From NCBI GenBank assembly GCA_016186205.1, contig JACPMA010000008.1:25805-89804 (forward strand): a stretch of 64,000 nucleotides of DNA, written 5' to 3'. Both the position numbers and the translations under genes were made by a program. Origin of the DNA: Candidatus Peregrinibacteria bacterium. Its GTDB lineage: Bacteria; Patescibacteriota; Gracilibacteria; UBA1369; UM-FILTER-53-11. Positions 1 to 64,000 of this stretch are shown in pieces. The number at the start of each line of letters is the position of its first letter. Positions within the stretch are counted from its first letter, which is position 1. The notes under the pieces are model-generated. The model saw only the letters and a program-made list of their open reading frames with translations, had not been told where the DNA came from and ran no database searches.

Positions 1-2595
1 AAAGCTGATATGAAATCCATTCTTGGCGGAAAGGGGGCTGTTTTGGCAGACATGACTCGCATCGGCCTGCCTGTGCCGCCCGGTTTTACTGTAACCACGG
101 AAACATGCCATTTTTATCATACTCAAAAAAAATATCCAGAAGGGTTTTGGAATGATTTTGATATCTATCTCAAAGCGCTTGAGAAAAAAAGCGGTAAAGG
201 GTTTGGTTCAGAGACAAATCCGCTGCTTGTTTCAGTGCGGTCTGGAGCAGCGGTTTCTATGCCTGGAATGATGGATACCATTTTAAATCTTGGCCTGAAC
301 GATAAAACAATCCAGGGACTTATCAAGAAAACGAGGAATGAACGTTTTTGCTATGACGCTTATCGACGATTTGTAAATATGTTTGGAAATGTAGTGCTTG
401 GTATTTCCCATGAAAAATTCGAGGAAGCTATGGATGGAGTAAAAAAAGCGGCTGGCGCAAAACTTGATACGGAATTGGGGGTTAAAGAATTAAAACGATT
501 AGTCGAACTTTATAAACGACTAGTCGAAAAAGAAACCGGCGAGGATTTTCCGACGGATCCATATACGCAACTTAAACTGGCGGTCGAAGCGGTATTTAAA
601 TCATGGAACAACCAACGCGCAAAAACCTATCGAAAAATTCATAATATCACCGGTTTGCTCGGAACCGCTGTCAATATTCAAAGCATGGTTTTTGGAAATA
701 TGGGAGAAACTTCCGGAACCGGAGTGGCGTTTACGCGAAATCCATCTAATGGTGAAAAGGAATTTTATGGTGAATTTTTAATGAATGCTCAAGGAGAAGA
801 TGTTGTAGCCGGCATACGTACTCCTCAAAAAATATCAGAGCTGAAAAAAATAATGCCGCGTGTGTATAGTCAACTGCTGGAAATTCAGAAAAAGCTCGAG
901 CTCCATTACAAAAATATGCAGGATATTGAATTTACGATTGAAGATGGAAAACTTTTTATTTTACAGAGCAGAAATGGAAAACGGACTGCGCAGGCTGCGA
1001 TTAAAATCGCTGTTGATATGGTGAAGGAAAAATTGATTAGTCAAAATGAAGCTGCGTTGCAAGTCGATCCAATGCAGCTAAATCAACTGCTTCATCCGGC
1101 TATTCCGGCTTCACACAGAGGAAAAATCCTCTGCAAAGGGCTTCCGGCTTCTCCTGGCGCTGCTGTGGGGAAAGTCGTATTTACGCCGGAAGATGCTTGT
1201 AAATGGACAGAAAATGCCCAAAAGGTCATTCTCGTCCGCAAAGAAACCTCGCCTGAAGATATTCAGGGAATGTTTACAGCGCAGGGTATTTTGACTTCTA
1301 TGGGCGGCATGACTTCCCATGCAGCCGTGGTGTGTCGCGGAATGGGAAAGCCATGCGTAGCCGGCTGCGCAGCGATTCAAGTCGATACAAAGAAAAAGGT
1401 TTTTATATGCGGAGAAATCGTAGTGAGAGAAGGGGATACCATTACGCTTAATGGCTCTACTGGAGAGATTATTTTAGGCGAGGTTGAACTGATGGAGCCG
1501 AAAATGAGCAATGATTTTAAGCTGTTTATGAGCTGGGTGGATAAAATTCGCAAGCTTCGAGTGCGAACGAACGCTGATACGCCGCATGACGCCAAGGTTG
1601 CGCGTGATTTCGGCGCAGAAGGCATTGGGCTGTGTCGAACTGAACATATGTTTTTCCAAGAAGATCGTATTCCAAAAATGCGCGAGATGATTTTGGCAAA
1701 AGATACAGCCGGGAGGAAACGGGCGCTTGAAAAATTACTGCCGCTTCAACGGGAAGATTTTATAGGAATTTTTACGGCCATGGACGGATTTCCGGTAACG
1801 ATCCGGCTGCTTGATCCGCCGCTCCATGAATTTCTTCCGACGACGCATGGACAAGTTGAAAATCTCGCTATTGCGATGGGAGTTACGATTGATGACGTAA
1901 AACGCGTTGCCGACGGCCTGCATGAAATTAATCCAATGCTAGGACATCGCGGGTGCCGGCTTGCAGTAACCTATCCTGAAATTTATGAGATGCAGGTACG
2001 GGCGATTATTGAAGCCGCCATCGCCGCTCATAACATAGGCGTAAAAGTTCTTCCTGAAATTGAAGTGCCTATTATCGGTATGGCTGCAGAATTAAAACTT
2101 ATACGCCGGTTGGTGGAAGAAATTATTAACCGCTATCAAAATGAAATCAAATTTACTGTGAAAATCGGGACTATGATTGAACTGCCGCGGGCGTGCCTGA
2201 CTGCGGACGAATTGGCGCCGTATGCGGATTTTTTCTCATTCGGAACTAATGATCTTACTCAAATGACCTTTGGATTCTCCAGGGACGATGTTGGAAAATT
2301 TCTACCGGCATATCTCGATAAAGGCTTGCTTGAACGGGATCCATCTGAAACTATTGATCGAAAAGGAGTAGGAGAATTGATGAAAATTTGCGTAAAATTG
2401 GGACGGAGCGTAAAACCGAAATTAGAAATAGGCATTTGCGGAGAACATGGAGGCGAACCGCTGTCAGAAGAATTTTGTCATAAAATAGGCATGAATTATG
2501 TAAGCTGCTCACCTTATCGCGTGCCTATAGCACGACTTGCGGCTGCACAAGCGCAGTTAAAATTTCCTAGAAAGGCTTCGACAAGCTCAGCCTGA
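1..2595 (+). CDS. ppdK: pyruvate, phosphate dikinase (5' partial)
   Basis: The protein interconverts pyruvate, ATP and phosphate with phosphoenolpyruvate, AMP and PPi. The frame is open from base 1 (K-A-D before the first ATG at 10) and the usual N-terminal strand preceding LLGGKGA is missing, so the gene starts upstream of the window. The order is the ATP-grasp nucleotide domain, then the phosphohistidine swivel domain with GGMTSHAAVVCRG (catalytic His near residue 437 of the ORF), then the TIM barrel with the catalytic-Cys motif GICGEHGGEP near residue 810. The length (about 864 aa visible) is close to the family norm. The last residues KASTSSA are encoded by a small palindromic repeat that also supplies the stop. 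YqeY follows 5 nt later. In fermentative lineages the enzyme often works in the glycolytic direction, but direction cannot be read from sequence. Confidence 0.97.
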   Translation, partial: KADMKSILGGKGAVLADMTRIGLPVPPGFTVTTETCHFYHTQKKYPEGFWNDFDIYLKALEKKSGKGFGSETNPLLVSVRSGAAVSMPGMMDTILNLGLNDKTIQGLIKKTRNERFCYDAYRRFVNMFGNVVLGISHEKFEEAMDGVKKAAGAKLDTELGVKELKRLVELYKRLVEKETGEDFPTDPYTQLKLAVEAVFKSWNNQRAKTYRKIHNITGLLGTAVNIQSMVFGNMGETSGTGVAFTRNPSNGEKEFYGEFLMNAQGEDVVAGIRTPQKISELKKIMPRVYSQLLEIQKKLELHYKNMQDIEFTIEDGKLFILQSRNGKRTAQAAIKIAVDMVKEKLISQNEAALQVDPMQLNQLLHPAIPASHRGKILCKGLPASPGAAVGKVVFTPEDACKWTENAQKVILVRKETSPEDIQGMFTAQGILTSMGGMTSHAAVVCRGMGKPCVAGCAAIQVDTKKKVFICGEIVVREGDTITLNGSTGEIILGEVELMEPKMSNDFKLFMSWVDKIRKLRVRTNADTPHDAKVARDFGAEGIGLCRTEHMFFQEDRIPKMREMILAKDTAGRKRALEKLLPLQREDFIGIFTAMDGFPVTIRLLDPPLHEFLPTTHGQVENLAIAMGVTIDDVKRVADGLHEINPMLGHRGCRLAVTYPEIYEMQVRAIIEAAIAAHNIGVKVLPEIEVPIIGMAAELKLIRRLVEEIINRYQNEIKFTVKIGTMIELPRACLTADELAPYADFFSFGTNDLTQMTFGFSRDDVGKFLPAYLDKGLLERDPSETIDRKGVGELMKICVKLGRSVKPKLEIGICGEHGGEPLSEEFCHKIGMNYVSCSPYRVPIARLAAAQAQLKFPRKASTSSA
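2571..2595. repeat. short palindromic repeat forming the ppdK 3' end
   Basis: AGGCTTCGACAAGCTCAGCCT forms a short hairpin and supplies the final codons and the TGA stop of ppdK. From general knowledge, similar TTCGACAAGCTCAG strings recur as dispersed intergenic repeats in several uncultured bacterial groups. Only one copy is seen in this window, so calling it a repeat is inference. Confidence 0.4.
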
Positions 2596-2600
2596 CATAT

Positions 2601-3050
2601 ATGAAACTTAAAGAAAAAATTCATACGGATATTCTTGCGGCTATGAAAGCTAAGGAAGATGTAAGAATGGGTGCGCTTCGATTGCTCAAAGCAGCTGTAA
2701 TGAAATTTGAAGTAGCCGGCGATAAAAAGAAAGAAGCTTCGGACGAAGAAGTGCTGCAGATTATTGGAAGGGAAGTAAAACAGCGAAAGGATTCGATTGA
2801 TGCGTATAAAAAAGGCGGGCGCGCGGATTTGGCTGTAAAAGAAGAGGCTGAATTAAAAATTCTTCAGGCGTATCTTCCAGCGCAAATGGATGAAGCGGAG
2901 CTGAAAAAAGTGGTTAGCCAAGTGATTAGTCAAACCGGCGCTGCATCAAAAGCAGATTTTGGGAAAGTTATGGGCGCGGTCATGGCTCAAGTAAAAGGAA
3001 AGGCGGACGGACAGATGGTAAGCCAGCTGGTAGGGGAAATACTGAAATGA
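2601..3050 (+). CDS. yqeY: GatB/YqeY domain protein
   Basis: This is a YqeY-family protein of 149 aa, the normal length for the family. It resembles the C-terminal tRNA-binding helical domain of GatB. It opens with the typical MKLKEKIHTDILAAMKAKE helix, followed by the conserved QRKDSIDAYKKGGR segment and a C-terminal tail domain with QVKGKADGQMVSQLV. It starts 5 nt after the ppdK stop and is probably co-transcribed with it. The exact function is unsettled; an accessory role in tRNA amidation or translation is inferred from homology only. Confidence 0.93.
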   Translation: MKLKEKIHTDILAAMKAKEDVRMGALRLLKAAVMKFEVAGDKKKEASDEEVLQIIGREVKQRKDSIDAYKKGGRADLAVKEEAELKILQAYLPAQMDEAELKKVVSQVISQTGAASKADFGKVMGAVMAQVKGKADGQMVSQLVGEILK

Positions 3051-3132
3051 TTTTTACGCCTCGTTAAACTCGCTCGGCATTCAAATCGCTTTCTTGTTCT
3101 TGCTTATTTATAAATGAAAACTTCGCTCATCT

Positions 3133-3184
3133 CTATGGCATCCGGCTCGCTTCCATGACAGGGAGCGCTTGCCGCATGCCATAG
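3133..3184. repeat. 52-nt imperfect palindrome in intergenic spacer
   Basis: CTATGGCAT at 3133 pairs with ATGCCATAG ending at 3184, with further inner pairing GGC/GCC and GCTTCC/GGGAGC around a short loop. There is no T tract after either arm, so it is not a standard intrinsic terminator. It may be a terminator variant or a mobile palindrome. It lies between yqeY and tRNA-Tyr in a spacer otherwise without a recognisable gene. Confidence 0.5.
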
Positions 3185-3201
3185 GATTCGCTTGTTTTCT
3201 A

Positions 3202-3288
3202 TGGTGGGCAGGGAGGGATTCGAACCCCCGAAGGCTGGAAGCCAACTGGTTTACAGCCAGTCGCGTTTGGCCACTTCGCTACCTGCCC
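3202..3288 (-). tRNA. tRNA-Tyr (GTA)
   Basis: On the minus strand there is a complete cloverleaf: acceptor GGGCAGG/CCTGCCC, anticodon loop CTGTAAA with anticodon GTA, a long variable arm as expected for bacterial tRNA-Tyr, T arm GGGGGTTCGAATCCC and an encoded CCA end. The length is 87 nt including CCA. The stop codon of the small membrane-protein gene upstream lies inside its 5' acceptor region. Confidence 0.96.
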
Positions 3289-3509
3289 GTGTTTTGCAAT
3301 AAATTAAGTATACCTACAATAAGATTTGATACAGCAAGAATCGCAATAACAACCGTTAACCAGAATATTCTACTCCCTGCCTTTTTATAAGCCAAAATCT
3401 GTCGTCGCATCATTTCCGCATGCGCTGCTTCGGTAAATTGTCGGCTCTCGTTTTTTTCGAGCGATTGAACGATTTCGGATTCGGATTGATCGAGAATAGA
3501 CATATTCAT
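3279..3509 (-). CDS. small single-pass membrane protein, unknown function
   Basis: This 76-aa ORF lies between tRNA-Thr and tRNA-Tyr on the same strand. The track ORF begins inside tRNA-Thr, so an internal ATG is chosen: 3509 (MNMSILD), or 3503 as an alternative. It has an N-terminal charged amphipathic helix (about 1-45), then one clear transmembrane helix (FWLTVVIAILAVSNLIVGIL) and a short tail. Small C-tail-anchored proteins of this design are common in environmental genomes, but no function is recognised. Its stop overlaps the tRNA-Tyr 5' end by about 10 nt, so processing of a shared transcript would cut the mRNA at or before the stop. Coding status is likely but not certain. Confidence 0.6.
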   Translation of the reverse strand: MNMSILDQSESEIVQSLEKNESRQFTEAAHAEMMRRQILAYKKAGSRIFWLTVVIAILAVSNLIVGILNLLQNTGR

Positions 3510-3510
3510 A

Positions 3511-3586
3511 TGGAGCCGCCTCCCGGATTTGAACCGGGGACCCACAGTTTACAAAACTGTTGCTCTACCAGCTGAGCTAAGGCGGC
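3511..3586 (-). tRNA. tRNA-Thr (TGT)
   Basis: This is a 76-nt cloverleaf on the minus strand: acceptor GCCGCCT/AGGCGGC, D arm GCTCAGCTGGTAGAGC, anticodon loop TTTGTAA giving TGT, T arm CCCGGTTCAAATCCGGG and an encoded CCA. It is upstream of, and probably co-transcribed with, the small membrane gene and tRNA-Tyr. Confidence 0.96.
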
Positions 3587-3621
3587 GCTACAATAAGGCT
3601 GACTTATATTAACCACCCTAC

Positions 3622-4512
3622 ATGCTTTTTGAAAAGCTGAAAGAGCGATTTCCAGGTATTCGTCAAAAAGAACCGCTGAAAAATCATTGTACGTTTCGCG
3701 TTGGCGGACCGGCGGATCTATTTTATGAACTTACGAATATTGAAGAAATTCCGGAACTGATCGCTTTCACTGAAGAAAACAGCATTCCTTACCGTATTAT
3801 TGGGCGCGGAACAAATGTTCTTTTTACGGACAAAGGCTTCCGCGGCCTCATAATCAAAAATCTCTCGAATGAATATCGCGTGGATGGCGAGGAAATTTCA
3901 GCAAACAGCGGCGCGCTATTGAGTCAAATTATCCGTCTTAGTATTGATAATAATTTAAGCGGGCTTGAACCGCTCTATGGACTGCCTGGAACTATTGGCG
4001 GCGCCGTATGGGGAAATGCCGGAATTCCTGGAACTGAAATAAAACAATTTGTTAAAAAAGTGGTGCTTTTTAATGCGAGTGATGGAGTAAGAGAAATGAA
4101 CGCCGATGAAATTTCTTTCCAATATAGAAAAACTTCGCTGCAGGATGCACAAAATATCATAATGCATGTTGTTTTAAGGCTCCAAAAAGGCCATCAGAAA
4201 GCCTCAAAAGAACTGATGAAAAAAATCGACGAAATCCGGAGAGGAAAACAGCCGATCGGATATACGGCGGGTTCTTTTTTCAAAAATCCTTCTCCGGAAA
4301 AACCGGCAGGCTGGCTTATAGATCAAGCAGGTTTAAAGGGAACACGTATTGGCGATGCTGAAATCAGCGCGAAGCATGCAAATTTCTTTATGAACACCGG
4401 CCATGCAACCGCTTTGCAAATTTTTGAACTGGCAGAGCTCGCGAAAACAAAAGTGAAAGAAAAATTCTCGATTGATCTTGAAATGGAAGTAAAAATCATC
4501 GGTGATCTGTAG
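3622..4512 (+). CDS. murB: UDP-N-acetylenolpyruvoylglucosamine reductase
   Basis: MurB is a cytoplasmic FAD enzyme that reduces UDP-GlcNAc-enolpyruvate to UDP-MurNAc in peptidoglycan precursor synthesis. It shows the expected FAD-binding segments NHCTFRVGGPAD and IGRGTNVLF (residues about 20-75), GLPGTIGGAVWGNAG (about 120-135), and the C-terminal substrate-domain motif GSFFKNP with the catalytic Ser, then AGWLIDQAGLKG. At 296 aa it is typical of the shorter type II MurB. It is transcribed away from the tRNA cluster and has no close co-directional partner. With MurI and MurF in the window it indicates a real peptidoglycan wall. Confidence 0.97.
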   Translation: MLFEKLKERFPGIRQKEPLKNHCTFRVGGPADLFYELTNIEEIPELIAFTEENSIPYRIIGRGTNVLFTDKGFRGLIIKNLSNEYRVDGEEISANSGALLSQIIRLSIDNNLSGLEPLYGLPGTIGGAVWGNAGIPGTEIKQFVKKVVLFNASDGVREMNADEISFQYRKTSLQDAQNIIMHVVLRLQKGHQKASKELMKKIDEIRRGKQPIGYTAGSFFKNPSPEKPAGWLIDQAGLKGTRIGDAEISAKHANFFMNTGHATALQIFELAELAKTKVKEKFSIDLEMEVKIIGDL

Positions 4513-4613
4513 CAAAGATTATTTTTTGTTTTAGTCAAACGTATTTAGCTGTGCGTCTTAGTTGATATGCTACAATTTCAGGTAAGAATTTCATTTTTTA
4601 ATCTTTTATCACT

Positions 4614-5021
4614 ATGAAAATCTCCAAAAATCTCGTGCGGCAGTTTCTTTGGGTCTCTGGTCTTATGATTTTGGGTCTTATCCTCGTCAACAGTCTTGGC
4701 GCAGATATTGCTCTTGCCCAAGTAATTGATCCGGAAACCGACCAACCGGCCATTATTAAATTGCTTTCCGGCGGCCAAACCGGACTCCGCGGCATTGTAT
4801 TAACGATCATTAACTTTTTCCTCACGTTCCTTGGGCTTTTGGCGGTGATTATGGTGATTTATGGAGGCTTTCTTTATGTCAGTTCTGCCGGCAATGAAGA
4901 AAATGTGAATAAGGCTAAAAAAATTCTTCTATATGCTGTACTTGGTATCGTTGTCATCATCATTTCCTTCGCTCTAGTCAATACGCTTTTGGGCGCAGCA
5001 TCAACCGAAAGACCGTCGTAA
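4614..5021 (+). CDS. TrbC/VirB2-like pilin family membrane protein
   Basis: This 135-aa protein has an N-terminal signal/TM segment (about 10-36, ending near LAQ, a possible signal peptidase site) followed by two long hydrophobic helices (about 58-85 and 105-128). Between them is the motif VIYGGFLYVSSAGNEENVNKAKK, typical of the TrbC/VirB2-type pilin subunits that are very common in CPR genomes. In that group they are often annotated simply as pilin or hypothetical. There are no other secretion genes nearby, so a conjugative role is unsupported. An intrinsic terminator follows, so it is probably a monocistronic, strongly expressed gene. Confidence 0.75.
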   Translation: MKISKNLVRQFLWVSGLMILGLILVNSLGADIALAQVIDPETDQPAIIKLLSGGQTGLRGIVLTIINFFLTFLGLLAVIMVIYGGFLYVSSAGNEENVNKAKKILLYAVLGIVVIIISFALVNTLLGAASTERPS

Positions 5022-5042
5022 AATATCTTACACATAAATTTT

Positions 5043-5072
5043 AAAAGCCCCGATTTTAGTCGGGGCTTTTTT
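5043..5072 (+). terminator. intrinsic terminator after pilin-like gene
   Basis: The perfect 11-bp stem AAAAGCCCCGA/TCGGGGCTTTT with loop TTTTAG is followed by more T. The A/T flanks make it usable from both strands, so it can also end the minus-strand PRC-barrel gene that stops at 5097. Confidence 0.9.
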
Positions 5073-5096
5073 GTAAAAGGTTGCGGCATTAACCTA

Positions 5097-5615
5097 CTAC
5101 GCGGCAAAAGCCGATGATGGCGCTGCAGCTTTTTCTTTTTCTCGAGCCGCAATCCGGGCATCTTTTACGATAATCGATTCTTTGTGAATTCTTATAATCG
5201 ATTTGTAAGAAATGATTTTTTCCTGAAAACGGAAAAATAAAAATGTTTTTGCGACATGAATCGAAACAAGCATCATACCGCGCGTTTCGATTTCGTAGTC
5301 AACGACGCGGCCGAGATAGATTTTTGTATTTTGCGTAATGACGCGGCTGCCGAGAATTTTTATTTTGCGCTCTGCGACTTCTTTAGCGCGCAAAACGTCT
5401 TCTGTTGGCACAATATGGCTTTGGTCCTTTATAAAAAGACCGCGTCCTAAACGTTCAACATCGAGCGGCACAATAATTCGATTGTTTTTTACGGCGAATG
5501 CGACCACTTTCCCGTTTTCAGGATCAATAAAGATATCGCGAATGAGAGTTAGCGGAGAAGAGGAATATTCATCGAAAACCGGCAAACCGATGAGTTCGGA
5601 ATAGAGCTTTTGCAT
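5097..5615 (-). CDS. PRC-barrel domain protein
   Basis: This is a 172-aa protein made of two PRC-barrel-like modules. The first (residues about 1-75) contains IGLPVFDEYSSSPLTLIRDIFIDPENGKVVAFAV; the second (about 85-155) contains the similar turn YLGRVVDYEIETRGMMLVSIHV. PRC-barrels are small beta barrels used as adaptors, for example in RimM, but the specific role here is unknown. The track ORF starts inside tRNA-Pro; the ATG at 5615 (MQKLYSELIGLPV) is the first start compatible with the tRNA and with domain boundaries. The C-terminal tail is Lys/Ala-rich. It is likely co-transcribed after tRNA-Pro and ends at the shared terminator. Confidence 0.82.
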   Translation of the reverse strand: MQKLYSELIGLPVFDEYSSSPLTLIRDIFIDPENGKVVAFAVKNNRIIVPLDVERLGRGLFIKDQSHIVPTEDVLRAKEVAERKIKILGSRVITQNTKIYLGRVVDYEIETRGMMLVSIHVAKTFLFFRFQEKIISYKSIIRIHKESIIVKDARIAAREKEKAAAPSSAFAA

Positions 5616-5656
5616 AAGATTAAGATGATGCCCTGCGGGGCCGAGAGAACGAAGCA

Positions 5657-5677
5657 CACTCGCTGCGCTCGTGTGTA
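5657..5677. repeat. small palindrome between tRNA-Pro and PRC-barrel gene
   Basis: CACACTCGCTGCGCTCGTGTG is a short imperfect palindrome directly 3' of the tRNA-Pro CCA. A similar CGCTCGCTTCGCTCG core occurs inside dxr at about 38561. It may be a processing hairpin or a dispersed palindrome. Confidence 0.4.
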
Positions 5678-5754
5678 TGGTCGGGGTGCCCGGACTCGAA
5701 CCGGGGGCCTTCTGGTCCCAAACCAGACGCGCTAGCCATCTGCGCCACACCCCG
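5678..5754 (-). tRNA. tRNA-Pro (TGG)
   Basis: This is a 77-nt minus-strand cloverleaf: acceptor CGGGGTG/CACCCCG, anticodon stem TCTGG/CCAGA with loop TTTGGGA giving TGG, T arm CCCGGTTCGAGTCCGGG, discriminator A and encoded CCA. Confidence 0.96.
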
Positions 5755-5789
5755 AAAATTACTTGTTCATTATAACATTTATCTGCGTA

Positions 5790-6230
5790 TTAAGTACGGC
5801 CGAGAATCTTATAGGCCATGCGCTTCATGCGGACTTCTTCAAGTAATTTTTTATGGTCATAGCCAAAACAATGAAGCAGACCGTGAATAAAAAGAAATTG
5901 GAGTTCTTTGGCAAGAGGCTGGCCAATTTTTTTGGCTTGTCTAAGGGCAAACGGAACACAAATAAAAATCTCTCCTGCAAAATCATCCTGCATAGACGGC
6001 TTAAAATAACTTAAAGAAATAACGTCCGTTTGGCGATTTTTTTTGTGATACATCTTATTTAACCGCTGCATAAAAATTTCCCCGACAAGGGTGAGTTCAA
6101 GACGATAATTTTTCCGCGGCCGAATACGTTTTGTTTTTAAAAGACATTTTTCCGCAGCAAGCAGTAATTTGAAAAAAAGTTCTTTTGAAATACTGCTGCG
6201 AACTCGATTATGAATTTCAAGATGAAACAT
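5790..6230 (-). CDS. ybeY: endoribonuclease YbeY (rRNA maturation factor)
   Basis: YbeY is a zinc-dependent endoribonuclease acting in 16S rRNA 3' maturation and ribosome quality control. The diagnostic metal site H-G-L-L-H-C-F-G-Y-D-H lies at residues about 115-125, giving the HxxxHxxxxxH triad. The preceding NRQTDVISLSYF segment matches the family TDVLSF region. Its 146 aa is normal. It stands alone upstream of the tRNA-Pro cluster; the region between it and the HTH gene (6231-6304) holds the divergent promoters. Confidence 0.95.
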   Translation of the reverse strand: MFHLEIHNRVRSSISKELFFKLLLAAEKCLLKTKRIRPRKNYRLELTLVGEIFMQRLNKMYHKKNRQTDVISLSYFKPSMQDDFAGEIFICVPFALRQAKKIGQPLAKELQFLFIHGLLHCFGYDHKKLLEEVRMKRMAYKILGRT

Positions 6231-6261
6231 GCTTGATAGATGTCTATTGTCTGGACGTTAA

Positions 6262-6290
6262 TTGACTTTTACAGTGCATGCTCCAATAAT
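6262..6290 (+). promoter_or_regulatory. sigma70-type promoter for the membrane HTH gene
   Basis: TTGACT at 6262, a 17-nt spacer and AATAAT at 6285 precede the ATG at 6305 by 14 nt, leaving a short leader with the purine-rich AGAAGAAACC. Confidence 0.6.
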
Positions 6291-6304
6291 AGAAGAAACC
6301 AAGT

Positions 6305-6859
6305 ATGGATGCTAATGTTTCAACCTATATCGATCGAAAAACCGCAAGTCAGCTTTTAAGTGTGTCTATACGGACCATAGACCGCTACATTCGATCTGGC
6401 AAGCTTTGGGCTATTTCGGAAAACGGCAGAATTTGGCTTGATAAAAAGGAAATACTGTCATTTTCTTCTGCGGAAACGACAAGCCGAAAAATGACAATAG
6501 ACAGACCGATGTCGCTACACGTCCGTTCCGCAAAAGAATCAAGCACGGATTTCTATCAAGATCTTTACGGAGAGGCAAAACGCGCTCTCTCTGACTATCA
6601 ACAAAAATTAGAACAAGCGAATTACCGCATCGGTCAATTGGAATCTCAAATTTTGAATCCGCTTGCGTCAAAAACTATTGAACGGCGTGATGAATCACTC
6701 TCAACTGAATTTATGCGCAAAGAACTCCACGAACGAGAAAAAGAAATAAATGCCTTTAAAGAACTTTTGAAAAAAGAACGGACTGGACGAATTATCTTTG
6801 CCGCTCTGACATACGTTTTGCTTATACTCCTACCGACGTTATGGTATCTACTCCGGTAA
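6305..6859 (+). CDS. membrane-anchored helix-turn-helix protein
   Basis: This 184-aa protein has three parts. Residues about 8-55 form a MerR/excisionase-type helix-turn-helix (IDRKTASQLLSVSIRTIDRYI, then a wing-like GRIWLDKKEI). A coiled-coil-prone segment spans about 80-160 (DYQQKLEQANYRIGQLE and ELHEREKEINAFKELLKKE). One C-terminal transmembrane helix follows (FAALTYVLLILLPTLWYLL) with almost nothing after it. That layout places the DNA-binding domain in the cytoplasm, tethered to the membrane by a C-tail anchor. The target is unknown. The last 12 nt overlap the convergent DUF881 gene. Similar HTH_17-plus-coil-plus-TM proteins occur in CPR genomes, but no function is established to my knowledge. 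Confidence 0.8.
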   Translation: MDANVSTYIDRKTASQLLSVSIRTIDRYIRSGKLWAISENGRIWLDKKEILSFSSAETTSRKMTIDRPMSLHVRSAKESSTDFYQDLYGEAKRALSDYQQKLEQANYRIGQLESQILNPLASKTIERRDESLSTEFMRKELHEREKEINAFKELLKKERTGRIIFAALTYVLLILLPTLWYLLR

Positions 6860-7465
6860 TTTGGAGATAACGATCTTTTCACGTTCACTCAGCGTAATAC
6901 GCAAACCGGAGTAGCTGTTTTGTAGACGATCTAGAAATCCGCCGCTCTGGGAAATGGAAAGCTTGAGTTCTTGCTTGGGGCCAATAACCGATATGCGAAA
7001 CGGAGCCCGCAAAAAATGGCGTCGCATCAGCAGTCCTCCGCCAACATCTCGAAGGCCGGCAGTTTGGGGCGTAAGCCGAATATCGTTTATGGCAATGGCC
7101 TCGGCGCCCGCTGTCACAAGCTGTGTAATTAAATCGGCAATTCGATAAGCAGGAACAGAAATATTAAAAATAATCTCTATGCCTTGTCCGGAAACTTCAT
7201 GTTCGCCGGCAATAAGTTGAAGACGCAACAGTTCCGCTTCAACGGCTTGGCTGGTAATTTTTGATTGTATATCTTCAAAATTCTTTTCGCTTTCTTCAAG
7301 CTGCGTTCGAAGTTGCTGATTTGCAATTTGAAATACTCGCAATTCTTCAAAAACGCTTTCTGGTCCGGAACGCTGAAGAAGAAACTCAACCTTTTGAAAA
7401 GACCTAACCTGCAGGGCGAGAAAAATTCCGACAATAACCGCCGTAATAATAAAAACTTTTTTCAT
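6848..7465 (-). CDS. DUF881 family membrane-anchored protein (second copy)
   Basis: This 205-aa protein has an N-terminal TM anchor (VFIITAVIVGIFLALQV), a coiled coil (about 40-85), then the DUF881 domain with GQGIEIIFNISVPAYRIADLITQLVTAGAEAIAINDIRL. DUF881 proteins (YlxW/YlxX-like) are usually encoded near cell-division genes in Gram-positive bacteria, and their role is unclear. It overlaps the upstream paralogue by 4 nt (ATGA), so the pair is a translationally coupled operon. The two proteins differ strongly in sequence, suggesting an old duplication and perhaps a heteromer. Confidence 0.8.
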   Translation of the reverse strand: MKKVFIITAVIVGIFLALQVRSFQKVEFLLQRSGPESVFEELRVFQIANQQLRTQLEESEKNFEDIQSKITSQAVEAELLRLQLIAGEHEVSGQGIEIIFNISVPAYRIADLITQLVTAGAEAIAINDIRLTPQTAGLRDVGGGLLMRRHFLRAPFRISVIGPKQELKLSISQSGGFLDRLQNSYSGLRITLSEREKIVISKLPE

Positions 7466-8154
7466 TGATTATCTAATGAGAGAAATTTAAGAGATCGTGG
7501 ATTATCCGCTGAAGCAACCGTGATGGTTTGCGGTGTATCTACAAAAATCTGGATTTTTCTTTTGTGCAAAACCTTTACGGCTTCTTGGAGCGCATCCGGA
7601 TTTCCGACAACCGAAATGACAAACGGTGAACCGATTTGAAAATTACCAACTAAAATACTGTCAAATACAGGCTGAATGGATGTAAATGGAAGAATGCGCT
7701 TTTCATTAATGGAAATTGCTTTCGCATCCTGGAGAAAAAGGACGTTTACAAGATCCCGTAAATCTGAAGCTTGCACGAAATTTTCATTAAGCGCGGAGAA
7801 ATCAACGCGAGATACCGAAGGATTATCAGACAGCGTAATACGGATCCCTTCTTCCGATACTGCATCAAAACCGGTCAGACGCTTGAGGCGGCTAAGGGTT
7901 TTTTGAGTTTCCCTAGATGAACGTTTTTCCATAATTTCTTTTGCGCTCGAAAGTTTTTCCTCAATACTCAAAAGCTTCTTTTTTAATGATTCCTGTTCTG
8001 TTAAAAAACTATTTAGAAGGGATTTTTGGATGGCAAGCTGTTTTTCGGGAGAAGAACCTGTGCCGACCGGCTGCGCACGGATTTGCAAAGATAAAATAAT
8101 GCCGATAATGATGCCGATAAAAATAAAGAACAGGTTAAAAAAACGGGTTTTCAT
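7462..8154 (-). CDS. DUF881 family membrane-anchored protein (first copy)
   Basis: This 230-aa paralogue of the following gene has an N-terminal TM helix (FNLFFIFIGIIIGIILSLQI), a Ser/Lys-rich coiled coil (about 40-95), then the DUF881 core with EEGIRITLSDNP, LRDLVNVLFLQDAKAISINEKR and a C-terminal alpha/beta half containing IGSPFVISVVGNPDALQEAV. It is the first gene of the two-gene operon. The domain is predicted to face the outside of the membrane. Function is not known; a link to envelope or division is only by family association. Confidence 0.8.
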   Translation of the reverse strand: MKTRFFNLFFIFIGIIIGIILSLQIRAQPVGTGSSPEKQLAIQKSLLNSFLTEQESLKKKLLSIEEKLSSAKEIMEKRSSRETQKTLSRLKRLTGFDAVSEEGIRITLSDNPSVSRVDFSALNENFVQASDLRDLVNVLFLQDAKAISINEKRILPFTSIQPVFDSILVGNFQIGSPFVISVVGNPDALQEAVKVLHKRKIQIFVDTPQTITVASADNPRSLKFLSLDNQ

Positions 8155-8195
8155 AGAATTAAACTAGAATTTAATGGTTTGTATATAAGAAGTAT

Positions 8196-8224
8196 TTGCA
8201 AAGAATTTTGTAGACTGATAAATT
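8196..8224 (+). promoter_or_regulatory. candidate promoter of the structured transcript
   Basis: TTGCAA at 8196, a 17-nt spacer and TAAATT at 8219 predict transcription from about 8231 into a region with strong RNA structure but no convincing gene. Confidence 0.5.
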
Positions 8225-8230
8225 TACATG

Positions 8231-8697
8231 ATTTGTTCTTTGACAATTCGCAAGGCAGGGAAAAATGAAAGATGGCTTGAATCCTATTATACATTTTTCC
8301 GGCGTGCATTTCTCTCACTTTTCTCTGCTTTGCGGTGATAAGGGATTACAACAGACCGCCCTTATCTCTCAAAATAAAAACAAAGCTTGGTGTCTCTGTT
8401 TCTCTCCTTCTAGCCTAGCTAGAAAAAAACAAAACACAAAAAACAAGCCGTCGTTAGGGTTCGACGAAAATAAAACCGAAGCAAGGCAGGTTCGCCTCGC
8501 GCGAATCAGAAGGGGTTGGTCTCCTTTCTCTCCATAAACTTTCGGAATTTCGTACCTCTGTTGTCTTTCAATTTTTTATACTTTGAACAACAGATAGGTT
8601 ACCCGGAAGCTGGTGGATGCTTATGGGCCTTTGCAATATTAAGGCCCATAAAAAAGCTCTCTAATACCGGACATATGTGCGGCAAGAGGGCTTTTTT
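8231..8697 (+). ncRNA. candidate structured non-coding RNA, about 465 nt
   Basis: The 560-nt gap between the DUF881 operon and murI holds no convincing protein gene; the 90-aa track ORF is low-complexity and fits no family I know. It does hold a run of perfect hairpins on the plus strand: GGAAAAATG/CATTTTTCC (8259-8302 area), GATAAGGG/CCCTTATC (8336-8367 area), CGTCG/CGACG (8448-8465), TTATGGGCCTT/AAGGCCCATAA (about 8622-8652) and a final intrinsic terminator. A pyrimidine motif TTTCTCTC recurs three times (near 8310, 8399 and 8525), two of them extended to TTTCTCTCC. I looked for RNase P, tmRNA and SRP RNA hallmarks and did not find them, so identity is unknown. It could also be a long regulatory leader of murI, but the terminator argues for a separate RNA. 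Confidence 0.55.
8650..8697 (+). terminator. intrinsic terminator before murI
   Basis: AAAAAAGCTCTCT pairs with AGAGGGCTTTTTT (13 bp with one G-U wobble), and the loop carries its own CCG...CGG hairpin. The T run gives a classic plus-strand terminator ending just before the murI -10 element. Confidence 0.85.
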
Positions 8698-8701
8698 ATG
8701 T

Positions 8702-8707
8702 TATAAA
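8702..8707 (+). promoter_or_regulatory. murI -10 element (leaderless start)
   Basis: TATAAA ends 7 nt before the murI ATG, immediately after the terminator. The expected transcription start coincides with the start codon, so murI mRNA is predicted to be leaderless. No good -35 hexamer is visible because that position is inside the terminator. Confidence 0.5.
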
Positions 8708-8714
8708 TACAACT

Positions 8715-9560
8715 ATGATCGGTGTTTTTGATTCCGGCTATGGGGGACTTACGGTTTTAAAGGAAATTCTTAAAGCGCTCCCGCAGTATGACTATCTTTA
8801 TCTTGGAGATAACGCCCGGACGCCGTATGGAAATCGCAGCAAAGAAACAGTGACGCGGTTTACCGATGAGGCTGTACGATTTCTGTTTGAGAATGGAGCT
8901 CGGCTCATTATTATCGCTTGCTATACGGCAAGCGCTCTTGCATTGCGTGAATTACAAGAAAAATATCTGCGCAGTCCAAAATCAAAATATCGCGACAGAA
9001 AAATACTAGGCGTTATTCGGCCGATCGTTGAAACTGCTGTTACGGAAACAAAATCTAACCGAATCGGCGTGGTTGGAACGCGCGGGACCATCACCTCAAA
9101 AGCTTTTGAGGTTGAACTGAAAAATCAGTTTGCTGCGCTTGAGCGATCTTTGGATATCAAACTAACGGTAGTATCCCAAGCATGTCCGCTGCTCGTTCCG
9201 CTTATAGAAGAACATTGGCATACCAAGCCTGAAGCACGGATGATTTTGCGTAAATATCTGCGACCGCTCAAAAGCCACAATATCGATACGCTTATTTTGG
9301 GCTGCACGCATTATCCGCTTATGCTCCGCGATTTTAAACGCATTATGGGCAAACGTACTCGCGTTTTGGATAGCGGAAAAACTGTGGCGGAAAGTCTCAA
9401 AAATTATCTTGCTTGGCATCCGGAAATTGAGTGCCAGCTGACGAAAGAAGGGAAGCGCGCTTTTTACACCACCGACGATCCAGAGCGTTTTCGCGAGTTT
9501 ACAAAAACGTTCGCAGGAATTACTATTCCCACTCAATCGTGCCGGGCGGTTTGTTTGTAA
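8715..9560 (+). CDS. murI: glutamate racemase
   Basis: MurI converts L-glutamate to D-glutamate for peptidoglycan. The family motifs are clear: IGVFDSGYGGLTVL at the N-terminus, YLGDNARTPYG (about 31-41), the first catalytic Cys in IIACYTASA (about 75) and the second in LILGCTHYPLM (about 195). In most racemases the first motif is CNTAS; here Asn is Tyr, an unusual change next to the catalytic Cys. Length (281 aa) is normal. The 3' end overlaps the convergent guaA by 38 nt. Confidence 0.94.
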   Translation: MIGVFDSGYGGLTVLKEILKALPQYDYLYLGDNARTPYGNRSKETVTRFTDEAVRFLFENGARLIIIACYTASALALRELQEKYLRSPKSKYRDRKILGVIRPIVETAVTETKSNRIGVVGTRGTITSKAFEVELKNQFAALERSLDIKLTVVSQACPLLVPLIEEHWHTKPEARMILRKYLRPLKSHNIDTLILGCTHYPLMLRDFKRIMGKRTRVLDSGKTVAESLKNYLAWHPEIECQLTKEGKRAFYTTDDPERFREFTKTFAGITIPTQSCRAVCL

Positions 9561-11319
9561 TGTCGTAAAAAACCGCGGAAACTTTTGGGGCGAGTTTGGC
9601 CACGAGTTTTTTCAGCAACATAAAATCCATTTTATAAAAATTGGCGGTCATGGCTTCTTCTGAGCAAACCGGGCGCAGCATCACCGCCTCACGCTTAATG
9701 CCATTGATAGAAAGCGGAAGAAGAATGGTCGGAAATTGCCATGTATCGCGTTCAATATGATTTTTTTGGATGAAAGTCATGACGATATCGTCAAGTTCCT
9801 GAAGGAGATGGACGCGCTTTTCTGTTAAAACTCCTGGAAGGATTTTTATCGAATGAATTTTTTGCGGTGCAAGAAGAAGGCAAACGCGATTGATTACCTG
9901 AAAACGATTCGTGAGGGCAGTTGAAAGATTTTCAAATTCATCAAAATTAATATTTTCTCCCCAGACAGCAAGCGGATTACGGTATGTGCGCGCGTCGCCC
10001 TGCACGCCGACGCTTTGGATCGGAAGAATTTTCCCGGAAAGTCTATGCGGCATAAGAAATGTTTCAATATTTTCTTCAGCAGCTGACGTATTTTCAGGAA
10101 GTTTTTCTGCATCAGCACATAGGATTCGTACAGCAAGTCCGGGGCCTGGAAATGGATGTTTCCACACCATACTATCCGGTAATCCGAGCTGCGTTCCGAG
10201 CTTGCGCACTTCGTCTTTATAGAGTTCCGCAAGCGGCTCAATAACTCGTCCTTTTTTAATAAGCTCCAAAATTTCCGGCACGCGGTTATGGTGAGTTTTA
10301 ATTTTGTCGGCGTATTTCGTGCCTGCGCTCTCGATGGTATCCGGATAAATCGTGCCCTGTCCAAGCACCCAATGCTCCGGATCGAGCTTAAGCTTACGAA
10401 CTGCCTGCGCTTGAACTTCTAAAAATAAATCGCCGATAATTTTCCGTTTTTCTTCAGGATTTATTACGCCGCGCAAGGCTGAAAAAAATCTTTTCTTCGC
10501 AGAAAATACATGAAAATTTTTCACGCCGATCTTTCTGAGCGCCGCAGCGATTTTCTTACCTTCATTCTTGCGGAGAAAACCGGTATCAACAAAAAGCCCG
10601 TAAACGCGGTCTGTGCCTAGGGCTTTAGAAAGCATTGCATACGCCACTGCTGAATCCACCCCGCCGCTTACAAGCAAAAAAACCTTGCGGTCGCCAAGCA
10701 TTTTTTTGATCGACGTAATTTTTTCTTCCATAAACCGCTCCATGCTCCATTCGCGTTTTGCATGGCAAATATCAAGAAAATTCGACAGCATTTTCATACC
10801 GTCAACTGTATGCGTAACCTCAATATGAAACTGCGCTGAAAAAATTTTGCGGGCCGGATTTCCCATGGCAGAATAAAAACAATCCGGCGTTTTTCCCAAA
10901 TGGATAAAATCTTTCGGGAGCGCTGTGACCGTATCTCCATGCGACATCCAAACCTGCGTGTGATCGCGAAGATTATCAAAAATTCCTACTTTTTTTAAAA
11001 CGGAAAGTTTTGCGAGACCATATTCTTTTGTCTGCCCGGGCTCGACTTTTCCGCCAAGAAGATGAGCAATAAGCTGATGGCCATAGCATAAACCAAGAAT
11101 CGGTATGCCGAGCGAAAAAATTTTCGGGTTGATAGTTGGAGCGCCTTTTTCGTAAACCGAATTCGGACCGCCGGAAAGAATGATGCCTTTGTATTTGGAA
11201 AATACATGGAGCGGCGTTTCAGGAAGAAAAATTTCCGCATACACTTGAAGACGGCGGACGCGATTCGCAATCAGATGAGCATATTGACTGCCGAAGTCGA
11301 TGACGGCGATTGAATCCAT
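9523..11319 (-). CDS. guaA: GMP synthase (glutamine-hydrolysing)
   Basis: GuaA converts XMP to GMP using glutamine and ATP. The N-terminal class I amidotransferase domain shows the catalytic Cys in LGLCYGHQ (about 80) and the His/Glu pair in AQFHIEV (about 165). The ATP pyrophosphatase P-loop is LVSGGVDSAVA (about 218), and the C-terminal dimerisation domain ends in the canonical PPGTIEWE. At 598 aa it is 70-80 residues longer than typical bacterial GuaA, the extra lying in the C-terminal domain, so it may belong to a long-form lineage. It is preceded by a 46-codon ORF that starts with a near copy of the first 16 GuaA codons and ends 10 nt before this ATG. Confidence 0.96.
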   Translation of the reverse strand: MDSIAVIDFGSQYAHLIANRVRRLQVYAEIFLPETPLHVFSKYKGIILSGGPNSVYEKGAPTINPKIFSLGIPILGLCYGHQLIAHLLGGKVEPGQTKEYGLAKLSVLKKVGIFDNLRDHTQVWMSHGDTVTALPKDFIHLGKTPDCFYSAMGNPARKIFSAQFHIEVTHTVDGMKMLSNFLDICHAKREWSMERFMEEKITSIKKMLGDRKVFLLVSGGVDSAVAYAMLSKALGTDRVYGLFVDTGFLRKNEGKKIAAALRKIGVKNFHVFSAKKRFFSALRGVINPEEKRKIIGDLFLEVQAQAVRKLKLDPEHWVLGQGTIYPDTIESAGTKYADKIKTHHNRVPEILELIKKGRVIEPLAELYKDEVRKLGTQLGLPDSMVWKHPFPGPGLAVRILCADAEKLPENTSAAEENIETFLMPHRLSGKILPIQSVGVQGDARTYRNPLAVWGENINFDEFENLSTALTNRFQVINRVCLLLAPQKIHSIKILPGVLTEKRVHLLQELDDIVMTFIQKNHIERDTWQFPTILLPLSINGIKREAVMLRPVCSEEAMTANFYKMDFMLLKKLVAKLAPKVSAVFYDITNKPPGTIEWE

Positions 11320-11329
11320 AAAAACAAAA

Positions 11330-11470
11330 TCAAAAGTTTAAGCGAGCGGCGGGTCTCGTGGGTTCCCGCTGCGAGCGATACGCGCCCGTCTCAAGTAGCG
11401 CACAGCGCGATAGACGGGCGCGCAAATGAGCGTACTGACTTCCAAAATCGATAACGGCAATAGCATCCAT
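11330..11470 (-). CDS. upstream ORF carrying a duplicated GuaA N-terminus
   Basis: A 46-codon minus-strand ORF opens with MDAIAVIDFGSQYAHL, against MDSIAVIDFGSQYAHL in guaA. Eleven of 48 nucleotides differ and eight of the nine changed codons are synonymous, so the copy diverged while under protein-level selection. After codon 16 the frame runs into a palindromic repeat and ends with TGA 10 nt before the guaA ATG. A perfect TATAAT lies 6 nt upstream of its ATG, matching the leaderless promoters of other genes here. It is either the stump of a replaced guaA or a translated leader peptide that couples guaA translation. Whether it is translated is unknown. Confidence 0.6.
   Translation of the reverse strand: MDAIAVIDFGSQYAHLRARLSRCALLETGAYRSQREPTRPAARLNF
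11349..11422. repeat. dispersed hairpin element, copy A
   Basis: It contains the invariant core GGGTCTCGTGGGTTCCC, here with stem GCGGG/CCCGC and loop TCTCGTGGGTT, followed by a second, perfect 11-bp hairpin CGCGCCCGTCT/AGACGGGCGCG (11381-11391 with 11412-11422). It lies inside the upstream ORF of guaA. The core recurs at 38984 and 50522 with different but self-complementary stems. Confidence 0.8.
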
Positions 11471-11476
11471 GATTGG

Positions 11477-11482
11477 ATTATA
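11477..11482 (-). promoter_or_regulatory. -10 element for the guaA upstream ORF
   Basis: A perfect TATAAT on the minus strand ends 6 nt before the ATG of the upstream ORF. It is the only good promoter element seen in front of guaA, so guaA transcripts probably begin with the upstream ORF. Confidence 0.6.
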
Positions 11483-11617
11483 GCAGTGGCTGATAGTGGC
11501 TGATGGCGGGAGATGGTAGTAGATGGTGGGGTTTCCTTAACTATAAAATATACTCCTCTATGTCAATGGCTGGCACGTGCATAAAGCACAAAATTTATGG
11601 TAAAATAAAAGGATTTT

Positions 11618-12652
11618 ATGAACCCAAAATTACTTGCCGCCAACATACTAAAAACAAAAGCTGATCCGCTCACCGGAGCTGAACGCACGCAAATCGACTT
11701 TCAGGAGGTTGCGGTGAATATTTTGATGAAATTTATCGATGTATTGGAAGGAGTCGCAATAATCGCCATCGGCATTTTTTTGATGCGGTTTGCAAAAAGC
11801 TACATTGCAAAAGTTGAAACGACCCATGAACGACAGCGCACAGCGTTGAATCTGCTCGAAAAAATCACGAGCGGTTTTATTATAATTATTTCGGTCACGC
11901 TCGGCCTCAAAGTTATCGGTCTTGATTTAACCATTCTCGTAAGCGTTTTGACCCTCGGTCTTTCGTTCGGTCTCGGCGATGTGGTAAAAAATTATGTGGC
12001 CGGCTTATTGATTCTTTTTAAATCTCCATTTGAAATCGGTGACGTGGTTAATATTCGCGCATTCACGGGAAAAATTGAAAAAATCGAATTCCAGGCGGTT
12101 TCACTGCGGACTTTTGATCAAAAGCTCATAACGATTCAAAACAGCGACCTCCTCACGCAGCCTATTACGAATTTTTCAAAAGCGGAACAGACGCGTTTGG
12201 AAATCGATATCACTCTCGGCTATGGAAGCGATGTGGGTCGCGCTTTGAAAATTTTTGACCGTATTTTGCAAAATCATCCGGCGGTTTTGAAATCGCCGCG
12301 CTATTCGATCGTATTCAAAGAATTTAAACAGCTTGGGGTGGAAGTATTTATTCGGTTTTGGGTGAAAAAACCGTGTAACTCGCTCAAAATCCGTTCTGAA
12401 TTGGCGCTTAAAATCCAAGAGGCATTTGATGAAGAAAATATCCTTGCGCCGTATTCGCGGGAGGCCGGCTTGGACGGCGCGTTCGGCATGACCGAAGCGC
12501 GCAAACAACGACTCAAAGTTTTTTATGGTCAGCCGATTCTTGCTGATATTGCCGTGCAAACGGTTGAGCAGATTGCCGCAGCGGCTTCGCCAAACGGCGC
12601 GGTCGTGCCTGTAGCTCAAGAAGAATATATTGATTCGGAAGAACCGGAATAA
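11618..12652 (+). CDS. MscS-family mechanosensitive ion channel
   Basis: This is a small-conductance mechanosensitive channel, opening in the membrane on hypo-osmotic stress. It has a short N-terminal region, TM helices at about 40-58, 85-105 and 110-140, and the pore/beta-domain signature LSFGLGDVVKNYVAGLLILFKSPFEIGDVV (quoted in part: GLSFGLGDVVKNYVAGLLIL). The C-terminal alpha/beta domain runs to about 290, with a Pro/Ala/Glu-rich tail. At 344 aa it is slightly longer than E. coli MscS. A -10-like TAAAAT sits 11 nt before the ATG with AAAGGA between. Ion selectivity cannot be judged. Confidence 0.93.
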   Translation: MNPKLLAANILKTKADPLTGAERTQIDFQEVAVNILMKFIDVLEGVAIIAIGIFLMRFAKSYIAKVETTHERQRTALNLLEKITSGFIIIISVTLGLKVIGLDLTILVSVLTLGLSFGLGDVVKNYVAGLLILFKSPFEIGDVVNIRAFTGKIEKIEFQAVSLRTFDQKLITIQNSDLLTQPITNFSKAEQTRLEIDITLGYGSDVGRALKIFDRILQNHPAVLKSPRYSIVFKEFKQLGVEVFIRFWVKKPCNSLKIRSELALKIQEAFDEENILAPYSREAGLDGAFGMTEARKQRLKVFYGQPILADIAVQTVEQIAAAASPNGAVVPVAQEEYIDSEEPE

Positions 12653-12670
12653 GAAACTTCTGCAAATTCT

Positions 12671-13644
12671 ATGGCAAGAGAAGATAAGCATGAAAAACCA
12701 AAAGGATTAGAAGCACCCCCCCTCAACTCCCTCGTATACCGCTCACGCCGGAACGACGAAAATCGCTCCTTGCCATTTTACCTACGGCTAGAAAAGACCT
12801 CACTACTCTTTCCGAAAAACTGGATCAGTTACGCAAGAATTATCCGGATGAATTTGAAAATATTCACAGAAAACATCCGGCATTATCGATTGCCCTTGGA
12901 GAAGCCCGCCAAGCTGCTGATTTTTTAAATTCAAAAAATACGGGATTGAGCGACGAAGATATTCTCAAATCCATAGATGCGTATAACGAATATGCAAGGA
13001 TGGTCAATCAAACATTGCGACTCCTCAGAAATGAATCGGCGGAAGCGCAAGAACGTGAAATTACCGCAGCGGCAAACGGTGAACTTGAATTTAACGAAAC
13101 CGATTTAACGCCGGAACAACAAGTTGAACTCAAAAATCTCGCTATGGATTTGTGGGAAGAATTATTTCCGCCGTCGTATACGGATAAATTCGTAAAATGA
13201 GCAAATGGACAAACGCAGCTTGAGGGATACCAAAAAATTCTCCTAGCGCCGGCGAATGGAATCGAATCGGTCGTTGGTTCGGTTGTGAGTTTGTTGCGTC
13301 CGAAAACATATGTGGATTTAGCTCGCGCCATTCAAACTACGGCAGGCATGAGCTATAAAGATTGGTGTTCTACATGGAAAAGCCTCAAGTTTCTCTATGA
13401 ACGTCTTCCGATGGAAGACAAGGTTGCTCCGGTTCTTTCTCTTATTTGCGGAGTTGCTTTTCTTTTCGGCGGCGCCACGAAAATTCTTCAATATTTGGAT
13501 AAAGCGAAATATTCTTCAAAAATAAAAAATGTCGTGAAGGGCGCTCTAGTTGTGCGCACGGTTACACATCGGTTCGGTGAAACGGCGAAGGTTTTACCGC
13601 TTGCTACTATTACAGGATTATCGCTGAAATATGTTCAGCATTGA
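12671..13644 (+). pseudogene. broken gene of unknown function (frameshift plus in-frame TGA)
   Basis: Three track ORFs (12671-12928, 12946-13200, 13285-13644) are pieces of one gene. The first starts at ATG 12671 (MAREDKHEKPKGLEAPP). At a run of seven C (about 12716-12722) the coherent reading moves to the other frame and continues QLPRIPLTPERRKSLLAILP through both later ORFs, broken only by TGA at 13198. Restored, it would be about 324 aa: a charged helical N-terminal two thirds, then a hydrophobic segment (VLSLICGVAFLFGGATKIL) near the C-terminus. No family is recognised. The lesions could be true decay, assembly error in the C run, or (for the C7 tract) programmed slippage. It follows mscS by 18 nt. 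Confidence 0.7.
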
Positions 13645-13645
13645 A

Positions 13646-13667
13646 AAAGTGTGCACGTGCACACTTT
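13646..13667. repeat. 22-bp perfect palindrome
   Basis: A perfect palindrome with half-site AAAGTGTGCAC lies 2 nt after the stop of the broken gene. As RNA it folds with loop ACGT and ends in TTT, so it could terminate the upstream gene. As DNA it could be an operator. The track start of the M14 gene (GTG 13651) lies inside it, which is one reason to prefer a later start. Confidence 0.7.
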
Positions 13668-13716
13668 AACTTTCCTGAAAGCGTTTAATTACGAACTCGC
13701 AAAGAACTGCGAGGTG

Positions 13717-13722
13717 TATACT
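13717..13722 (+). promoter_or_regulatory. -10 element of the M14 peptidase gene
   Basis: TATACT is followed after exactly 6 nt (CTTCTC) by GTG at 13729, the same spacing as other leaderless genes in the window. This supports GTG 13729 as the real start. Confidence 0.5.
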
Positions 13723-13728
13723 CTTCTC

Positions 13729-14562
13729 GTGAAACTGAGAAAACACATTGGGCATGTTATTCGTGGCACGATCGGCATATTTGAAAATAATCGCCCTCAA
13801 AAAATCGTCTCGCGTGATGTAAAACGTTTTGAAATAGGCAAATCGATTGGCGGTCTGCCGATTGAGTGCTTTCAGATAGGACATGGGGGGCGCAAAATTA
13901 TTTTAGCCGCAGGAATACATGGCAATGAAGTTGGAACAGTAAAGCTTGCTCAACATCTTACCCATTGGCTGCATGCCAATACGGATGAATTCGAAATGAT
14001 GACCGTTTTTGTAGTTCTGTGCTTAAATCCGGATGGATTTTCAATGGCGAAAAAAAATCCGGATTATTTTCATGGTGGGAGGATCGGACGTTTTAATAAA
14101 AATAATGTAGACCTAAACAGAAATTTTTTAACCAAAAGTTTTCGCCAAAATTCATTATGGATGTTTGGCAAAAATTATTCTGAAACTGTGCCTGTGTATT
14201 GCGGGCCGCATGGCAATTCAGAGCCGGAAACCAAAGCATTAACTGACTTTATACTTTCAAATGGCATCAAAATGCTTGTTATGTTTCATAACGCTGGCCG
14301 TGAGGTCATGGGAAGCAATGATCCATTAGCGCAAAATCTCGCGGGGCTTTATGCGCAAAAAACCGGCTTCAAATTGGTCAATGGGAAGATGTGGCCGACC
14401 AATAAACAAACGGGAACGGCCAAAGATTGGTGCGAAGAAAATAGCGTATCGTACATAGAAATTGAAGGTTCCGTGCGATGGGGATCCGATTGGAAAACTC
14501 AAAAAGGTGCTCTCATCGCGGTATTGGAGGAGTTCAAAATGCTACGAAGTGATATCAACTAA
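13729..14562 (+). CDS. M14-family zinc carboxypeptidase-like protein
   Basis: This is a zinc carboxypeptidase-fold protein. The metal-binding HxxE is in GIHGNE (about residue 64 of the 277-aa form), the third ligand His in MFHNAG (about 187), the substrate Asn/Arg segment in VDLNRNF, and the likely catalytic Glu in SYIEIEGSVRWGS near the C-terminus. The family includes D,L- and L,D-carboxypeptidases that trim cell-wall peptides and also succinylglutamate-type deacylases, and I cannot choose between them. No signal peptide is seen, so it is probably cytoplasmic. The start is uncertain: the track uses GTG 13651 inside a palindrome, while GTG 13729 has a -10 element at leaderless spacing. It overlaps lysS convergently by 21 nt. 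Confidence 0.85.
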   Translation: MKLRKHIGHVIRGTIGIFENNRPQKIVSRDVKRFEIGKSIGGLPIECFQIGHGGRKIILAAGIHGNEVGTVKLAQHLTHWLHANTDEFEMMTVFVVLCLNPDGFSMAKKNPDYFHGGRIGRFNKNNVDLNRNFLTKSFRQNSLWMFGKNYSETVPVYCGPHGNSEPETKALTDFILSNGIKMLVMFHNAGREVMGSNDPLAQNLAGLYAQKTGFKLVNGKMWPTNKQTGTAKDWCEENSVSYIEIEGSVRWGSDWKTQKGALIAVLEEFKMLRSDIN

Positions 14563-16872
14563 AACCTGCTCACCCAAATCTCCACCGCAATATTTTACGA
14601 GCAATTCCTCAAGCTCGGAAAGGCAGTTTTTTACATCAGCAAGAGAGACGGCGTGATTACCGTCGACATTCAAAAATATATTTGTTGTCTGTTTATCAAC
14701 TTTGGTGAGTTCGGAATCAATATAGTTAAAATCGCGCGCCATAACTTTTCCTTCGCTATCGAAATAACAAAGCTCGCCTTTGATGAGCGGCACGGCCCTG
14801 TCGGTTCCGAGCGCATAGAATTTTTCACCGCCGTGCGCAAAACGCAACTCGACGGGCAATTTTATTTTATCTAAATCAAAAAGTCCGATGGAGAGCTGAT
14901 GTTTCACAACAAGAGTATTATAAATATCAACTGCAACATTGATACTGGGGAGCATTTTGCCGTTTGCTAGGCGAGAAACAAGCGCCAGGGGGCTTGGTTT
15001 ATTTTTGGTTGGATTCACGCCGAAATTGCGATAAATTTCACAAAATGCTTCGAGTCGGGGCGAAGTTTTTTTGATTTTTTCAAAATCGAGACCGGACAAA
15101 AGTTTGTTGCGAAGCTCGGAAAGACCTGAATGGTTACGCGTGATTTTTGTGCCCATCAAAATATTAAATCCAAGCTTAATTCCGGGGAATCGCTGTCTAA
15201 CTTCTTTATGAACTACAATAAGAGGCGTAATGAGATTTTGTATCTCGACCTTTTGGAATGCCGGCAAAGCTGCGCATTCTTGAAACCGCTCTATAACAAA
15301 AGCCTGATCGAGCGCATCAAGAAACCACCCTGCCTGAGGCCCAGATGTTTTCCCCAAGAGCGCAGTATAAATCGCTTCAAAGCCTTCTTTCGGAGAGAGT
15401 GGAGATTTTTTTCGGAGTTCATGAATTGCTGCGTGAAGTTCCTCACCGTGCTGTTTTGCTCCGGAAAGAAGACCGGCAACAACTATAAGAAATTTTTTCT
15501 GTTCGCCCGAAAGTGTTTTGGCCAGCTCCGGCATTTCTCTCTGCACGCTGAATTTATCGCTTTCGGTAGCGTATTCGGAAAGCCATATGCGTGCATATTT
15601 TGACCGACGCTCGGCTTCGGCTTTTTCTTCTACTGTGAGTTTTGCGCCTTTCAATTTTGCGACCTCATCTAAAAAATCAAGCTGCGGCATTTGAATAAGG
15701 AACGCGGTGCGCGAAAAACGCGGCCGAAAATAATCTTTTTCATGCTCCGGTTTAATTACGGAAAAATGGAGCGCTTTCTTTATTTCATCAGCCACATCAG
15801 ATGGCTTGCGGCCATACGCAATCTCCACGGATTCATCAAAAAAATCAAAAAGGCGAGGCGTTGTGGAGCCGGAAGGTTCAAAATCTATATGTCTTTCCGG
15901 ACTATTTCGAACCATCAAAAAACGCAATAATTCTTCCGGAAGCATATCGACGACTTCTGCTGCAGAGGCTCCGCGGGCCTTAGAAGAACTCATCTTCGCT
16001 CCGCCGATGGTAAAAAACTCATACGGCACATTCACCGGCACAATGCCTTTAAAAACTTCGCGTGCGATGCGCGCGGAAACATCACGGCTTCCGCCTGCAA
16101 CCGAATGATCTTTGCCTGCTCCTTCAATATCCACTGGAAAAATCTGCCATTTTGCAGCCCATTCCACTTTCCAAGGTAATTTTCCGCGGCCGCGGTAAGG
16201 GGCAACCTTGCCTTTATGCCCGCATCCATTCGCCCATTTCACTTTATCCAATTCACATATATATTCCACGGTTTTTTCTCCACGCGGTCCGCTGGAACCA
16301 ATCACAGTCGTTGTACCGACTTTTCCGCATTTCTCGCACACAACTTGCACGGGATTCCATTCTTCTTTTTTTTCGGAACCGGAAACTTCACGGTAAATGC
16401 GGCGGATATCCTCTGACTTTTCAAGCACAATATCAATCCACGGATCATATTTTCCTTCCGCGTAGAGTGTAGAACTTAAATAGAATTCGGGCTCAAAACC
16501 GAGCCGCCGGATCACAGCAATAAAATCATCGCCAAAATACTGGGCGTAATTTTTTTGCGGCGTCGGCGGAACATCCGGCGACAAAGGCGATGGCACATCT
16601 TTTAATGGCTTGCCCATATACGGCAAAAATTTCTCTTTCGGCAAATAAACCGGCATTCCGTCCATAGGATCCGCATCATTGATTTCATAAAAATATTTCA
16701 CGCTGTACCCTTTTTCAATAAGCGCCTGTGCAATAACTCCATGAATCACCACGCCGCGCAGAGATCCCACATGCACGCGGCCGGACGGCGTTTTTTCATC
16801 GCGCACAATAAAACTTTTTCTGCCTGGATACGTTTTCTCGGCAACGGCGACAACTTCATCAACCCAAAACAT
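14542..16872 (-). CDS. lysS: class I lysyl-tRNA synthetase fused to a B3/B4 tRNA-binding domain
   Basis: Residues 1 to about 530 are an archaeal/spirochaete-type class I LysRS: the HIGH-like GRVHVGSLRG (about 32-41), a Cys4 zinc-like insert (CEKCGKVG ... CELDKVKWANGCGH), KMSSSKARG (about 294) and a helical anticodon-binding cage. Residues about 545-776 match the B3/B4 domain known from PheRS beta (editing region) and from stand-alone proteins: FPGIKLGFNILMG, FGVNPTKNKPSPLALVSRL, LPSINVAVDIYNTL, VELRFAHGGEKF and ARDFNYIDSELTKV. Class I LysRS is normally about 500-550 aa, so this is a fusion. The extra domain could edit mischarged tRNA or improve tRNA binding. TATTCT ends 6 nt before the ATG, suggesting a leaderless mRNA. 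Confidence 0.93.
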   Translation of the reverse strand: MFWVDEVVAVAEKTYPGRKSFIVRDEKTPSGRVHVGSLRGVVIHGVIAQALIEKGYSVKYFYEINDADPMDGMPVYLPKEKFLPYMGKPLKDVPSPLSPDVPPTPQKNYAQYFGDDFIAVIRRLGFEPEFYLSSTLYAEGKYDPWIDIVLEKSEDIRRIYREVSGSEKKEEWNPVQVVCEKCGKVGTTTVIGSSGPRGEKTVEYICELDKVKWANGCGHKGKVAPYRGRGKLPWKVEWAAKWQIFPVDIEGAGKDHSVAGGSRDVSARIAREVFKGIVPVNVPYEFFTIGGAKMSSSKARGASAAEVVDMLPEELLRFLMVRNSPERHIDFEPSGSTTPRLFDFFDESVEIAYGRKPSDVADEIKKALHFSVIKPEHEKDYFRPRFSRTAFLIQMPQLDFLDEVAKLKGAKLTVEEKAEAERRSKYARIWLSEYATESDKFSVQREMPELAKTLSGEQKKFLIVVAGLLSGAKQHGEELHAAIHELRKKSPLSPKEGFEAIYTALLGKTSGPQAGWFLDALDQAFVIERFQECAALPAFQKVEIQNLITPLIVVHKEVRQRFPGIKLGFNILMGTKITRNHSGLSELRNKLLSGLDFEKIKKTSPRLEAFCEIYRNFGVNPTKNKPSPLALVSRLANGKMLPSINVAVDIYNTLVVKHQLSIGLFDLDKIKLPVELRFAHGGEKFYALGTDRAVPLIKGELCYFDSEGKVMARDFNYIDSELTKVDKQTTNIFLNVDGNHAVSLADVKNCLSELEELLVKYCGGDLGEQVLVDITS

Positions 16873-16878
16873 GGCTAT

Positions 16879-16884
16879 AGAATA
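16879..16884 (-). promoter_or_regulatory. lysS -10 element (leaderless start)
   Basis: TATTCT on the minus strand ends 6 nt before the lysS ATG. A weak TTTCGC lies 17 nt further upstream. Confidence 0.45.
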
Positions 16885-17061
16885 CAGGAAAATGGCGTAT
16901 GGCGAAATTGCGTGTATTGTCTAGTTGACATTCTTCGACCATTCTTCGATCTGCATTGCAAAAATTTCAACTGGATCAGTTATGCGCAAAGGATTTTCTT
17001 GTATTTACGAAAATAAATTCCGGTTTTTTTAGCGCCTTGTTGTACTGGCAAATAACAAACG

Positions 17062-17724
17062 CTAAGGAGCCCATGGATCCATTGCCTTAGGAGGAGTAGA
17101 ATCCTCCGGAGATGAAGGAGCCCATGGATCCATTGCCTTAGGAGGAGTAAAATCCTCGAGAGATGTATGGCTTTCAAATGTACCATCTGGGTTTAGAGTA
17201 ATATCCATTTTGCGTACTTTCTCGTTAGAAGGTTGATATTCTACATGAAGAAGCAAGCTACCAGGTTCATCACCGAAAGGAAACAAACCTTTAACCGAGC
17301 TGCTGGTTTTAAGTTTGCAATATAACAAATTTTGAAAGTCAATATTTAGATCGAGTTCTGCATTAAATTGTTTCGCAAGATCAAGCTCTTCCTCTCTAAT
17401 GGATTCGTAACTTGGATTTGTCTCTGGCATGAATTCCCCACGTTTGAAACGCTCGACCCATATTCTATATAGTTCATCACGTTTTTTTTCTAGTTTCCGA
17501 ACTATATCAAAGCGATCCTTAAATTTAATTTGCTGTAGTCTTTCCAGTCCGCTATTGGCTGCACCAAGAACATTCTTTCCAAGTGCTTGTTGAGATATTT
17601 CTGGTGGTCCATCAACTTGCAGTGATTCTGAAGCTGCTGGCGACGCATCTTTTCTTTCCAAAAAAATCAAACGTTGATGTGCAGCACATAAAAAATTGCC
17701 CAGAAAACAATTTAATAATTGCAT
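17062..17724 (-). CDS. orphan protein with 17-aa C-terminal tandem repeat
   Basis: I do not recognise this 220-aa protein. Its N-terminus is mildly hydrophobic and Cys-containing (MQLLNCFLGNFLCAAHQ). The middle is a charged helical region (about 65-130), followed by a beta-rich stretch with LLLHVEYQPSNEKVRKMDITLNPDG (part). The C-terminus ends in two copies of a 17-residue unit, EDFTPPKAMDPWAPSSP-like, the second truncated. The DNA period is 51 bp with few differences, so the duplication is recent. The promoter has TTGACA. It stands alone between lysS and dnaB and looks like one of several lineage-specific genes in this window. Function is unknown. Confidence 0.7.
   Translation of the reverse strand: MQLLNCFLGNFLCAAHQRLIFLERKDASPAASESLQVDGPPEISQQALGKNVLGAANSGLERLQQIKFKDRFDIVRKLEKKRDELYRIWVERFKRGEFMPETNPSYESIREEELDLAKQFNAELDLNIDFQNLLYCKLKTSSSVKGLFPFGDEPGSLLLHVEYQPSNEKVRKMDITLNPDGTFESHTSLEDFTPPKAMDPWAPSSPEDSTPPKAMDPWAP
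17066..17167. repeat. 51-bp tandem repeat, two copies
   Basis: Units 17066-17116 and 17117-17167 are nearly identical, both starting GGAGCCCATGGATCCATTGC. They encode the repeated Pro/Trp-containing C-terminal peptide of the orphan gene. Confidence 0.9.
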
Positions 17725-17752
17725 ATTTATTTTTGTTTTAACAACTGATTAT

Positions 17753-17781
17753 ATCGTACACTATTATTACATATATGTCAA
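17753..17781 (-). promoter_or_regulatory. promoter of the tandem-repeat orphan gene
   Basis: TTGACA (17781-17776), a 17-nt spacer and TACGAT (17758-17753). A TATAAT overlaps it just downstream (17753-17748). Confidence 0.55.
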
Positions 17782-17807
17782 CTACATACAAAATTAAGAA
17801 AAAGCGA

Positions 17808-19163
17808 CTAAGCTAGCACCTTCCGTTGGCGTTCGATATCAAGAAATCGCAACTTTTCCCGCTCAAACATAAGCTCAATATGGCCGGTCGGGCCATTGCG
17901 GTGTTTGCGGATAAAAATATCGGTTATGCCTTTGCGTTCGGAATCTTCTTCATAATAATCCTCGCGATACATCATAAGCACAACATCGGCATCTTGTTCG
18001 ATCGAGCCGGATTCACGCAAATCCGAAAGCTGCGGAATTTTGCTTGGACGGCCTTCCACAGCGCGTGAAAGCTGCGAAAGCGCCAAAACCGGAATGTGGA
18101 GTTCGCGTGCGAGATTTTTTAGAGCCCGTGTAATTTCTGAAATTTCCTGCACACGATTGGATTGATATGAACTTTTGGCAGCGACATTCATCATCTGCAG
18201 ATAATCCACTATAAGCATATCGAGACCATGTTGAGCTTTAAGTCGACGCGCTTTAGTGCGAAGTTCCACAATGCCATTCACGGAAGAATCATCAATAAAA
18301 ATTTTCGTTTGATTAAGATCGTCCATCACGCTCCCGATACGCGCAAAATCTTCATCCGCCAGCTTGCCGGTGCGCATCTTCCAGCTATCCACGCCTAAAA
18401 GCGCACAAAACATGCGTTCAACAAGCTGCTCCTTTGACATCTCAAGCGAAATGATTCCGACGGAGTAATCACGGCGCGCAATATTCTGGGCAATATTAAG
18501 GGCGAAAGCGGTTTTTCCCATAGCAGGACGCGCTGCAAGGACAACAAGATCGGTTGGCTGAAGGCCTGAAAGGAGATTGTCGAGTGTCCGAAAACCTGTC
18601 GGCAGACCGCGATAATGATTTTTTGATTCCGGGTCATGGAGGTCGGAAATTTTCTCATACGTCTGGGCGAGAATTTCTTTAATGTGAATGAAACGATCCT
18701 TAACAAAATTTTGAGAAACTGAAAAAAGCGCCTTCTCCGCTTCCTCAAGAAGATTCTCGAGCTCGTTCACTTCATCATAACCGAGCGCCATGATGCGGTC
18801 GCCGGTGGTGATGAGTTTTCTAAGGGTCGATTTGTGTTTGACAATAAGGGCGTATTGAACAATGTGGCTCGCTGTTGGCACTTCCAGCGTGAGCTGGGCA
18901 AGATATGACGCGCCGCCGGCTTGATCAAGCTTTCCATGGTCTTCCAGAAAAGTTGCGAGAATTTTGAGATCAATCGGCATGCGTTTGGCAAAAAGGTCAA
19001 GCATGCCTTGATAAATCATAATGTGCTGATCAAAATAGAAATCTTCCGGCTTCAAGAAATCGGCGATTTTAATAATCGCTTCTTTGTCTAGAATAAGCGA
19101 ACCGAGCGTGGCGCGTTCGGCCTCTTGGCTGTGCGGCGGGATGCGGGTGAGAGGAGTGGACAT
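17808..19163 (-). CDS. dnaB: replicative DNA helicase DnaB
   Basis: DnaB is the hexameric helicase that opens the replication fork. The N-terminal helical domain begins TRIPPHSQEAERATLGSL, typical of DnaB. The RecA-like domain has Walker A AARPAMGKTAFALN (about 210-223), SLEMSKEQL, Walker B DMLIVDYLQMM (about 318), the LSQLSR motif, and the arginine-finger region RKHRNGPTGHIEL. At 451 aa it is complete. No intein is present. The upstream region holds a 33-bp tandem repeat and AT-rich GAATTATGAATT strings instead of a clear promoter. Confidence 0.97.
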   Translation of the reverse strand: MSTPLTRIPPHSQEAERATLGSLILDKEAIIKIADFLKPEDFYFDQHIMIYQGMLDLFAKRMPIDLKILATFLEDHGKLDQAGGASYLAQLTLEVPTASHIVQYALIVKHKSTLRKLITTGDRIMALGYDEVNELENLLEEAEKALFSVSQNFVKDRFIHIKEILAQTYEKISDLHDPESKNHYRGLPTGFRTLDNLLSGLQPTDLVVLAARPAMGKTAFALNIAQNIARRDYSVGIISLEMSKEQLVERMFCALLGVDSWKMRTGKLADEDFARIGSVMDDLNQTKIFIDDSSVNGIVELRTKARRLKAQHGLDMLIVDYLQMMNVAAKSSYQSNRVQEISEITRALKNLARELHIPVLALSQLSRAVEGRPSKIPQLSDLRESGSIEQDADVVLMMYREDYYEEDSERKGITDIFIRKHRNGPTGHIELMFEREKLRFLDIERQRKVLA

Positions 19164-19190
19164 GAATTATGAATTACTAATGATGAATGA

Positions 19191-19256
19191 TGAATTTTTC
19201 ATGAAATTTTCATGAACTGCAAATGAATTTTTCATGAAATTTTCATGAACTGCAAA
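19191..19256. repeat. 33-bp tandem repeat, two copies, upstream of dnaB
   Basis: The unit TGAATTTTTCATGAAATTTT... (33 bp) starts at 19191 and again at 19224. It contains the inverted motif ATTTTTCATGAAATTTTCATGAA-like, rich in TTCATGAA palindromes, 28 bp before the dnaB start. The preceding AT-rich GAATTATGAATTACTAATGA resembles a similar string upstream of holB (44081-44117). It could bind a regulator of dnaB or simply be slippage-prone sequence. Confidence 0.8.
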
Positions 19257-19347
19257 TGAACTCGGTTGAAAGATTTACGGGATGATTTTTGGTATGTGCG
19301 AAAGATGTGCAAAAGATGCGTTTTCGTTTACCGCGGCAGCAAAAAAT

Positions 19348-19551
19348 CTGACAGGCTGGCTGATGTATTTCTGAGGCCAATTTGGGTCAGCTAGGCCGAG
19401 GGATCATGCTTTGCGAAGCCCAGCGCAGCTAGGCGCAGCAAAGTGCCGCGACTATCGAAGCGGCAATCCCAAGGCCGTCGCGAGGCCGTACATGCTAGGC
19501 CGAGCGACAGCGCTGACCATTGGCCGAAGGAATACTCAGCCAGTCTGTCAG
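19348..19551. repeat. 204-bp element with nested inverted repeats
   Basis: This spacer (19164-19556) holds no gene. Its outer arms CTGACAGGCTGGCTGA (19348) and TCAGCCAGTCTGTCAG (19536) match at 15 of 16 positions. A second layer GGCCAAT..GGTCAGC (19375) pairs with GCTGACCATTGGCC (19512). Inside are the hairpins GCCGC/GCGGC and CTTTGC/GCAAAG and repeated AGGCCG words. It could be a MITE-like mobile element or a structured RNA closed by a long terminal helix. It abuts the stop of the hydrolase gene. No certain target duplication is seen. Confidence 0.65.
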
Positions 19552-19556
19552 TAAAA

Positions 19557-20549
19557 TCAAGTGGCAACCAACGCCCTCAAATCGAGTGATTCCAGACTAT
19601 GTCCGTCTTCCGGCAACACGGTTTCAATGGCAGTCCGCGTACTCCCGATTCGCCGCGCAATCAAATCGCCGTGGCTTTCATCAATATATGGATCTTTTTC
19701 TCCTCGAAAAACGCGCACGCGGCAACGATCTCTTACAACCGATGTAAGATCTCCGATTTCTCCAAAAAAACGCGCGCCGAATGCCCGCATATGCCAATCA
19801 ATTGGATTTCTTTGCGGCTGGGTAACATGATAAAAACGCGGTAAACTCGATAATACCTCCTTCAAAACGCCGATATGGCTTCCTGGGCCTGGCGCAACGA
19901 GGCTTTCGTCAACCGCAACGCGGGTATTAATAACCCTTAAAGCAATATCCGGATCTTTGGTATCCAGCGCTACTTGAACAAACGGCGAAAGGAAATTTGC
20001 GCAGTCCGGAGGCGGCATACCGCTTTTAGCACATTGGCGCAAAGCATAAAGCGCTGCCAAAGCGCCGTATGAATGACCGGCAATATGCATACTTTCGAGT
20101 TGCGGAGCATATCGCCGCATGGCTTTCATTGCGGCAAAAAGCGCTCGCGTATACCGCTCAAAAGAAAACGGTTGCTCAAAAAAGAACGGCCGCTGCCGAT
20201 GGAACTCATCCGCTTCTGGACCACCAAGTTCACCAATTCCCATTTTATAAGTTCCGCGCCGAAGACCTCCGGGCATCAATAAAAGCGTCGAGATATCTCC
20301 TGTTTCTTTCGCAAGCTTTCTTGCTTTCTCTTCAGCATCCATTCGCCATTGATCGCCTGGCAGACCATGCTGAACCAGTAATGCGCGGCGCACTTTTGAT
20401 AACGGACTTCCTTCGCAGGCCGGCGCAATGAGTTTTCCTGCTGCTGTTACCCATTTTCCATCAATGGTGTCTATTGGCAAGAAAACCATTTCCTCGGCCA
20501 CATCTGGGTCGGGGCCGTTAAGACAACCTAAAGATAATTGCTCTTCCAT
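19557..20549 (-). CDS. alpha/beta hydrolase
   Basis: This 330-aa serine hydrolase-like protein has the nucleophile elbow G-H-S-Y-G (about residue 156), a likely acid Asp in GEKDPYIDESHGD (about 290) and the catalytic His in EDGHSLES (about 318), i.e. the complete triad order of alpha/beta hydrolases. The N-terminal half has QHGLPGDQWR, the usual oxyanion-side HG motif. There is no signal peptide. The substrate is unknown. It lies 37 nt downstream of the aminotransferase, but a good promoter (TTGAAA-16-TACAAT) sits in that gap and over the aminotransferase stop, so it is probably expressed separately. Confidence 0.82.
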   Translation of the reverse strand: MEEQLSLGCLNGPDPDVAEEMVFLPIDTIDGKWVTAAGKLIAPACEGSPLSKVRRALLVQHGLPGDQWRMDAEEKARKLAKETGDISTLLLMPGGLRRGTYKMGIGELGGPEADEFHRQRPFFFEQPFSFERYTRALFAAMKAMRRYAPQLESMHIAGHSYGALAALYALRQCAKSGMPPPDCANFLSPFVQVALDTKDPDIALRVINTRVAVDESLVAPGPGSHIGVLKEVLSSLPRFYHVTQPQRNPIDWHMRAFGARFFGEIGDLTSVVRDRCRVRVFRGEKDPYIDESHGDLIARRIGSTRTAIETVLPEDGHSLESLDLRALVAT

Positions 20550-20562
20550 AAATAGGAGGCTT

Positions 20563-20590
20563 ATTGTAAGCCATTTTCAGGATTTTTCAA
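20563..20590 (-). promoter_or_regulatory. promoter of the alpha/beta hydrolase
   Basis: TTGAAA (20590-20585), a 16-nt spacer and TACAAT (20568-20563), with 13 nt to the ATG and AGCCTCC in between. The -35 overlaps the last codon and stop of the upstream aminotransferase. Confidence 0.6.
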
Positions 20591-21915
20591 GCACTGTACG
20601 CCACCTCAAAAATTGCCTGAATCATCTTGCTGATTTTTTCTTTTTTTACGCCGCAAAACGCGACGCGAAATCCTTGCTGTGAAGGCACGACTCCGACTTT
20701 TTTCTCTTTCAAGAGCCGCTCGGCAATATCCTTAGCATCGATGCTTTTCTCTAAATTCATATATGCAAAAAATCCGCCATTGCATGGATCTGCCCAAAGT
20801 TTCTGTTTGCCGTATTTTTTATAACCTTCCTCCAGCGCAACCATCATCATTTTCCAGCGATCACGGAGGCGGTTGATGATTTCTTCGCGCTGCGCTTCGA
20901 CCGTCGCAAAATCATCCATAAGCGCATCCGCCAAAATTTGGCCGTGGTGATTTACTTGCGAAATTTCGCCGCGGACCAGTCCGCCAATTTTCGAACCTGT
21001 TTCTGCACGAAGACCCCTCAAAAATTCTTCATTCATTAAATGCCCGTCCAAAGCGCTCGCAAAAAATGTCAGAAAACCGATGCGGTATCCGTATGCAAGC
21101 ATGACTTTTGAAATACCATCCATTTTCGCAACGCTCAAATTCGGAAGTGGTGCGAAAATTTGCGAAAGGAGAGAATATTTTTGGCCAATTTCATCATAAA
21201 CATAACCTTCATAAGCATCATCTAGCAAAACGACAAACGGCACCTGCGGCATTTCTCGGCAAAGCGCCTGTATGCGCTGACCAAGCTCCTTGGCATCGTC
21301 GGCGCTCGGCATAAAGCCGGTTTGATTATGCGGAAAATTCAGCAGCAAAACGACTTTTTTCTGAAGCTGCGCCGTTTCCCTGCATGCGCCGATTAAAGCA
21401 TCAATGTGGAGCACACCGTTGGTAAAAAGCGGAAATGTCGAAATCTTCACGCCCTGCACATCCTTAAAAATATGTTCGTAATTCTCCCACGATTTATCGG
21501 CAGTAATAAGCGTTTGACCGTTTTCAAGAAAAAGCCGGCCGGCGAGCGCAAGCGAATGTGTGATACCGTTGGTCACGACCGGCAGCGTTGCGTAATTTGC
21601 AAGCCCCGGATGTTTTTCAATAATTTTTGCGAGCCATTTTTTACGCAGCGATTCAACTCCTTCAATCGGCGCATAGCCGAAAATTTTTGCTTTTGGCACG
21701 CGTTCCATGATTTTCGCTCCAGCCCACGGTTCCGCGACTGCGATATGCGAAATCGTTCCATCATCGTCTTGCGCAATTCCGATGGTGCCGTCAATTTCCG
21801 CTTCAGTACGCGCCCGCCCGCTCCAATAAAAAATTCCTTTTGGCGTTTCGATGCTTTTGCCTAGCGGTGAAAACGCTGCCCAGAGCGAAGTTTTTTGTAA
21901 AAATGGAAATCCCAC
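20587..21915 (-). CDS. PLP-dependent aminotransferase, class I/II
   Basis: This is a 442-aa fold-type I aminotransferase. Visible features are NFPHNQTGF (about 195, the conserved N-P-x-N-like turn, here with His), VVLLDDAYEGYVYDE with the PLP-contacting Asp and Tyr (about 230), and the Schiff-base Lys in SVAKMDGISKVMLAYGYRIGF (SK about 263). The C-terminal small domain contains NGGFFAYMNLEK and ends with VAFCGVKKEKI. The substrate amino acid cannot be assigned. It is divergently arranged with yraN, separated by 21 nt. Confidence 0.88.
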   Translation of the reverse strand: MGFPFLQKTSLWAAFSPLGKSIETPKGIFYWSGRARTEAEIDGTIGIAQDDDGTISHIAVAEPWAGAKIMERVPKAKIFGYAPIEGVESLRKKWLAKIIEKHPGLANYATLPVVTNGITHSLALAGRLFLENGQTLITADKSWENYEHIFKDVQGVKISTFPLFTNGVLHIDALIGACRETAQLQKKVVLLLNFPHNQTGFMPSADDAKELGQRIQALCREMPQVPFVVLLDDAYEGYVYDEIGQKYSLLSQIFAPLPNLSVAKMDGISKVMLAYGYRIGFLTFFASALDGHLMNEEFLRGLRAETGSKIGGLVRGEISQVNHHGQILADALMDDFATVEAQREEIINRLRDRWKMMMVALEEGYKKYGKQKLWADPCNGGFFAYMNLEKSIDAKDIAERLLKEKKVGVVPSQQGFRVAFCGVKKEKISKMIQAIFEVAYSA

Positions 21916-21936
21916 GCGATTATCTTATATGCTAAA

Positions 21937-22311
21937 ATGCACGGCGTGAAGGCAAAAACTCTTGGGTATTCCGGCGAAACTCTTGCGGCGCAATTTCTCA
22001 AAAATAAAGGCTACGAGATTTTGCAAAATAATTTTACGATTCGCGGCGGGGAAATCGATTTGATAGCTCTTCACGGTACGATTCTCATTTTTGTAGAAGT
22101 AAAAACGCGAACGAATGAAAGTTTCGGACGCGGTGAAGAAAGCATGAATTATTTCAAACGGACACGTATCCATCGGGCGATCGAACGGTACCTCGACCGG
22201 CATGGAGATCGCGAGGACACGGATTATCGCGTTGATCTCATTGAGGTTGAACTTGATCCAACTACAAAAGCGTTAAAGAATATTAATCATTTTGAAGATA
22301 TTGAATTATGA
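21937..22311 (+). CDS. yraN: YraN/UPF0102 nuclease-like protein
   Basis: This is a 124-aa UPF0102 protein with a restriction-endonuclease-like fold: GYSGETLAAQFLKNKGYEIL, then NNFTIRGGEIDLIALH and LIFVEVKTRT, giving the E...D...E-V-K nuclease motif. The family is often near rnhB and comM; here comM is two genes downstream. The biochemical role is not settled. Its last 4 nt overlap the ATG of the PEGA protein gene. Confidence 0.93.
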   Translation: MHGVKAKTLGYSGETLAAQFLKNKGYEILQNNFTIRGGEIDLIALHGTILIFVEVKTRTNESFGRGEESMNYFKRTRIHRAIERYLDRHGDREDTDYRVDLIEVELDPTTKALKNINHFEDIEL

Positions 22312-23567
22312 AATCCGAAGATCAAATTGCAATTCATAAACCATCGCGGAAACAAGCGCTTCTCTTCTTTTTCATTTCTATCCTGCTCGCGGCCGGCGTA
22401 ATCGCATGGACATTTTTTCTCAATAAAGGAAAACTTGTAGCCGAGGGTCCTGCGCCTTTCCGAATGAATGCTGGAGGCAAGCAAATTGTTTGCGAAAAAT
22501 CTCCGTGCATTATTGAACTTGCTCCACGGTCATATGACATTACGCTTCAGAAAGACGGATATTATGATGCTTCGCAACGCGTAGCTGTCGCGCGATGGAA
22601 AGAGACAAAAATCGCGGCGCAATTTGAATTTATTCCGAAAGTTTACGATAGAGGAGACATCGTGCTGCCTTTTGAAACTGCTCCGCTAAAATCGCCATTC
22701 ATCGACATGAAAAAATTCGAGAACTTTCCAAAAGATGTAAAAGAAGCTTTATTTTCCGCATCCGGAAATTTTGCCATGCTGAAGCTCGGCAGGGAACGCT
22801 ATATATATGATGTTCAAAATCGCGCTGTATCGAAAATTGATGTGCCGCTCAATGCGCAGCTTGCTTGGATCGGTGAAAAAATCGCTTCACTTGAAACCAA
22901 TGAAGAAAATGAAGAAAAACAAATTTTGTTTATATCCGATACTGCCGGAAAGCGCCAATCAAACGCATCTTTCGCGCGACCGTTGAAAAATCCTGCTATG
23001 TTTGGTTCGCCTTTGGGACAAAAAATAATTATTCGCGATGGCGGCACAAATGCTTTCTATGAAATAGATGTCGAAAAACAATCTCGCAAAAAGATTGAAG
23101 AACTGACTGCCGATGCGGTGGTTTCTCGCTGGGTCGGGAAATATATTATTTTTTCCGAAGAAGAAAAGATTTTTGCGCTTGATGCAGATACATTTGAAAA
23201 AATCGAGCTTGGCGCAGCTGATGCAGAGAACATTACGGAAATCAAACCGGGCGTGCTTGTTTTTCTTTCCTTAAATAAACGGGATTCCGGAAAAGCAAAC
23301 TTAAACCAAACTCTGGAAGAAGCCGTGGAAGCTGCAAAAAAAGAAACGCTTTCTGAAAAATCTGCAGAGAAATCAGTGGAAAAAACGCCGGAAAAATCAT
23401 TGTTTATCACGGAATTCACTATCGAAAATCGTACTTTAAGAACGCTGGCAGAAATTCCTCTAAAACCGGATGAAATCATCCATAGGCTCACTTTTGATGC
23501 AAATTCAGGCAATTTGTTTTTTATAAAAAATGAAAAATTATACGAGGTTCAGCTAAAGGCGAATTGA
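22308..23567 (+). CDS. membrane-anchored PEGA-domain protein
   Basis: This 419-aa protein has one N-terminal TM helix (ALLFFFISILLAAGVIAWTFFL) and then an extracytoplasmic region. A PEGA domain covers about 45-110, with PCIIELAPRSYDITLQKDGYYD. The rest (about 110-419) looks like a beta-propeller-type sensor region with repeated short strands (VQNRAVSKIDVPL, AGKRQSN, LDADTFEKIEL) and a Glu/Lys-Ser-rich linker (EKSAEKSVEKTPEKS) near 360. PEGA proteins act in envelope or surface functions; the specific role is unknown. It is translationally coupled to yraN. Confidence 0.8.
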   Translation: MKSEDQIAIHKPSRKQALLFFFISILLAAGVIAWTFFLNKGKLVAEGPAPFRMNAGGKQIVCEKSPCIIELAPRSYDITLQKDGYYDASQRVAVARWKETKIAAQFEFIPKVYDRGDIVLPFETAPLKSPFIDMKKFENFPKDVKEALFSASGNFAMLKLGRERYIYDVQNRAVSKIDVPLNAQLAWIGEKIASLETNEENEEKQILFISDTAGKRQSNASFARPLKNPAMFGSPLGQKIIIRDGGTNAFYEIDVEKQSRKKIEELTADAVVSRWVGKYIIFSEEEKIFALDADTFEKIELGAADAENITEIKPGVLVFLSLNKRDSGKANLNQTLEEAVEAAKKETLSEKSAEKSVEKTPEKSLFITEFTIENRTLRTLAEIPLKPDEIIHRLTFDANSGNLFFIKNEKLYEVQLKAN

Positions 23568-23574
23568 TCTGTTA

Positions 23575-23605
23575 TTTGACGATTTGCGCTTAAGCGCTTG
23601 TCATA
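23575..23605 (+). promoter_or_regulatory. palindrome upstream of comM
   Basis: The 12-bp perfect palindrome GCGCTTAAGCGC sits inside an imperfect larger one flanked by TGAC and GTCA, 60-85 nt before the comM ATG. It resembles an operator or a terminator of the PEGA gene (followed by AT-rich sequence). Confidence 0.35.
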
Positions 23606-23660
23606 AAAAATTCATAAAAAGTTTAGAAGGATTTCATAAGGATATGTTACACAGGCCTCT

Positions 23661-25196
23661 ATGCCTGCGAAAATTTTTTCTGCCTCAATTTTTGGCTTTG
23701 AATGCCGGCTTGTGGAGGTGGAAGTGGATATTTTGAACGGTCCGGCATCTATGACGATTGTCGGGCTAGGAGATGCATCGGTTCAAGAATCAAAAGAGCG
23801 AATTCGTTCTGCGATAAAAAACAGCGGTCTGGAATATCCGCGGCGCAAAAAAACCATCAATCTCGCGCCTGCGGATCTGCGGAAGCACGGCCCGATGTAT
23901 GATTTGCCAATCGCTCTTGGACTCCTAATACAGTCGGAACAAATTCCAAAAAATTGTCTAGAAGATACTTTCGTCGTAGGGGAATTGGCTCTATCCGGAA
24001 TGCTTAGGCGGATTCCAGGCGTATTAACAATGATTTCTCATGCGGCGAATAAAGGCTTTAAATATGCAGTTATTCCTGCTGCGAATGCCGAAGAGGCGGC
24101 GCTTGTAAACGGTATCCGTATCATTCCGGCGCCGGATTTCAAAACTTTGGTTGATCATTTACGCGAAGAAAAAACCATCCCGCCTTATACGGCGGAGCTT
24201 GATGTCATAGATTTTTCTTCGGATAATCTTTGGCATTTTGAAGATATTCGCGGACACGAATACGCGAAACGAGCGCTTACAATTGCGGCGGCCGGCGGCC
24301 ACAATGTGCTCCTTTATGGTCCGCCGGGTTCGGGAAAAACGCTTCTCGCCCGCAGTTTTCAAAGCATTTTGCCTTCGCTCAATTTTGAAGAAGCGCTTGA
24401 TGTGACGAAAATTTATTCCATCGCCGGAAAACTTCCGGCTGATATTTCTCTCATTCATACTCCACCTTTTCGCGCCGTCCATCACACCGCGTCGACAATT
24501 TCGCTCGTTGGCGGAGGAAGCATTCCGCGGCCGGGGGAAATTTCGCTCGCGCATCGCGGCGTGCTTTTTTTGGATGAACTTTTGGAATTTCCGCGCGCAA
24601 GTTTGGATTGCCTTAGACAGCCGCTGGAAGACGGGGTTGTTAATGTGACTCGCGTGGCCGGCTCTAGCCGTTTTCCGGCTCAATTCACCCTTATCGCCGC
24701 CACAAATCCATGTCCGTGCGGATATTTCGGCGATTCAACAAAAGCATGTTCATGCACGCCTTCACAGCTACAAAAATACAGAAAAGCGCTTTCCGGAGCG
24801 CTTTTAGACCGCATAGATTTAATGTGCTATGTACCTCGGCTTCCATTTGAAAAAATAACCACGCTTTCCGGCACCGACACTTCGAATAATATTCGAAAAC
24901 GCGTGGCGACGGCGCGCGAAAAACAAAAACAGCGGTTTGGCGCCCTTGGCATGAACGGAACCGTATCAAGCAACGCCATACGCCAATACTGCGCACTAAA
25001 ACCTGATGCCATCGGACTTCTTAAAGAAGCTTTTTCGACATTTCAGTGCTCCGGACGGGCTTATTACAGAATTTTGAAAGTGGCGCGCACCATTGCCGAC
25101 CTCGAAAACTCGCCGGAAATCGCGCCGCACCATCTTGCGGAGGCGTTACAGTATAGACCAAAATTGTTTGACAATTTGTCTGACAAAATGGTATGA
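23661..25196 (+). CDS. comM: ComM/YifB family AAA ATPase (Mg-chelatase-like)
   Basis: This family works as a branch-migration helicase during natural transformation in species where it has been tested. Order: N-terminal Lon-like domain (IVGLGDASVQESKERIRSA, then NLAPADLRK), Walker A LLYGPPGSGKTLLARSF (about 215-230), Walker B VLFLDELLEF (about 297), a Cys-rich insert NPCPCGYFGDSTKACSC, sensor/Arg finger near LLDRIDLMCYVPRL and a C-terminal helical domain. At 511 aa it is complete. The last 4 nt overlap the first start of the antitoxin-like gene. It suggests DNA uptake or recombination, common in CPR. Confidence 0.95.
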   Translation: MPAKIFSASIFGFECRLVEVEVDILNGPASMTIVGLGDASVQESKERIRSAIKNSGLEYPRRKKTINLAPADLRKHGPMYDLPIALGLLIQSEQIPKNCLEDTFVVGELALSGMLRRIPGVLTMISHAANKGFKYAVIPAANAEEAALVNGIRIIPAPDFKTLVDHLREEKTIPPYTAELDVIDFSSDNLWHFEDIRGHEYAKRALTIAAAGGHNVLLYGPPGSGKTLLARSFQSILPSLNFEEALDVTKIYSIAGKLPADISLIHTPPFRAVHHTASTISLVGGGSIPRPGEISLAHRGVLFLDELLEFPRASLDCLRQPLEDGVVNVTRVAGSSRFPAQFTLIAATNPCPCGYFGDSTKACSCTPSQLQKYRKALSGALLDRIDLMCYVPRLPFEKITTLSGTDTSNNIRKRVATAREKQKQRFGALGMNGTVSSNAIRQYCALKPDAIGLLKEAFSTFQCSGRAYYRILKVARTIADLENSPEIAPHHLAEALQYRPKLFDNLSDKMV

Positions 25197-25495
25197 TGGA
25201 AGCGATGAAAAAAACGATTACGATCAATAACCGCGAACTCGTGCGCTCATATCGACTGTACCGCGAAAAACTCCTTAATGGAGAAGTTGACCGCGTAATC
25301 ATTCCTGTGAACGGGAAAAAATTGTATCTCGCCATACTGCCGGAAAAACCGACTCATCGCCCTGGCGACATCCGACCGCTACTTGAAAAAATTAAACTGG
25401 AAAATCCGTATAAAGATTTGAAATTTATTCGTCTTTCCGGAGAACTGACCAGCCTAAAGCTTTGGAAAAAATCTGATAGGAAAAACCGCACATGA
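25193..25495 (+). CDS. putative antitoxin of a PIN-domain toxin
   Basis: A 100-aa protein (or 96 aa from ATG 25205, preceded by GGAAG) lies directly upstream of, and overlapping by 4 nt, a VapC-like gene. It begins MKKTITINNRELVRSYRLYREKL with a beta-strand plus helix reminiscent of an antitoxin DNA-binding/dimerisation segment, then VDRVIIPVNGKKLYLAIL and a basic C-terminus suited to toxin binding. The antitoxin role is inferred from position and size; I cannot name the family with certainty. Confidence 0.65.
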   Translation: MMEAMKKTITINNRELVRSYRLYREKLLNGEVDRVIIPVNGKKLYLAILPEKPTHRPGDIRPLLEKIKLENPYKDLKFIRLSGELTSLKLWKKSDRKNRT

Positions 25496-25881
25496 CTCGT
25501 TATCTGCTCGACACAAATATCGTCATCTATATCCTCAAAAATGACACAGGCGTCATGAATTTAATCTCGCGTTATTCAGGCGCGCTCTTCTTTATAAGTA
25601 TAGTAACTTGGATTGAAACGCTTGGCGGGAGTTTCCATCATGGAAAAAATATACACGAACTTGCTCATACCTTAGAGGTTTTTTATCGTATACCAATACA
25701 TGAAAAAATTGCTATCTTAAGCGCAAATCTCATACAATCTTCAGCTCTCAAAAAACAAAAATTGCGTTTCCAGGATACTGTAATTGCGGCTACGGCTATT
25801 ACAGAAAATATTCCTCTCATCACAAATAACCCCAAGGATTTCAGGCATTTTAAAGGACTCAAAATTATTTCGCCGAATTAG
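25492..25881 (+). CDS. PIN-domain ribonuclease toxin (VapC-like)
   Basis: This 129-aa PIN-domain protein shows the acidic active site: LLDTNIVIYIL (first Asp), WIETLGG (Glu), RFQDTVIAATAI (second Asp) and ITNNPKDFRH (final Asp). VapC toxins cleave tRNA or rRNA when their antitoxin is lost. It overlaps the antitoxin-like gene by 4 nt (ATGA), and that pair overlaps comM, so all three may be one transcript. The short gap to carB contains the carB promoter. Confidence 0.88.
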   Translation: MTRYLLDTNIVIYILKNDTGVMNLISRYSGALFFISIVTWIETLGGSFHHGKNIHELAHTLEVFYRIPIHEKIAILSANLIQSSALKKQKLRFQDTVIAATAITENIPLITNNPKDFRHFKGLKIISPN

Positions 25882-25885
25882 CGTT

Positions 25886-25914
25886 TTGCAAGTTGATGAA
25901 CTCTCCGCTATACT
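25886..25914 (+). promoter_or_regulatory. carB promoter
   Basis: TTGCAA at 25886, a 17-nt spacer and TATACT at 25909, with only 12 nt to the ATG, so the 5' leader is about 5 nt. No pyrimidine-sensing attenuator fits in this space. Confidence 0.7.
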
Positions 25915-25926
25915 CTGCCGGAAAGC

Positions 25927-28900
25927 ATGAAAAATTCGGCTAAACCCAAGAAGGTTCTCGTTCTTGGCTCCGGCGCGCTGAAGATCGGAGAGGCTGGAGA
26001 GTTCGATTATTCCGGTTCGCAAGCCATAAAAGCCCTGCGCGAGGAAGGCATCAAAGTCATCCTCGTAAATCCCAACATCGCCACCAATCAAACTTCCAAA
26101 AACCTCGCTAATGAGGTTTATTTTTTGCCGGTGAATCCGTTTTTCGTTGAAAAAGTGATTGCGCTTGAGCGGCCGGATGGAATATTGCTCGGATTCGGCG
26201 GCCAAACGGCATTAAATTGCGGCTTGGAATTGGATCGAAAAGGCGTGCTGAAAAAATACGGCATACGCGTGCTCGGGACATCCGTGAAAACCATTGAAAT
26301 AACGGAAGACAGGGAACTTTTTAAAAAAGCGCTGGCTGAAATCGGCGTGGCTGTTCCGCGGAGCATCGCGTGTACGACAAAAGAAACGGCGAGGACGGCA
26401 GCTAAAAAAATCGGCTATCCGGTGATTTTGCGCGCAGCGTTTGCGCTCGGCGGAAAAGGATCGGGGTCGGCCTATAACGAAGAACAACTCGACGACCTTT
26501 TGGATACGGCATTCGCATTTTCGCCGCAAGTTTTGATTGAAGAAAATTTAAAAGGCTGGAAGGAAGTGGAATATGAAGTGGTGCGCGACCAATATGACAA
26601 TTGCGTGACGGTCTGCAACATGGAAAATGTGGATCCGCTAGGAATTCACACGGGGGAAAGCATAGTTATTGCTCCGTCTCAAACTCTCACAAATTCCGAA
26701 TATCATTTCCTTCGCGAACTTTCTATGCGCGTCATCCGACACCTGGGCGTGATCGGCGAATGCAACATTCAATATGCGCTTGATCCACAATCTGAAACTT
26801 ATAGGGTTATAGAAGTCAATGCGCGTTTATCCCGATCTTCAGCGCTTGCGTCAAAAGCAACGGGATATCCGCTGGCTCATGTTGCTGCAAAACTTGCACT
26901 TGGATACCGTCTTTCGGAACTCAAAAATGCCGTGACGAAAAATACAACCGCGTGTTTTGAACCGGCGCTCGATTACGTCGCGCTCAAAATTCCTCGCTGG
27001 GACCTCGATAAATTCAAAAAGGTCTCGCGCGAAATCTCGACGGAGATGAAATCCGTCGGAGAAATCATGGCGCTCGGACGAAATTTTGAAGAAGTGCTGC
27101 AGAAAGGACTGCGCATGCTGCAAATCGGACTACAGGGATTTACGGCTAACAACAAAGTAAAACTGGAATCAAACAATCTTGCGCATGATATAGCCGTGCC
27201 GACGCCGAAACGGATTCTCGCCATTGCCGAGTCGCTCAAACGCGGCTGGTCAACTAGCAAAATCGAGAAACTTTCCGGCATCGACCGATGGTTTCTCGAC
27301 AAAATGAAAAATATCATTGCGTGCGAACGGCGCCTTAAAAAACACCGCTGCACGACGGAAGATTTACGGCTTGCAAAACGCTTTGGATTTTCTGACAAAC
27401 AAATCGGCAATATCGTCGGCAAATCAGAAATGGAAATCCGGCAGCTGCGTAAAAAACTCAAAATACTGCCTCAAATCAAGCAAATCGACACTATGGCGGC
27501 CGAATATCCGGCCAAAACAAATTATCTTTACGTAACCTACCATGGCGAAAAACACGACATTACAGTCGATCACCGGCGTAAAAAAATAATGGTGCTCGGA
27601 AGCGGCGCATATGCGATCGGCACATCGGTGGAATTCGACTGGTGCGGAGTGACCTGCGTTCAAACGCTGGCGCGCGAAGGCTTTGAAACCATAATGGTGA
27701 ACTATAATCCTGAAACGGTTTCCACGGACTATGATATTTGCTCTAAACTTTATTTTGATGAACTTTCCCTTGAACGCGTACTCGACATTTATGAAAAAGA
27801 AAAACCGATCGGCGTTGTGATTTCGACAGGGGGGCAGGTGCCGAATAATCTTGCTCTGAAGCTCCACGAGGCGGGTGTAAAAATTCTAGGGACATCGCCG
27901 CTGAATATCGATCGGGCGGAAGATCGGCATAAATTTTCCGGACTGCTCGATGAACTCAAAATCGACCAGCCGGTTTGGCGCGAATTAAGCTCGATTGCCA
28001 AAGTCAGCGATTTTGCTAAAAAAGTCGGCTACCCGCTGCTCGTGCGGCCGAGTTACGTGCTCTCCGGCGCCGCTATGAGCGTGGCGCATAATGATGATGA
28101 TCTTAAAATTTTTCTTAGCAAAGCAACCGATGTTTCTGAAGAAACTCCTGTTGTAGTAAGCAAATTTGAACAGGGTGCGAAAGAAATTGAAATAGACGCC
28201 GTGGCGCATCGCGGGCAAATCGTCATTTACGCAATTTCCGAACATATTGAAAACGCCGGCGTTCATTCTGGCGACGCAACTATGGTTCTTCCGCCGCAAA
28301 AACTTTATTTTGAAACCGTAAAACGCATCAAACAGATAGCTCAAAAAATTGCGCACGTGCTTCAAATTTCCGGCCCGTTCAACATACAATTCCTCGCGAA
28401 AAATAATTTAGTGAAAGTCATTGAATGCAACTTGCGCGCAAGCCGAAGTTTTCCATTTGCTTCAAAAGTAACCGGCCATAATTTCATAGAAATCGCCACG
28501 TACGCCATGCTCGATCTGGAAAAAATCAAACATTACAAAACGATGAAGTTCCATACGCTCGACCTTGAACATGTCGGCGTCAAAGCTCCGCAGTTTTCTT
28601 TTTCACGGCTGAAAGGAGCTGATCCGGTGCTCGGAGTAGAAATGGCTTCGACCGGAGAAGTTGCATGTTTTGGAAACGATCTTTCCGAAGCGCTACTAAA
28701 AGCCATGATTTCAGTGGGCTTTATAATTCCCAAAAAAAATATTTGCCTGACCATCGGCCGCATTGAAGATAAAGCGGATTTTCTGCCGTCGGCCAGAAAG
28801 CTGGCGCGGCTTGGGTTCAAGCTCTTTGCCACCGAAGGCACTGCGGCATTTTTGCGGCAAAACGACCTCGATGTAACGACTCTGCACAAAGCGCGCACCG

Positions 28901-29136
28901 GAAAACATCCGAGCATTATCGATTATCTCATTGAGAAAAAACTCGACCTTGTCATTGATGTTCCAAAATCATACAGCCGCGCCGATATCACTGACGGTTA
29001 CCTAATTCGCCGGCGCGCAATAGACTCAAACATTCCGCTTATAACAAATCTTCAAATTGCCAGAGCCGTTGTGGATGCAATTGAACGGTATAAAGAAACA
29101 GACCTTGAAACGAAACCGTGGAGCGCATATGTCTAA
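25927..29136 (+). CDS. carB: carbamoyl-phosphate synthase large subunit
   Basis: CarB makes carbamoyl phosphate from bicarbonate, ammonia and two ATP for pyrimidines and arginine. At 1069 aa it is full length: first ATP-grasp half (residues 1 to about 400, VLGSGALKIGEAGEFDYSGS and EVNARLSRSSALASKATGYP), oligomerisation domain (about 405-545), second ATP-grasp half (about 555-930, VLGSGAYAIGTSVEFDWCG, ECNLRASRSFPFASKVTG), and a C-terminal MGS-like allosteric domain (about 940-1069). In the second half EVN is ECN, a known variation. The glutaminase subunit carA is not in the window. Confidence 0.97.
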   Translation: MKNSAKPKKVLVLGSGALKIGEAGEFDYSGSQAIKALREEGIKVILVNPNIATNQTSKNLANEVYFLPVNPFFVEKVIALERPDGILLGFGGQTALNCGLELDRKGVLKKYGIRVLGTSVKTIEITEDRELFKKALAEIGVAVPRSIACTTKETARTAAKKIGYPVILRAAFALGGKGSGSAYNEEQLDDLLDTAFAFSPQVLIEENLKGWKEVEYEVVRDQYDNCVTVCNMENVDPLGIHTGESIVIAPSQTLTNSEYHFLRELSMRVIRHLGVIGECNIQYALDPQSETYRVIEVNARLSRSSALASKATGYPLAHVAAKLALGYRLSELKNAVTKNTTACFEPALDYVALKIPRWDLDKFKKVSREISTEMKSVGEIMALGRNFEEVLQKGLRMLQIGLQGFTANNKVKLESNNLAHDIAVPTPKRILAIAESLKRGWSTSKIEKLSGIDRWFLDKMKNIIACERRLKKHRCTTEDLRLAKRFGFSDKQIGNIVGKSEMEIRQLRKKLKILPQIKQIDTMAAEYPAKTNYLYVTYHGEKHDITVDHRRKKIMVLGSGAYAIGTSVEFDWCGVTCVQTLAREGFETIMVNYNPETVSTDYDICSKLYFDELSLERVLDIYEKEKPIGVVISTGGQVPNNLALKLHEAGVKILGTSPLNIDRAEDRHKFSGLLDELKIDQPVWRELSSIAKVSDFAKKVGYPLLVRPSYVLSGAAMSVAHNDDDLKIFLSKATDVSEETPVVVSKFEQGAKEIEIDAVAHRGQIVIYAISEHIENAGVHSGDATMVLPPQKLYFETVKRIKQIAQKIAHVLQISGPFNIQFLAKNNLVKVIECNLRASRSFPFASKVTGHNFIEIATYAMLDLEKIKHYKTMKFHTLDLEHVGVKAPQFSFSRLKGADPVLGVEMASTGEVACFGNDLSEALLKAMISVGFIIPKKNICLTIGRIEDKADFLPSARKLARLGFKLFATEGTAAFLRQNDLDVTTLHKARTGKHPSIIDYLIEKKLDLVIDVPKSYSRADITDGYLIRRRAIDSNIPLITNLQIARAVVDAIERYKETDLETKPWSAYV

Positions 29137-29149
29137 AATGCTGCTTGCC

Positions 29150-29749
29150 CTATCGGCCTAGCGCTGCTCGGACATTTTCAAAAGGACGATCTTCAAAAAG
29201 CGTTTTTGTTTCCCATTGATCGCCGGTTTTTGTCGCGCGGATATAAGTCATTAAAAATGGCGGCAAAGGACTTATGCGCAAAGAATAACCGCTGTATTCG
29301 CCGTCTGGGCGGAAGAAGTTAAATTTTGTGCAAGATTCATCGGTCGGCCTTGTAGTCGCCCCTGTTCCCAAACGTTTTTGTGCAAACCATGCGGCAATAG
29401 CATTTCTATTTGATTGCGCTGCAAGCGCTTCTTGTTGAAGCTGGCGCTCTGCAGTAGACGATAAACTGGCTGCAAAAGAATTGGCAGCATGCGGAGGAAT
29501 AACCAATCGCAATGCGGCAAGAAGGCGAGAATTGAAATGACGTTGTGTATCGGGAGCCGGCGCATCAGGCGCAGCAAAAGATTCGAGTACAGACTCATGG
29601 TTTTTACCATTTGAACCGGGTCTTGGTGCATTACTTAAGCCCGCTGCTTCTAGATCTTCTAAGGAAACGCCATTAAACCAAGCGGTTTCTAATTCGCCGT
29701 CAGCTAACGGATCGACTATCTGAAGATCTGGTGTGGTATCTGGTGGCAT
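29150..29749 (-). CDS. orphan protein of unknown function
   Basis: This 199-aa soluble protein is not recognised. The N-terminus is acidic and Pro-rich (MPPDTTPDLQIVDPLADGE), the middle is helical and Ala/Gln-rich (about 85-125), and the C-terminus is mixed alpha/beta with FNFFRPDGEYSGYSLRISPL (part). No signal peptide or TM. It has a near-consensus promoter and sits convergent to carB (14-nt gap) and divergent from pdxS. It is one of several lineage-specific genes with the same style of promoter in this window. Confidence 0.65.
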   Translation of the reverse strand: MPPDTTPDLQIVDPLADGELETAWFNGVSLEDLEAAGLSNAPRPGSNGKNHESVLESFAAPDAPAPDTQRHFNSRLLAALRLVIPPHAANSFAASLSSTAERQLQQEALAAQSNRNAIAAWFAQKRLGTGATTRPTDESCTKFNFFRPDGEYSGYSLRISPLPPFLMTYIRATKTGDQWETKTLFEDRPFENVRAALGR

Positions 29750-29761
29750 ATATAGTTTGAC

Positions 29762-29789
29762 ATAATACTAAATTGGTGTAATTTGTCAA
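29762..29789 (-). promoter_or_regulatory. promoter of the orphan gene before pdxS
   Basis: TTGACA (29789-29784), a 16-nt spacer and TATTAT (29767-29762), with 12 nt to the ATG. Confidence 0.7.
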
Positions 29790-29845
29790 TAGTATTTACC
29801 TAAACCTGTACAAAACCATTTCTAATCTGTTACAACCTTATTGAT

Positions 29846-30763
29846 ATGAGACAACATAGACCCCTTCTAAAGAATACAGAAAAGCTGAAACGCGGGCTCG
29901 CCCAGATGCTTAAAGGAGGTGTAATCATGGATGTGGTTACGTCGGATCAGGCAAAGATTGCTGAAGCAGCTGGCGCGGTTGCAGTTATGGCGCTCGAGCG
30001 GGTGCCGGCCGATATTCGCAAACAAGGAGGTGTTGCTCGCATGTCTGATCCTAAATTAATACGTGCGATCATGAAAGCTGTTTCAATTCCTGTTATGGCA
30101 AAAGTGCGCATCGGGCATTTTGTCGAAGCGCAAATTCTGGAAGCGCTCGGGGTTGATTATATTGATGAATCTGAAGTTTTGACGCCGGCGGATGAAGAAT
30201 TTCATATAGCGAAAGAAAAATTTCGCGTGCCATTTGTGTGCGGAGCGCGCGATTTGGGCGAGGCTCTGCGGAGAATTGCGGAAGGCGCATCAATGATTCG
30301 CACAAAAGGGGAGGCGGGAACTGGAAATGTGGTGGAGGCAGTAAGGCATATGCGGCGAATTACTGGCGAAATAAAAGAGCTTCAGGAAAAATGGAATTTT
30401 CTAAAAGGAGCGCGCAAAATTTTTATGTTCAAGAAAAAGGCTGAAAGTTTGCGCGTGCCAGTCGAACTGGTCGAATTGGTTGCCATGCACGGCAAGCTGC
30501 CTGTGGTAAATTTCGCTGCCGGCGGAATTGCAACGCCGTCCGATGCCGCGCTCATGATGCAGCTTGGCGCTGAAGGAGTTTTTGTCGGTTCTGGAATTTT
30601 TAAGTCGGAAAATCCTCAAAAACGCGCACGCGCCATAGTTGAGGCTGTGCTCCATTTTGATAATCCGGATATTATTGCAAAAGTTTCCGAAGGGCTCGGT
30701 ATCGCCATGGAAAGTTACGAAATCGAAAAACTCGACCAGCTCTACGCGAAGCGGGGGATTTAA
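29846..30763 (+). CDS. pdxS: pyridoxal 5'-phosphate synthase lyase subunit
   Basis: PdxS builds PLP from ribose 5-phosphate, glyceraldehyde 3-phosphate and ammonia delivered by PdxT. Motifs: KGGVIMDVV with the first catalytic region, [27 protein letters not shown] with the Schiff-base Lys, [19 protein letters not shown] and [20 protein letters not shown]. At 305 aa it is complete. The partner pdxT is 2.5 kb downstream on the same strand, separated by two minus-strand genes, an unusual split of a pair that is normally adjacent. The stop overlaps the convergent transporter by 4 nt. Confidence 0.97.
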
Positions 30764-31986
30764 AAAACTTCAGCAAAACTATTTACAACCAACACGGCGC
30801 TTAATGCAATGAGCGCAACAACCGTAGTCCATGCGATAACATTATGCCACGGCTTATTTGTATAATGCCCCATGAGCCATTTTTTGTTTACGAGCAGCAC
30901 AATGAAAATGAGCACCGGCGCCAGTAAAATGCCATTCACCACCTGCGCCGTGAGCATGACTTTTAAAAGCGGCGTCTGTGGAAAGAGCGCCGGAATTGCG
31001 CCGAGAATAATAAGAACCGTAAAAATTCCGTTAAACCAAGGCGCCTCGCGGAAACTTTTGTTCACGCCTGATTCAAATCCAAGGCCTTCGCAGATGAAAT
31101 AAGAAGTAGCGAGCGGGACAATCATAGCGCCGAGAATTGATGCGTTCAGCAAGCCGATCGCGAAGAGTATTTCCGCAAATTGTCCGGCAAATGGAAGAAG
31201 GGCCCGCGCTGCATCGGCGGCGGTTTCCACTCTGATGCCGTGAACAAAAAGCGTGGCTCCGGATGCCACCATAATAAAAAAAGCAACTGCGCCGGAAAGT
31301 ATTGCTCCGATTCCAACGTCAAATTTCGTGTAGCGGTAATCCTCCGTCTTCACGCCTTTTTCTACAACCGATGATTGCAGAAAAAATTGCATCCATGGCG
31401 TAATCGTCGTACCGATGACTCCAACAAGCATCAAAAGATAAGGTTTTGAAAATTCAAATGAAGGCCGCAATGTACCCTCAAAAACCTCGCCCCAATTCGG
31501 ACGCGCCAGAAAACCCGAAACAATGTAGGCGAAATAAAGAATGGCCGCGGCAAAAAATATTTTCTCCGCGGAACGGTATGTGCCTTTCGTAATAACCCAC
31601 CAAACGAGGAATGCGGCGATCGGCACGGATACGTATCGCGGAACGTCGAAAATTTCCATGCTTCCGGCGATGCCGGCAAATTCGGAAAGGATGGTTGAAA
31701 GATTTGCAATAAGCAATCCGATGAGCATGTAGAATGTGGTTTTTGCGCCGTATACTTCTCGTACAAGATCAGAAAGTCCTTTTCCGGAAACCACACCCAT
31801 GCGCGCGCACATTTCCTGAACGATAACGAGAACGAGTGTAATCGGAATCATCACCCAAAGAAGACGGTATCCGAAATGCGCTCCGGCTGCGGAATAAGTG
31901 GCTATGCCTCCGGCGTCATTTCCGACTGCGGCTGCAATAATGCCTGGGCCGATTAGCGCGAGAATTTTTAATGCGCGATGCTTCAT
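30760..31986 (-). CDS. Nramp (SLC11)-family transporter, probably Mg-type variant
   Basis: This 408-aa membrane protein has about 11 TM helices of the LeuT-fold Nramp family. TM1 reads [14 protein letters not shown] where Mn/Fe Nramps have DPGN, and TM6 reads [14 protein letters not shown] where they have the MPH motif. From what is known, such changes mark the Nramp-related magnesium transporter group, in which the thioether ligand that prefers Mn/Fe is lost and hydrated Mg is accepted. The 4-nt overlap with a gene for MgtE-type N and CBS domains supports magnesium. Substrate remains inference. Confidence 0.85.
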
Positions 31987-33233
31987 GCTGCTGCTTTAAA
32001 TAATGGCAAAATATCATCAACCGTAATAATGCCCTCGAGTTTCTTATTTTTCCCGACAACCGGAATGGCGATTAAATTGTACTTTGTGAATTTTGCAACG
32101 ACTGATTTTGCATGTTCCCGACTCTTTGCAAAAACCGGCTTCCGTTTTATAAGAGAAGCCAGCGGCGTTTGAGGTTCGACAAAAATAAGTTCGCGGAGGG
32201 AAATTACACCCTCAAGGCCGCCTTCGCCATCAACAATATAAAGATAATAAATATATTCCGCCTGCTGGCCTTTGCTGCGAAGTTCCTTAAGCGCTTCTTC
32301 GGCAGTCAAAGTTTTTTGGAAAGCGACAAATTCAGTATTCATGAGGCTGCCTGCGGTATTTTTCCGGAACTTTAGCAATTCGTGAATGTCTTTTGAGTCA
32401 GAAGTGCGCATGGTTGCCAGCACATGCTGCATTCGGCGCCGCGGGAGTTCGGAAACGATGTCGGTTGCCGCATCAGGTGCAAGGCGTTCGAGAACTTGCG
32501 TTAGGGTTTCATCTTTCAATTTTCCGAGAATTTCTTTCCGCACTTCCGGATTTAATTCCGCAATGGTTTTTGCAACCGTATCGGTCGGCAATGCCTGCAG
32601 AATGGAAGTGCGTTCAAAGTGATCAAGGTCAGACATAATGTCTGCCAAATCAGCAGGATGCATTTGCTTTAATTGTTCTTGCGCGACCGTAAGAGTGATG
32701 TCATGACGGATGCGCGCCGGAAACGGATCAATGTATTTTGCCGGCACGAGGGTATTGGAAAAAGAACGTCGGAGGATTTGCGCGAGAGAAAGGGCCCATT
32801 GTTCTAATCCTATACGCCGGAGGAGCCCGCGCAGCCCGATATCGGCAGCCACCATAAAAAGCTCGTCTTTCACCGCAACAATTTTTAAATCATTCACGCG
32901 CACAACGCGGTGATTTTCCGTATCGATGATTTGCTGATCGAGAATATCGCGCTTTAAACGGAGTTCATCTTCATCATAATCGATCGGCGCAATTTCAGCA
33001 AATTTTTTATTTACTTTTAAGCTTACCGGGTCGGCTTCTATGGAATGAATATCATGCCATGGAACAATAACGCGGTGTCCGTCGCGGGTGCGAATACGCA
33101 CTTTGGTTATAAGAAAATTCCCGTTCTGTCTTTTTACGATGAAATCGCGAAAATTTCCGTAGTATTTTTCGTCGATTGTGTAGACGGGTTTGCCAATAAG
33201 CGTGGAAAAGAAAATTTCAGAGAAGAAAGCCAT
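31983..33233 (-). CDS. PRC-barrel, MgtE-N and CBS domain protein (likely transporter regulator)
   Basis: The 416-aa soluble protein has PRC-barrel modules (about 1-75 and 90-165), an MgtE N domain of helical repeats (about 195-300; LKQMHPADLADIMSDLDHFERT (part), LERLAPDAATDIVSELP) and a CBS pair (about 305-416; TAGSLMNTEFVAFQ, LEGVISLRELIF, LEGIITVDDILPL). These are the cytoplasmic Mg-sensing parts of MgtE without its channel. It is upstream of, and overlaps by 4 nt, the Nramp-type transporter, so it probably regulates it. The track ORF extends to 33662 antisense to pdxT; ATG 33233 (MAFFSEIFFSTLIG) is the true start. Confidence 0.88.
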   Translation of the reverse strand: MAFFSEIFFSTLIGKPVYTIDEKYYGNFRDFIVKRQNGNFLITKVRIRTRDGHRVIVPWHDIHSIEADPVSLKVNKKFAEIAPIDYDEDELRLKRDILDQQIIDTENHRVVRVNDLKIVAVKDELFMVAADIGLRGLLRRIGLEQWALSLAQILRRSFSNTLVPAKYIDPFPARIRHDITLTVAQEQLKQMHPADLADIMSDLDHFERTSILQALPTDTVAKTIAELNPEVRKEILGKLKDETLTQVLERLAPDAATDIVSELPRRRMQHVLATMRTSDSKDIHELLKFRKNTAGSLMNTEFVAFQKTLTAEEALKELRSKGQQAEYIYYLYIVDGEGGLEGVISLRELIFVEPQTPLASLIKRKPVFAKSREHAKSVVAKFTKYNLIAIPVVGKNKKLEGIITVDDILPLFKAAA

Positions 33234-33239
33234 AGATGA

Positions 33240-33267
33240 TTGCTTAATCTTATTTTCAAGGTAAAAT
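33240..33267 (+). promoter_or_regulatory. pdxT promoter (leaderless)
   Basis: TTGCTT at 33240, a 16-nt spacer and TAAAAT at 33262, ending 6 nt before the GTG start of pdxT. Confidence 0.6.
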
Positions 33268-33273
33268 ATCGCC

Positions 33274-33879
33274 GTGTCAATAAAAAGTGTGCAAATTGGC
33301 GTTTTAGACATCCAAGGCTCCGTAGAAGAACATTTGGCAATGCTTGGAAAAATAGGTGCGAGCGCTGTTGCTGTAAAAACAAAAAAGGATTTGGATGAAG
33401 TCGACGGTCTTATTATTCCCGGCGGCGAATCTACCACTATCGGGAAATTAATGAAAAAATATAGACTGGATGAAGAAATTAAAAAGCGCGGAGATACATT
33501 AACGATTTGGGGAAGCTGTGCAGGCGCAATTCTTCTCGCAAAAAAAATCCGCAATCGCAAACCGGATGCGCTTGGGTTGATGGATATCGAAATCGCACGA
33601 AACGCATACGGCCGGCAAATTGACAGTTTTGAAACGAAGCTTTCGGTGCCGAGTTTGCGCAAGCAAAAAATCCCTGCGATTTTTATACGCGCACCACGCG
33701 TGAAAAAGGCTTCTCCAAAAGTAAAAGTACTGGCAGAATACCGTGGGGAGCCGGTTATGCTACAGCAAGAAAATCTTCTTGCAACTATGTTTCACCCGGA
33801 GCTCACCAACGACCCCACGATCCACCGATATTTCCTTGAACTCGTAGCAACCTATGCCAAAAGTAAAAATGGATATTGA
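33274..33879 (+). CDS. pdxT: pyridoxal 5'-phosphate synthase glutaminase subunit
   Basis: PdxT is a class I glutaminase that supplies ammonia to PdxS. Motifs: IGVLDIQGSVEEHL, GLIIPGGESTTIGKL, catalytic Cys in WGSCAGAILLAK (about 88) and the His-Glu pair in TMFHPELTND near the C-terminus. Length 201 aa is normal. The start is GTG at 33274; a -10 element ends 6 nt before it, so the mRNA is probably leaderless. The 3' end overlaps folE by 26 nt, and folE and recR follow as one operon. Confidence 0.96.
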   Translation: MSIKSVQIGVLDIQGSVEEHLAMLGKIGASAVAVKTKKDLDEVDGLIIPGGESTTIGKLMKKYRLDEEIKKRGDTLTIWGSCAGAILLAKKIRNRKPDALGLMDIEIARNAYGRQIDSFETKLSVPSLRKQKIPAIFIRAPRVKKASPKVKVLAEYRGEPVMLQQENLLATMFHPELTNDPTIHRYFLELVATYAKSKNGY

Positions 33880-34414
33880 GGAAGCCGTCAAGGCGCTCAT
33901 CGCCTCCCTCGGTGAAAGCGTTTCAAGTCAACAGCTCTCTAAAACGCCGACGCGCGTGGCACGGGCTTTTGAAAAAGTTTTTTCAGGCTATGGGAGGGAC
34001 CCGCAGGCGCTCCTCACGGTTTTTGAAGATGAGCACTACGATGAAATGATTGTTGTAAAAGACATTGAATTCTACTCAACATGCAGCCATCACCTCCTCC
34101 CGTTTTTTGGAAAAGCGCACATCGGCTATATTCCGAATGGAAAAATCATCGGCCTCTCAAAAATGCCGCGCCTCGTAGAAATTTACTCACGACGATTGCA
34201 GGTCCAAGAACAACTCACCATGGAAATCGCCCGAGCCCTCAAGGATCTCGTGCATCCGAAAGGGGTGGGCGTTGTGCTTGAAGCAAAACATCTTTGCATG
34301 ATGGCCCGCGGCGTGGAAAAACAAGGAAGCCAAGTTGTGACATCGTCGATGATGGGGCTGTTTAAGAAAAATTTGAATACGCGCAGCGAATTTTTAAAAT
34401 TAATTGGAAAATAA
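33854..34414 (+). CDS. folE: GTP cyclohydrolase I
   Basis: FolE opens the GTP ring to dihydroneopterin triphosphate for folate or pterins. Motifs: IEFYSTCSHHLLPFFGKAHIGYIP (part) with Zn-binding Cys and His, GLSKMPRLVEIYSRRLQVQE, and KHLCMMARGVEKQGS with the second Zn Cys. At 186 aa it is complete. It overlaps pdxT by 26 nt and recR by 1 nt (TAATG), so translation is coupled. Confidence 0.97.
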   Translation: MPKVKMDIEEAVKALIASLGESVSSQQLSKTPTRVARAFEKVFSGYGRDPQALLTVFEDEHYDEMIVVKDIEFYSTCSHHLLPFFGKAHIGYIPNGKIIGLSKMPRLVEIYSRRLQVQEQLTMEIARALKDLVHPKGVGVVLEAKHLCMMARGVEKQGSQVVTSSMMGLFKKNLNTRSEFLKLIGK

Positions 34415-35040
34415 TGCTTCCGAAATCTCTACAAAAACTCATTGATGCTTTTGCAAAACTTCCAGGCGTAGGGAAGAAAACCGCCCAGCGGTACGCATAT
34501 TTTCTACTGCGTTCGCACCGGTCTCTTTCAAGAGATATCGGCGAATCGCTTCTTCATCTTCAGGAAAATATCGCATTGTGCCGTGAGTGTTATATGATTT
34601 CCGAGGCAGCGCTTCCCGGTAGCGCTTCACTTTGTTCGATTTGCATCAATCCGCGGCGCGATCAATCCACCGTCTGTGTTGTGGAACATGTTTTTGATGC
34701 TGAAGCGATTGAGCGGTCAGGGGAGTATCGCGGCGTATACCATGTTCTGCACGGCCGCATTGCTCCGCTCGATAACGTGACGCCGGACGATCTCAAAATA
34801 AAAGAACTGCTCATGCGCATTAAAAGAATCAATGGAAAAGGCGGTGCGCTTGAGATTATCCTTGCGACAAATCCAAGCAGCGAGGGTGAAACAACGGCTT
34901 TTTATATTCAAAAACTTTTAAAACCGCTCGGCATAAAACTGACGCGAATCGCCACCGGCATTCCGGTTGGAGCGGATTTAGAATATGCCGATGAATTGAC
35001 GCTTGCGCGCGCGCTCAAAGGAAGACAAAATTACGAGTGA
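34414..35040 (+). CDS. recR: recombination mediator protein RecR
   Basis: RecR works with RecO to load RecA in RecF-pathway repair. It has an N-terminal helix-hairpin-helix (FAKLPGVGKKTAQRYAYFLL), a Cys4 zinc finger (CRECYMIS ... CSIC), a Toprim domain (VCVVEHVFDAEAIERSGEYRGVYHVLHG, part) and a C-terminal GADLEYADELTLARAL segment. At 208 aa it is complete. It is the last gene of the pdxT-folE-recR operon and ends convergently with ispE (10-nt overlap). Confidence 0.97.
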   Translation: MLPKSLQKLIDAFAKLPGVGKKTAQRYAYFLLRSHRSLSRDIGESLLHLQENIALCRECYMISEAALPGSASLCSICINPRRDQSTVCVVEHVFDAEAIERSGEYRGVYHVLHGRIAPLDNVTPDDLKIKELLMRIKRINGKGGALEIILATNPSSEGETTAFYIQKLLKPLGIKLTRIATGIPVGADLEYADELTLARALKGRQNYE

Positions 35041-35846
35041 ATTCTTATAAGTGCGCCTCCGGATCCGCAAAGCATGACTTTTCCGGATTTTCCGGCCTCG
35101 ATTTTTTGTTTTATTTCGGCCAATTCCGGATATTTTCCAAAGACGAATTCCTCAAAATCATTATGGAGATTTTTGAAAATGCCTTTTGAATCACCAACTT
35201 TCAGGGCCGCAATAAATCTTTTGGTTTTTTCCGTATTTTTTCCGCAACGAGCTAAATCAATATGTTCGTATGCCCAGCGAGATGAAATTTCGACGCCAGT
35301 TTCAATAACCTCAAAACGGATATTTTCTGGCAGCGATGGTAAAGGAGTAATTTTTTCTCCGAAATGCTCACCGAGAACCGTGCCGTTGTAAAAGAAAAAC
35401 CTGCAATCCATGCCGATTTGGTCCGCAAGTCCATGGAGAAAACATCCTTCGCGATGACGGCCGTCGCAACACGAAATACTCCAAAGCGCCGCAAGCGCTT
35501 CTAAGACGGCCGCAGCATTGCTTGCGCCTCCGCCGAGTCCGCTCATGATGGGTATTTTCTTTTTGATAAAAATTCTCGCACCGCCTAAAATGCGTGTGTA
35601 CTGTTTCAGCAGTACGGCCGCCTTGTAGACCGTATTGGTTTCATCACAAGGAACTTTTTTATTATCGCATTCAACTACTATGCGGTCGTCATTGCAGGGT
35701 TCAATGATAATTTCATCCCGCGGCTCCGACAGTTGATGAAAAACTGTCCGTATTTCATGGTATCCGGACGGAGTTTTACCTAAAATATCCAGAGCTAAAT
35801 TGACTTTTGGATACGAAAATACAGAAATAACAGATTTACTTGACAT
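35031..35846 (-). CDS. ispE: 4-diphosphocytidyl-2-C-methyl-D-erythritol kinase
   Basis: IspE is a GHMP kinase that phosphorylates CDP-ME in the MEP isoprenoid pathway. Motifs: FSYPKVNLALDILGKTPSGYHEI at the N-terminus (part), the ATP loop PIMSGLGGGASNAAAVLEAL (about 92-111) and C-terminal KVMLCGSGGALIRI. It is slightly short (271 aa), with the C-terminus ending just after the third GHMP motif. It is separated from the other MEP genes (ispDF, dxr, ispG) by the helical-repeat orphan, which is divergent from it. Confidence 0.95.
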   Translation of the reverse strand: MSSKSVISVFSYPKVNLALDILGKTPSGYHEIRTVFHQLSEPRDEIIIEPCNDDRIVVECDNKKVPCDETNTVYKAAVLLKQYTRILGGARIFIKKKIPIMSGLGGGASNAAAVLEALAALWSISCCDGRHREGCFLHGLADQIGMDCRFFFYNGTVLGEHFGEKITPLPSLPENIRFEVIETGVEISSRWAYEHIDLARCGKNTEKTKRFIAALKVGDSKGIFKNLHNDFEEFVFGKYPELAEIKQKIEAGKSGKVMLCGSGGALIRIHS

Positions 35847-35898
35847 ATTACAAAAAAGATGAAAGAATGGCGCCCTTATCTATTAAACATCCTATCAT

Positions 35899-37113
35899 AT
35901 GCCTTCAGTGCCTCCGGAAGAACCCGCAGCAGCAAGAACATTTACGCCTGATGAATTATATCAATTGGCTAGCCAAGCTGAACTTTCTGAAAGGGCAGCC
36001 AGAGCTTATCCGAACCGCTTTTCAGTAGCAGATATTATTCACTTGGCCAGATGCAAAGTTTCTGCAAAAAAAGCAGCAGCATATCAGAGAGGTTTAAGAG
36101 CCGAAGAAATAATTCGGTTGGTTGAGGTAAAAGTTTCACCTGATGTCGTTGCGGCATATCCACATTCTTCAACCGTGCAAGAAATTATCGCTTTTGTTCA
36201 TGGAAGAATAGGAGCAGAAATGGCTGGAGAATATCCGGAACGTTTCGGCGAAAATGCAAGAATAATTTTAGCTCAACAAGGCATACAGCCGACCGTGGCG
36301 GCGAGTTATGCAGTACGATTTAGCGCCGTTGATATTGCTTTATTGTACGCCGCCAAAATTCGCCCTGCAGAAGCCGCTTTGTTTCCGCAGCGCATTACCG
36401 GTGAAGAAATTCTTGCTTTTGTACAAAACAATATTACGGAACCGGAAGTCAGCGGCTATCCGGCACGGTTTTCAGGAAAAGAAATACTCGAGTTTATTAA
36501 AAACGGTGTGCCTGCAATAGAAACAGCGGCTTATTCACAGCTTGTTAATGCAAAACTCATCACGCAACTTCATCAAGCAGAAATTTTACCGAGCGAAGCC
36601 AATCCATATTTGGAGATTATAGGCCGGTTGCATCCGATGTTGCTTGACTATTCCGATTCCATCGCCGCTCTCGTTATTCAATGTGTAAAAAAGAATGCGC
36701 CTTTGGCAACAGTAGATGCATATTGTAAAACTGATATTGCCAGCGCCACTGAACTTATAAAAGCAGGTGTTACTCCGGAGCAAGCGTCTCAATATGAAGG
36801 ATTTAGCGGTTATGATATTGCTCAACTTGTAAAAGCAAATGTTCCGCCTGGTGTAGCTGCAAAATACCCATCATCTTACCGCGGGGAAGCTATTGCATTA
36901 TGCTTTAAGAATGGAGTTATACCTGGCGAGGCGCCTCCAGAATTTTTTGGAAGATTTGACGGCAATGAAGCAGTGGCTTTATTGAAAGCGCATGTATCTA
37001 TTAGTGATGCTCTTTCTTATTCACCACGATTTTCAGGAGGTCAAATTGTCCGTTTTGTTCAAATAGGATTAGACGCTGATGCTGCGGATGCGTCTGATCC
37101 AGAAATGGATTAA
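35899..37113 (+). CDS. helical-repeat protein with ~30-residue units, unknown function
   Basis: The 404-aa protein is built almost wholly of about 12 degenerate units of 29-32 residues, each like AYPxRFSxxDIIxLxxxxVxPxxA (for example YPNRFSVADIIHLARCKVS, YPARFSGKEILEFIKNGVP, YSPRFSGGQIVRFVQIGLD). Each unit is predicted to form two short helices, so the whole should be an alpha-solenoid, a shape used for protein binding. No signal peptide or TM. I know no named family with this exact consensus. A TTGACA lies upstream, overlapping the ispE start codon. It stands alone between ispE and ispDF. Confidence 0.75.
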   Translation: MPSVPPEEPAAARTFTPDELYQLASQAELSERAARAYPNRFSVADIIHLARCKVSAKKAAAYQRGLRAEEIIRLVEVKVSPDVVAAYPHSSTVQEIIAFVHGRIGAEMAGEYPERFGENARIILAQQGIQPTVAASYAVRFSAVDIALLYAAKIRPAEAALFPQRITGEEILAFVQNNITEPEVSGYPARFSGKEILEFIKNGVPAIETAAYSQLVNAKLITQLHQAEILPSEANPYLEIIGRLHPMLLDYSDSIAALVIQCVKKNAPLATVDAYCKTDIASATELIKAGVTPEQASQYEGFSGYDIAQLVKANVPPGVAAKYPSSYRGEAIALCFKNGVIPGEAPPEFFGRFDGNEAVALLKAHVSISDALSYSPRFSGGQIVRFVQIGLDADAADASDPEMD

Positions 37114-37129
37114 TGTAGATTCTGCAAAA

Positions 37130-38284
37130 TTATTCCAAAAGCACTGCTGCTTGGCAGCGGATTGCTTTGCCGCGGCCGAATGGAGTAAGTGATTTTCCGG
37201 AAGTTGCCGTAATGCCGATGCGTTCTTGCGGGATTTTTAGAAGTTTTCCGAGGCTTTTTTTAAATGCATTGGCGAGCGGATCTATTTTAGGCCGGCTTGC
37301 CTCAATGGCAATGCTGCAATTTTTAATACTGCGATGGGAATGATAGAGTTCATTCATTATTTTTTGAAGATAAACGCGGCTGTCGCGAATGCCGTTTTTA
37401 CACATTCGTGTGGCGTAAGTGCCGAGTGAGCCTTTTCCCAAAGCGCTTGCGAGCGCATTACAAAGCGCATGGAGCACAACATCTCCATCCGAATCCGCCT
37501 CAAGCGCCGGCAAATTTTTGATTTTAACTCCTCCCAAAGTTAAAAAACCATCAACCTTAAATTCATGACTGTCTTCACCAATGCCAACCGCAATCGCTGT
37601 ATCTGGCAAATCATCGGGTGTTGTAATTTTTTTATTGCGCGGCGATGCTAAAACGACGCCTGTTTTCTTTCCGGCGGATTCCAAAACCGATAAATCATCC
37701 GTATAGTCGGCCTTTTGAGGGGCTTTTTTAACGACTTCCATAAATTCGCCAGCGCGAACGACTTGCGGAGTTTCCATTTCCCAAAGTTGAGTCCGCGGCA
37801 ACGTGTGGTGCACTGTGCGGTCGGGGTTAATTTGTTTGATGGTTGAGACAACCGGACGGCCGACGCCAACTCCACTGAATCTCATTCGTTTTAGCGTGTT
37901 AATACATTGATACAACTCTTTTTGTGTGGCGTACGGATTGACTGCATTGTGGATGACGAGGTGACGGATGGTAGTGGACGGTTGCGGATATCGGCGAATG
38001 GCATGGATGGCTTTTTTAACTGATTCAAAACGTGTTTTGCCGCCGAGCACGATTTTTTTTACTTTCCGAAAAGATTCATCGTGCACGAGTTTTTCAATGC
38101 GTTTTTTATTTGAGGAATTGGCGGCAATAAAAATTTCATCAACGTAACGTGATTCATTTAAAAATTGAAGCGCATAAAAAATAATCGGCTTCCCGTTAAG
38201 GTCAAAAAACAGCTTGTCGCTTCCGAAGCGTTTGCTTTTTCCGGCAGCAAGCAGAATTCCGATATTTATATTTTGCAAGCTCAT
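37130..38284 (-). CDS. ispDF: bifunctional IspD/IspF enzyme
   Basis: A fusion of CDP-ME synthase (IspD, residues 1 to about 225) and MEcPP synthase (IspF, about 228-384), the third and fifth MEP steps. IspD shows LLAAGKSKRFGSDKLFFDLNG (part), IVLGGKTRFESVKKA and TPQVVRAGEF. IspF shows GIGEDSHEF with its Asp/His metal site, LEADSDGDVVLHALCNAL and TATSGKSLTPFGRG. Inside IspD, RRYPQPSTTIRHLVIHNAVNP carries an extra Pro/Thr stretch just before the usual VLVHDAARP-like motif, probably a small in-frame insertion. The start overlaps the dxr stop by 4 nt. Confidence 0.95.
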   Translation of the reverse strand: MSLQNINIGILLAAGKSKRFGSDKLFFDLNGKPIIFYALQFLNESRYVDEIFIAANSSNKKRIEKLVHDESFRKVKKIVLGGKTRFESVKKAIHAIRRYPQPSTTIRHLVIHNAVNPYATQKELYQCINTLKRMRFSGVGVGRPVVSTIKQINPDRTVHHTLPRTQLWEMETPQVVRAGEFMEVVKKAPQKADYTDDLSVLESAGKKTGVVLASPRNKKITTPDDLPDTAIAVGIGEDSHEFKVDGFLTLGGVKIKNLPALEADSDGDVVLHALCNALASALGKGSLGTYATRMCKNGIRDSRVYLQKIMNELYHSHRSIKNCSIAIEASRPKIDPLANAFKKSLGKLLKIPQERIGITATSGKSLTPFGRGKAIRCQAAVLLE

Positions 38285-39462
38285 ATTTGCAATGAAAGTT
38301 CTCGTAGGGCTTCCAAAGAAAGCGGCGCGTTTTGAATCTTTGAAAGCGCTCTTTTTATAAAATCGTACATTCCCAAGAATGAAATTTCTCCGGCGATGAA
38401 TTTTTTAACCGCAATTTCGTCGGCCATACAGAAAACCGCAGGAAGAATGCCGCCTGCTTGCAAAACTTCGTAAGCTAATTTCGGGCCTTCAAATAAAGAA
38501 AAGTCCGGTTTCTCAAATGTCAGCGTTTGTTGCGTGACATCGAGATGCGAAGGCGCTCGCTTCGCTCGCGCAGGATAAAAAAGCGCATGCGAAATAGGAA
38601 TGCGCATATCCGGCTGACTCAAAATTGCCGCCGTATTCCCATCAATAAATTGTACGAATGAATGAACAATGCTTTGGCGATGAATCACTGCTTCGATTTT
38701 TTCAGCCGGAATATCAAACAGCCAGCGCGTCTCGATAATTTCGAATGCTTTATTCATAAGCGTCGCACTGTCTATAGACACTTTTTCGCCCATTTTCCAT
38801 GTCGGATGTTTGATAGCTTGCGCTGCCGTAACTTTTTCAAGCTCCTCGCGTTTCCATTTCCAAAACGGCCCGCCTGACGCTGTGAGGATAATTTTTTCAA
38901 TGTTCTGTTTGTGGGGAAACCTACGGTTTCCCCCCTCTAAGCCGGCGTTCGCCGGCTCCCCCCTTCCCTTAGTCCGCTCGGATTGGGAACCCACGAGACC
39001 CAATCCTCGCTTTTCCAAATTACTATGTTTATTTCCTATCATCTGCCAAATCGCATTCATCTCTGAATCAATCGGCAAAATTTGCGCGCCGGTTTCGCCG
39101 GCCAACTTTATAATCAGTTCGCCGGCCATAACAAGCGACTCTTTATTCGCAAGCGCAATGGTTTTGCCGACTTTTACAGCGGCATATGTCGGCATCAATC
39201 CGGCGGAACCGGTAAGAGCATTCACGATAAGATCGGCATCGGCTGTCTGTGCAAGCGACATCAATGCTTCCTGCGGATTTTCGCTGAAAGAAGTTTGCAC
39301 TACATATTTTGGACGAAATTCCCGAACCTGCCGTTCAAATAAATCCGTATTCTCATGAGCAGAAAGTCCGAGAACTTGAATTTCGTCCGGATTCGCCCGG
39401 ATAACATCAAGCGTCTGCGTCCCGATCGAACCAGTAGATCCTAAAATTATAATCTTCTTCAT
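38281..39462 (-). CDS. dxr: 1-deoxy-D-xylulose 5-phosphate reductoisomerase with repeat-derived insert
   Basis: Dxr makes MEP from DXP using NADPH. Motifs: ILGSTGSIGTQTLDVI (NADPH), ANKESLVMAGELI, ILPIDSEMNAIWQMIGN, ILTASGGPFWKW and KVSIDSATLMNKAFEIIETRWLF. Between WQMIG and KIILTASGG, where other Dxr proteins have roughly 10-20 residues, this one has about 46, with GLGLVGSQSERTKGRGEPAN and GLEGGNRRFPHKQ encoded by hairpin repeat copy C in frame. The insertion point is a surface loop before the catalytic domain, so activity may be kept. It is in an operon ispG-dxr-ispDF. Confidence 0.95.
   Translation of the reverse strand: MKKIIILGSTGSIGTQTLDVIRANPDEIQVLGLSAHENTDLFERQVREFRPKYVVQTSFSENPQEALMSLAQTADADLIVNALTGSAGLMPTYAAVKVGKTIALANKESLVMAGELIIKLAGETGAQILPIDSEMNAIWQMIGNKHSNLEKRGLGLVGSQSERTKGRGEPANAGLEGGNRRFPHKQNIEKIILTASGGPFWKWKREELEKVTAAQAIKHPTWKMGEKVSIDSATLMNKAFEIIETRWLFDIPAEKIEAVIHRQSIVHSFVQFIDGNTAAILSQPDMRIPISHALFYPARAKRAPSHLDVTQQTLTFEKPDFSLFEGPKLAYEVLQAGGILPAVFCMADEIAVKKFIAGEISFLGMYDFIKRALSKIQNAPLSLEALRELSLQI
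38913..39005. repeat. dispersed hairpin element, copy C (in frame inside dxr)
   Basis: Three perfect hairpins in a row: GGGGAAACC-TAC-GGTTTCCCC (38913-38933), GCCGGCG-TT-CGCCGGC (38941-38956) and GATTGGG-loop-CCCAATC (38981-39005), with CCCCCCTTCCCTT between the last two. On the dxr strand the core reads GGGTCTCGTGGGTTCCC, as in copies A and B. Its length is read through by dxr without stop or frameshift. Confidence 0.88.
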
Positions 39463-39510
39463 ATTTATTACCCGTTACCGGTTACTCGTTACTCGTTACC
39501 ATTTTCATAA
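39463..39510. repeat. short heptamer-type repeats at the ispG 3' end
   Basis: The string TTACCCGTTACCGGTTACTCGTTACTCGTTACC is made of TTAC(C/T)CG words. It fills the dxr-ispG gap and encodes the last residues (MVTSNE) of ispG. Confidence 0.6.
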
Positions 39511-40540
39511 ATTCATCGACTAATTTATCCTCTGCCACCCACTTCACAACTTTTCCTTTGCGAAAAATCACACCCTGCTTCCTTCCGCCGGCAATTCCCC
39601 AATCCGCTTCGCGCGCTTCGCCGGGCCCGTTTACCACGCATCCCATGACAGAAACTTTTATAGGCTTCCCGATCTTTATAAGTCGCGACTCGATTTCCTT
39701 TACGTGTTTGATGAGATCGATTTCAATACGGCCGCATGTCGGACACGAAATCACTTCCGGTTCCTTTGTATATAAATGGAGCGATTTTAAAATCTGCTTA
39801 CAAACTTTTATTTCTTCCACTGGATCTGCAGAAATGGATACGCGAATTGTGTCGCCAATGCCTTGGAGTAAAAGCGCGCCAATCCCGACAGCGCTTTTTA
39901 TACTTCCGTACGGCGGCAAACCGGCTTCGGTAATTCCTAAATGAAACGGGTAATCGCACTGAAGCGCAAGAAGCTGGTAGGCCCGCACTGTTTCCGGCAC
40001 GTCTGAACTTTTTAAAGAAATAACAAAATTCGTAAATTCATATTTTTCAAAAATTTTAATCCAATCGAGCGCAGATTCTGTGAGCGCTTCCGGACTCGGA
40101 CGGCCATATTTATCCCACAATCGCTGCTCAAGCGATCCGGCATTTACGCCAAGCCGCATGGCCACACCGCATCGCTTCGCTTCGCGCAAAATCTGCGCCA
40201 TGCGATCCTCGCCGCCTATATTTCCAGGGTTGATGCGAATTTTATCCGCGCCTTGTTTTATGGATTCCAGCGCAAGCCGATAATCAAAATGAATATCCGC
40301 CACAAGAGGAATGTGAATTTTTGATTTGATCGCCGGAATATTAGCCGCTGCTTCAAAATTCGGCACGGCTATCCGAACCATTTCGCACTCTTCTTTTTCT
40401 AGCCCCAAGATTTGCGCAACAGTCGCATCCACATCTTCCGTACGCGTAGAACACATTGATTGAATTATGACAGGAAAATCGCCACCAGTGGAAAGCGAGC
40501 CGACTTTAACGGTTCGAGTTTTTCTTCGAGGAATAATCAT
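39482..40540 (-). CDS. ispG: 4-hydroxy-3-methylbut-2-enyl-diphosphate synthase
   Basis: IspG is a 4Fe-4S enzyme converting MEcPP to HMBPP. It has the N-terminal TIM barrel (VIIQSMCSTRTEDVDATVAQI, part; PLVADIHFDYRLAL; DKIRINPGNIG) and the C-terminal Fe-S domain with CPTCGRIEIDL and VMGCVVNGPGEAREADWG. The track uses a TTG at 40579, but ATG 40540 (MIIPRRKTRTVKVGS) fits the family start and has CATAAT 9 nt upstream, giving a 352-aa protein. Divergent from infC, with overlapping promoter regions. Confidence 0.95.
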   Translation of the reverse strand: MIIPRRKTRTVKVGSLSTGGDFPVIIQSMCSTRTEDVDATVAQILGLEKEECEMVRIAVPNFEAAANIPAIKSKIHIPLVADIHFDYRLALESIKQGADKIRINPGNIGGEDRMAQILREAKRCGVAMRLGVNAGSLEQRLWDKYGRPSPEALTESALDWIKIFEKYEFTNFVISLKSSDVPETVRAYQLLALQCDYPFHLGITEAGLPPYGSIKSAVGIGALLLQGIGDTIRVSISADPVEEIKVCKQILKSLHLYTKEPEVISCPTCGRIEIDLIKHVKEIESRLIKIGKPIKVSVMGCVVNGPGEAREADWGIAGGRKQGVIFRKGKVVKWVAEDKLVDEFMKMVTSNE

Positions 40541-40549
40541 AGGCACTTT

Positions 40550-40579
40550 ATTATGCACCTCGAAGCTTGACTTACTCAA
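40550..40579 (-). promoter_or_regulatory. ispG promoter, overlapping the infC promoter
   Basis: TTGAGT (40579-40574), an 18-nt spacer and CATAAT (40555-40550), 9 nt before the ispG ATG. Its -35 region interlocks with the infC -35 (40567-40572) in the near palindrome CTTGACTTACTCAAG. Confidence 0.5.
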
Positions 40580-40595
40580 GCCTTTTCCATAAGAT
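40567..40595 (+). promoter_or_regulatory. infC-rpmI-rplT promoter
   Basis: TTGACT at 40567, a 17-nt spacer and TAAGAT at 40590, predicting a start near 40602 and a leader of about 20 nt before the ATT start of infC. Confidence 0.6.
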
Positions 40596-40621
40596 AACCC
40601 TGCTCTTAACCCTTTTGAAGT

Positions 40622-41131
40622 ATTTCAAAATACTTTCGCACGAACGACAGAATCCGCACACCGACCATCCGGCTCATCGATGAAAATGACGAGCAGATAG
40701 GAATCGTGGCGCGCGAAAAAGGGCTTGAAATGGCTCGGGCAAAGGAGCTCGACCTCGTGGAGGTTGCGCCTAATGCAGCGCCTCCGGTATGTAAAATCAT
40801 GGATTTCGGGAAGTTTTTGTACCGGCAAAAAAAGCAGGAACAAAAACAGAAGAAATCGCAGAAACAAGGCGAAGTGAAAGGCATCCGGCTCTCCATGCGG
40901 ACGGATACGCATGACCTTGAAGTTAAAGCGGAGAAGGCAAAAATGTTTCTGAAGGAGCGGAATCTTGTAAAGGTGGCGATGATTCTTCGGGGCCGCGAAC
41001 TCGCCCATATGGATCTTGCGCGCAACAAAATGAAAGTTTTCTCGGATATGCTTCTCGACACAGGAAAAATTGAGGAGATGCCGAAAAAACAGGGGCACAA
41101 TCTCATTATGATGATTACGCCGAAGCAATAA
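40622..41131 (+). CDS. infC: translation initiation factor IF-3 (ATT start)
   Basis: IF-3 keeps ribosomal subunits apart and checks the start codon. The track ORF begins at GTG 40706, inside the conserved N domain. Reading upstream in frame gives FRTNDRIRTPTIRLIDENDE, the canonical IF-3 N-terminus, with no ATG, GTG or TTG before the stop TGA at 40616. The only plausible start is ATT at 40622 (M-S-K-Y-F-R-T-N). E. coli infC also starts with ATT, used for autoregulation, because IF-3 rejects non-standard starts. The C domain includes VKGIRLSMRTDTHDLEVK and MFLKERNLVKVAMILRGRE. Length from ATT is 169 aa, normal. First gene of infC-rpmI-rplT. Confidence 0.93.
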   Translation: MSKYFRTNDRIRTPTIRLIDENDEQIGIVAREKGLEMARAKELDLVEVAPNAAPPVCKIMDFGKFLYRQKKQEQKQKKSQKQGEVKGIRLSMRTDTHDLEVKAEKAKMFLKERNLVKVAMILRGRELAHMDLARNKMKVFSDMLLDTGKIEEMPKKQGHNLIMMITPKQ

Positions 41132-41141
41132 TAAAAGATTT

Positions 41142-41339
41142 ATGAAATTGAAATCACATAGCGGTACAAAGAAACGCGTAAAAATTTCCGGACGCGGAAA
41201 AATTTTGTTCCGAAAACCGGCAAAACAACACCTCCTTATCAATAAGAGCAAACGGCAAAAAGCGTTTCAAAATCCGGGCAAACTTGCGCATCCGTCTGAT
41301 GTAGAAAAGATAAAACGATTATTGCCTACATCTTTTTAA
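41142..41339 (+). CDS. rpmI: 50S ribosomal protein L35
   Basis: A 65-aa basic protein starting MKLKSHSGTKKRVKISGRGK, with the characteristic FRKPAKQHLLINKSKRQK segment. It is 10 nt after infC in the conserved infC-rpmI-rplT order. Confidence 0.97.
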   Translation: MKLKSHSGTKKRVKISGRGKILFRKPAKQHLLINKSKRQKAFQNPGKLAHPSDVEKIKRLLPTSF

Positions 41340-41349
41340 TTAAAATTTT

Positions 41350-41694
41350 ATGCGTGTCAAAGGCGGTGTCGTAACAAAAAGACGCCACAAAAAAATCTTG
41401 AAGCAAGCGAAGGGCTATCGCGATAAGCGTTCCAATGTTTGGAGTTTGGCGCGGCGAGCAGTCATGATCGCAGGCAAACAAGCTTTCATCGGCCGCAAAC
41501 TTAAAAAACGCGATTTTCGGAGCTTATGGATATCGCGTCTCAATGCGGCGCTCAAAATGCATGGTCTTTCCTATAATCGGTTTATATACGCGCTTACGCG
41601 CAAGCGCGTGGGGCTGAATCGAAAAATGCTCTCGGAGCTGGCGATTCAGGAACCGAAAGTGTTTGAGGAAGTGGTGAAATTTGTAAAGGCTTAG
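41350..41694 (+). CDS. rplT: 50S ribosomal protein L20
   Basis: A 114-aa protein starting MRVKGGVVTKRRHKKILKQAKGYRD (part), then SLARRAVMIAGKQAFIGRKLKKRDFRSLWI (part) and INAALKMHGLSYNRFI-like text, all diagnostic for L20, which also acts as an early 23S assembly factor. Last gene of the infC operon. No L20-binding leader structure was recognised. Confidence 0.97.
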   Translation: MRVKGGVVTKRRHKKILKQAKGYRDKRSNVWSLARRAVMIAGKQAFIGRKLKKRDFRSLWISRLNAALKMHGLSYNRFIYALTRKRVGLNRKMLSELAIQEPKVFEEVVKFVKA

Positions 41695-41756
41695 ACTCCC
41701 TAAGTGCACCATTTGAGCGAGGCTCATCCTGATGTCCTTTTTAAGCATTTTTCACT

Positions 41757-41778
41757 TTGTACTGATATGCCAGTACAA
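41757..41778. repeat. hairpin between rplT and acyP
   Basis: The perfect stem TTGTACTG/CAGTACAA with loop ATATGC, lacking a T tract, lies in the 168-nt convergent gap. It may mark transcript ends of both operons; a second hairpin GCCC-AAA-GGGC sits right after the acyP stop. Confidence 0.5.
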
Positions 41779-41862
41779 ATGAGAAAATGACGAGAAAGGC
41801 ACCACGCCACCTTCGGCAAACAAAATGGTATATAGATTAACAGATTGGTGCGCCCTTTGGGC

Positions 41863-42135
41863 TTACCTAATCGAAAAATCCGGGAAGTTTTCGAGCTGAT
41901 CGCGCCACTCTACTGCGACATTTTTTACATGCGCGCTATCCGGGCCATCCCAGCACCAAGTGACAAAATGCTGCAATCGATCTTCTTCGCCTTGTGCAAC
42001 GGCTTCAACGCCGCCGTCTAAAGTATTTCGAACCCAACCCGTAAGTCCAAGCTTTCGTCCTTTCTCACAAGTTTCAGCGCGAAAAAAGACGCCCTGCACT
42101 TTTCCGGATATTTTTACATGCACCTGTTTTTTCAT
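41863..42135 (-). CDS. acyP: acylphosphatase
   Basis: This 90-aa protein hydrolyses acyl phosphates. Motifs: VKISGKVQGVFFRAETCEKGRKLGLTGWVRNTLDG (part), with the phosphate-binding GxVQGVxFR loop and its Arg, and WVRNTLDGGVEAVAQG with the catalytic Asn. The normal length is 90-95 aa. It starts at the base next to the stop of the upstream cyclophilin gene, so the two are co-transcribed. Confidence 0.95.
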   Translation of the reverse strand: MKKQVHVKISGKVQGVFFRAETCEKGRKLGLTGWVRNTLDGGVEAVAQGEEDRLQHFVTWCWDGPDSAHVKNVAVEWRDQLENFPDFSIR

Positions 42136-42741
42136 TCAATCTATATATGGCAAAACTTGAACGACTACACTTTCCATAATTACATCTTCAAGCGGAACGT
42201 CATCCGAATCCCGCTTAACATTTGCAATAACATCAACAACGTCTAATCCTTCAAATGCTTGTCCAAAAACCGTGTACTGTCCATCCAAACTTGAAACGCC
42301 GTTTTTATTCTGCACAATGAAAAATTGGCTTGTAGCGCTGTTTAAATCCCCGCCTCTACGTGCCATAGAAACCGCGCCGCGGATATGTTTGAGCTTGTCG
42401 GAAATTTCTGCTTTGAGCGTTGTGCCGGAACCTTTATATGTTTCCCCGCCGGTACCGGTTCCAAGCGGATCGCCTCCCTGAATCATAAAATCCGGAATAA
42501 CGCGGTGAAATTTCAGGCCGTTATAAAAACCTTTTTTGGCGAGTTCGGTAAAATTTTTGACCGTCTCGGGCGCAAATTGCGGAAAAAACTGGATTTTGAT
42601 CACCCCTTTATTGGTTTTTATCACAGCTATTCTTTCACCGGATCTCGGCGGAGCTTTTTGATCAAAATTCATAGATTGTTTCGAGCCGCACGCGGTTATA
42701 GCAGATAAAACGAGAATGATAGCAAGTAACCGGAATTTCAT
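42136..42741 (-). CDS. cyclophilin-type peptidyl-prolyl isomerase, lipoprotein
   Basis: A secreted, lipid-anchored proline isomerase that helps fold surface proteins. The true start is ATG 42741 (MKFRLLAIILVLSAITACGS) with lipobox SAITA-C; the longer track ORF runs into the divergent murF. The cyclophilin domain (about 35-200) has GVIKIQFFPQFAPETVKNF, FHRVIPDFMIQGGDP with the catalytic Arg, ATSQFFIV and DGQYTVFGQAFEGLDVVD. The 201-aa form is complete. A TATTAT lies 12 nt upstream of the ATG, back to back with the murF -10. Confidence 0.93.
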   Translation of the reverse strand: MKFRLLAIILVLSAITACGSKQSMNFDQKAPPRSGERIAVIKTNKGVIKIQFFPQFAPETVKNFTELAKKGFYNGLKFHRVIPDFMIQGGDPLGTGTGGETYKGSGTTLKAEISDKLKHIRGAVSMARRGGDLNSATSQFFIVQNKNGVSSLDGQYTVFGQAFEGLDVVDVIANVKRDSDDVPLEDVIMESVVVQVLPYID

Positions 42742-42752
42742 AGATATGGCTG

Positions 42753-42758
42753 TATAAT
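42753..42758 (+). promoter_or_regulatory. murF -10 element (leaderless)
   Basis: A perfect TATAAT followed by 6 nt and then the GTG start of murF. The same AT-rich stretch reads GTATTATA on the other strand and can serve the divergent cyclophilin gene. Confidence 0.6.
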
Positions 42759-42764
42759 ACATAC

Positions 42765-44048
42765 GTGCTGTCATTGAAACAATATGCAAAACGACGCGTG
42801 GAATTATTGCTCGCGCGGCTTGTGAAGCGAAAATTAAAACGCACGCAACCAACCGTCATCGGTATTACCGGATCTTTTGGAAAAACCAGCACAAAAGAGG
42901 CTGTGTATGAAGTCTTGAAAACGCGCTGGCGCGTGTACAGAAACGCAAAAAGCCTCAATACGGAAATCGGCTTGCTCCTTGCCGTTTTGGAACAATCATC
43001 CGGCTTTCGTTCGCCTATTAAATGGATAAAAGTTTTTAGCGGCGCGCTCTGGAATGCTTTCTTTTCGGAAAAACATGATTTTCTTATTTTGGAATATGGC
43101 GTAGACAAACCGGGGGATATTCAACATCTTTTATCAATAGCAAAACCGCATATAAGCATCATCACACATATTGCGGCCGTGCACCAAGACGAAGGGCAAT
43201 TTAAAAATGCCGAGGAAGTTTTTGAGGAAAAAAAGAAACTCGCGACGTGTCTTGAAAAAACCGACATGGCTATTCTAAACGACGCTGATCCGTTTTTAAA
43301 AAAACTTACTGGAAAACTTAAGGCAAAAACATTTTGGTTTAATGGACTTGCCGGCAACGCAGATCTTTCGGCGGATAATTTGAAAAACACAGCACGCGGA
43401 TTTTCCGCAACGCTTCATCATGCCGAACAAAAACTGCATGCGCAGTTTCCTGTAGCCGGTGCATATCACATCGATGTTTTTTTACCGGCATTGCTATGCG
43501 GAATGCTCCACGGCATTTCTTTGAAGGAAGGCGTAGCGGCACTTCAAAATTTTCATCTTCCGCCTGGACGCATGTCGATTATTGAAGGGAAACAGGGTTC
43601 AACCCTTCTCGATTCCACTTATAATGCATCACCGGAAACCATGAAGCAGGCGCTTCAACTCCTCCATGATTTCCCTGGAAAAAGAAAAAAGGCGGTTCTT
43701 GGAAATATGAATGAACTTGGCGAATTTTCGCCGCACGGCCACGCTGATATCGGGAATCATATTGGAGTATGGCTTGATCAGTTGATAATCGTAGGCTCCC
43801 AGGCGGCGCTTATTGCCGAGCAGGCCTTGAAAAATGGCTTTCCAAAGACTAGAATAAAAATCCTCTTCAATGCTGAAGAGGCGGCGCATGCATTGAGCAC
43901 GAATCTTTCCAAGGGCGATGTGGTGCTGCTCAAAGGCTCTCAAAACAAAGTGCGCCTCGAGCGGGCCGTAAAACTTCTTATGGCGCATACGGAGCAGGCG
44001 AAAACACTTCTCTGCCGCCAGGAACACGAATGGCAACATTATGAATAA
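42765..44048 (+). CDS. murF: Mur ligase, MurF-like
   Basis: MurF adds D-Ala-D-Ala to the UDP-MurNAc tripeptide. The ATP-binding loop is VIGITGSFGKTSTKEAV (about 31-46), the central domain has ITHIAAVHQDEG, and the MurF signature LLDSTYNASPETMKQAL lies at about 285; the C-terminal domain has AVLGNMNELG and GDVVLLKGSQ. At 427 aa it lacks most of the N-terminal substrate-recognition domain of standard MurF: the ATP loop comes at residue 34 instead of about 105. Substrate specificity could therefore differ. GTG start with a -10 element 6 nt upstream. It ends 70 nt before holB. Confidence 0.88.
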   Translation: MLSLKQYAKRRVELLLARLVKRKLKRTQPTVIGITGSFGKTSTKEAVYEVLKTRWRVYRNAKSLNTEIGLLLAVLEQSSGFRSPIKWIKVFSGALWNAFFSEKHDFLILEYGVDKPGDIQHLLSIAKPHISIITHIAAVHQDEGQFKNAEEVFEEKKKLATCLEKTDMAILNDADPFLKKLTGKLKAKTFWFNGLAGNADLSADNLKNTARGFSATLHHAEQKLHAQFPVAGAYHIDVFLPALLCGMLHGISLKEGVAALQNFHLPPGRMSIIEGKQGSTLLDSTYNASPETMKQALQLLHDFPGKRKKAVLGNMNELGEFSPHGHADIGNHIGVWLDQLIIVGSQAALIAEQALKNGFPKTRIKILFNAEEAAHALSTNLSKGDVVLLKGSQNKVRLERAVKLLMAHTEQAKTLLCRQEHEWQHYE

Positions 44049-44054
44049 AATCCT

Positions 44055-44117
44055 AAATTTAAAATTCGGATTTTAAATTTCATTCGTCATTAGTAATTAG
44101 TAATTCGTCATTCACTA
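44055..44117. repeat. AT-rich intergenic repeat upstream of holB
   Basis: A perfect hairpin AAATTTAAAAT-TCGG-ATTTTAAATTT (44055-44080) is followed by CATTAGTAATTAGTAATTCG-type repeats up to the holB start. The second part resembles the AT-rich string upstream of dnaB (about 19161-19195). From general knowledge such strings are frequent between genes in several CPR genomes. Confidence 0.65.
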
Positions 44118-44118
44118 T

Positions 44119-45027
44119 ATGTACTATCACTGGAATGTTATCGGCCATCAAAAAGAACTTGCGCAGCTTGAGAGCGATTTTCAAACTGAAAATATTCCGC
44201 ATGCTTATCTTTTTGTAGGACCGGAGAAAATCGGAAAGTTTCGAATTGCAAAATCGGTCGCCGGAATTCTTCAATGCCCGAGCAATTTTTGCCATACTTG
44301 CCCGACGTGCGTCCAAATCGAGAAAAAATGCCATCCGGATACCATCGAACTTGAGGATGACGGCGAATCCATAAAAATCGACGCGGTGCGCGATATCATC
44401 GCACGGCTCAATATGACGGGCCAAAGCCGATATAAAATTTTCCTTATTCAAAATATCGGGCGCCTGACGGACGAAGCAGGAAATTGCTTACTCAAAACTC
44501 TCGAGGAGCCGCCGGGAAAAACACTTTTCCTTTTTACGGCCGGCCAACTGAAAGATATTATGCCGACGGTTGCATCCCGTATGCGCATAGTGCAATTCAG
44601 AAAACTTCAGGATGAAGTGCTTCGCGCCGCTCTAAAAGAAATGTTTGCTGATGCCGATCAAGATATGCTTAATCAAGCAGTGCTTCTTTCGCTTGGAAGA
44701 AGCGGAAAAGCGATTCAGCTTTTGCGCGACCCGGAAGCATTCCAAGAAGTACGCGACCTTTATCGGCTCATTCAATTTCTTGATGAAAAAGCGACTCCGG
44801 CTAACCGCTTTGTGGCTCTTCAGGAAATTATTCAAGATCCGCAAAAAATGCGAAACTTTTTATCGCTCCTCGTGCATTACTTCCGCCAAAAAATGTTTGA
44901 CGCGCCTTCTGCGGCGAAAAAATATGCGGCGATCGATATTATTTCTGAAATCCACCGCGTGATGAATCTCGCAAGCCGCAATATTAATCCTCGGCTCCTC
45001 ATGGAAAATCTCATGCTCAAATTATGA
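44119..45027 (+). CDS. holB: DNA polymerase III subunit delta'
   Basis: Delta' is part of the clamp loader. Motifs: PHAYLFVGPEKIGKFRIAKS (a P-loop with GPEKIGK), a Cys4 zinc module (CPSNFCHTCPTC), LIQNIGRLTDEAGNCLLKTLEEPP, and TVASRMRIVQFRKL, containing the SRC-like arginine-finger region as SRM. The C-terminal helical collar is present (302 aa; slightly shorter than E. coli). The last 4 nt overlap the TPR protein gene. Confidence 0.93.
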   Translation: MYYHWNVIGHQKELAQLESDFQTENIPHAYLFVGPEKIGKFRIAKSVAGILQCPSNFCHTCPTCVQIEKKCHPDTIELEDDGESIKIDAVRDIIARLNMTGQSRYKIFLIQNIGRLTDEAGNCLLKTLEEPPGKTLFLFTAGQLKDIMPTVASRMRIVQFRKLQDEVLRAALKEMFADADQDMLNQAVLLSLGRSGKAIQLLRDPEAFQEVRDLYRLIQFLDEKATPANRFVALQEIIQDPQKMRNFLSLLVHYFRQKMFDAPSAAKKYAAIDIISEIHRVMNLASRNINPRLLMENLMLKL

Positions 45028-45770
45028 CAACCGTTACCCTTATTATCGTTTTATTTTGCGCAGCAGCGCTTGTGGTTCTTTTTCGAAAAAAAGCCTCGGC
45101 GCTCAAGAAAAAACAAACCATCCGGCGCCTCACGACAGGTGTTGAAAAAATACCGGCGCCCTCTAGGCCTGACGAACCGGATGAAACCGCACCGCCTGCG
45201 TCTGATGTGGACTATTCAGAAGTAAACCGTACATACCGTATCGCCGATATGCATTTTGCGCGCGGCGATTTTGAAGAAGCTGAAAAATGGTTTATCCGCG
45301 TGCTTGCAAGGCACGAGCAGCATCCGGAAGCGCTTAACCGTCTCGGCGTAATTTACATCCAGCAAAATAATCCGCATCGTGCGGAAATTCTTTACCGAAA
45401 ACTTTTCGCCATCACGCAAAAAGAACCGGCATATTATGCAAACTACGGACGCTGCCTCTACAATCAAGGCCGGCTTCATGAAGCGCTGGAAGCTTATGAA
45501 AATGCGGTAAAACTTGATGCTACTCGGCCGGCTCGTTTTGTAAGCATCGGCCAAATTTATTATGAACAAAAAGAATTTGTGAAAGCGCTTGCTTATTTTT
45601 TAAAAGCGCTTGATCTTGATCCGCAAAATATCGGATATCTTTCTGTGGCAGCCGAGCTTGCGCGCGAAGCGGGGGATTTTGAACGCGCGCACCGAAGTTT
45701 GAAAAAAATCCTCGAGCTTGATCCGTATAATGAGGACGCAAAAAGGAAACTCACAGAATTGCAGATCTAG
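45024..45770 (+). CDS. membrane-anchored TPR protein
   Basis: This 248-aa protein has an N-terminal TM helix (TLIIVLFCAAALVVLF), a Pro/Asp-rich linker (about 45-70) and about five tetratricopeptide repeats (ARGDFEEAEKWFIRVLARHEQHPEALNRLGVIYIQ in part; YNQGRLHEALEAYENAVKLD; YEQKEFVKALAYFLKALDLD; AGDFERAHRSLKKILELD). TPRs mediate protein contacts. Function is unknown. It is coupled to holB by a 4-nt overlap. Confidence 0.85.
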   Translation: MTTVTLIIVLFCAAALVVLFRKKASALKKKQTIRRLTTGVEKIPAPSRPDEPDETAPPASDVDYSEVNRTYRIADMHFARGDFEEAEKWFIRVLARHEQHPEALNRLGVIYIQQNNPHRAEILYRKLFAITQKEPAYYANYGRCLYNQGRLHEALEAYENAVKLDATRPARFVSIGQIYYEQKEFVKALAYFLKALDLDPQNIGYLSVAAELAREAGDFERAHRSLKKILELDPYNEDAKRKLTELQI

Positions 45771-45791
45771 GTTTCCTGACTAACCAAGTAT

Positions 45792-47582
45792 TTATTCAAA
45801 CGGATTAGTATTTTCCGTAAGCCCTTTATTTTCACCTTCTGCGCTCACTTCACCGCCAACAAGATATTTTGCAGGCACTGCTTTATAGCGGCTGTAAATT
45901 TCTTCCTTCGCGGTTTCACCGTTTTTTGTGACATACCGATACCATAAAGAATCAAATCCGCCGTGCGGTTTCTCGACTTGTTTTTTCTCGCCTGGCGCAA
46001 GATCTTTATCCGGAACTAAAAGGGCTTCTGCCGGCGCAGAGCGTTTATTTGAAATTGTCGGCCCTTCCATAACAACTTTTCTGCCGTCGTTTGTGCCATA
46101 AAATTTAAAATATGCATGATCGCCGTCAACGTATGACTGTATAACTATGCTGCCCGGCGTGTCGTTGAGAAATTTTAGGTCGCGCGATGGCGGATAAATG
46201 GTCGCATCAAGGCCGTGGCCGCCGACTTGCGCATAATACGTCACGGCATAGGAATGCGGCCAGCGTTCAACGACCGGCAGACCGGTATACATAATGGCGC
46301 GGAACATCGTGGAAGAAACTTGGCACAGTCCGCCTCCAAATTCTGGAATGGTGCCTTCCGGCTTAATCACAAGTTCTTTTCTATAGCCGGTTGAACCATC
46401 CACAGGGCCGAGATTATCATTAAAAGAAAAAGTACTTCCTTGCGGAACAATAAGTCCGTTAAATTTCGCAATTCCGACGCCGATATTATGTTTGCGATTC
46501 TTGGGCGAGCCTTCAAATTTTGTATGGCCAACGCCGATAAGTTCAGAAATGCCAAGTTCGTTCAGGTCCTGCGCAACTTCAACCTTTGGAAAGACGACTT
46601 TCAGCGGAATTTCGATTTCTTCTTTTTGTTCTGCAATGGCAAGATTGGCCAGCGTGAGGAGCCGTTCGCGCTCAATGGCGCGGCCGTCAACTGCACGGCC
46701 GTCAAATTGAATACTTCCGTTTTCATCGCGAAAAATACGGACATTTTCCGGCGCCTGTTCCAGCTCCGATGCTGTATTTTGCAAAAACCGCGAAAACGCA
46801 ACAGGCTCCCATTGGAGCGAAAACGGCAGCTGTCCTTCGGCGACCTTATATGGCTTTCGGTCCAAAACGATCCATTCCGGATGTTTTTCAAAATTCGCCT
46901 CCCATTTTTGCTTTTCAAAAAGGAGCGTAAGTTTTTTTGGGAAACTTTTTTGTATTTCGACTTCGTGGGCTTGAAGATCGGCTGCGGAAACATCCGGTTT
47001 TGATTCCCGAAAATCCACTACGAGCGGCTGGTGTTCAAGAAAAGTTATTTGCTGGCGGATTTGATGAATAAAAGGTTCGAGATTCGGCGTAACTCCGACT
47101 TCGGCTTCACGGATTTTTATCTTTTTTCCATTAAGCTCAAAATACGCATTGCGAGCCTTGGGAATATTCGGAAATTTTTCTTCAATAACTCGGAGCAGTT
47201 CCGGTTTTTCAATAGGAATGTTCGGGGCGACGCGCTGCCCGGCAACGCTCCATACAATGAGTTCAAGATTTGAAATATTATTGGCAAACGGAATATTCTG
47301 TAAAAGAATCGATTCGTTTACTTGAATTCCAAAATCCTTGAGCATAACGGACTGCACTTCTCCGCGGGCGCCCAAAGAAAAAGGCTGCTCAAGAAACGTC
47401 TGCAATTTCTGGCGGATGGTTTCGCGTGCTTCGTCGCGCGTCATTCCGCCAAGCGCCAAATCGCCGAGCACGGTGCGCGGAATTACAAGATCTCTCCTTT
47501 TAAAAAGATCCAGCGCAAGCGCTGCGCTGGAAAGAAGAATGATGGAAACGATACTCACGGCTAGCCCGAAAATGGCTTTCAT
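45792..47582 (-). CDS. VanW family protein with peptidoglycan-binding-like domains
   Basis: This 596-aa exported protein has an N-terminal TM/signal helix (LAVSIVSIILLSSAALAL), two copies of a YoaR/PG_binding_4-like domain (about 35-200 and 205-330; GDLALGGMTRDEARETI starts the first) and then VanW (about 345-490) with NIGVGIAKFNGLIVPQGSTF (part), FGGGLCQVSSTMFRAIM and HGLDATIYPPSRDLKFLND. The C-terminal tail is low complexity. VanW proteins are linked to peptidoglycan or glycopeptide resistance clusters, but the chemistry is unknown. An AAGCGT/ACGCTT hairpin lies over the start region. Confidence 0.9.
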   Translation of the reverse strand: MKAIFGLAVSIVSIILLSSAALALDLFKRRDLVIPRTVLGDLALGGMTRDEARETIRQKLQTFLEQPFSLGARGEVQSVMLKDFGIQVNESILLQNIPFANNISNLELIVWSVAGQRVAPNIPIEKPELLRVIEEKFPNIPKARNAYFELNGKKIKIREAEVGVTPNLEPFIHQIRQQITFLEHQPLVVDFRESKPDVSAADLQAHEVEIQKSFPKKLTLLFEKQKWEANFEKHPEWIVLDRKPYKVAEGQLPFSLQWEPVAFSRFLQNTASELEQAPENVRIFRDENGSIQFDGRAVDGRAIERERLLTLANLAIAEQKEEIEIPLKVVFPKVEVAQDLNELGISELIGVGHTKFEGSPKNRKHNIGVGIAKFNGLIVPQGSTFSFNDNLGPVDGSTGYRKELVIKPEGTIPEFGGGLCQVSSTMFRAIMYTGLPVVERWPHSYAVTYYAQVGGHGLDATIYPPSRDLKFLNDTPGSIVIQSYVDGDHAYFKFYGTNDGRKVVMEGPTISNKRSAPAEALLVPDKDLAPGEKKQVEKPHGGFDSLWYRYVTKNGETAKEEIYSRYKAVPAKYLVGGEVSAEGENKGLTENTNPFE

Positions 47583-47688
47583 CCAAGCGTAAGCGTAGCG
47601 AAACGCTTTTTATAAAATAAGAGAGGATTGCATTGCTGCATCAATCATATCATACGCAAGTGTGTATTTTTTATTACAGGCGAGCGGT

Positions 47689-47988
47689 TTATTCTTTCTC
47701 TTCCGGAAATTCGAGAGTTGCTTTCGGCATTGGTTCGTCGGTTTTTTTGCGGCGGAAAAGCCAACGGAAAAATCCCCGGCCTTTTTTGAGCTGATATTTT
47801 GCGCTCTGAAAAGTCTCACGGTGATCGCGGATAAAATCTTGCCCTTTCTGCTTGATAATCTCGCGCGTCTCCTTGCCTTTGCGCGGCGCAAGCGTGAGCC
47901 CCAGCACGGAACCGATGGCTCCGCCGAGAATAATTCCCATCACGAGCTTGTCTATCTTCTTCCCTATTTTTTTATCTTCTTCGCCCAT
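47689..47988 (-). CDS. YtxH-like small protein
   Basis: This 99-aa protein has a Gly-rich hydrophobic segment (LVMGIILGGAIGSVLGLTLAPRKGKETREIIKQK, part), the hallmark of YtxH-type proteins, followed by a basic helical tail (FRWLFRRKKTDEP). The family is general-stress related in Bacillus; here the function is inferred only from family. It lies 2 nt after the trxB stop, so they are co-transcribed. The 106-nt gap to the VanW gene holds nothing I recognise. Confidence 0.8.
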   Translation of the reverse strand: MGEEDKKIGKKIDKLVMGIILGGAIGSVLGLTLAPRKGKETREIIKQKGQDFIRDHRETFQSAKYQLKKGRGFFRWLFRRKKTDEPMPKATLEFPEEKE

Positions 47989-47990
47989 AA

Positions 47991-48917
47991 TTATGAATAA
48001 TCCACATAAGCCGCGACTCCCTTTAATAATTTTATCACAGATATAGCCGCGTTACAGCCCTCTCCTGCGCTTTTGGCAGCTTGCGCGTTGCCGCCTGTGC
48101 AATCACCGGCGGCATAAACGCCTTTAACATTCGTTGCGCCGGTGCGCGGATCAGCAACGATATATGCATTTTGCGGACCGGTGCGTTTGAGGCCGAGTTT
48201 ATTTGCAAAATCAGACGCCGATGCCACACCAAGCGCAACAAAAACACCGTCGTAAACGGCTTCCGTCCCGTCTGCAAATTTAAGCTTTTCAAGTTTTGCA
48301 GCGCCGATAAATTCTGTAATTTTCGGCGTTTTTAAAAAATTGACGCCGTTTTTTTCAAGTCCTTCTTGTATCTTCGGAGAAAACGAAAAATCTTTACCGT
48401 GGCTCAAAATACTTATCTGCTTGGTATAAGTTAGCAGCTGAAGCGCTTCTTCTCCGGCATAATTCGCATTACCAACCACTGCCACGTTTTTTTCTTTGAA
48501 GAAAAATCCATCGCATGTAACGCAAAAAGAAATTCCTTTGCCGATGAGCGGTTGTTCATTTTTAATGCCGGACGGCTTAAATCCGAGTCCGGAACAAACA
48601 ACAACCGTTTTTGCCGTATATAAATCGCGCTCTGTATCGGTGGCCGTAAAAGTTCCGTCATCATTCTGCTTCACGTCCACTACTTCACGCTCGACATATT
48701 GCGTTCCAAACTTTAGCGCCTGCTTTTTTCCTTCCTCCATTAAAAACGGCCCGCTGATCTGTTTTTCGTAACCAAAATAATTTTCAATTACGTGCGCTTT
48801 ATAGGCGTTTGAGTTTTTCAAAATTCCGAGGAGAACCGTTTGGAGTCCGGCCCGCGCAGTATAAATTGCAGCGCTCCAACCGGCCGGTCCGGCGCCTATA
48901 ATAACAACGTCGTACAT
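47991..48917 (-). CDS. trxB: thioredoxin-disulfide reductase
   Basis: TrxB is an FAD/NADPH enzyme that reduces thioredoxin. Motifs: VVIIGAGPAGWSAAIYTARAGL (part, FAD), the redox pair in SFCVTCDGFFF (about 133-136), NADPH loop VVGNANYAGEEAL (the usual GGGNSA is altered to GNANYA) and GVYAAGDCTGG near the C-terminus. At 308 aa it is complete. The altered NAD(P)H loop could mean a different electron donor. It precedes ytxH; rny lies upstream on the same strand with a 24-nt gap. Confidence 0.93.
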   Translation of the reverse strand: MYDVVIIGAGPAGWSAAIYTARAGLQTVLLGILKNSNAYKAHVIENYFGYEKQISGPFLMEEGKKQALKFGTQYVEREVVDVKQNDDGTFTATDTERDLYTAKTVVVCSGLGFKPSGIKNEQPLIGKGISFCVTCDGFFFKEKNVAVVGNANYAGEEALQLLTYTKQISILSHGKDFSFSPKIQEGLEKNGVNFLKTPKITEFIGAAKLEKLKFADGTEAVYDGVFVALGVASASDFANKLGLKRTGPQNAYIVADPRTGATNVKGVYAAGDCTGGNAQAAKSAGEGCNAAISVIKLLKGVAAYVDYS

Positions 48918-48941
48918 ATTTGTCCGAAAAGGGTTTTTACG

Positions 48942-50468
48942 TTATTTGGCATAATCGGTGATTTTGGTAGTTCGAATCGTTACCACTTTGATTTTTCCCG
49001 GATATCCGCCTTTTTCCTGAACTTTCGCAGCGATTCCATCTGCCAAAATTTGATTTGCTTCATCGTTAACTTTTTCCGGCTCAACAACCACGCGCACTTC
49101 TCGTCCGGCATTGATCGCATAGGCTTTTTTAACGCCTTCAAAAGACAAAGCCGTTTCTTGTAAATCTTTTATTTTTGTAAGATAGCGTTCAAGCGATTCT
49201 GCGCGCGCGCCGGGACGGCCTGCCGAAATAGCATCGGCTGCCTGCACAATGCGCGCTTCAATTGTTTCCTGCGGAATGGCATTGTGATGCGTCCATGCAG
49301 CATGCGTAATCTCCCATGAAAAACCGTATTTTTCGAGAAGTTCTTTTGAGAGCACATCATGGGAACCGCCTGTTTCTTGATCAACGGCTTTTCCCAAATC
49401 ATGAAAAAAACCTCCAAGCCATGCGGTGTCCGTATTCGCTCCCAATTCTCCGGCGATAAGCCGCGCAAAATAACCGACTTCAAAACAATGGCTCATGATA
49501 TTTTGCCCGTAGCTTGTGCGAAATTTTAACCGCCCAACCAATTTTGCAAAATCCGGCGGCATTTTTTGATCCAAACCGAGAATTTTCAAAGCGGCTTGTC
49601 CTTCTTTAAGCAACAATTTTTGCGTATCTTGTTCGGCAAGCGGCTTGATTCGGGCTATAACCTCTTCGCTGATAACCCGCTCCCTCATGAGCCGTTCGAG
49701 GGCAAAGCGCGCCGTTTCGCGCTGAACAAGATTAAAACAGCTCAAAATAATCGTATTCGGCTCGTCGTTAAAAATAACATCGACTCCAAAAAGTTCTTCG
49801 AAAAAAGCTATATTCCGGCCTCCTCGGCCAACGATACGCCCTTTAATTTCATCGCGCTGGACTATGATATCTTTCAATTCATGCTCCACGGATGTCGCAG
49901 CAGCATAACGATACATGGCTTCTGCGAGAAAATTACGCGCATCGCGCGTTACATTATCTTTCGTACATTCCACGGCATGCTGAAGCCTTAATTCGGCGTC
50001 GGCAAGGAATTCTTTTTCATAATCCTGCAAAAGGTGTTCTTTAATACGGTCCGCTGAAAAACCTGTTCTTTGTAAAAGCTGTTCATTTAAACGGCGATCG
50101 TTTTCGCTCATCATACTCTGTAGCGCCTGTACGGATTTTTCTTCTTCTTCGAGCGCGCGTTTCAATTCAGCGATTTTTGCCTCTCTTTTTTGAAAAGAAA
50201 CGCTTTTTACAGAAAGCATTTGTTCCATTTTATCGATTTGCTGGGCAAACTCTTGCTGCTCTACCTCGAATTGTTTTTGTTTTTCGATGAGCTGCGTTTT
50301 TGTCTCATTAATAATATGGGTGCTTTCTTTTGCGGCATCAGCCATGAGCTTTTCTGATTTTCTTTTCAGGGACTGCTCGTCAAATTTCCGCTGGTTTATA
50401 ACAAACAGACCAACCGGAAGGCCGACGAAAAAACCGGCAATAGACAACAAAAAAAGCGTGTAGGACAT
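48942..50468 (-). CDS. rny: ribonuclease Y
   Basis: RNase Y is a membrane-anchored endoribonuclease that starts mRNA decay. It has an N-terminal TM (MSYTLFLLSIAGFFVGLPVG), a long coiled coil (about 28-150), a KH domain (about 190-255; IVGRGGRNIAFFEELFGVDV (part)), and an HD domain with FFHDLGKAVDQE and THHNAIPQE. It ends with ...GKIKVVTIRTTKITDYAK, as in the family. The track ORF reaches 50588 through the repeat element; ATG 50468 is the family start and has TATAAT 7 nt upstream. The 508-aa length is normal. Confidence 0.95.
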   Translation of the reverse strand: MSYTLFLLSIAGFFVGLPVGLFVINQRKFDEQSLKRKSEKLMADAAKESTHIINETKTQLIEKQKQFEVEQQEFAQQIDKMEQMLSVKSVSFQKREAKIAELKRALEEEEKSVQALQSMMSENDRRLNEQLLQRTGFSADRIKEHLLQDYEKEFLADAELRLQHAVECTKDNVTRDARNFLAEAMYRYAAATSVEHELKDIIVQRDEIKGRIVGRGGRNIAFFEELFGVDVIFNDEPNTIILSCFNLVQRETARFALERLMRERVISEEVIARIKPLAEQDTQKLLLKEGQAALKILGLDQKMPPDFAKLVGRLKFRTSYGQNIMSHCFEVGYFARLIAGELGANTDTAWLGGFFHDLGKAVDQETGGSHDVLSKELLEKYGFSWEITHAAWTHHNAIPQETIEARIVQAADAISAGRPGARAESLERYLTKIKDLQETALSFEGVKKAYAINAGREVRVVVEPEKVNDEANQILADGIAAKVQEKGGYPGKIKVVTIRTTKITDYAK

Positions 50469-50475
50469 CGTTATC

Positions 50476-50481
50476 ATTATA
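50476..50481 (-). promoter_or_regulatory. rny -10 element (leaderless)
   Basis: TATAAT on the minus strand ends 7 nt before the rny ATG, just downstream of hairpin repeat copy B. Confidence 0.6.
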
Positions 50482-50510
50482 ACATATGAAATTCTTTGGG
50501 TTGCATCGAG

Positions 50511-50636
50511 TCGCCGAAGCTTGGGTCTCGTGGGTTCCCAAGCTGAGGCGATCAAAGGGAAGGGGGGCGAGTATCCGACAGTAAGCAAAGCGCACGCGTC
50601 GGATCGAGCTAACGGGGGAAACCGTAGGTTTCCCCC
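50511..50636. repeat. dispersed hairpin element, copy B
   Basis: It fills the rny-iscS gap. Hairpin 1: TCGCC..AGCTTGGG-TCTCGTGGGTT-CCCAAGCT..GGCGA (50511-50551). Then comes the G-rich AAAGGGAAGGGGGG shared with copy C. Hairpin 2: ATCCGAC/GTCGGAT (50573-50604). Hairpin 3: GGGGGAAACC-GTA-GGTTTCCCCC (50614-50636), matching the terminal hairpin of copy C. It covers the last codons of iscS (ETYGFPR) and the stop. Confidence 0.88.
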
Positions 50637-51820
50637 GAAGAAAATGGGGAAATTTCGCGTAGTTCTTGAATTATTTTAGGGAGATGCTTGAGGACAAAAT
50701 CGACTTCTTCCTCGGTATTGCCGTGCCCTAATGAAAATCGCGTAGATGAATGCGTCCATTCGCTATTTGAATTTATGGCGCGAATAACATGCGAAGGCTC
50801 AAGATAACCCGACGTACAAGCAGATCCCGAGGACGCAGCGATATTAAGCATATCGAGCCGAAGCAAAATCGCCTCGCCTTCAAGTCCGCGGAAAGAAACA
50901 TTTATATTATTCGGAAGACGATTTTTGCTGTCGCCGTTCAGGCGCGACTCTGGAATTTTTTTCAGAATTCCGTTTATGAGTTTGTCGCGCAGTTTGAGCA
51001 GGCGTTTGGTTTCAATTTTTCGATCCGACTGCACAAGCGAAAGCGCTTTTGCAAAACCGACGATTGCCGGAACATTTTCTGTGCCGGACCGCTTTCGGTA
51101 TTCCTGCCCGCCGCCAAAAAGAAGAGGCGTCAGCTCCACGCCTTCTCGAATAAAAAGCGCTCCGACTCCTTTTGGGCCGTAAATTTTTCCGCCGTTAAGA
51201 GTCATAGCATCAACGCCTAAATTTTTCACTGAAATATCAAGGTACGGCGCGGCTTGGCAGGCGTCTGTGTGAAATAAGGGTGAAGGGTTTAGGATTGAGG
51301 GTTGAGGGTGCGTTTTGCTGTAGTATTCGATGACTCTGCTGATTTCTTGGATCGGTTGGATCGTGCCAATTTCATTATTCGCATACATAATTGTCACAAA
51401 AATCGTGTCCGGCCGAAGAGCTTTTTGCACATCTTCCGCATCAACAATGCCGTTTTTGCCAACATCAAGATAAGTCACTTCAAAACCTTGCGACTCCAAA
51501 TGTTCAAGCGGTTTTAAAACAGAATCATGCTCAATTTTCGTCGTGATAATATGCTTACCGAATTTTTTATAAGCTGCAGCAGCGCCTAAAATAAAAAAAT
51601 TATTGCTCTCTGTCCCGCAACTCGTAAAAATCACTTCGCGCGGCACGCACTCCAAAATTTTGGCAGTTCTTTCGCGGGCATCATCAATTGCCTGACGGGC
51701 TTTTTGCGCAAAACGATAAATGCTCGACGGATTTCCGTACCACTGCGTGAAATACGGTTTCATCGCCTCAAAAACCCGCGGATCAAGCGGTGTGGTGGCC
51801 GCATGGTCAAAATAAATCAT
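50609..51820 (-). CDS. cysteine desulfurase (NifS/IscS type)
   Basis: A PLP enzyme that takes sulfur from cysteine for Fe-S clusters or tRNA thiolation. Motifs: IYFDHAATTPLDPRV, FTSCGTESNNF, the Schiff-base Lys in NGGKIYGPKGVGAL (about 205), KRSGTENVPAIVGFA and the catalytic Cys in ASSGSACTSGYLEPSHV (about 327). Inside, KTHPQPSILNPSPLFHTDAC carries an extra low-complexity stretch just before the HVDA-like motif. The last residues ETYGFPR come from repeat copy B. TACAAT ends 9 nt before the ATG, with TTCACA 17 nt further. No iscU is adjacent. Confidence 0.95.
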   Translation of the reverse strand: MIYFDHAATTPLDPRVFEAMKPYFTQWYGNPSSIYRFAQKARQAIDDARERTAKILECVPREVIFTSCGTESNNFFILGAAAAYKKFGKHIITTKIEHDSVLKPLEHLESQGFEVTYLDVGKNGIVDAEDVQKALRPDTIFVTIMYANNEIGTIQPIQEISRVIEYYSKTHPQPSILNPSPLFHTDACQAAPYLDISVKNLGVDAMTLNGGKIYGPKGVGALFIREGVELTPLLFGGGQEYRKRSGTENVPAIVGFAKALSLVQSDRKIETKRLLKLRDKLINGILKKIPESRLNGDSKNRLPNNINVSFRGLEGEAILLRLDMLNIAASSGSACTSGYLEPSHVIRAINSNSEWTHSSTRFSLGHGNTEEEVDFVLKHLPKIIQELREISPFSSGETYGFPR

Positions 51821-51829
51821 TACGGCTCT

Positions 51830-51858
51830 ATTGTAGCTCTCCTACGTACCGATGTGAA
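51830..51858 (-). promoter_or_regulatory. cysteine desulfurase promoter
   Basis: TTCACA, a 17-nt spacer and TACAAT (51835-51830), with 9 nt to the ATG. It overlaps the 3' end of the upstream CcdA-like gene. Confidence 0.5.
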
Positions 51859-52582
51859 TTGCGCCTTTTGCGTAAAGGATCAGTAGAATCCCGAGTCCGA
51901 TCATCAAAAGCCCCATTGCGAGCCTCATCCATTTTCGATATTGCTGCTTCCACCGGCTGATTACTTTAATACTCATGCCGGCGTAAACGGCGCCGACAAT
52001 AATGATAAGCGGCAGAACAAAAATAAAATTATAGAGGAGAAGATAGACAATGGCGCGTGTAAAATTTATAACATCGAAATTGGCGGCCTGGAGCGTGGCG
52101 GCGATGTAGGTCGTAATGGCAAGATACGGACCGCCGGTACATGGAAGTTCAATTGCAGAAACAAAAAATCCCAGGATGATTACTCCCGGAATTGTCGCGT
52201 GACGGGCGATCTTTTTAATACGAGCAATGTACTTTGGCCCTATGCCAAGAGAAAATCCTTGTCCGTACGCAAAAAAATCTTTCAGTTCTATAAACCCCAA
52301 CACGACGATTAAAAGCCCTACGGCAATTCCTACTTCCTCAATAATATCCCATCGGCTGACGAACCAAATGAGGCCGAGGCCGGCGATGAAATATGTCACA
52401 TACACCGCGGCAATGTATATAAAACCGACGAGCAGCATCCGTTTTCGATTACGCGAAAGGGCGAGAAGCGTTGATATGAGAAAAATCAGCACCCCGATGG
52501 CACAAGGATTTATGGAATCCACGAGGCCTGTGACTACAATAATCGGAATGGTAATTTGATCAAGCATATCAGCAAAATTCAC
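51842..52582 (-). CDS. CcdA/DsbD-like transmembrane thiol-disulfide transporter
   Basis: This 246-aa membrane protein with about six TM helices has the two hallmark Cys motifs of the CcdA/DsbD-beta family: DSINPCAIGVLIFL (TM1) and AIELPCTGGPYLAI (TM4). These Cys carry reducing power from cytoplasmic thioredoxin across the membrane. TrxB in the window could be the electron source. It overlaps the upstream four-TM protein gene by 14 nt, so they are probably partners. Confidence 0.9.
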   Translation of the reverse strand: MNFADMLDQITIPIIVVTGLVDSINPCAIGVLIFLISTLLALSRNRKRMLLVGFIYIAAVYVTYFIAGLGLIWFVSRWDIIEEVGIAVGLLIVVLGFIELKDFFAYGQGFSLGIGPKYIARIKKIARHATIPGVIILGFFVSAIELPCTGGPYLAITTYIAATLQAANFDVINFTRAIVYLLLYNFIFVLPLIIIVGAVYAGMSIKVISRWKQQYRKWMRLAMGLLMIGLGILLILYAKGAIHIGT

Positions 52583-52994
52583 ATACCTTTCGTTCTTTAA
52601 CGTCTTTCTGAATGAAATACGAAACGATCATCCACAATAAAAAAACGGCGATCAAAATTCCATCCAGCCACCACTGGCGATGCCATTCCGCAATAAAATC
52701 AAAGACGCCGGCAGCCGCCAAAAATCCGGCGAGCCATTGAAATATTTTTATAATTTTCCCTGTCCGCAGGAAAAAATGATCAAACCAATGACGCGCGATT
52801 CCAACGGCTCCGAATGATTCAACCAAAAGAAGAATAGCGAGTATGGAAAATATAAAACGGCTTGGCGCTGCGAAGCCGGGCGCTTTGTATACGGTGAGAT
52901 AAAATAAAAATACCGCTGACGCAAACGCAATGCCGCTGATCAACAAAAGCAGGAAAATAAGTTTTTGTTTAGCGCTTTTTATACCTATTGCCAT
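52569..52994 (-). CDS. four-TM membrane protein with C-terminal CxxC
   Basis: This 141-aa protein has about four TM helices (about 12-32, 45-65, 85-103, 110-130) and a short cytoplasmic-style basic tail that ends exactly in V-C-E-F-C. The terminal CxxC together with the 14-nt overlap with a CcdA-like gene suggests a redox partner or an assembly factor, which is inference. The family is unknown. TAGAAT lies 6 nt before the ATG (leaderless pattern). Confidence 0.75.
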   Translation of the reverse strand: MAIGIKSAKQKLIFLLLLISGIAFASAVFLFYLTVYKAPGFAAPSRFIFSILAILLLVESFGAVGIARHWFDHFFLRTGKIIKIFQWLAGFLAAAGVFDFIAEWHRQWWLDGILIAVFLLWMIVSYFIQKDVKERKVCEFC

Positions 52995-53000
52995 CTTTAT

Positions 53001-53006
53001 ATTCTA
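53001..53006 (-). promoter_or_regulatory. -10 element of the CxxC/CcdA operon (leaderless)
   Basis: TAGAAT on the minus strand, 6 nt before the ATG of the four-TM protein. Confidence 0.45.
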
Positions 53007-53068
53007 CCATATTTTTGTGTTTTTGAAAACTGTGGTAGACTTTTCTTCAGTTTCTTTTCCGCATTCTT

Positions 53069-54304
53069 ATGCAAACTGTAGCAGTTCTTGGGCTTGGATA
53101 TGTCGGGTTTCCGCTGGCGGAACTCCTTGTAAAAAGCAAAAAATATAAAGTGGTCGGGCTCGATATTTCGCCGGCCGCTGTTCTGCGGGCTCGCCGTTTG
53201 CTCAAAAACAAAAATTTTACAGCGAGCGGTGATTTTACGGCGCTTAAACGCGCGGATATTTCTGTGGTGTGCGTCCCGACGCCTACGCTGCGAAATTTTC
53301 AGCCGGATTACGGGCCGGTTAAAAATGCCTGTCTTTCCATAGTGAAAAATCTAAAATCAGGCCAGCTCGTGATTATTGAATCAACGGTCAATCCGGGCAC
53401 ATGCGAAGAGGTTGTTATGCCGATTTTGGAACGCTATGGCGCTATTGCCGGCAAAGATTTTCTCCTCGCCCACTGCCCGGAACGCATTGATCCTGGAAAT
53501 AAAAAATGGACGCTTGTAAATATTCCTCGCAATGTCGGCGGGCTTGATCCGGAAAGCACAAAACGCGCTAAAGAATTTTACCGTTCATTCCTGAAAAGCG
53601 AAATTAAAGTGATGGGCTCGCTGAAAGGAGCTGAAGCTACGAAAATCATTGAGAACACTTTCCGCGATATTAACATCGCCTATGTAAATGAACTAGCAAT
53701 GTCTTTTGATGCCATGTGCATTGATCTTTTGGAAGTAATTGAGGGTGCGAAAACAAAACCGTTTGCATTTATGCCGCATTATCCGGGAACCGGCGTTGGC
53801 GGACACTGCATAAGCGTGGATCCTTATTATCTCATTGATCGCGCGCTCAAAAGCGGGTTTGAGCATCGTTTTTTGGAGATGGCGCGTGCGGTCAATAATG
53901 GAATGCCTGCTTATACGGTCAGCTTGCTGGAAAAAGAATTGGAGAAGCTAGGTCTTAAATTGCGGCATGTTACCATGGGTCTCTTAGGCCTTGCGTATAA
54001 ACCGAATGTCGCTGATATGCGCGAGTCGCCTGCGCTGAAAATCCTTAAAATTTTGAAGGGAAAACGGGCTAAGGTTTTTACATTTGACCCGTTTATTCCA
54101 AAGCTTTCCACTGTAAAAAATCTAGGCGTACTTTTGAAAAAATGCGAAGTGATTGTGCTTGCTACGGCTCATCGCGAATTTATAAATCTTTCGCCGCAGA
54201 CTTTGAAAAAAGCCGGCGTAAAACTCGTAATTGACGGCCGCAACTGCCTTCCAAAAGAAAAAATTCTGGCCGCGGGAATCGCTTATAAAGGAATCGGGCA
54301 CTAG
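53069..54304 (+). CDS. UDP-sugar 6-dehydrogenase (UDP-GlcNAc/ManNAc/Glc type)
   Basis: A NAD-dependent four-electron dehydrogenase making a UDP-uronic acid for surface polysaccharide. Motifs: VAVLGLGYVGFPLAELLV (NAD), VVCVPTPTL, ESTVNPGTCEEVV, HCPERIDPGNKKW, KIIENTFRDINIAYVNELA (part) with the catalytic Lys/Asn region, and the catalytic Cys in PGTGVGGHCISVDPYYL (about 250). HCPERI and IENTFRD favour the WecC/WbpA group over UDP-glucose dehydrogenase, but the substrate is uncertain. 411 aa, complete. A flippase-like membrane protein follows 16 nt later. Confidence 0.92.
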   Translation: MQTVAVLGLGYVGFPLAELLVKSKKYKVVGLDISPAAVLRARRLLKNKNFTASGDFTALKRADISVVCVPTPTLRNFQPDYGPVKNACLSIVKNLKSGQLVIIESTVNPGTCEEVVMPILERYGAIAGKDFLLAHCPERIDPGNKKWTLVNIPRNVGGLDPESTKRAKEFYRSFLKSEIKVMGSLKGAEATKIIENTFRDINIAYVNELAMSFDAMCIDLLEVIEGAKTKPFAFMPHYPGTGVGGHCISVDPYYLIDRALKSGFEHRFLEMARAVNNGMPAYTVSLLEKELEKLGLKLRHVTMGLLGLAYKPNVADMRESPALKILKILKGKRAKVFTFDPFIPKLSTVKNLGVLLKKCEVIVLATAHREFINLSPQTLKKAGVKLVIDGRNCLPKEKILAAGIAYKGIGH

Positions 54305-54320
54305 GAGCTGTTTACATATC

Positions 54321-55280
54321 ATGATGACGTCAGCAAAAAAATTACTTTGGAATATTCTTTCAGTATTGCTCGTCGTTGCGGTTTTTTATTTTCTCGGCCG
54401 AGAGTTATTGAAAAATTGGGAACAGATTAAATCATATGAATTCCGTTTTAGCGGCCCGCTTTTATTCGCCGCATCAGCGGTTTACGCAATCACGCTCACG
54501 GTGTTTGCCATCGGCTGGCGCATCATTCTCCAGCATCTGCACTATCGGATCTCACTGAAAGAAATTTGGCTGTATTTTTGCATCACGCAGCCGGCAAAAT
54601 ATATCCCCGGGAAAATCTGGATGCCTGTAACGCGCATGAAATTCTGCAAACCGTGCGGCGTGCCGAATTCCATCACTCTTCTTTCGACAGGCATCGAAGG
54701 TGTTATGGAAATTTTTGCCGGTTCATATGTTGCTGTCACAGCGCTGTTGCAGGCGGAATTTTTGAGCTCGTTTGCGATTTGGGGGACCATTGCCGTCGGC
54801 GGAGGAGGTCTTATTCTTCTTTATCCGCCGATTTTCTACTTTTTCATCAATTTATATTTGCGCATAGTAAAACAGCCGCTCATTCCTAAAAATATGCAGA
54901 CTTCTTTTTGGCAGCTGGTTTTGCTCCAAATAATTTATATCATCGGCATGCTCGGTCTGGGCGTGTCGCAATTTTTATTTCTTCAATCATTCGCAGCCGT
55001 TCCTGCGCAGTATGCTGCGCTTCTCATAAGTATCGGCACATTTTCAATAGTGGCGAGCATTCTTGCTTTTTTTGCTCCTGCCGGCCTGGGTGTGCGCGAA
55101 GGAATTTGGTATGTTGCACTCAAAAATATAAGCATGCCGTCTGTGGCGCTTATATACGCTTTTGTCAGCCGTTTATGGATGATTATTGTGGAAGCGCTTC
55201 TGGCTTTTATCGCTTTGCCGCTCTTTTTGGTAAGGCAGCGGAAAGCTCGCATGACCAACGCTCTCCGCCCCCCTTTATAA
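54321..55280 (+). CDS. lysylphosphatidylglycerol synthase TM-region-like membrane protein (UPF0104)
   Basis: This 319-aa protein with about eight TM helices resembles the UPF0104/LPG synthase TM family, which includes flippase-like proteins: TQPAKYIPGKIWMPVTRMKF, FFAPAGLGVREGIWYVAL and a C-terminal helix ending in a basic tail. The track ORF begins inside the dehydrogenase; ATG 54321 (MMTSAKKLLWNILS) is chosen, with AGGAG upstream. The association with a UDP-sugar dehydrogenase suggests a role in surface glycolipid or polysaccharide export, by inference. It overlaps the convergent DoxX-like gene by 74 nt. Confidence 0.83.
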   Translation: MMTSAKKLLWNILSVLLVVAVFYFLGRELLKNWEQIKSYEFRFSGPLLFAASAVYAITLTVFAIGWRIILQHLHYRISLKEIWLYFCITQPAKYIPGKIWMPVTRMKFCKPCGVPNSITLLSTGIEGVMEIFAGSYVAVTALLQAEFLSSFAIWGTIAVGGGGLILLYPPIFYFFINLYLRIVKQPLIPKNMQTSFWQLVLLQIIYIIGMLGLGVSQFLFLQSFAAVPAQYAALLISIGTFSIVASILAFFAPAGLGVREGIWYVALKNISMPSVALIYAFVSRLWMIIVEALLAFIALPLFLVRQRKARMTNALRPPL

Positions 55281-56250
55281 TCATGGCAAATGCAACGGCG
55301 AAAAGCGGAAGATGGCCGAGGAGCTCATAAATGCCGAATAGGCCGAGTGTAAGCGTAAAACATATGATGAGCACTGCGCCGGAAAGCCGTGGGAGCAGTC
55401 CCAGAAAAATAAGAAATCCCAAAAGCAGTTCGATTATTCCTGCTGCCAAAACAAAAAGTTCGTTAGAAAAATTTACGAAGCCGAGAGCTGGCATAAAGTT
55501 CACATTATGCGTACGCAAAAATTCAAGCGCATAACCCGGTTCGTATAACTTGAATCGAGCAGCGACGAACATAATTGCAATGCCGGCAAACATACGAAGG
55601 AGCGACATAGCATACGGTTTTGCTTCTTTGAGATGGGAAAAATTTTCGAGATTCGGAAAAATTTTCATGCTGCGGACTTTTGGCAGAGAAGGATCGCCAA
55701 CAATAAAAATAAAGGCAAAAATGCCGACGAAAAACAAATAACTTAAAACATCGAACCACGGAAAAACTCCGAGCGCCACGATATAAAGCGTAAGGCCGAG
55801 AAGGCTCATGAAACGCGGAAAAATGCCGACAATAAAAGCAAGACCGACAAGAAGTTGAACGGCAAGAAGCACCCGTTCAACCGGCAATGGAAGTACAGCT
55901 GTTTGAAGATCCGGCGCAAATAGAAAGCGCGAAAAACTCGCGGAAAAAAGCAGCAACCCTGTGAGAGTGCGCAATACTGACGGAACCCACGCAGCCCATT
56001 TTCCAAAAAAAGACCGCATGCTGCGAGCCCACCGATGCGGCCGAACCGCAAAATGAATTAGAAGCGCTGCGAGGAGCGCAAAAATGCCGAGTAGCGCTGC
56101 CGATGCATTAACAGAACTCCACTGCGAAAAAAGAAGCGGTTTTCCCAGCGGAACCGTTGCACTATTGATAAACCACTTTTCGTGGGCAAAAACCGTAGGC
56201 GCTGCGAATAGAGAAAAAATAAACGCGGGGAAAAAATATTTTCGTAACAT
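55207..56250 (-). CDS. DoxX-like multi-pass membrane protein with signal peptide
   Basis: This 347-aa protein has a signal peptide (MLRKYFFPAFIFSLFAAPTVFA), a short exposed part with HEKWF, then about eight TM helices arranged as two DoxX-like four-helix units (about 45-190 and 215-335; LRTLTGLLLFSASFSRFLFA and LLRMFAGIAIMFVAARF start each). DoxX-type proteins have been tied to thiol or quinone redox, but the role here is unknown. The unusually long convergent overlap (74 nt) with the flippase-like gene falls over its C-terminus, so the last residues are less certain. Confidence 0.75.
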   Translation of the reverse strand: MLRKYFFPAFIFSLFAAPTVFAHEKWFINSATVPLGKPLLFSQWSSVNASAALLGIFALLAALLIHFAVRPHRWARSMRSFFGKWAAWVPSVLRTLTGLLLFSASFSRFLFAPDLQTAVLPLPVERVLLAVQLLVGLAFIVGIFPRFMSLLGLTLYIVALGVFPWFDVLSYLFFVGIFAFIFIVGDPSLPKVRSMKIFPNLENFSHLKEAKPYAMSLLRMFAGIAIMFVAARFKLYEPGYALEFLRTHNVNFMPALGFVNFSNELFVLAAGIIELLLGFLIFLGLLPRLSGAVLIICFTLTLGLFGIYELLGHLPLFAVAFAMIIKGGGERWSCELSAALPKRAAKR

Positions 56251-56295
56251 AAAATAATATAAATTAGGAAATTTATATTCATTGTAGCATTTATT

Positions 56296-57375
56296 TCATA
56301 AAACCTGCCTCGCTGGTTGCCAAGAATCAAAATGCCGCTCAACAGCAACGCGGAATGTTTTCGGCTCATGAAATGCGCCGTGCGGAAGCTGTCTTTCTTC
56401 GGTGCGCTCAACAAGCATCAAAAGCGGCCTTCTGTGATCAAAAACCATTCTCAATAAATCGCGGCGGAGCACGTGTTTTTTGTCTTCGCTGAATTTTTCT
56501 CGGCCAACGCGCCGCGCAATTTCATGAACTACAAGAAAAGGATGCACCGATTGATCGGGATACTTTAAACTACGCCAATCTCTTTCCTTAAAAGTTTCTA
56601 CGAAATAATCTGTGTCGGCCGGTTCGGACGCTTGTCTATCAAAAAGCGGAGCAAAAAAAGCGAGCACTCTTTCCGGCTGGCCAACGATACAGTCCACATC
56701 AGTTCTATCGTTTTGCATCATTTGCCCGAATTGTGCTTCGGCGCGGGCCGTATCTTGCCGAAAACCTTCTGCTCTATTGAGCCATTCAAGCATTCGCGCG
56801 CCGGCTTGCAATTTTGTTCGCGTTTCCGCTTTACTTTCCGAGCCATCCATTTGAGCAAGTTCTTCACTTAAAGAAGCCGCCCCTCCTAATCTCTCTCGCG
56901 TTCTTTCAACTTCTTTTGCTAACGTTAATAAACGTACTTTACCGTGTGTATTCGGCCATCGCTCTGCATGCCTATCCAGAGTTGCGCCCAAAAGAAGATT
57001 GTCAAAAATCATACGCCGTGCAGCTTCAGAAATTCTTTTTTCTTTAGGAACTCCAAAAATGTTTGCTGCTGAAAAAACTTGAAAGGCAAAATTTATCAGC
57101 TCGCGCACATTTTTTTCAACAATTTGACCCTCCGTATCTGCTGGATTTTTTTCGAGCGCCGGCAAAATCGCACGATAAAGAAGATCACGCGCCTGCTGTG
57201 TAATAGAAACACCAAAATCAAAATCTGCGAGAATTTTCCTCAAAATATCTGCCGCGTGCGCAGACTGCGTTTCTTCCTCTGGCTGTGGAACAAGCCGAAG
57301 TTCAGGACGCACCGGCGTATCGCTAACTGCCCCAACCGATTCCGCTGCCTCTACTCTTGCATCAAGATCATCCAT
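56296..57375 (-). CDS. orphan helical protein of unknown function
   Basis: This 359-aa soluble, mainly helical protein is not recognised. The N-terminus is acidic (MDDLDARVEAAESVGAVSDTP). The middle has repeated Arg/Glu helices (EVERTRERLGGAASLSEELA). The C-terminus has conserved-looking HPFLVVHEIARRVGREKF and FDHRRPLLMLVERTEE. No signal, TM or metal motif. It has a TTGACA-16-TAAAAT promoter with a 28-nt leader. Neighbours are the DoxX-like gene and the EF-Tu-like gene on the other strand. Confidence 0.65.
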   Translation of the reverse strand: MDDLDARVEAAESVGAVSDTPVRPELRLVPQPEEETQSAHAADILRKILADFDFGVSITQQARDLLYRAILPALEKNPADTEGQIVEKNVRELINFAFQVFSAANIFGVPKEKRISEAARRMIFDNLLLGATLDRHAERWPNTHGKVRLLTLAKEVERTRERLGGAASLSEELAQMDGSESKAETRTKLQAGARMLEWLNRAEGFRQDTARAEAQFGQMMQNDRTDVDCIVGQPERVLAFFAPLFDRQASEPADTDYFVETFKERDWRSLKYPDQSVHPFLVVHEIARRVGREKFSEDKKHVLRRDLLRMVFDHRRPLLMLVERTEERQLPHGAFHEPKTFRVAVERHFDSWQPARQVL

Positions 57376-57403
57376 ACAATAACATTTACATATATCAAGA
57401 GCT

Positions 57404-57431
57404 ATTTTACAAGTGCTTTAGTGGCTGTCAA
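57404..57431 (-). promoter_or_regulatory. promoter of the 359-aa orphan
   Basis: TTGACA (57431-57426), a 16-nt spacer and TAAAAT (57409-57404), 28 nt before the ATG. Confidence 0.65.
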
Positions 57432-57535
57432 GTTATTAAGCTACCAAAGACCTAAAAATGTTTTCTGCAAGCCAAAAAGGAGTATATTAAAAGAGAGTTT
57501 TTCAGAGATTCCGATATTCATTAACCCCTTCTAAA

Positions 57536-57826
57536 ATGCCTGCTAAAACGGCAAAAAAACGTGCGCCTAAAAAGGCTAAGGCGCCAAAGCCGATCGGCAA
57601 AGTCACCCACTATTACGACAAAATCAATGTGGGAATAGTAAAGCTGGCTGGGGTGATTAAACTCGGCGAAGTTTTACGCTTTCACGGAAAGCACGGAGAA
57701 TTCGTCCAAGCTGTAACTTCACTCCAGTTTGATCACAAATCAATCACCAAGGGCGCTAAGGGAAAAGACGTCGGCATGAAGGTTGATCAGCCGGTCTGCG
57801 AAGGTGATTTGGTTTTTCGGGTATAA
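57536..57826 (+). CDS. EF-Tu domain-2-like protein
   Basis: This 96-aa protein has a basic Ala/Lys/Pro N-terminus (about 1-20, MPAKTAKKRAPKKAKAPKPI) and then one beta-barrel domain like EF-Tu domain 2: IGKVTHYYDKINVGIVKLAG, IKLGEVLRFHG, TSLQFDHKSITKGAKGKDVG and VCEGDLVFRV. Stand-alone versions are known as translation elongation factor-like proteins, with no proven role. The basic tail may bind RNA. The TAA stop lies inside the TATAAT of the lipA promoter. Confidence 0.82.
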   Translation: MPAKTAKKRAPKKAKAPKPIGKVTHYYDKINVGIVKLAGVIKLGEVLRFHGKHGEFVQAVTSLQFDHKSITKGAKGKDVGMKVDQPVCEGDLVFRV

Positions 57827-57827
57827 T
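57822..57827 (+). promoter_or_regulatory. lipA -10 element overlapping the upstream stop codon
   Basis: TATAAT contains the TAA stop of the EF-Tu-like gene and ends 7 nt before the lipA ATG, consistent with a leaderless lipA-pdhAB transcript. Confidence 0.6.
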
Positions 57828-57834
57828 AGAGCCC

Positions 57835-58761
57835 ATGTCATGCTCATCATGTCCCGCAATGATTCAGCTTGTGCCGAACCGTTTGTCAAAGCCGGATTGG
57901 TTTAAGCGAAAAGCATCTCCGGCAAATGAAAAATATTTAAAAATCCGCGAAACGGCGCGGACACTAAAATTGGCGACTGTTTGCGAAGAAGCCATGTGTC
58001 CGAATATCGGCGAATGTTGGGGCGGCGGAACAGCGACATTTATGCTTATGGGCGACACGTGCACACGCGCTTGCCGATTTTGCCATGTGAATCATGGAAA
58101 ACCGCAACCGCTCGATCCGGATGAACCGCAAAATCTTGCGACTGCCATCGGCCGGCTTGGAATTGATTATGCGGTTATTACATGTGTTGACCGCGATGAT
58201 GTGCCGGACGGCGGAGCAGCGCATTTTGCGCAGTGTATTCGTTATTTACGCGCCAATTCGCCAAAAATTATTGTTGAAGTTTTGGTGTCTGATTTTCAAG
58301 GCAATACCGAATCAACCCAAAAAGTCATGGATGCAAAACCGCATGTTTACGGACATAATATTGAAACCGTAGAACGTTTACAGTCATACGCGCGCGACCA
58401 TCGGGCGGGCTATAAACAATCACTAGGCGTTTTGGAATATGTGAAAAAAACCGACCCATCGATGTACACAAAATCATCCATTATGATCGGCTTGGGGGAA
58501 AAACCGGAAGAAGTGGCGCAAGCAATGCGCGATTTGCACAGCGTTGGGGTTGATTTTTTAACAGTCGGACAATATCTTCGGGCAACGTCGTGGAATTTGA
58601 AAGTGACAGAATATGTACCGCTGGAACAATTTAAAAAATATGAAACCGACGGGCTGGCGCTCGGATTTAAATATGTTGCCTCCGGACCGTACGTGCGTTC
58701 ATCCTATAAAGCCGGCGAATTATTCATAAAAAATGTGATCCAATCCAATGCCACTCATTGA
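57835..58761 (+). CDS. lipA: lipoyl synthase
   Basis: LipA inserts two sulfurs into the octanoyl group on E2 lipoyl domains. The auxiliary Fe-S motif CEEAMCPNIGEC (about 48-59), the radical-SAM motif CTRACRFC (about 80-87) and the C-terminal RSSYKAGE with its conserved serine are all present. An extra CSSC at the N-terminus (MSCSSCPAM) is not typical; a start at ATG 57859 (MIQLVPNRL) is possible, but the -10 element supports 57835. It is followed by pdhA with a 14-nt overlap: the lipoylation enzyme sits with its substrate complex. Confidence 0.96.
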   Translation: MSCSSCPAMIQLVPNRLSKPDWFKRKASPANEKYLKIRETARTLKLATVCEEAMCPNIGECWGGGTATFMLMGDTCTRACRFCHVNHGKPQPLDPDEPQNLATAIGRLGIDYAVITCVDRDDVPDGGAAHFAQCIRYLRANSPKIIVEVLVSDFQGNTESTQKVMDAKPHVYGHNIETVERLQSYARDHRAGYKQSLGVLEYVKKTDPSMYTKSSIMIGLGEKPEEVAQAMRDLHSVGVDFLTVGQYLRATSWNLKVTEYVPLEQFKKYETDGLALGFKYVASGPYVRSSYKAGELFIKNVIQSNATH

Positions 58762-59815
58762 AAATTTCAATCCGCTTACGGACAAAATGTTTCAGGTTCT
58801 TGATCATGAGGCGAATGTCGTGCGTCCGGAACTTTTGCCAAAATGGAATGATGAAAAATTACGCGAAGTTTATGCGCAGATGCTTTTTTTGCGTTTGGCG
58901 GATTTCAAACTTATAAATTTACAGCGACAAGGACGCTGCGGATCTTATATTTCAATTGAAGGCCAAGAAGCTGCGCAGCTTGGAAGCGGCTTAGCCATCG
59001 AAAAATCAGATTGGGTGTTTCCGGCGTTTCGTGAACTCGGCATTTGCTATATACATGGCGTGCCACTTGAAAAAATTGCGCTTTATTGGATGGGGAATGA
59101 ATGGGGGAGCAATTACGAAGCCAATGTTGCACCAGTCAGTATTCCAGTCGGAACGCACCCTCTTCATGCAGTCGGTTTCGCGTGGGCTATGAAACTTCAA
59201 AAAAAACCAACGATTACAATTTCTTATTTTGGGGATGGTGCGACGAGCGAAGGCGATTTTTATGAAGCCATAAATTTCGCAGGCGTGATGAATGCGCCGA
59301 CGATTTTCTTTTGTCAAAACAACCAATGGGCGATTTCAGTGCCGCGTTCAAAACAAACTCTGGCAAAAACTTTGGCGCAAAAAGCGATAGCCGCCGGAAT
59401 TCCCGGAATTCAAATCGACGGAAATGATATTTTTGCCGTTTACGCGGCAACTGCCGAAGCTGCTGCGCGAGCGCGCGCCGGAAAAGGCCCAACGCTTATA
59501 GAAGCTGTGACTTACAGATTCGGCAATCATTCGACGTCCGACGATGCGACAAAATATAGGGCAAAAGATGAAATTGATTATTGGCGGCCGCGCGATCCGC
59601 TAGTGCGGTTCAAACTTTTTCTGCAAAAGAAAAATTTGTGGAGCGAAGAATGGGAACAAAAAATCGCAGATGAAGCGCGTGGAAAAATCCTCGAGGCTGC
59701 AAAAAAGGCCGAAGAAACGCCGCGTCCGAAGCCGGATGATATTTTTGATTATCTTTATGCAAAACCGACTCCGGAACTCGAAGAACAAAAAGCATATCTT
59801 CTTAAATTTTTATAA
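58748..59815 (+). CDS. pdhA: pyruvate dehydrogenase E1 component, alpha subunit
   Basis: With PdhB it decarboxylates pyruvate using thiamine diphosphate. The ThDP motif is SYFGDGATSEGDFYEAINFA (about 160-180) followed by CQNNQWAISVPRS. Also GRCGSYISIEGQEAAQLGSG and the phosphoserine-loop-like YRFGNHSTSDDATKYR. At 355 aa it is typical of the alpha2beta2 E1. It overlaps lipA by 14 nt and is 2 nt from pdhB. Confidence 0.94.
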   Translation: MPLIENFNPLTDKMFQVLDHEANVVRPELLPKWNDEKLREVYAQMLFLRLADFKLINLQRQGRCGSYISIEGQEAAQLGSGLAIEKSDWVFPAFRELGICYIHGVPLEKIALYWMGNEWGSNYEANVAPVSIPVGTHPLHAVGFAWAMKLQKKPTITISYFGDGATSEGDFYEAINFAGVMNAPTIFFCQNNQWAISVPRSKQTLAKTLAQKAIAAGIPGIQIDGNDIFAVYAATAEAAARARAGKGPTLIEAVTYRFGNHSTSDDATKYRAKDEIDYWRPRDPLVRFKLFLQKKNLWSEEWEQKIADEARGKILEAAKKAEETPRPKPDDIFDYLYAKPTPELEEQKAYLLKFL

Positions 59816-59817
59816 GG

Positions 59818-60750
59818 ATGCCTCTTCTCACTATCGCCGATGCCATCAATCAAGCTCTCCATCAAGAAATGGAGCGTGATTCAACCATCATGATTTTGGG
59901 CGAAGATGTCGGCGTTGATGGCGGCGTTTTCCGTATCACCGATGGGCTGCTAAAAAAATTCGGCCCTGACCGCGTGACGGATACACCACTTGCAGAATCC
60001 GGAATTGTTGGGACTTCAATCGGACTTGCTATGGCAGGACTCAAACCGGTTGCCGAACTTCAGTTCGACGGTTTCGTCTACCCGGCTTTTGACCAGTTGA
60101 TTAGTCATGCCTCGCGAATCCGCAACAGGACGCGCGGAAAGCTCTCTTGTCCTCTGGTTGTGCGTTTTCCGTATTCCGGTGGAGTGCGCGCCCTTGAACA
60201 CCACAGCGAAAGTATGGAAGCGCTCTTTGTTCATATTCCGGGATTAAAGGTCGTATGTCCTTCAACGCCTTATGATGCAAAAGGCCTACTGATTGCCGCA
60301 ATCCGTGATCCTGATCCTGTAATTTTTATGGAGCCTAAAAAACTTTACCGCTCACTAAAAGAAGATGTGCCAAAAGAATCTTATGAAATTCCCCTCGGCA
60401 AGGCGCGCGTGATGATTGAAGGAAATAATGCCACCATTATCGCGTGGGGTTCTATGATTCCTGTAGCTTTAAAAGCCCAAGCCGTGCTGGCGCAAGAAAA
60501 TATTTCGCTTGAAGTGGTTGATTTACGAACACTTTCTCCGCTCGACAACGAAACGATTTTTGCTTCAATTCAAAAAACCGGCCGCTGCGTTATTATTCAA
60601 GAAGGACCGCGCACATGCGGACTCGCTGCGGAAATTTCTGCGCGCATCACGGAAAAAATGTCCGGCTCATTAAAATCGCCGGTGAAGCGCGTTACCGGAT
60701 TCGATATTATTCCGCCGCTTTTAAAATCAGAGGAAGTCCTCTCAAGCTAA
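59818..60750 (+). CDS. pdhB: pyruvate dehydrogenase E1 component, beta subunit
   Basis: This 310-aa E1 beta opens with LTIADAINQALHQEMERDSTIMILGEDVG (part), then GVFRITDGLLKKFGPDRVTDTPLAE (part) with the ThDP-contacting Glu, VRFPYSGGVRALEHHSES, and the C-terminal LRTLSPLDNETIFASIQKTG-type segment (part) with IIQEGPRTCG. Complete. The pdhC gene is not directly next: a minus-strand orphan intervenes and overlaps the pdhB stop by 9 nt. Confidence 0.95.
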   Translation: MPLLTIADAINQALHQEMERDSTIMILGEDVGVDGGVFRITDGLLKKFGPDRVTDTPLAESGIVGTSIGLAMAGLKPVAELQFDGFVYPAFDQLISHASRIRNRTRGKLSCPLVVRFPYSGGVRALEHHSESMEALFVHIPGLKVVCPSTPYDAKGLLIAAIRDPDPVIFMEPKKLYRSLKEDVPKESYEIPLGKARVMIEGNNATIIAWGSMIPVALKAQAVLAQENISLEVVDLRTLSPLDNETIFASIQKTGRCVIIQEGPRTCGLAAEISARITEKMSGSLKSPVKRVTGFDIIPPLLKSEEVLSS

Positions 60751-61179
60751 AAGCTCTGACAAACCGCTCAACATAGGCCTACCGCCCTGCTCGCCAATCT
60801 TTACGGCATATGCTGCAAAATCTATATCTTCAACATCCGCAGTCGGCCGATAAAAAACAGCTTTGAATCCACCGAGCTTTCTTCCGCATGCCGGATTTCC
60901 ATAGAGATACGCCGGCTCTACCTGAACAAGATCAAATTTTTTAGCCTGCATTTCATCAACAAAACCGGGCTGTGAACTTCCGCGTGAGGCCGGACGCGCT
61001 TCGTTTATATTTGTTAAAAAACACCATCCTTCATCAAGCAATTGAGCATAATAAGGATCGCTTCTCATTTCTTCCCGTGTTGGTTTACGGCCTGCAAATT
61101 GAAGCTCTGCAGCTCTGCTGTCAATATATTCCCTCCTCACCGGTTCGCTTAAACTTGCAGCAAAAGATTCATCTAACAT
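60742..61179 (-). CDS. orphan protein inserted between pdhB and pdhC
   Basis: This 145-aa soluble protein is not recognised. Features: an acidic helical N-terminus (MLDESFAASLSEPVRREYID), DPYYAQLLDEGWCFLTNINEA (part), and FDLVQVEPAYLYGNPACGRKLGGF in the middle with two Cys. It runs antisense to the pdh operon and ends in the pdhB stop region. It has its own promoter, back to back with that of pdhC. Confidence 0.65.
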   Translation of the reverse strand: MLDESFAASLSEPVRREYIDSRAAELQFAGRKPTREEMRSDPYYAQLLDEGWCFLTNINEARPASRGSSQPGFVDEMQAKKFDLVQVEPAYLYGNPACGRKLGGFKAVFYRPTADVEDIDFAAYAVKIGEQGGRPMLSGLSELLA

Positions 61180-61188
61180 ATTGTATAA

Positions 61189-61239
61189 ATTATCTCCGTA
61201 AATTTAATTTTGTCAAGCATTTGTTTTTTTAGGTATACT
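61189..61239. promoter_or_regulatory. divergent promoters of pdhC and the antisense orphan
   Basis: Plus strand: TTGTCA (61210), an 18-nt spacer and TATACT (61234), ending 8 nt before the pdhC ATG. Minus strand: TTGACA (61216-61211), a 16-nt spacer and GATAAT (61194-61189), 9 nt before the orphan ATG. Both -35 boxes share the same bases, so the two genes should compete for RNA polymerase. Confidence 0.65.
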
Positions 61240-61247
61240 GGAGTCCT

Positions 61248-62345
61248 ATGGCCTACGAATTTAAATTCCCCGATGTCGGCGAAGGCATTCATGAAGGCGA
61301 AATTGTGAAGTGGCGCGTAAAGGCCGGCGATGAAGTAAAAGAGGACCAACCGCTTGTGGAAGTTGAAACCGCCAAGGCAATTGTGGAAATTCCATCGCCG
61401 CGCAGCGGAACTATTTTGGCGACTTTCGGAAAAGAAGGCGAAATAATTCATGTCGGTGCAACGCTAACGGTTATTGGAGATAAAGGTGAAAAATTCGATC
61501 CGTCAAAACTTTCAAAAGGGACGCCACAAATAACAAAGGCGCCGGGTGTAATCGGACAAATTCCAATGGAGGCTGGCGTAGTGCTGCCGCCCAGAAAATC
61601 GGAAACTGAAAAAAAATCTTCCGCACCGGTGTCTTCAGTCCAGCCGCCAAACCGCGACTCGTGGGGAGACATAGAATATGTTCCGCTCAAAAGCATACGC
61701 AAAGCAATCGCCGAACATATGGTGAAATCAAAATTTACGATCCCGCATGTAACACACATGGATGAGTGCGATGCGACCGCGCTCATCAAACTTCGCGAAA
61801 GCAAAAAAGCCGAAGCGGAAAAGCAGGGCTTAAAGCTGACTTTCCTTCCATTCATTATTAAGGCGGTTGCAGAAACTCTCAAGACACATCCTGCGCTGAA
61901 TGCCGCATTTGATGACGCCACAAAACAAAATATTATTTATAAAAAATATTTCAACACGGGGATTGCCGTGGATACGCCGGACGGTTTGATGGTTCCGGTA
62001 TTGCGAAATGTCGACCAAAAAAATATTTTCCAAATCGCCAGCGAACTTAACGAGCTTGCACAAAAATGCCGCGACCGCACTGTGGGTTTGGAAGAATTGC
62101 AAGGCGGAACTTTTTCAATCACAAATATCGGATCTGTAGGCGGCATCTTTGCAACGCCGATCATCAGCTACGGCCAGACGGGAAATCTAGGCGTTTTTCG
62201 CATCAAAGAAAAACCGGTCGCGTTAAACGGCAAGGTTGAAATTAGACCAATCCTCACGCTCGCGCTTTCATACGATCACCGAGTGGTGGATGGAGCGGAA
62301 GCTGCACGATTCATAAACGATCTTATCGCCACTCTCGAAAAATAA
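61248..62345 (+). CDS. pdhC: dihydrolipoamide acetyltransferase (E2), short form
   Basis: E2 carries the lipoyl arm and transfers the acetyl group to CoA. A single lipoyl domain (residues 1-78) has the lipoylated Lys in EVETAKAIVEIPSP. A linker (about 80-145) follows, then the catalytic domain with LKSIRKAIAEHMVKSKFTIP and the active site SYDHRVVDGAEAARFI. The peripheral-subunit-binding domain usually found between them (typically ending in a V-x-G-T-G-x-x-G-R-I pattern) is absent, so this E2 is 365 aa. How E1 and E3 dock is unclear. E3 (lpd) is not in the window. Confidence 0.93.
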   Translation: MAYEFKFPDVGEGIHEGEIVKWRVKAGDEVKEDQPLVEVETAKAIVEIPSPRSGTILATFGKEGEIIHVGATLTVIGDKGEKFDPSKLSKGTPQITKAPGVIGQIPMEAGVVLPPRKSETEKKSSAPVSSVQPPNRDSWGDIEYVPLKSIRKAIAEHMVKSKFTIPHVTHMDECDATALIKLRESKKAEAEKQGLKLTFLPFIIKAVAETLKTHPALNAAFDDATKQNIIYKKYFNTGIAVDTPDGLMVPVLRNVDQKNIFQIASELNELAQKCRDRTVGLEELQGGTFSITNIGSVGGIFATPIISYGQTGNLGVFRIKEKPVALNGKVEIRPILTLALSYDHRVVDGAEAARFINDLIATLEK

Positions 62346-63701
62346 TTACCACGGTGTCGCCACGCCTGCTGCCTGTGCCCAGTCTTTACCGCCTAATTCC
62401 ACCGCGTGTGCGCGTTGCGTAAAACCGGCAATATCAACACGCCCTTTAAAACCTCCATATGTTGTTGGCGGTTTTGCATCAGCCTTATTATCAAAAGCTC
62501 CATCATTCAATAACGAACGTAATACACTGTATAGTCTTGGTTCGCCATATCTGTCTCTATCAGCCTGCGGATCTTCAGGCCTCATAACAAAATCGGCTGC
62601 CGGCCTGTTCGACGTCATCATTAAACGTATTGTATCGGCTAAAACTTCATTTGGTTTTCTAATTTCTCTCCGGAGCCCGAATTCAGCTTGATCAATACAA
62701 ACAACACTGTCTGGAACCTTATGTTCTCCATGTGGTGAAACTAGGTAGGAATCTCTAAACGGTCTTAATTTATCGACGCTTTCATCGTCGTTCCATCGAG
62801 CATAGGTACCGCTAAAACCTGTTTGTCTCAAAAATTGATATGCTCCAGCCAACATAGTTGTTTTTCCAACGCCAAACGGTCCGTGCATGAGAAGGTGCAG
62901 TGCTGCCCACGCTTGAGTTTGAATGGCTCTTTCAATGGCCCGCAAAGCTTGTTCCTGTTCAGGCTGAACTTGAAATTCGACAGGAAATCCACTGTGAGCG
63001 CGCTCTGGCACGCCTTCTTCTTTTAAAGGATCAGCCATGGCTTCCAAAAGCATTCGCCGAAATTCTTCTGTAGAAGCCTTAAGCCGGTGTCTTTCCCACA
63101 TTGTATAAAGATTTTCCGCACCTTGCTGGATATCAATAACATCAGTCGTGCCAGCCGAAAATAAACGCATTAATTTGCTGTACATTTTTTGGCCGAGCTC
63201 TCCGCCAAGCAATCTTTTCACTTCTGGAGTAAGAACAAGAATTAAACCTCTTTTATCTTCTGCTTTAAGCGCTTTCAATAAGGCGTTATGAGTTCCACCG
63301 CTTTCTTCAATTTCAATGGCGTTTTTTGCGAGCGAACCATACTGATGTTTTGTAGATTCCTCTGCGTGTTCTTGTCTATCGTCCGGACTCACAATTGCAA
63401 AATCTTTAAATCTTTCATCGCGGGCCAACCCACGATGAACAAATTGATAAAGGTCAGCGTGCGGTTCAAAAGTAATCGGTGGAGAAGAATGATATTGCCC
63501 GCCGTACTGGGCAGGTTTAGCTGGCGGCGGAACGATTTTAAGTACAAAAAGAAGTCTGCCTGAATGCAGACCGCCAAGCATTCTTGCCGGAACATCGGCT
63601 AAATTCGGTGGTAAACGACGTTGTTCAACAAGGGCTTTGCCATGAATATCCGCAAGCGGAGGAACGTCTAAAGCCCATAGATCAGTCGCATTAAGTGCCA
63701 T
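62346..63701 (-). CDS. orphan P-loop NTPase
   Basis: This 451-aa protein has an N-terminal region of about 240 residues with no recognised domain. A P-loop domain follows: Walker A LLMHGPFGVGKTTMLAGAY (about 272), likely Walker B VVCIDQAEFG (about 335) and a sensor-1-like IRLMMTSNRPAADF (about 355). The layout is AAA-like or ORC/STAND-like, but I cannot assign a family. It is soluble. It ends 1 nt after the convergent pdhC stop, and has a TTGACT-16-TATAAT promoter with a leader of roughly 25 nt. Confidence 0.75.
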   Translation of the reverse strand: MALNATDLWALDVPPLADIHGKALVEQRRLPPNLADVPARMLGGLHSGRLLFVLKIVPPPAKPAQYGGQYHSSPPITFEPHADLYQFVHRGLARDERFKDFAIVSPDDRQEHAEESTKHQYGSLAKNAIEIEESGGTHNALLKALKAEDKRGLILVLTPEVKRLLGGELGQKMYSKLMRLFSAGTTDVIDIQQGAENLYTMWERHRLKASTEEFRRMLLEAMADPLKEEGVPERAHSGFPVEFQVQPEQEQALRAIERAIQTQAWAALHLLMHGPFGVGKTTMLAGAYQFLRQTGFSGTYARWNDDESVDKLRPFRDSYLVSPHGEHKVPDSVVCIDQAEFGLRREIRKPNEVLADTIRLMMTSNRPAADFVMRPEDPQADRDRYGEPRLYSVLRSLLNDGAFDNKADAKPPTTYGGFKGRVDIAGFTQRAHAVELGGKDWAQAAGVATPW

Positions 63702-63731
63702 AAGGTTGTGTTAAAGTGTAAATTAGGAGGT

Positions 63732-63759
63732 ATTATAATAGTTTTTTATGTAAAGTCAA
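63732..63759 (-). promoter_or_regulatory. promoter of the P-loop NTPase orphan
   Basis: TTGACT (63759-63754), a 16-nt spacer and TATAAT (63737-63732). The leader contains ACCTCCTAA, which resembles an anti-Shine-Dalgarno rather than a ribosome binding site. Confidence 0.7.
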
Positions 63760-63842
63760 GCAATTCATGTATGCGCGTTTATATCTGTAAACCTTGACAG
63801 ATTAGCAATCAAAAATACAAATTGATCAAATCCTTGATAAGA

Positions 63843-63862
63843 ATTCACTCTTAAGAGTGAAT
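63843..63862. repeat. 20-bp perfect palindrome
   Basis: ATTCACTCTTAAGAGTGAAT is a perfect palindrome between the NTPase promoter and tRNA-Asp. It could be an operator, or a hairpin at the end of the tRNA-Asp transcript. The rest of 63760-63930 shows no gene. Confidence 0.55.
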
Positions 63863-63930
63863 AAGAACACAAAAATCTTGGCTTAAGGACATTCCGAAAA
63901 AATCTCCTGTTTTTTGTCACCTAAAGTTCA

Positions 63931-64000
63931 TGGCGGGCCGGACGGGACTTGAACCCGCGACCTATCCCGTGACAGGGGATTGCTCTAGCCAGCTGAGCTA
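63931..64000 (-). tRNA. tRNA-Asp (GTC), 5' end beyond window
   Basis: On the minus strand: D arm AGCTCAGCTGGCTAGAGC, anticodon stem ATCCC/GGGAT with loop CTGTCAC giving GTC, T arm GCGGGTTCAAGTCCCGT, acceptor 3' strand CCGGCCC, discriminator G and encoded CCA. The first 7 nt of the acceptor lie beyond base 64000. Confidence 0.95.

Follow-up and report, generated by a model that had tools for sequence, protein, structure and literature searches.

The window analysed here is a stretch of 64,000 nucleotides from a Candidatus Peregrinibacteria genome (assembly GCA_016186205.1, contig JACPMA010000008.1, forward-strand positions 25,805 to 89,804). It carries the genome's single copy of infC, encoding IF-3, with the genes for L35 and L20 directly 3' in the usual infC-rpmI-rplT order (Table 1). 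Both IF-3 domains scored above their Pfam cut-offs (102.1 bits for IF3_N and 86.5 bits for IF3_C), and the best named IF-3 matches came from Candidatus Gracilibacteria (68% identity) and Candidatus Peregrinibacteria (65%). The frame runs from an in-frame TGA (40616-40618) through AGT, ATT 40622 and 168 more codons to TAA at 41129-41131. Between the TGA and GTG 40706, the earliest canonical triplet, it holds no ATG, GTG or TTG. As this GTG lies 28 codons 3' of ATT 40622, a full IF-3 N-terminal domain needs a non-canonical start.

Table 1 Features of the infC locus (window coordinates).
Feature	Position	Strand	Detail or basis
-35 hexamer TTGACT, predicted infC promoter	40567..40572	+	promoter sequence match
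-10 hexamer TAAGAT, predicted infC promoter	40590..40595	+	17-nt spacer; promoter sequence match
TTAAC, copy of the order's position-specific leader motif	40606..40610	+	at SD distance; motif count
In-frame TGA closing the infC frame 5'	40616..40618	+	reading-frame check
U at -1, putative partner of A37 of initiator tRNA	40621..40621	+	conservation; pairing inferred
infC (IF-3)	40622..41131	+	169 codons plus TAA; Pfam, conservation boundary, solved IF-3 chain
ATT start codon	40622..40624	+	aligned codon AUH in 52/58 order members
IF3_N domain	40640..40846	+	Pfam, within infC
GTG, first canonical triplet, rejected as start	40706..40708	+	column conservation, Pfam
IF3_C domain	40871..41125	+	Pfam, within infC
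rpmI (bL35)	41142..41339	+	Pfam; next in cluster
rplT (bL20)	41350..41694	+	Pfam

An earlier note, made from the letters of the window, had proposed that the IF-3 N-terminus extends across these 28 codons to ATT 40622 and that a stop lies two codons before it. The frame agreed on both points (precisely, one sense codon, AGT, stands in between), and the extension was borne out by Pfam, by a solved structure and by relatives. Translation from the ATT opens ISKYFRTNDRIRTPTIRLIDENDEQIGIV. IF3_N starts six codons later and spans residues 7-75, matching all but the last of the 70 profile positions (1-69); a start at GTG 40706 confines the match to positions 23-69, so that about one third of the N-terminal domain is lost. 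Furthermore, residue 1 of the solved IF-3 chain 5me0_Y (SKDFIINEQIR...) aligned with the second codon of the frame opened by the ATT (SKYFRTNDRIR).

The start was compared across the order in a sample of 59 genomes, comprising the window's own and 58 relatives, mostly metagenome assemblies; infC was obtained from 58. At the start, seven loci were moved one codon by eye to match the pattern I/M-x-K-x-x-R-x-N. The codon aligned to ATT 40622 was ATA in 28 genes, ATC in 13, ATT in 11, ATG in four and TTG in two. Thus a start without a 3' G (AUH) is kept in 52 of the 58, and the six genomes of the window's own family have ATT twice, ATC three times and ATA once. Pairwise amino acid identity rises from about 0.11 (0.08-0.13 over the eight upstream columns) to 0.81 at the start codon, which is the sole column limited to Ile, Met or Leu codons; conservation vanishes 5' of it. 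On the 3' side, lysine occupies the third position in 53 of 58 sequences, followed by the conserved R and N, and the stretch up to GTG 40706 is conserved as protein (K3 0.83, R6 0.72, N8 0.77, I11 0.78). For 39 of the 52 AUH genes, the interval from the 5' stop, often three codons away or fewer, to the AUH triplet is free of ATG, GTG and TTG. The remaining 13 have a canonical triplet farther 5' in frame or an unclosed frame end, so that for these the frame alone permits a longer product. The alignment of relatives that the earlier note had called for therefore upholds the ATT, and we conclude that infC of this Peregrinibacteria-type bacterium almost certainly begins at ATT 40622 and not at an ATG. 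In most genomes of the order, gene callers restricted to ATG, GTG and TTG would cut off roughly one third of the N-terminal domain of IF-3.

Two other placements of the start were weighed against these columns. Translation could begin at GTG 40706, the first conventional start triplet, with the stretch 5' of it untranslated or open by chance, and the corresponding column does hold ATG or GTG in 29 of 58 genes (24 and 5, respectively). It also holds AAA, AGA, TTC, GTT and GGC, however, and thus does not behave as a start column; relatives starting there were what the earlier note had said would overturn the ATT. Such a start would, moreover, remove IF3_N profile positions 1-22, leave the conserved K3, R6, N8 and I11 outside the protein and conflict with solved IF-3 chains, which reach codon 2 of the ATT reading. 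We regard it as having virtually no chance of being correct. Initiation at another non-canonical triplet close to the ATT, such as ACG 40640 or ATC 40652, is very improbable. Both are in frame and 5' of most of IF3_N, but the ATC column (column 10) is an internal Ile in nearly all relatives and Met in none. Column 0, that of the ATT, is alone in being restricted to codons for Ile, Met or Leu, and no conservation was seen 5' of it. Column conservation across the 58 infC genes accordingly led us to reject GTG 40706, ACG 40640 and ATC 40652.

On a maximum-likelihood tree of the protein, the start codon changed at least 18 times, 16 of these changes being among AUA, AUC and AUU. AUG is confined to a single clade (genus g19, support 100/98), as is UUG (family f7). 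The chance of 16 third-base changes all missing G, at 1/3 each, is about 0.0015, a rough figure since the tree is that of IF-3 itself. AUA makes up 28 of the 52 AUH starts (54%) vs 153 of 615 internal Ile codons (25%) in the same infC genes. As read from these sequences, the turnover is the pattern expected for a start codon constrained to 'AU and not G'.

An AUU, AUC or AUA start of infC is already known from other bacteria. The earlier note had pointed to a non-standard infC start in E. coli and others that serves autoregulation through IF-3 proofreading; E. coli uses ATT with autoregulation, and Streptomyces uses ATC (PMC5472188; for E. coli, Butler 1987 and Sacerdot 1996 as cited there). 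The AUA start of S. aureus has been mapped by retapamulin profiling (PMC13009471) and Listeria starts at ATT (PMC13068326). The gene and codon class are the same here, with AUA the commonest triplet, and the likeness to E. coli extends to the place of the AUH start, the infC-rpmI-rplT cluster and a codon of the class discriminated by IF-3. Triplets with a 3' G evade this discrimination while others do not (PMC4611024). The ordinary initiator tRNA would read ATT 40622, giving a protein that begins with fMet, and since the codon lacks a third-position G, IF-3 would destabilise initiation on its own message. Plentiful IF-3 would then lead to less IF-3 being made and scarce IF-3 to more, a negative feedback as in E. 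coli. Autoregulation is the natural reading of a codon that turns over among AUA, AUC and AUU and is almost never AUG, GUG or UUG, and by analogy with E. coli it is the likely purpose of the ATT.

AUH starts elsewhere usually have a strong Shine-Dalgarno (SD) sequence 5' that offsets the mispaired codon, an arrangement common in mapped cases though not a strict requirement. No such sequence backs the weak codon here: of the 58 infC genes of the order, the 52 with AUH included, not one has GGAG, GAGG or AGGA between -19 and -5. SD sequences preceded 3 of 56 genes in the window vs a background of 8%, and no SD peak was seen 5' of 485 AUG genes in sampled stretches of 18 genomes of the order. Four genomes sampled elsewhere in the phylum, when pooled, did show an SD peak. 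For these counts over AUG genes, and for those of T at -1 and of the UAAY motif given below, a mechanical rule placed each gene start at the first start triplet of a long frame, which makes the figures approximate.

The 3' end of the 16S rRNA in the window's own genome reads GGAATACCTCTTTTT in place of GGATCACCTCCTTT (L173 3160-3202, G000:C18), and its anti-SD core is degenerate (ACCUCUUUUU). In other families of the order the tail ranges from an intact CCTCC through to TCTCT or TTCCC; intact and degenerate states thus stand side by side within the order, and none of the genomes sampled shows SD usage. The state of the anti-SD as a cause of AUG or AUH was rejected, as AUH occurs with both kinds of tail and there is no simple correlation. 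The 16S rRNA gene of the window's genome also carries an insertion of about 0.7 kb (L173 83-3196, G000:C18). Unlike E. coli infC, then, the gene has no SD, in an order without SD usage and a genome with a degenerate anti-SD, and its feedback is assigned by analogy. The persistence of AUH across the order in the absence of SD suggests that IF-3 autocontrol outlasted SD pairing, and two features of the leader emerge as candidate replacements, U at -1 and, at SD distance, the element UAAY.

T occupies position -1 in 45 of the 52 AUH infC genes of the order vs 53% of 485 AUG genes; among AUH infC genes from other lineages of the phylum the count is 8 of 33. In the window's own genome the initiator tRNA carries the loop CTCATAA, so that U at -1 faces A37. 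An extra U(-1):A37 pair supporting weak start codons was reportedly described in chloroplasts by Esposito in 2003, and such a pair would probably help the weak codon here. Three G-C pairs in the anticodon stem are the hallmark of initiator tRNA. In the window's own genome this stem (tRNA at L252 1483-1555, G000:C17) is AGG/CCU, so pair 29-41 is A-U; the CCT side is common to many families of the order, and position 33 is apparently C in two relatives (G043 and G052).

Of 49 non-redundant leaders of AUH infC, 32 have UAAY, often as UUAAC, starting at -15 to -12; shuffles in the interval -18 to -7 gave an expectation of 8.3. G is almost missing at -16 to -6. Ordinary AUG genes of the order show enrichment of the motif as well (115 at -15 to -12 vs 44 and 41 in the four-base bins on either side, by the approximate count above), operon-internal genes among them, and it is possible that UAAY serves the order as a general stand-in for the SD. 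Pairing of the motif to the 16S tail was discarded, no complementary RUUA being present among the tails read. We likewise rejected the idea that UAAY is a -10 box giving rise to a leaderless transcript: A2 and T6, the conserved bases of such a box, are missing, a complete TTGAC-17-TANNNT promoter already lies 5', and the motif precedes operon-internal genes too.

In the window the promoter is a sequence match, TTGACT-17-TAAGAT at 40567-40595, and predicts a transcription start at about 40602 and a leader of about 20 nt. TTGAC-16/18-TANNNT lies 5' of 50 of the 52 AUH infC genes, and little structure is predicted in the leaders. When -30 to +45 was folded, the structures were weak and mutually unlike, with no conserved hairpin near the start. 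Neither the Rfam L20 leader nor any other Rfam element matched 5' of infC, where the predicted leader is only about 20 nt long, and Bacillus-type L20 leader attenuation of the infC operon does not describe this locus. The -35 hexamer is surrounded by an inverted repeat, GCTTGA-CTTAC-TCAAGC (window 40565-40581). On the opposite strand, ispG has a mechanical TTG start at 40579 that is probably too long (region 40538-40579, minus strand); an ATG at 40540 sits 9 nt past a CATAAT -10-like box (40555-40550), so that ispG may be transcribed divergently from the infC promoter with almost no leader.

The UUAAY element, at -16 to -11, would probably assist the weak codon, no SD pairing being available, and a short, G-poor, little-structured leader transcribed from a near-consensus promoter would aid it further. 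Taken as a whole, the account in which infC starts at ATT 40622, is subject to IF-3 feedback and is supported without SD by U(-1), UUAAY and a short leader appears to us quite probable.

Initiation without SD has precedents. The Bacteroidetes member Flavobacterium johnsoniae initiates independently of SD with upstream adenines at -14 to -11 (PMC6847099), near the position of UAAY in this order, and lack of genomic SD enrichment is common to both. Unlike the order described here, in which the anti-SD is eroded in several families and CCUCC is not retained in the window's own genome, Bacteroidetes keep the anti-SD; their context is A at -3 and -6, whereas that of the order is UAAY plus U at -1. 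Ca. Peribacter riflensis, also of the Peregrinibacteria, has been listed among SD-scarce organisms without CCUCC (PMC10783764). The loss of SD and CCUCC is shared with the window's genome; unlike that single record, retained and degenerate anti-SD states coexist here in one order, and infC is absent from that paper. In the openly searchable literature we found neither an SD-free, anti-SD-eroded AUH infC with a context of its own nor the leaderless AUG exception that follows.

In genus g19, all four infC genes start with ATG and carry a -10 box, TACAAT, that ends 8-10 nt 5' of it; the corresponding distance in other infC genes of the order is 23-66 nt, and the sister genus g38 has a normal leader and an ATA start. 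With the -10 box so close, the g19 message would begin at the AUG or no more than about 3 nt from it, and is probably leaderless. In E. coli leaderless mRNAs need AUG, and IF-3 represses them (PMC9031893; PMC4611024). It is suggestive, though a single event, that AUG arises exactly where another IF-3-sensitive feature arises, and g19 offers a natural experiment that could tell which property is selected, the codon as such or IF-3 sensitivity. This bears on the reading in which translation does start at the ATT but IF-3 exerts no feedback, the codon being fixed and weak and in this way keeping the factor scarce. The comparative evidence on the start fits that reading equally, as conservation of AUH could simply hold IF-3 synthesis low. 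However, IF-3 discriminates codons without a 3' G (PMC4611024), and a weak AUH on its own gene would give feedback unless IF-3 had lost this discrimination; in addition, g19 exchanged AUH for AUG only along with an apparently leaderless mRNA. We therefore consider a fixed weak codon unlikely and retain autoregulation as the preferred reading.

Across the phylum, a good -10 box lies 5-9 nt 5' of the start in 8 of 33 AUG vs 2 of 85 AUH infC genes, members of family f27 being prominent among the former; the association is only moderate (rank test p = 0.005), and relatives are not independent. A broader proposal, which we advance tentatively and would not yet favour, is that in an order without SD two interchangeable arrangements preserve the sensitivity of infC to IF-3: U-AUH behind a short leader in most members, and a leaderless AUG in g19, where codon discrimination would have been exchanged for IF-3 repression of leaderless mRNA. 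Some AUG infC genes elsewhere in the phylum would be alike, and UAAY would be a general SD substitute.

Among 109 further infC genes of the phylum, 44 have AUH triplets but no ATG, GTG or TTG between the 5' stop and the domain. For 33 the AUH lies at the usual distance, and an SD-like site precedes 21 of these. From sequence, AUH starts of infC thus appear widespread in the phylum, and the predicted SD-free form is typical of this order. Strong SD-like sites accompany AUH infC starts at five loci from other lineages of the phylum. Finally, a contig labelled Phycisphaerae (L034, about position 1445) encodes an IF-3 whose aligned start reads ATC and has an SD-like AGGAGA 5' of it; a TTG lies eight codons farther 5'.
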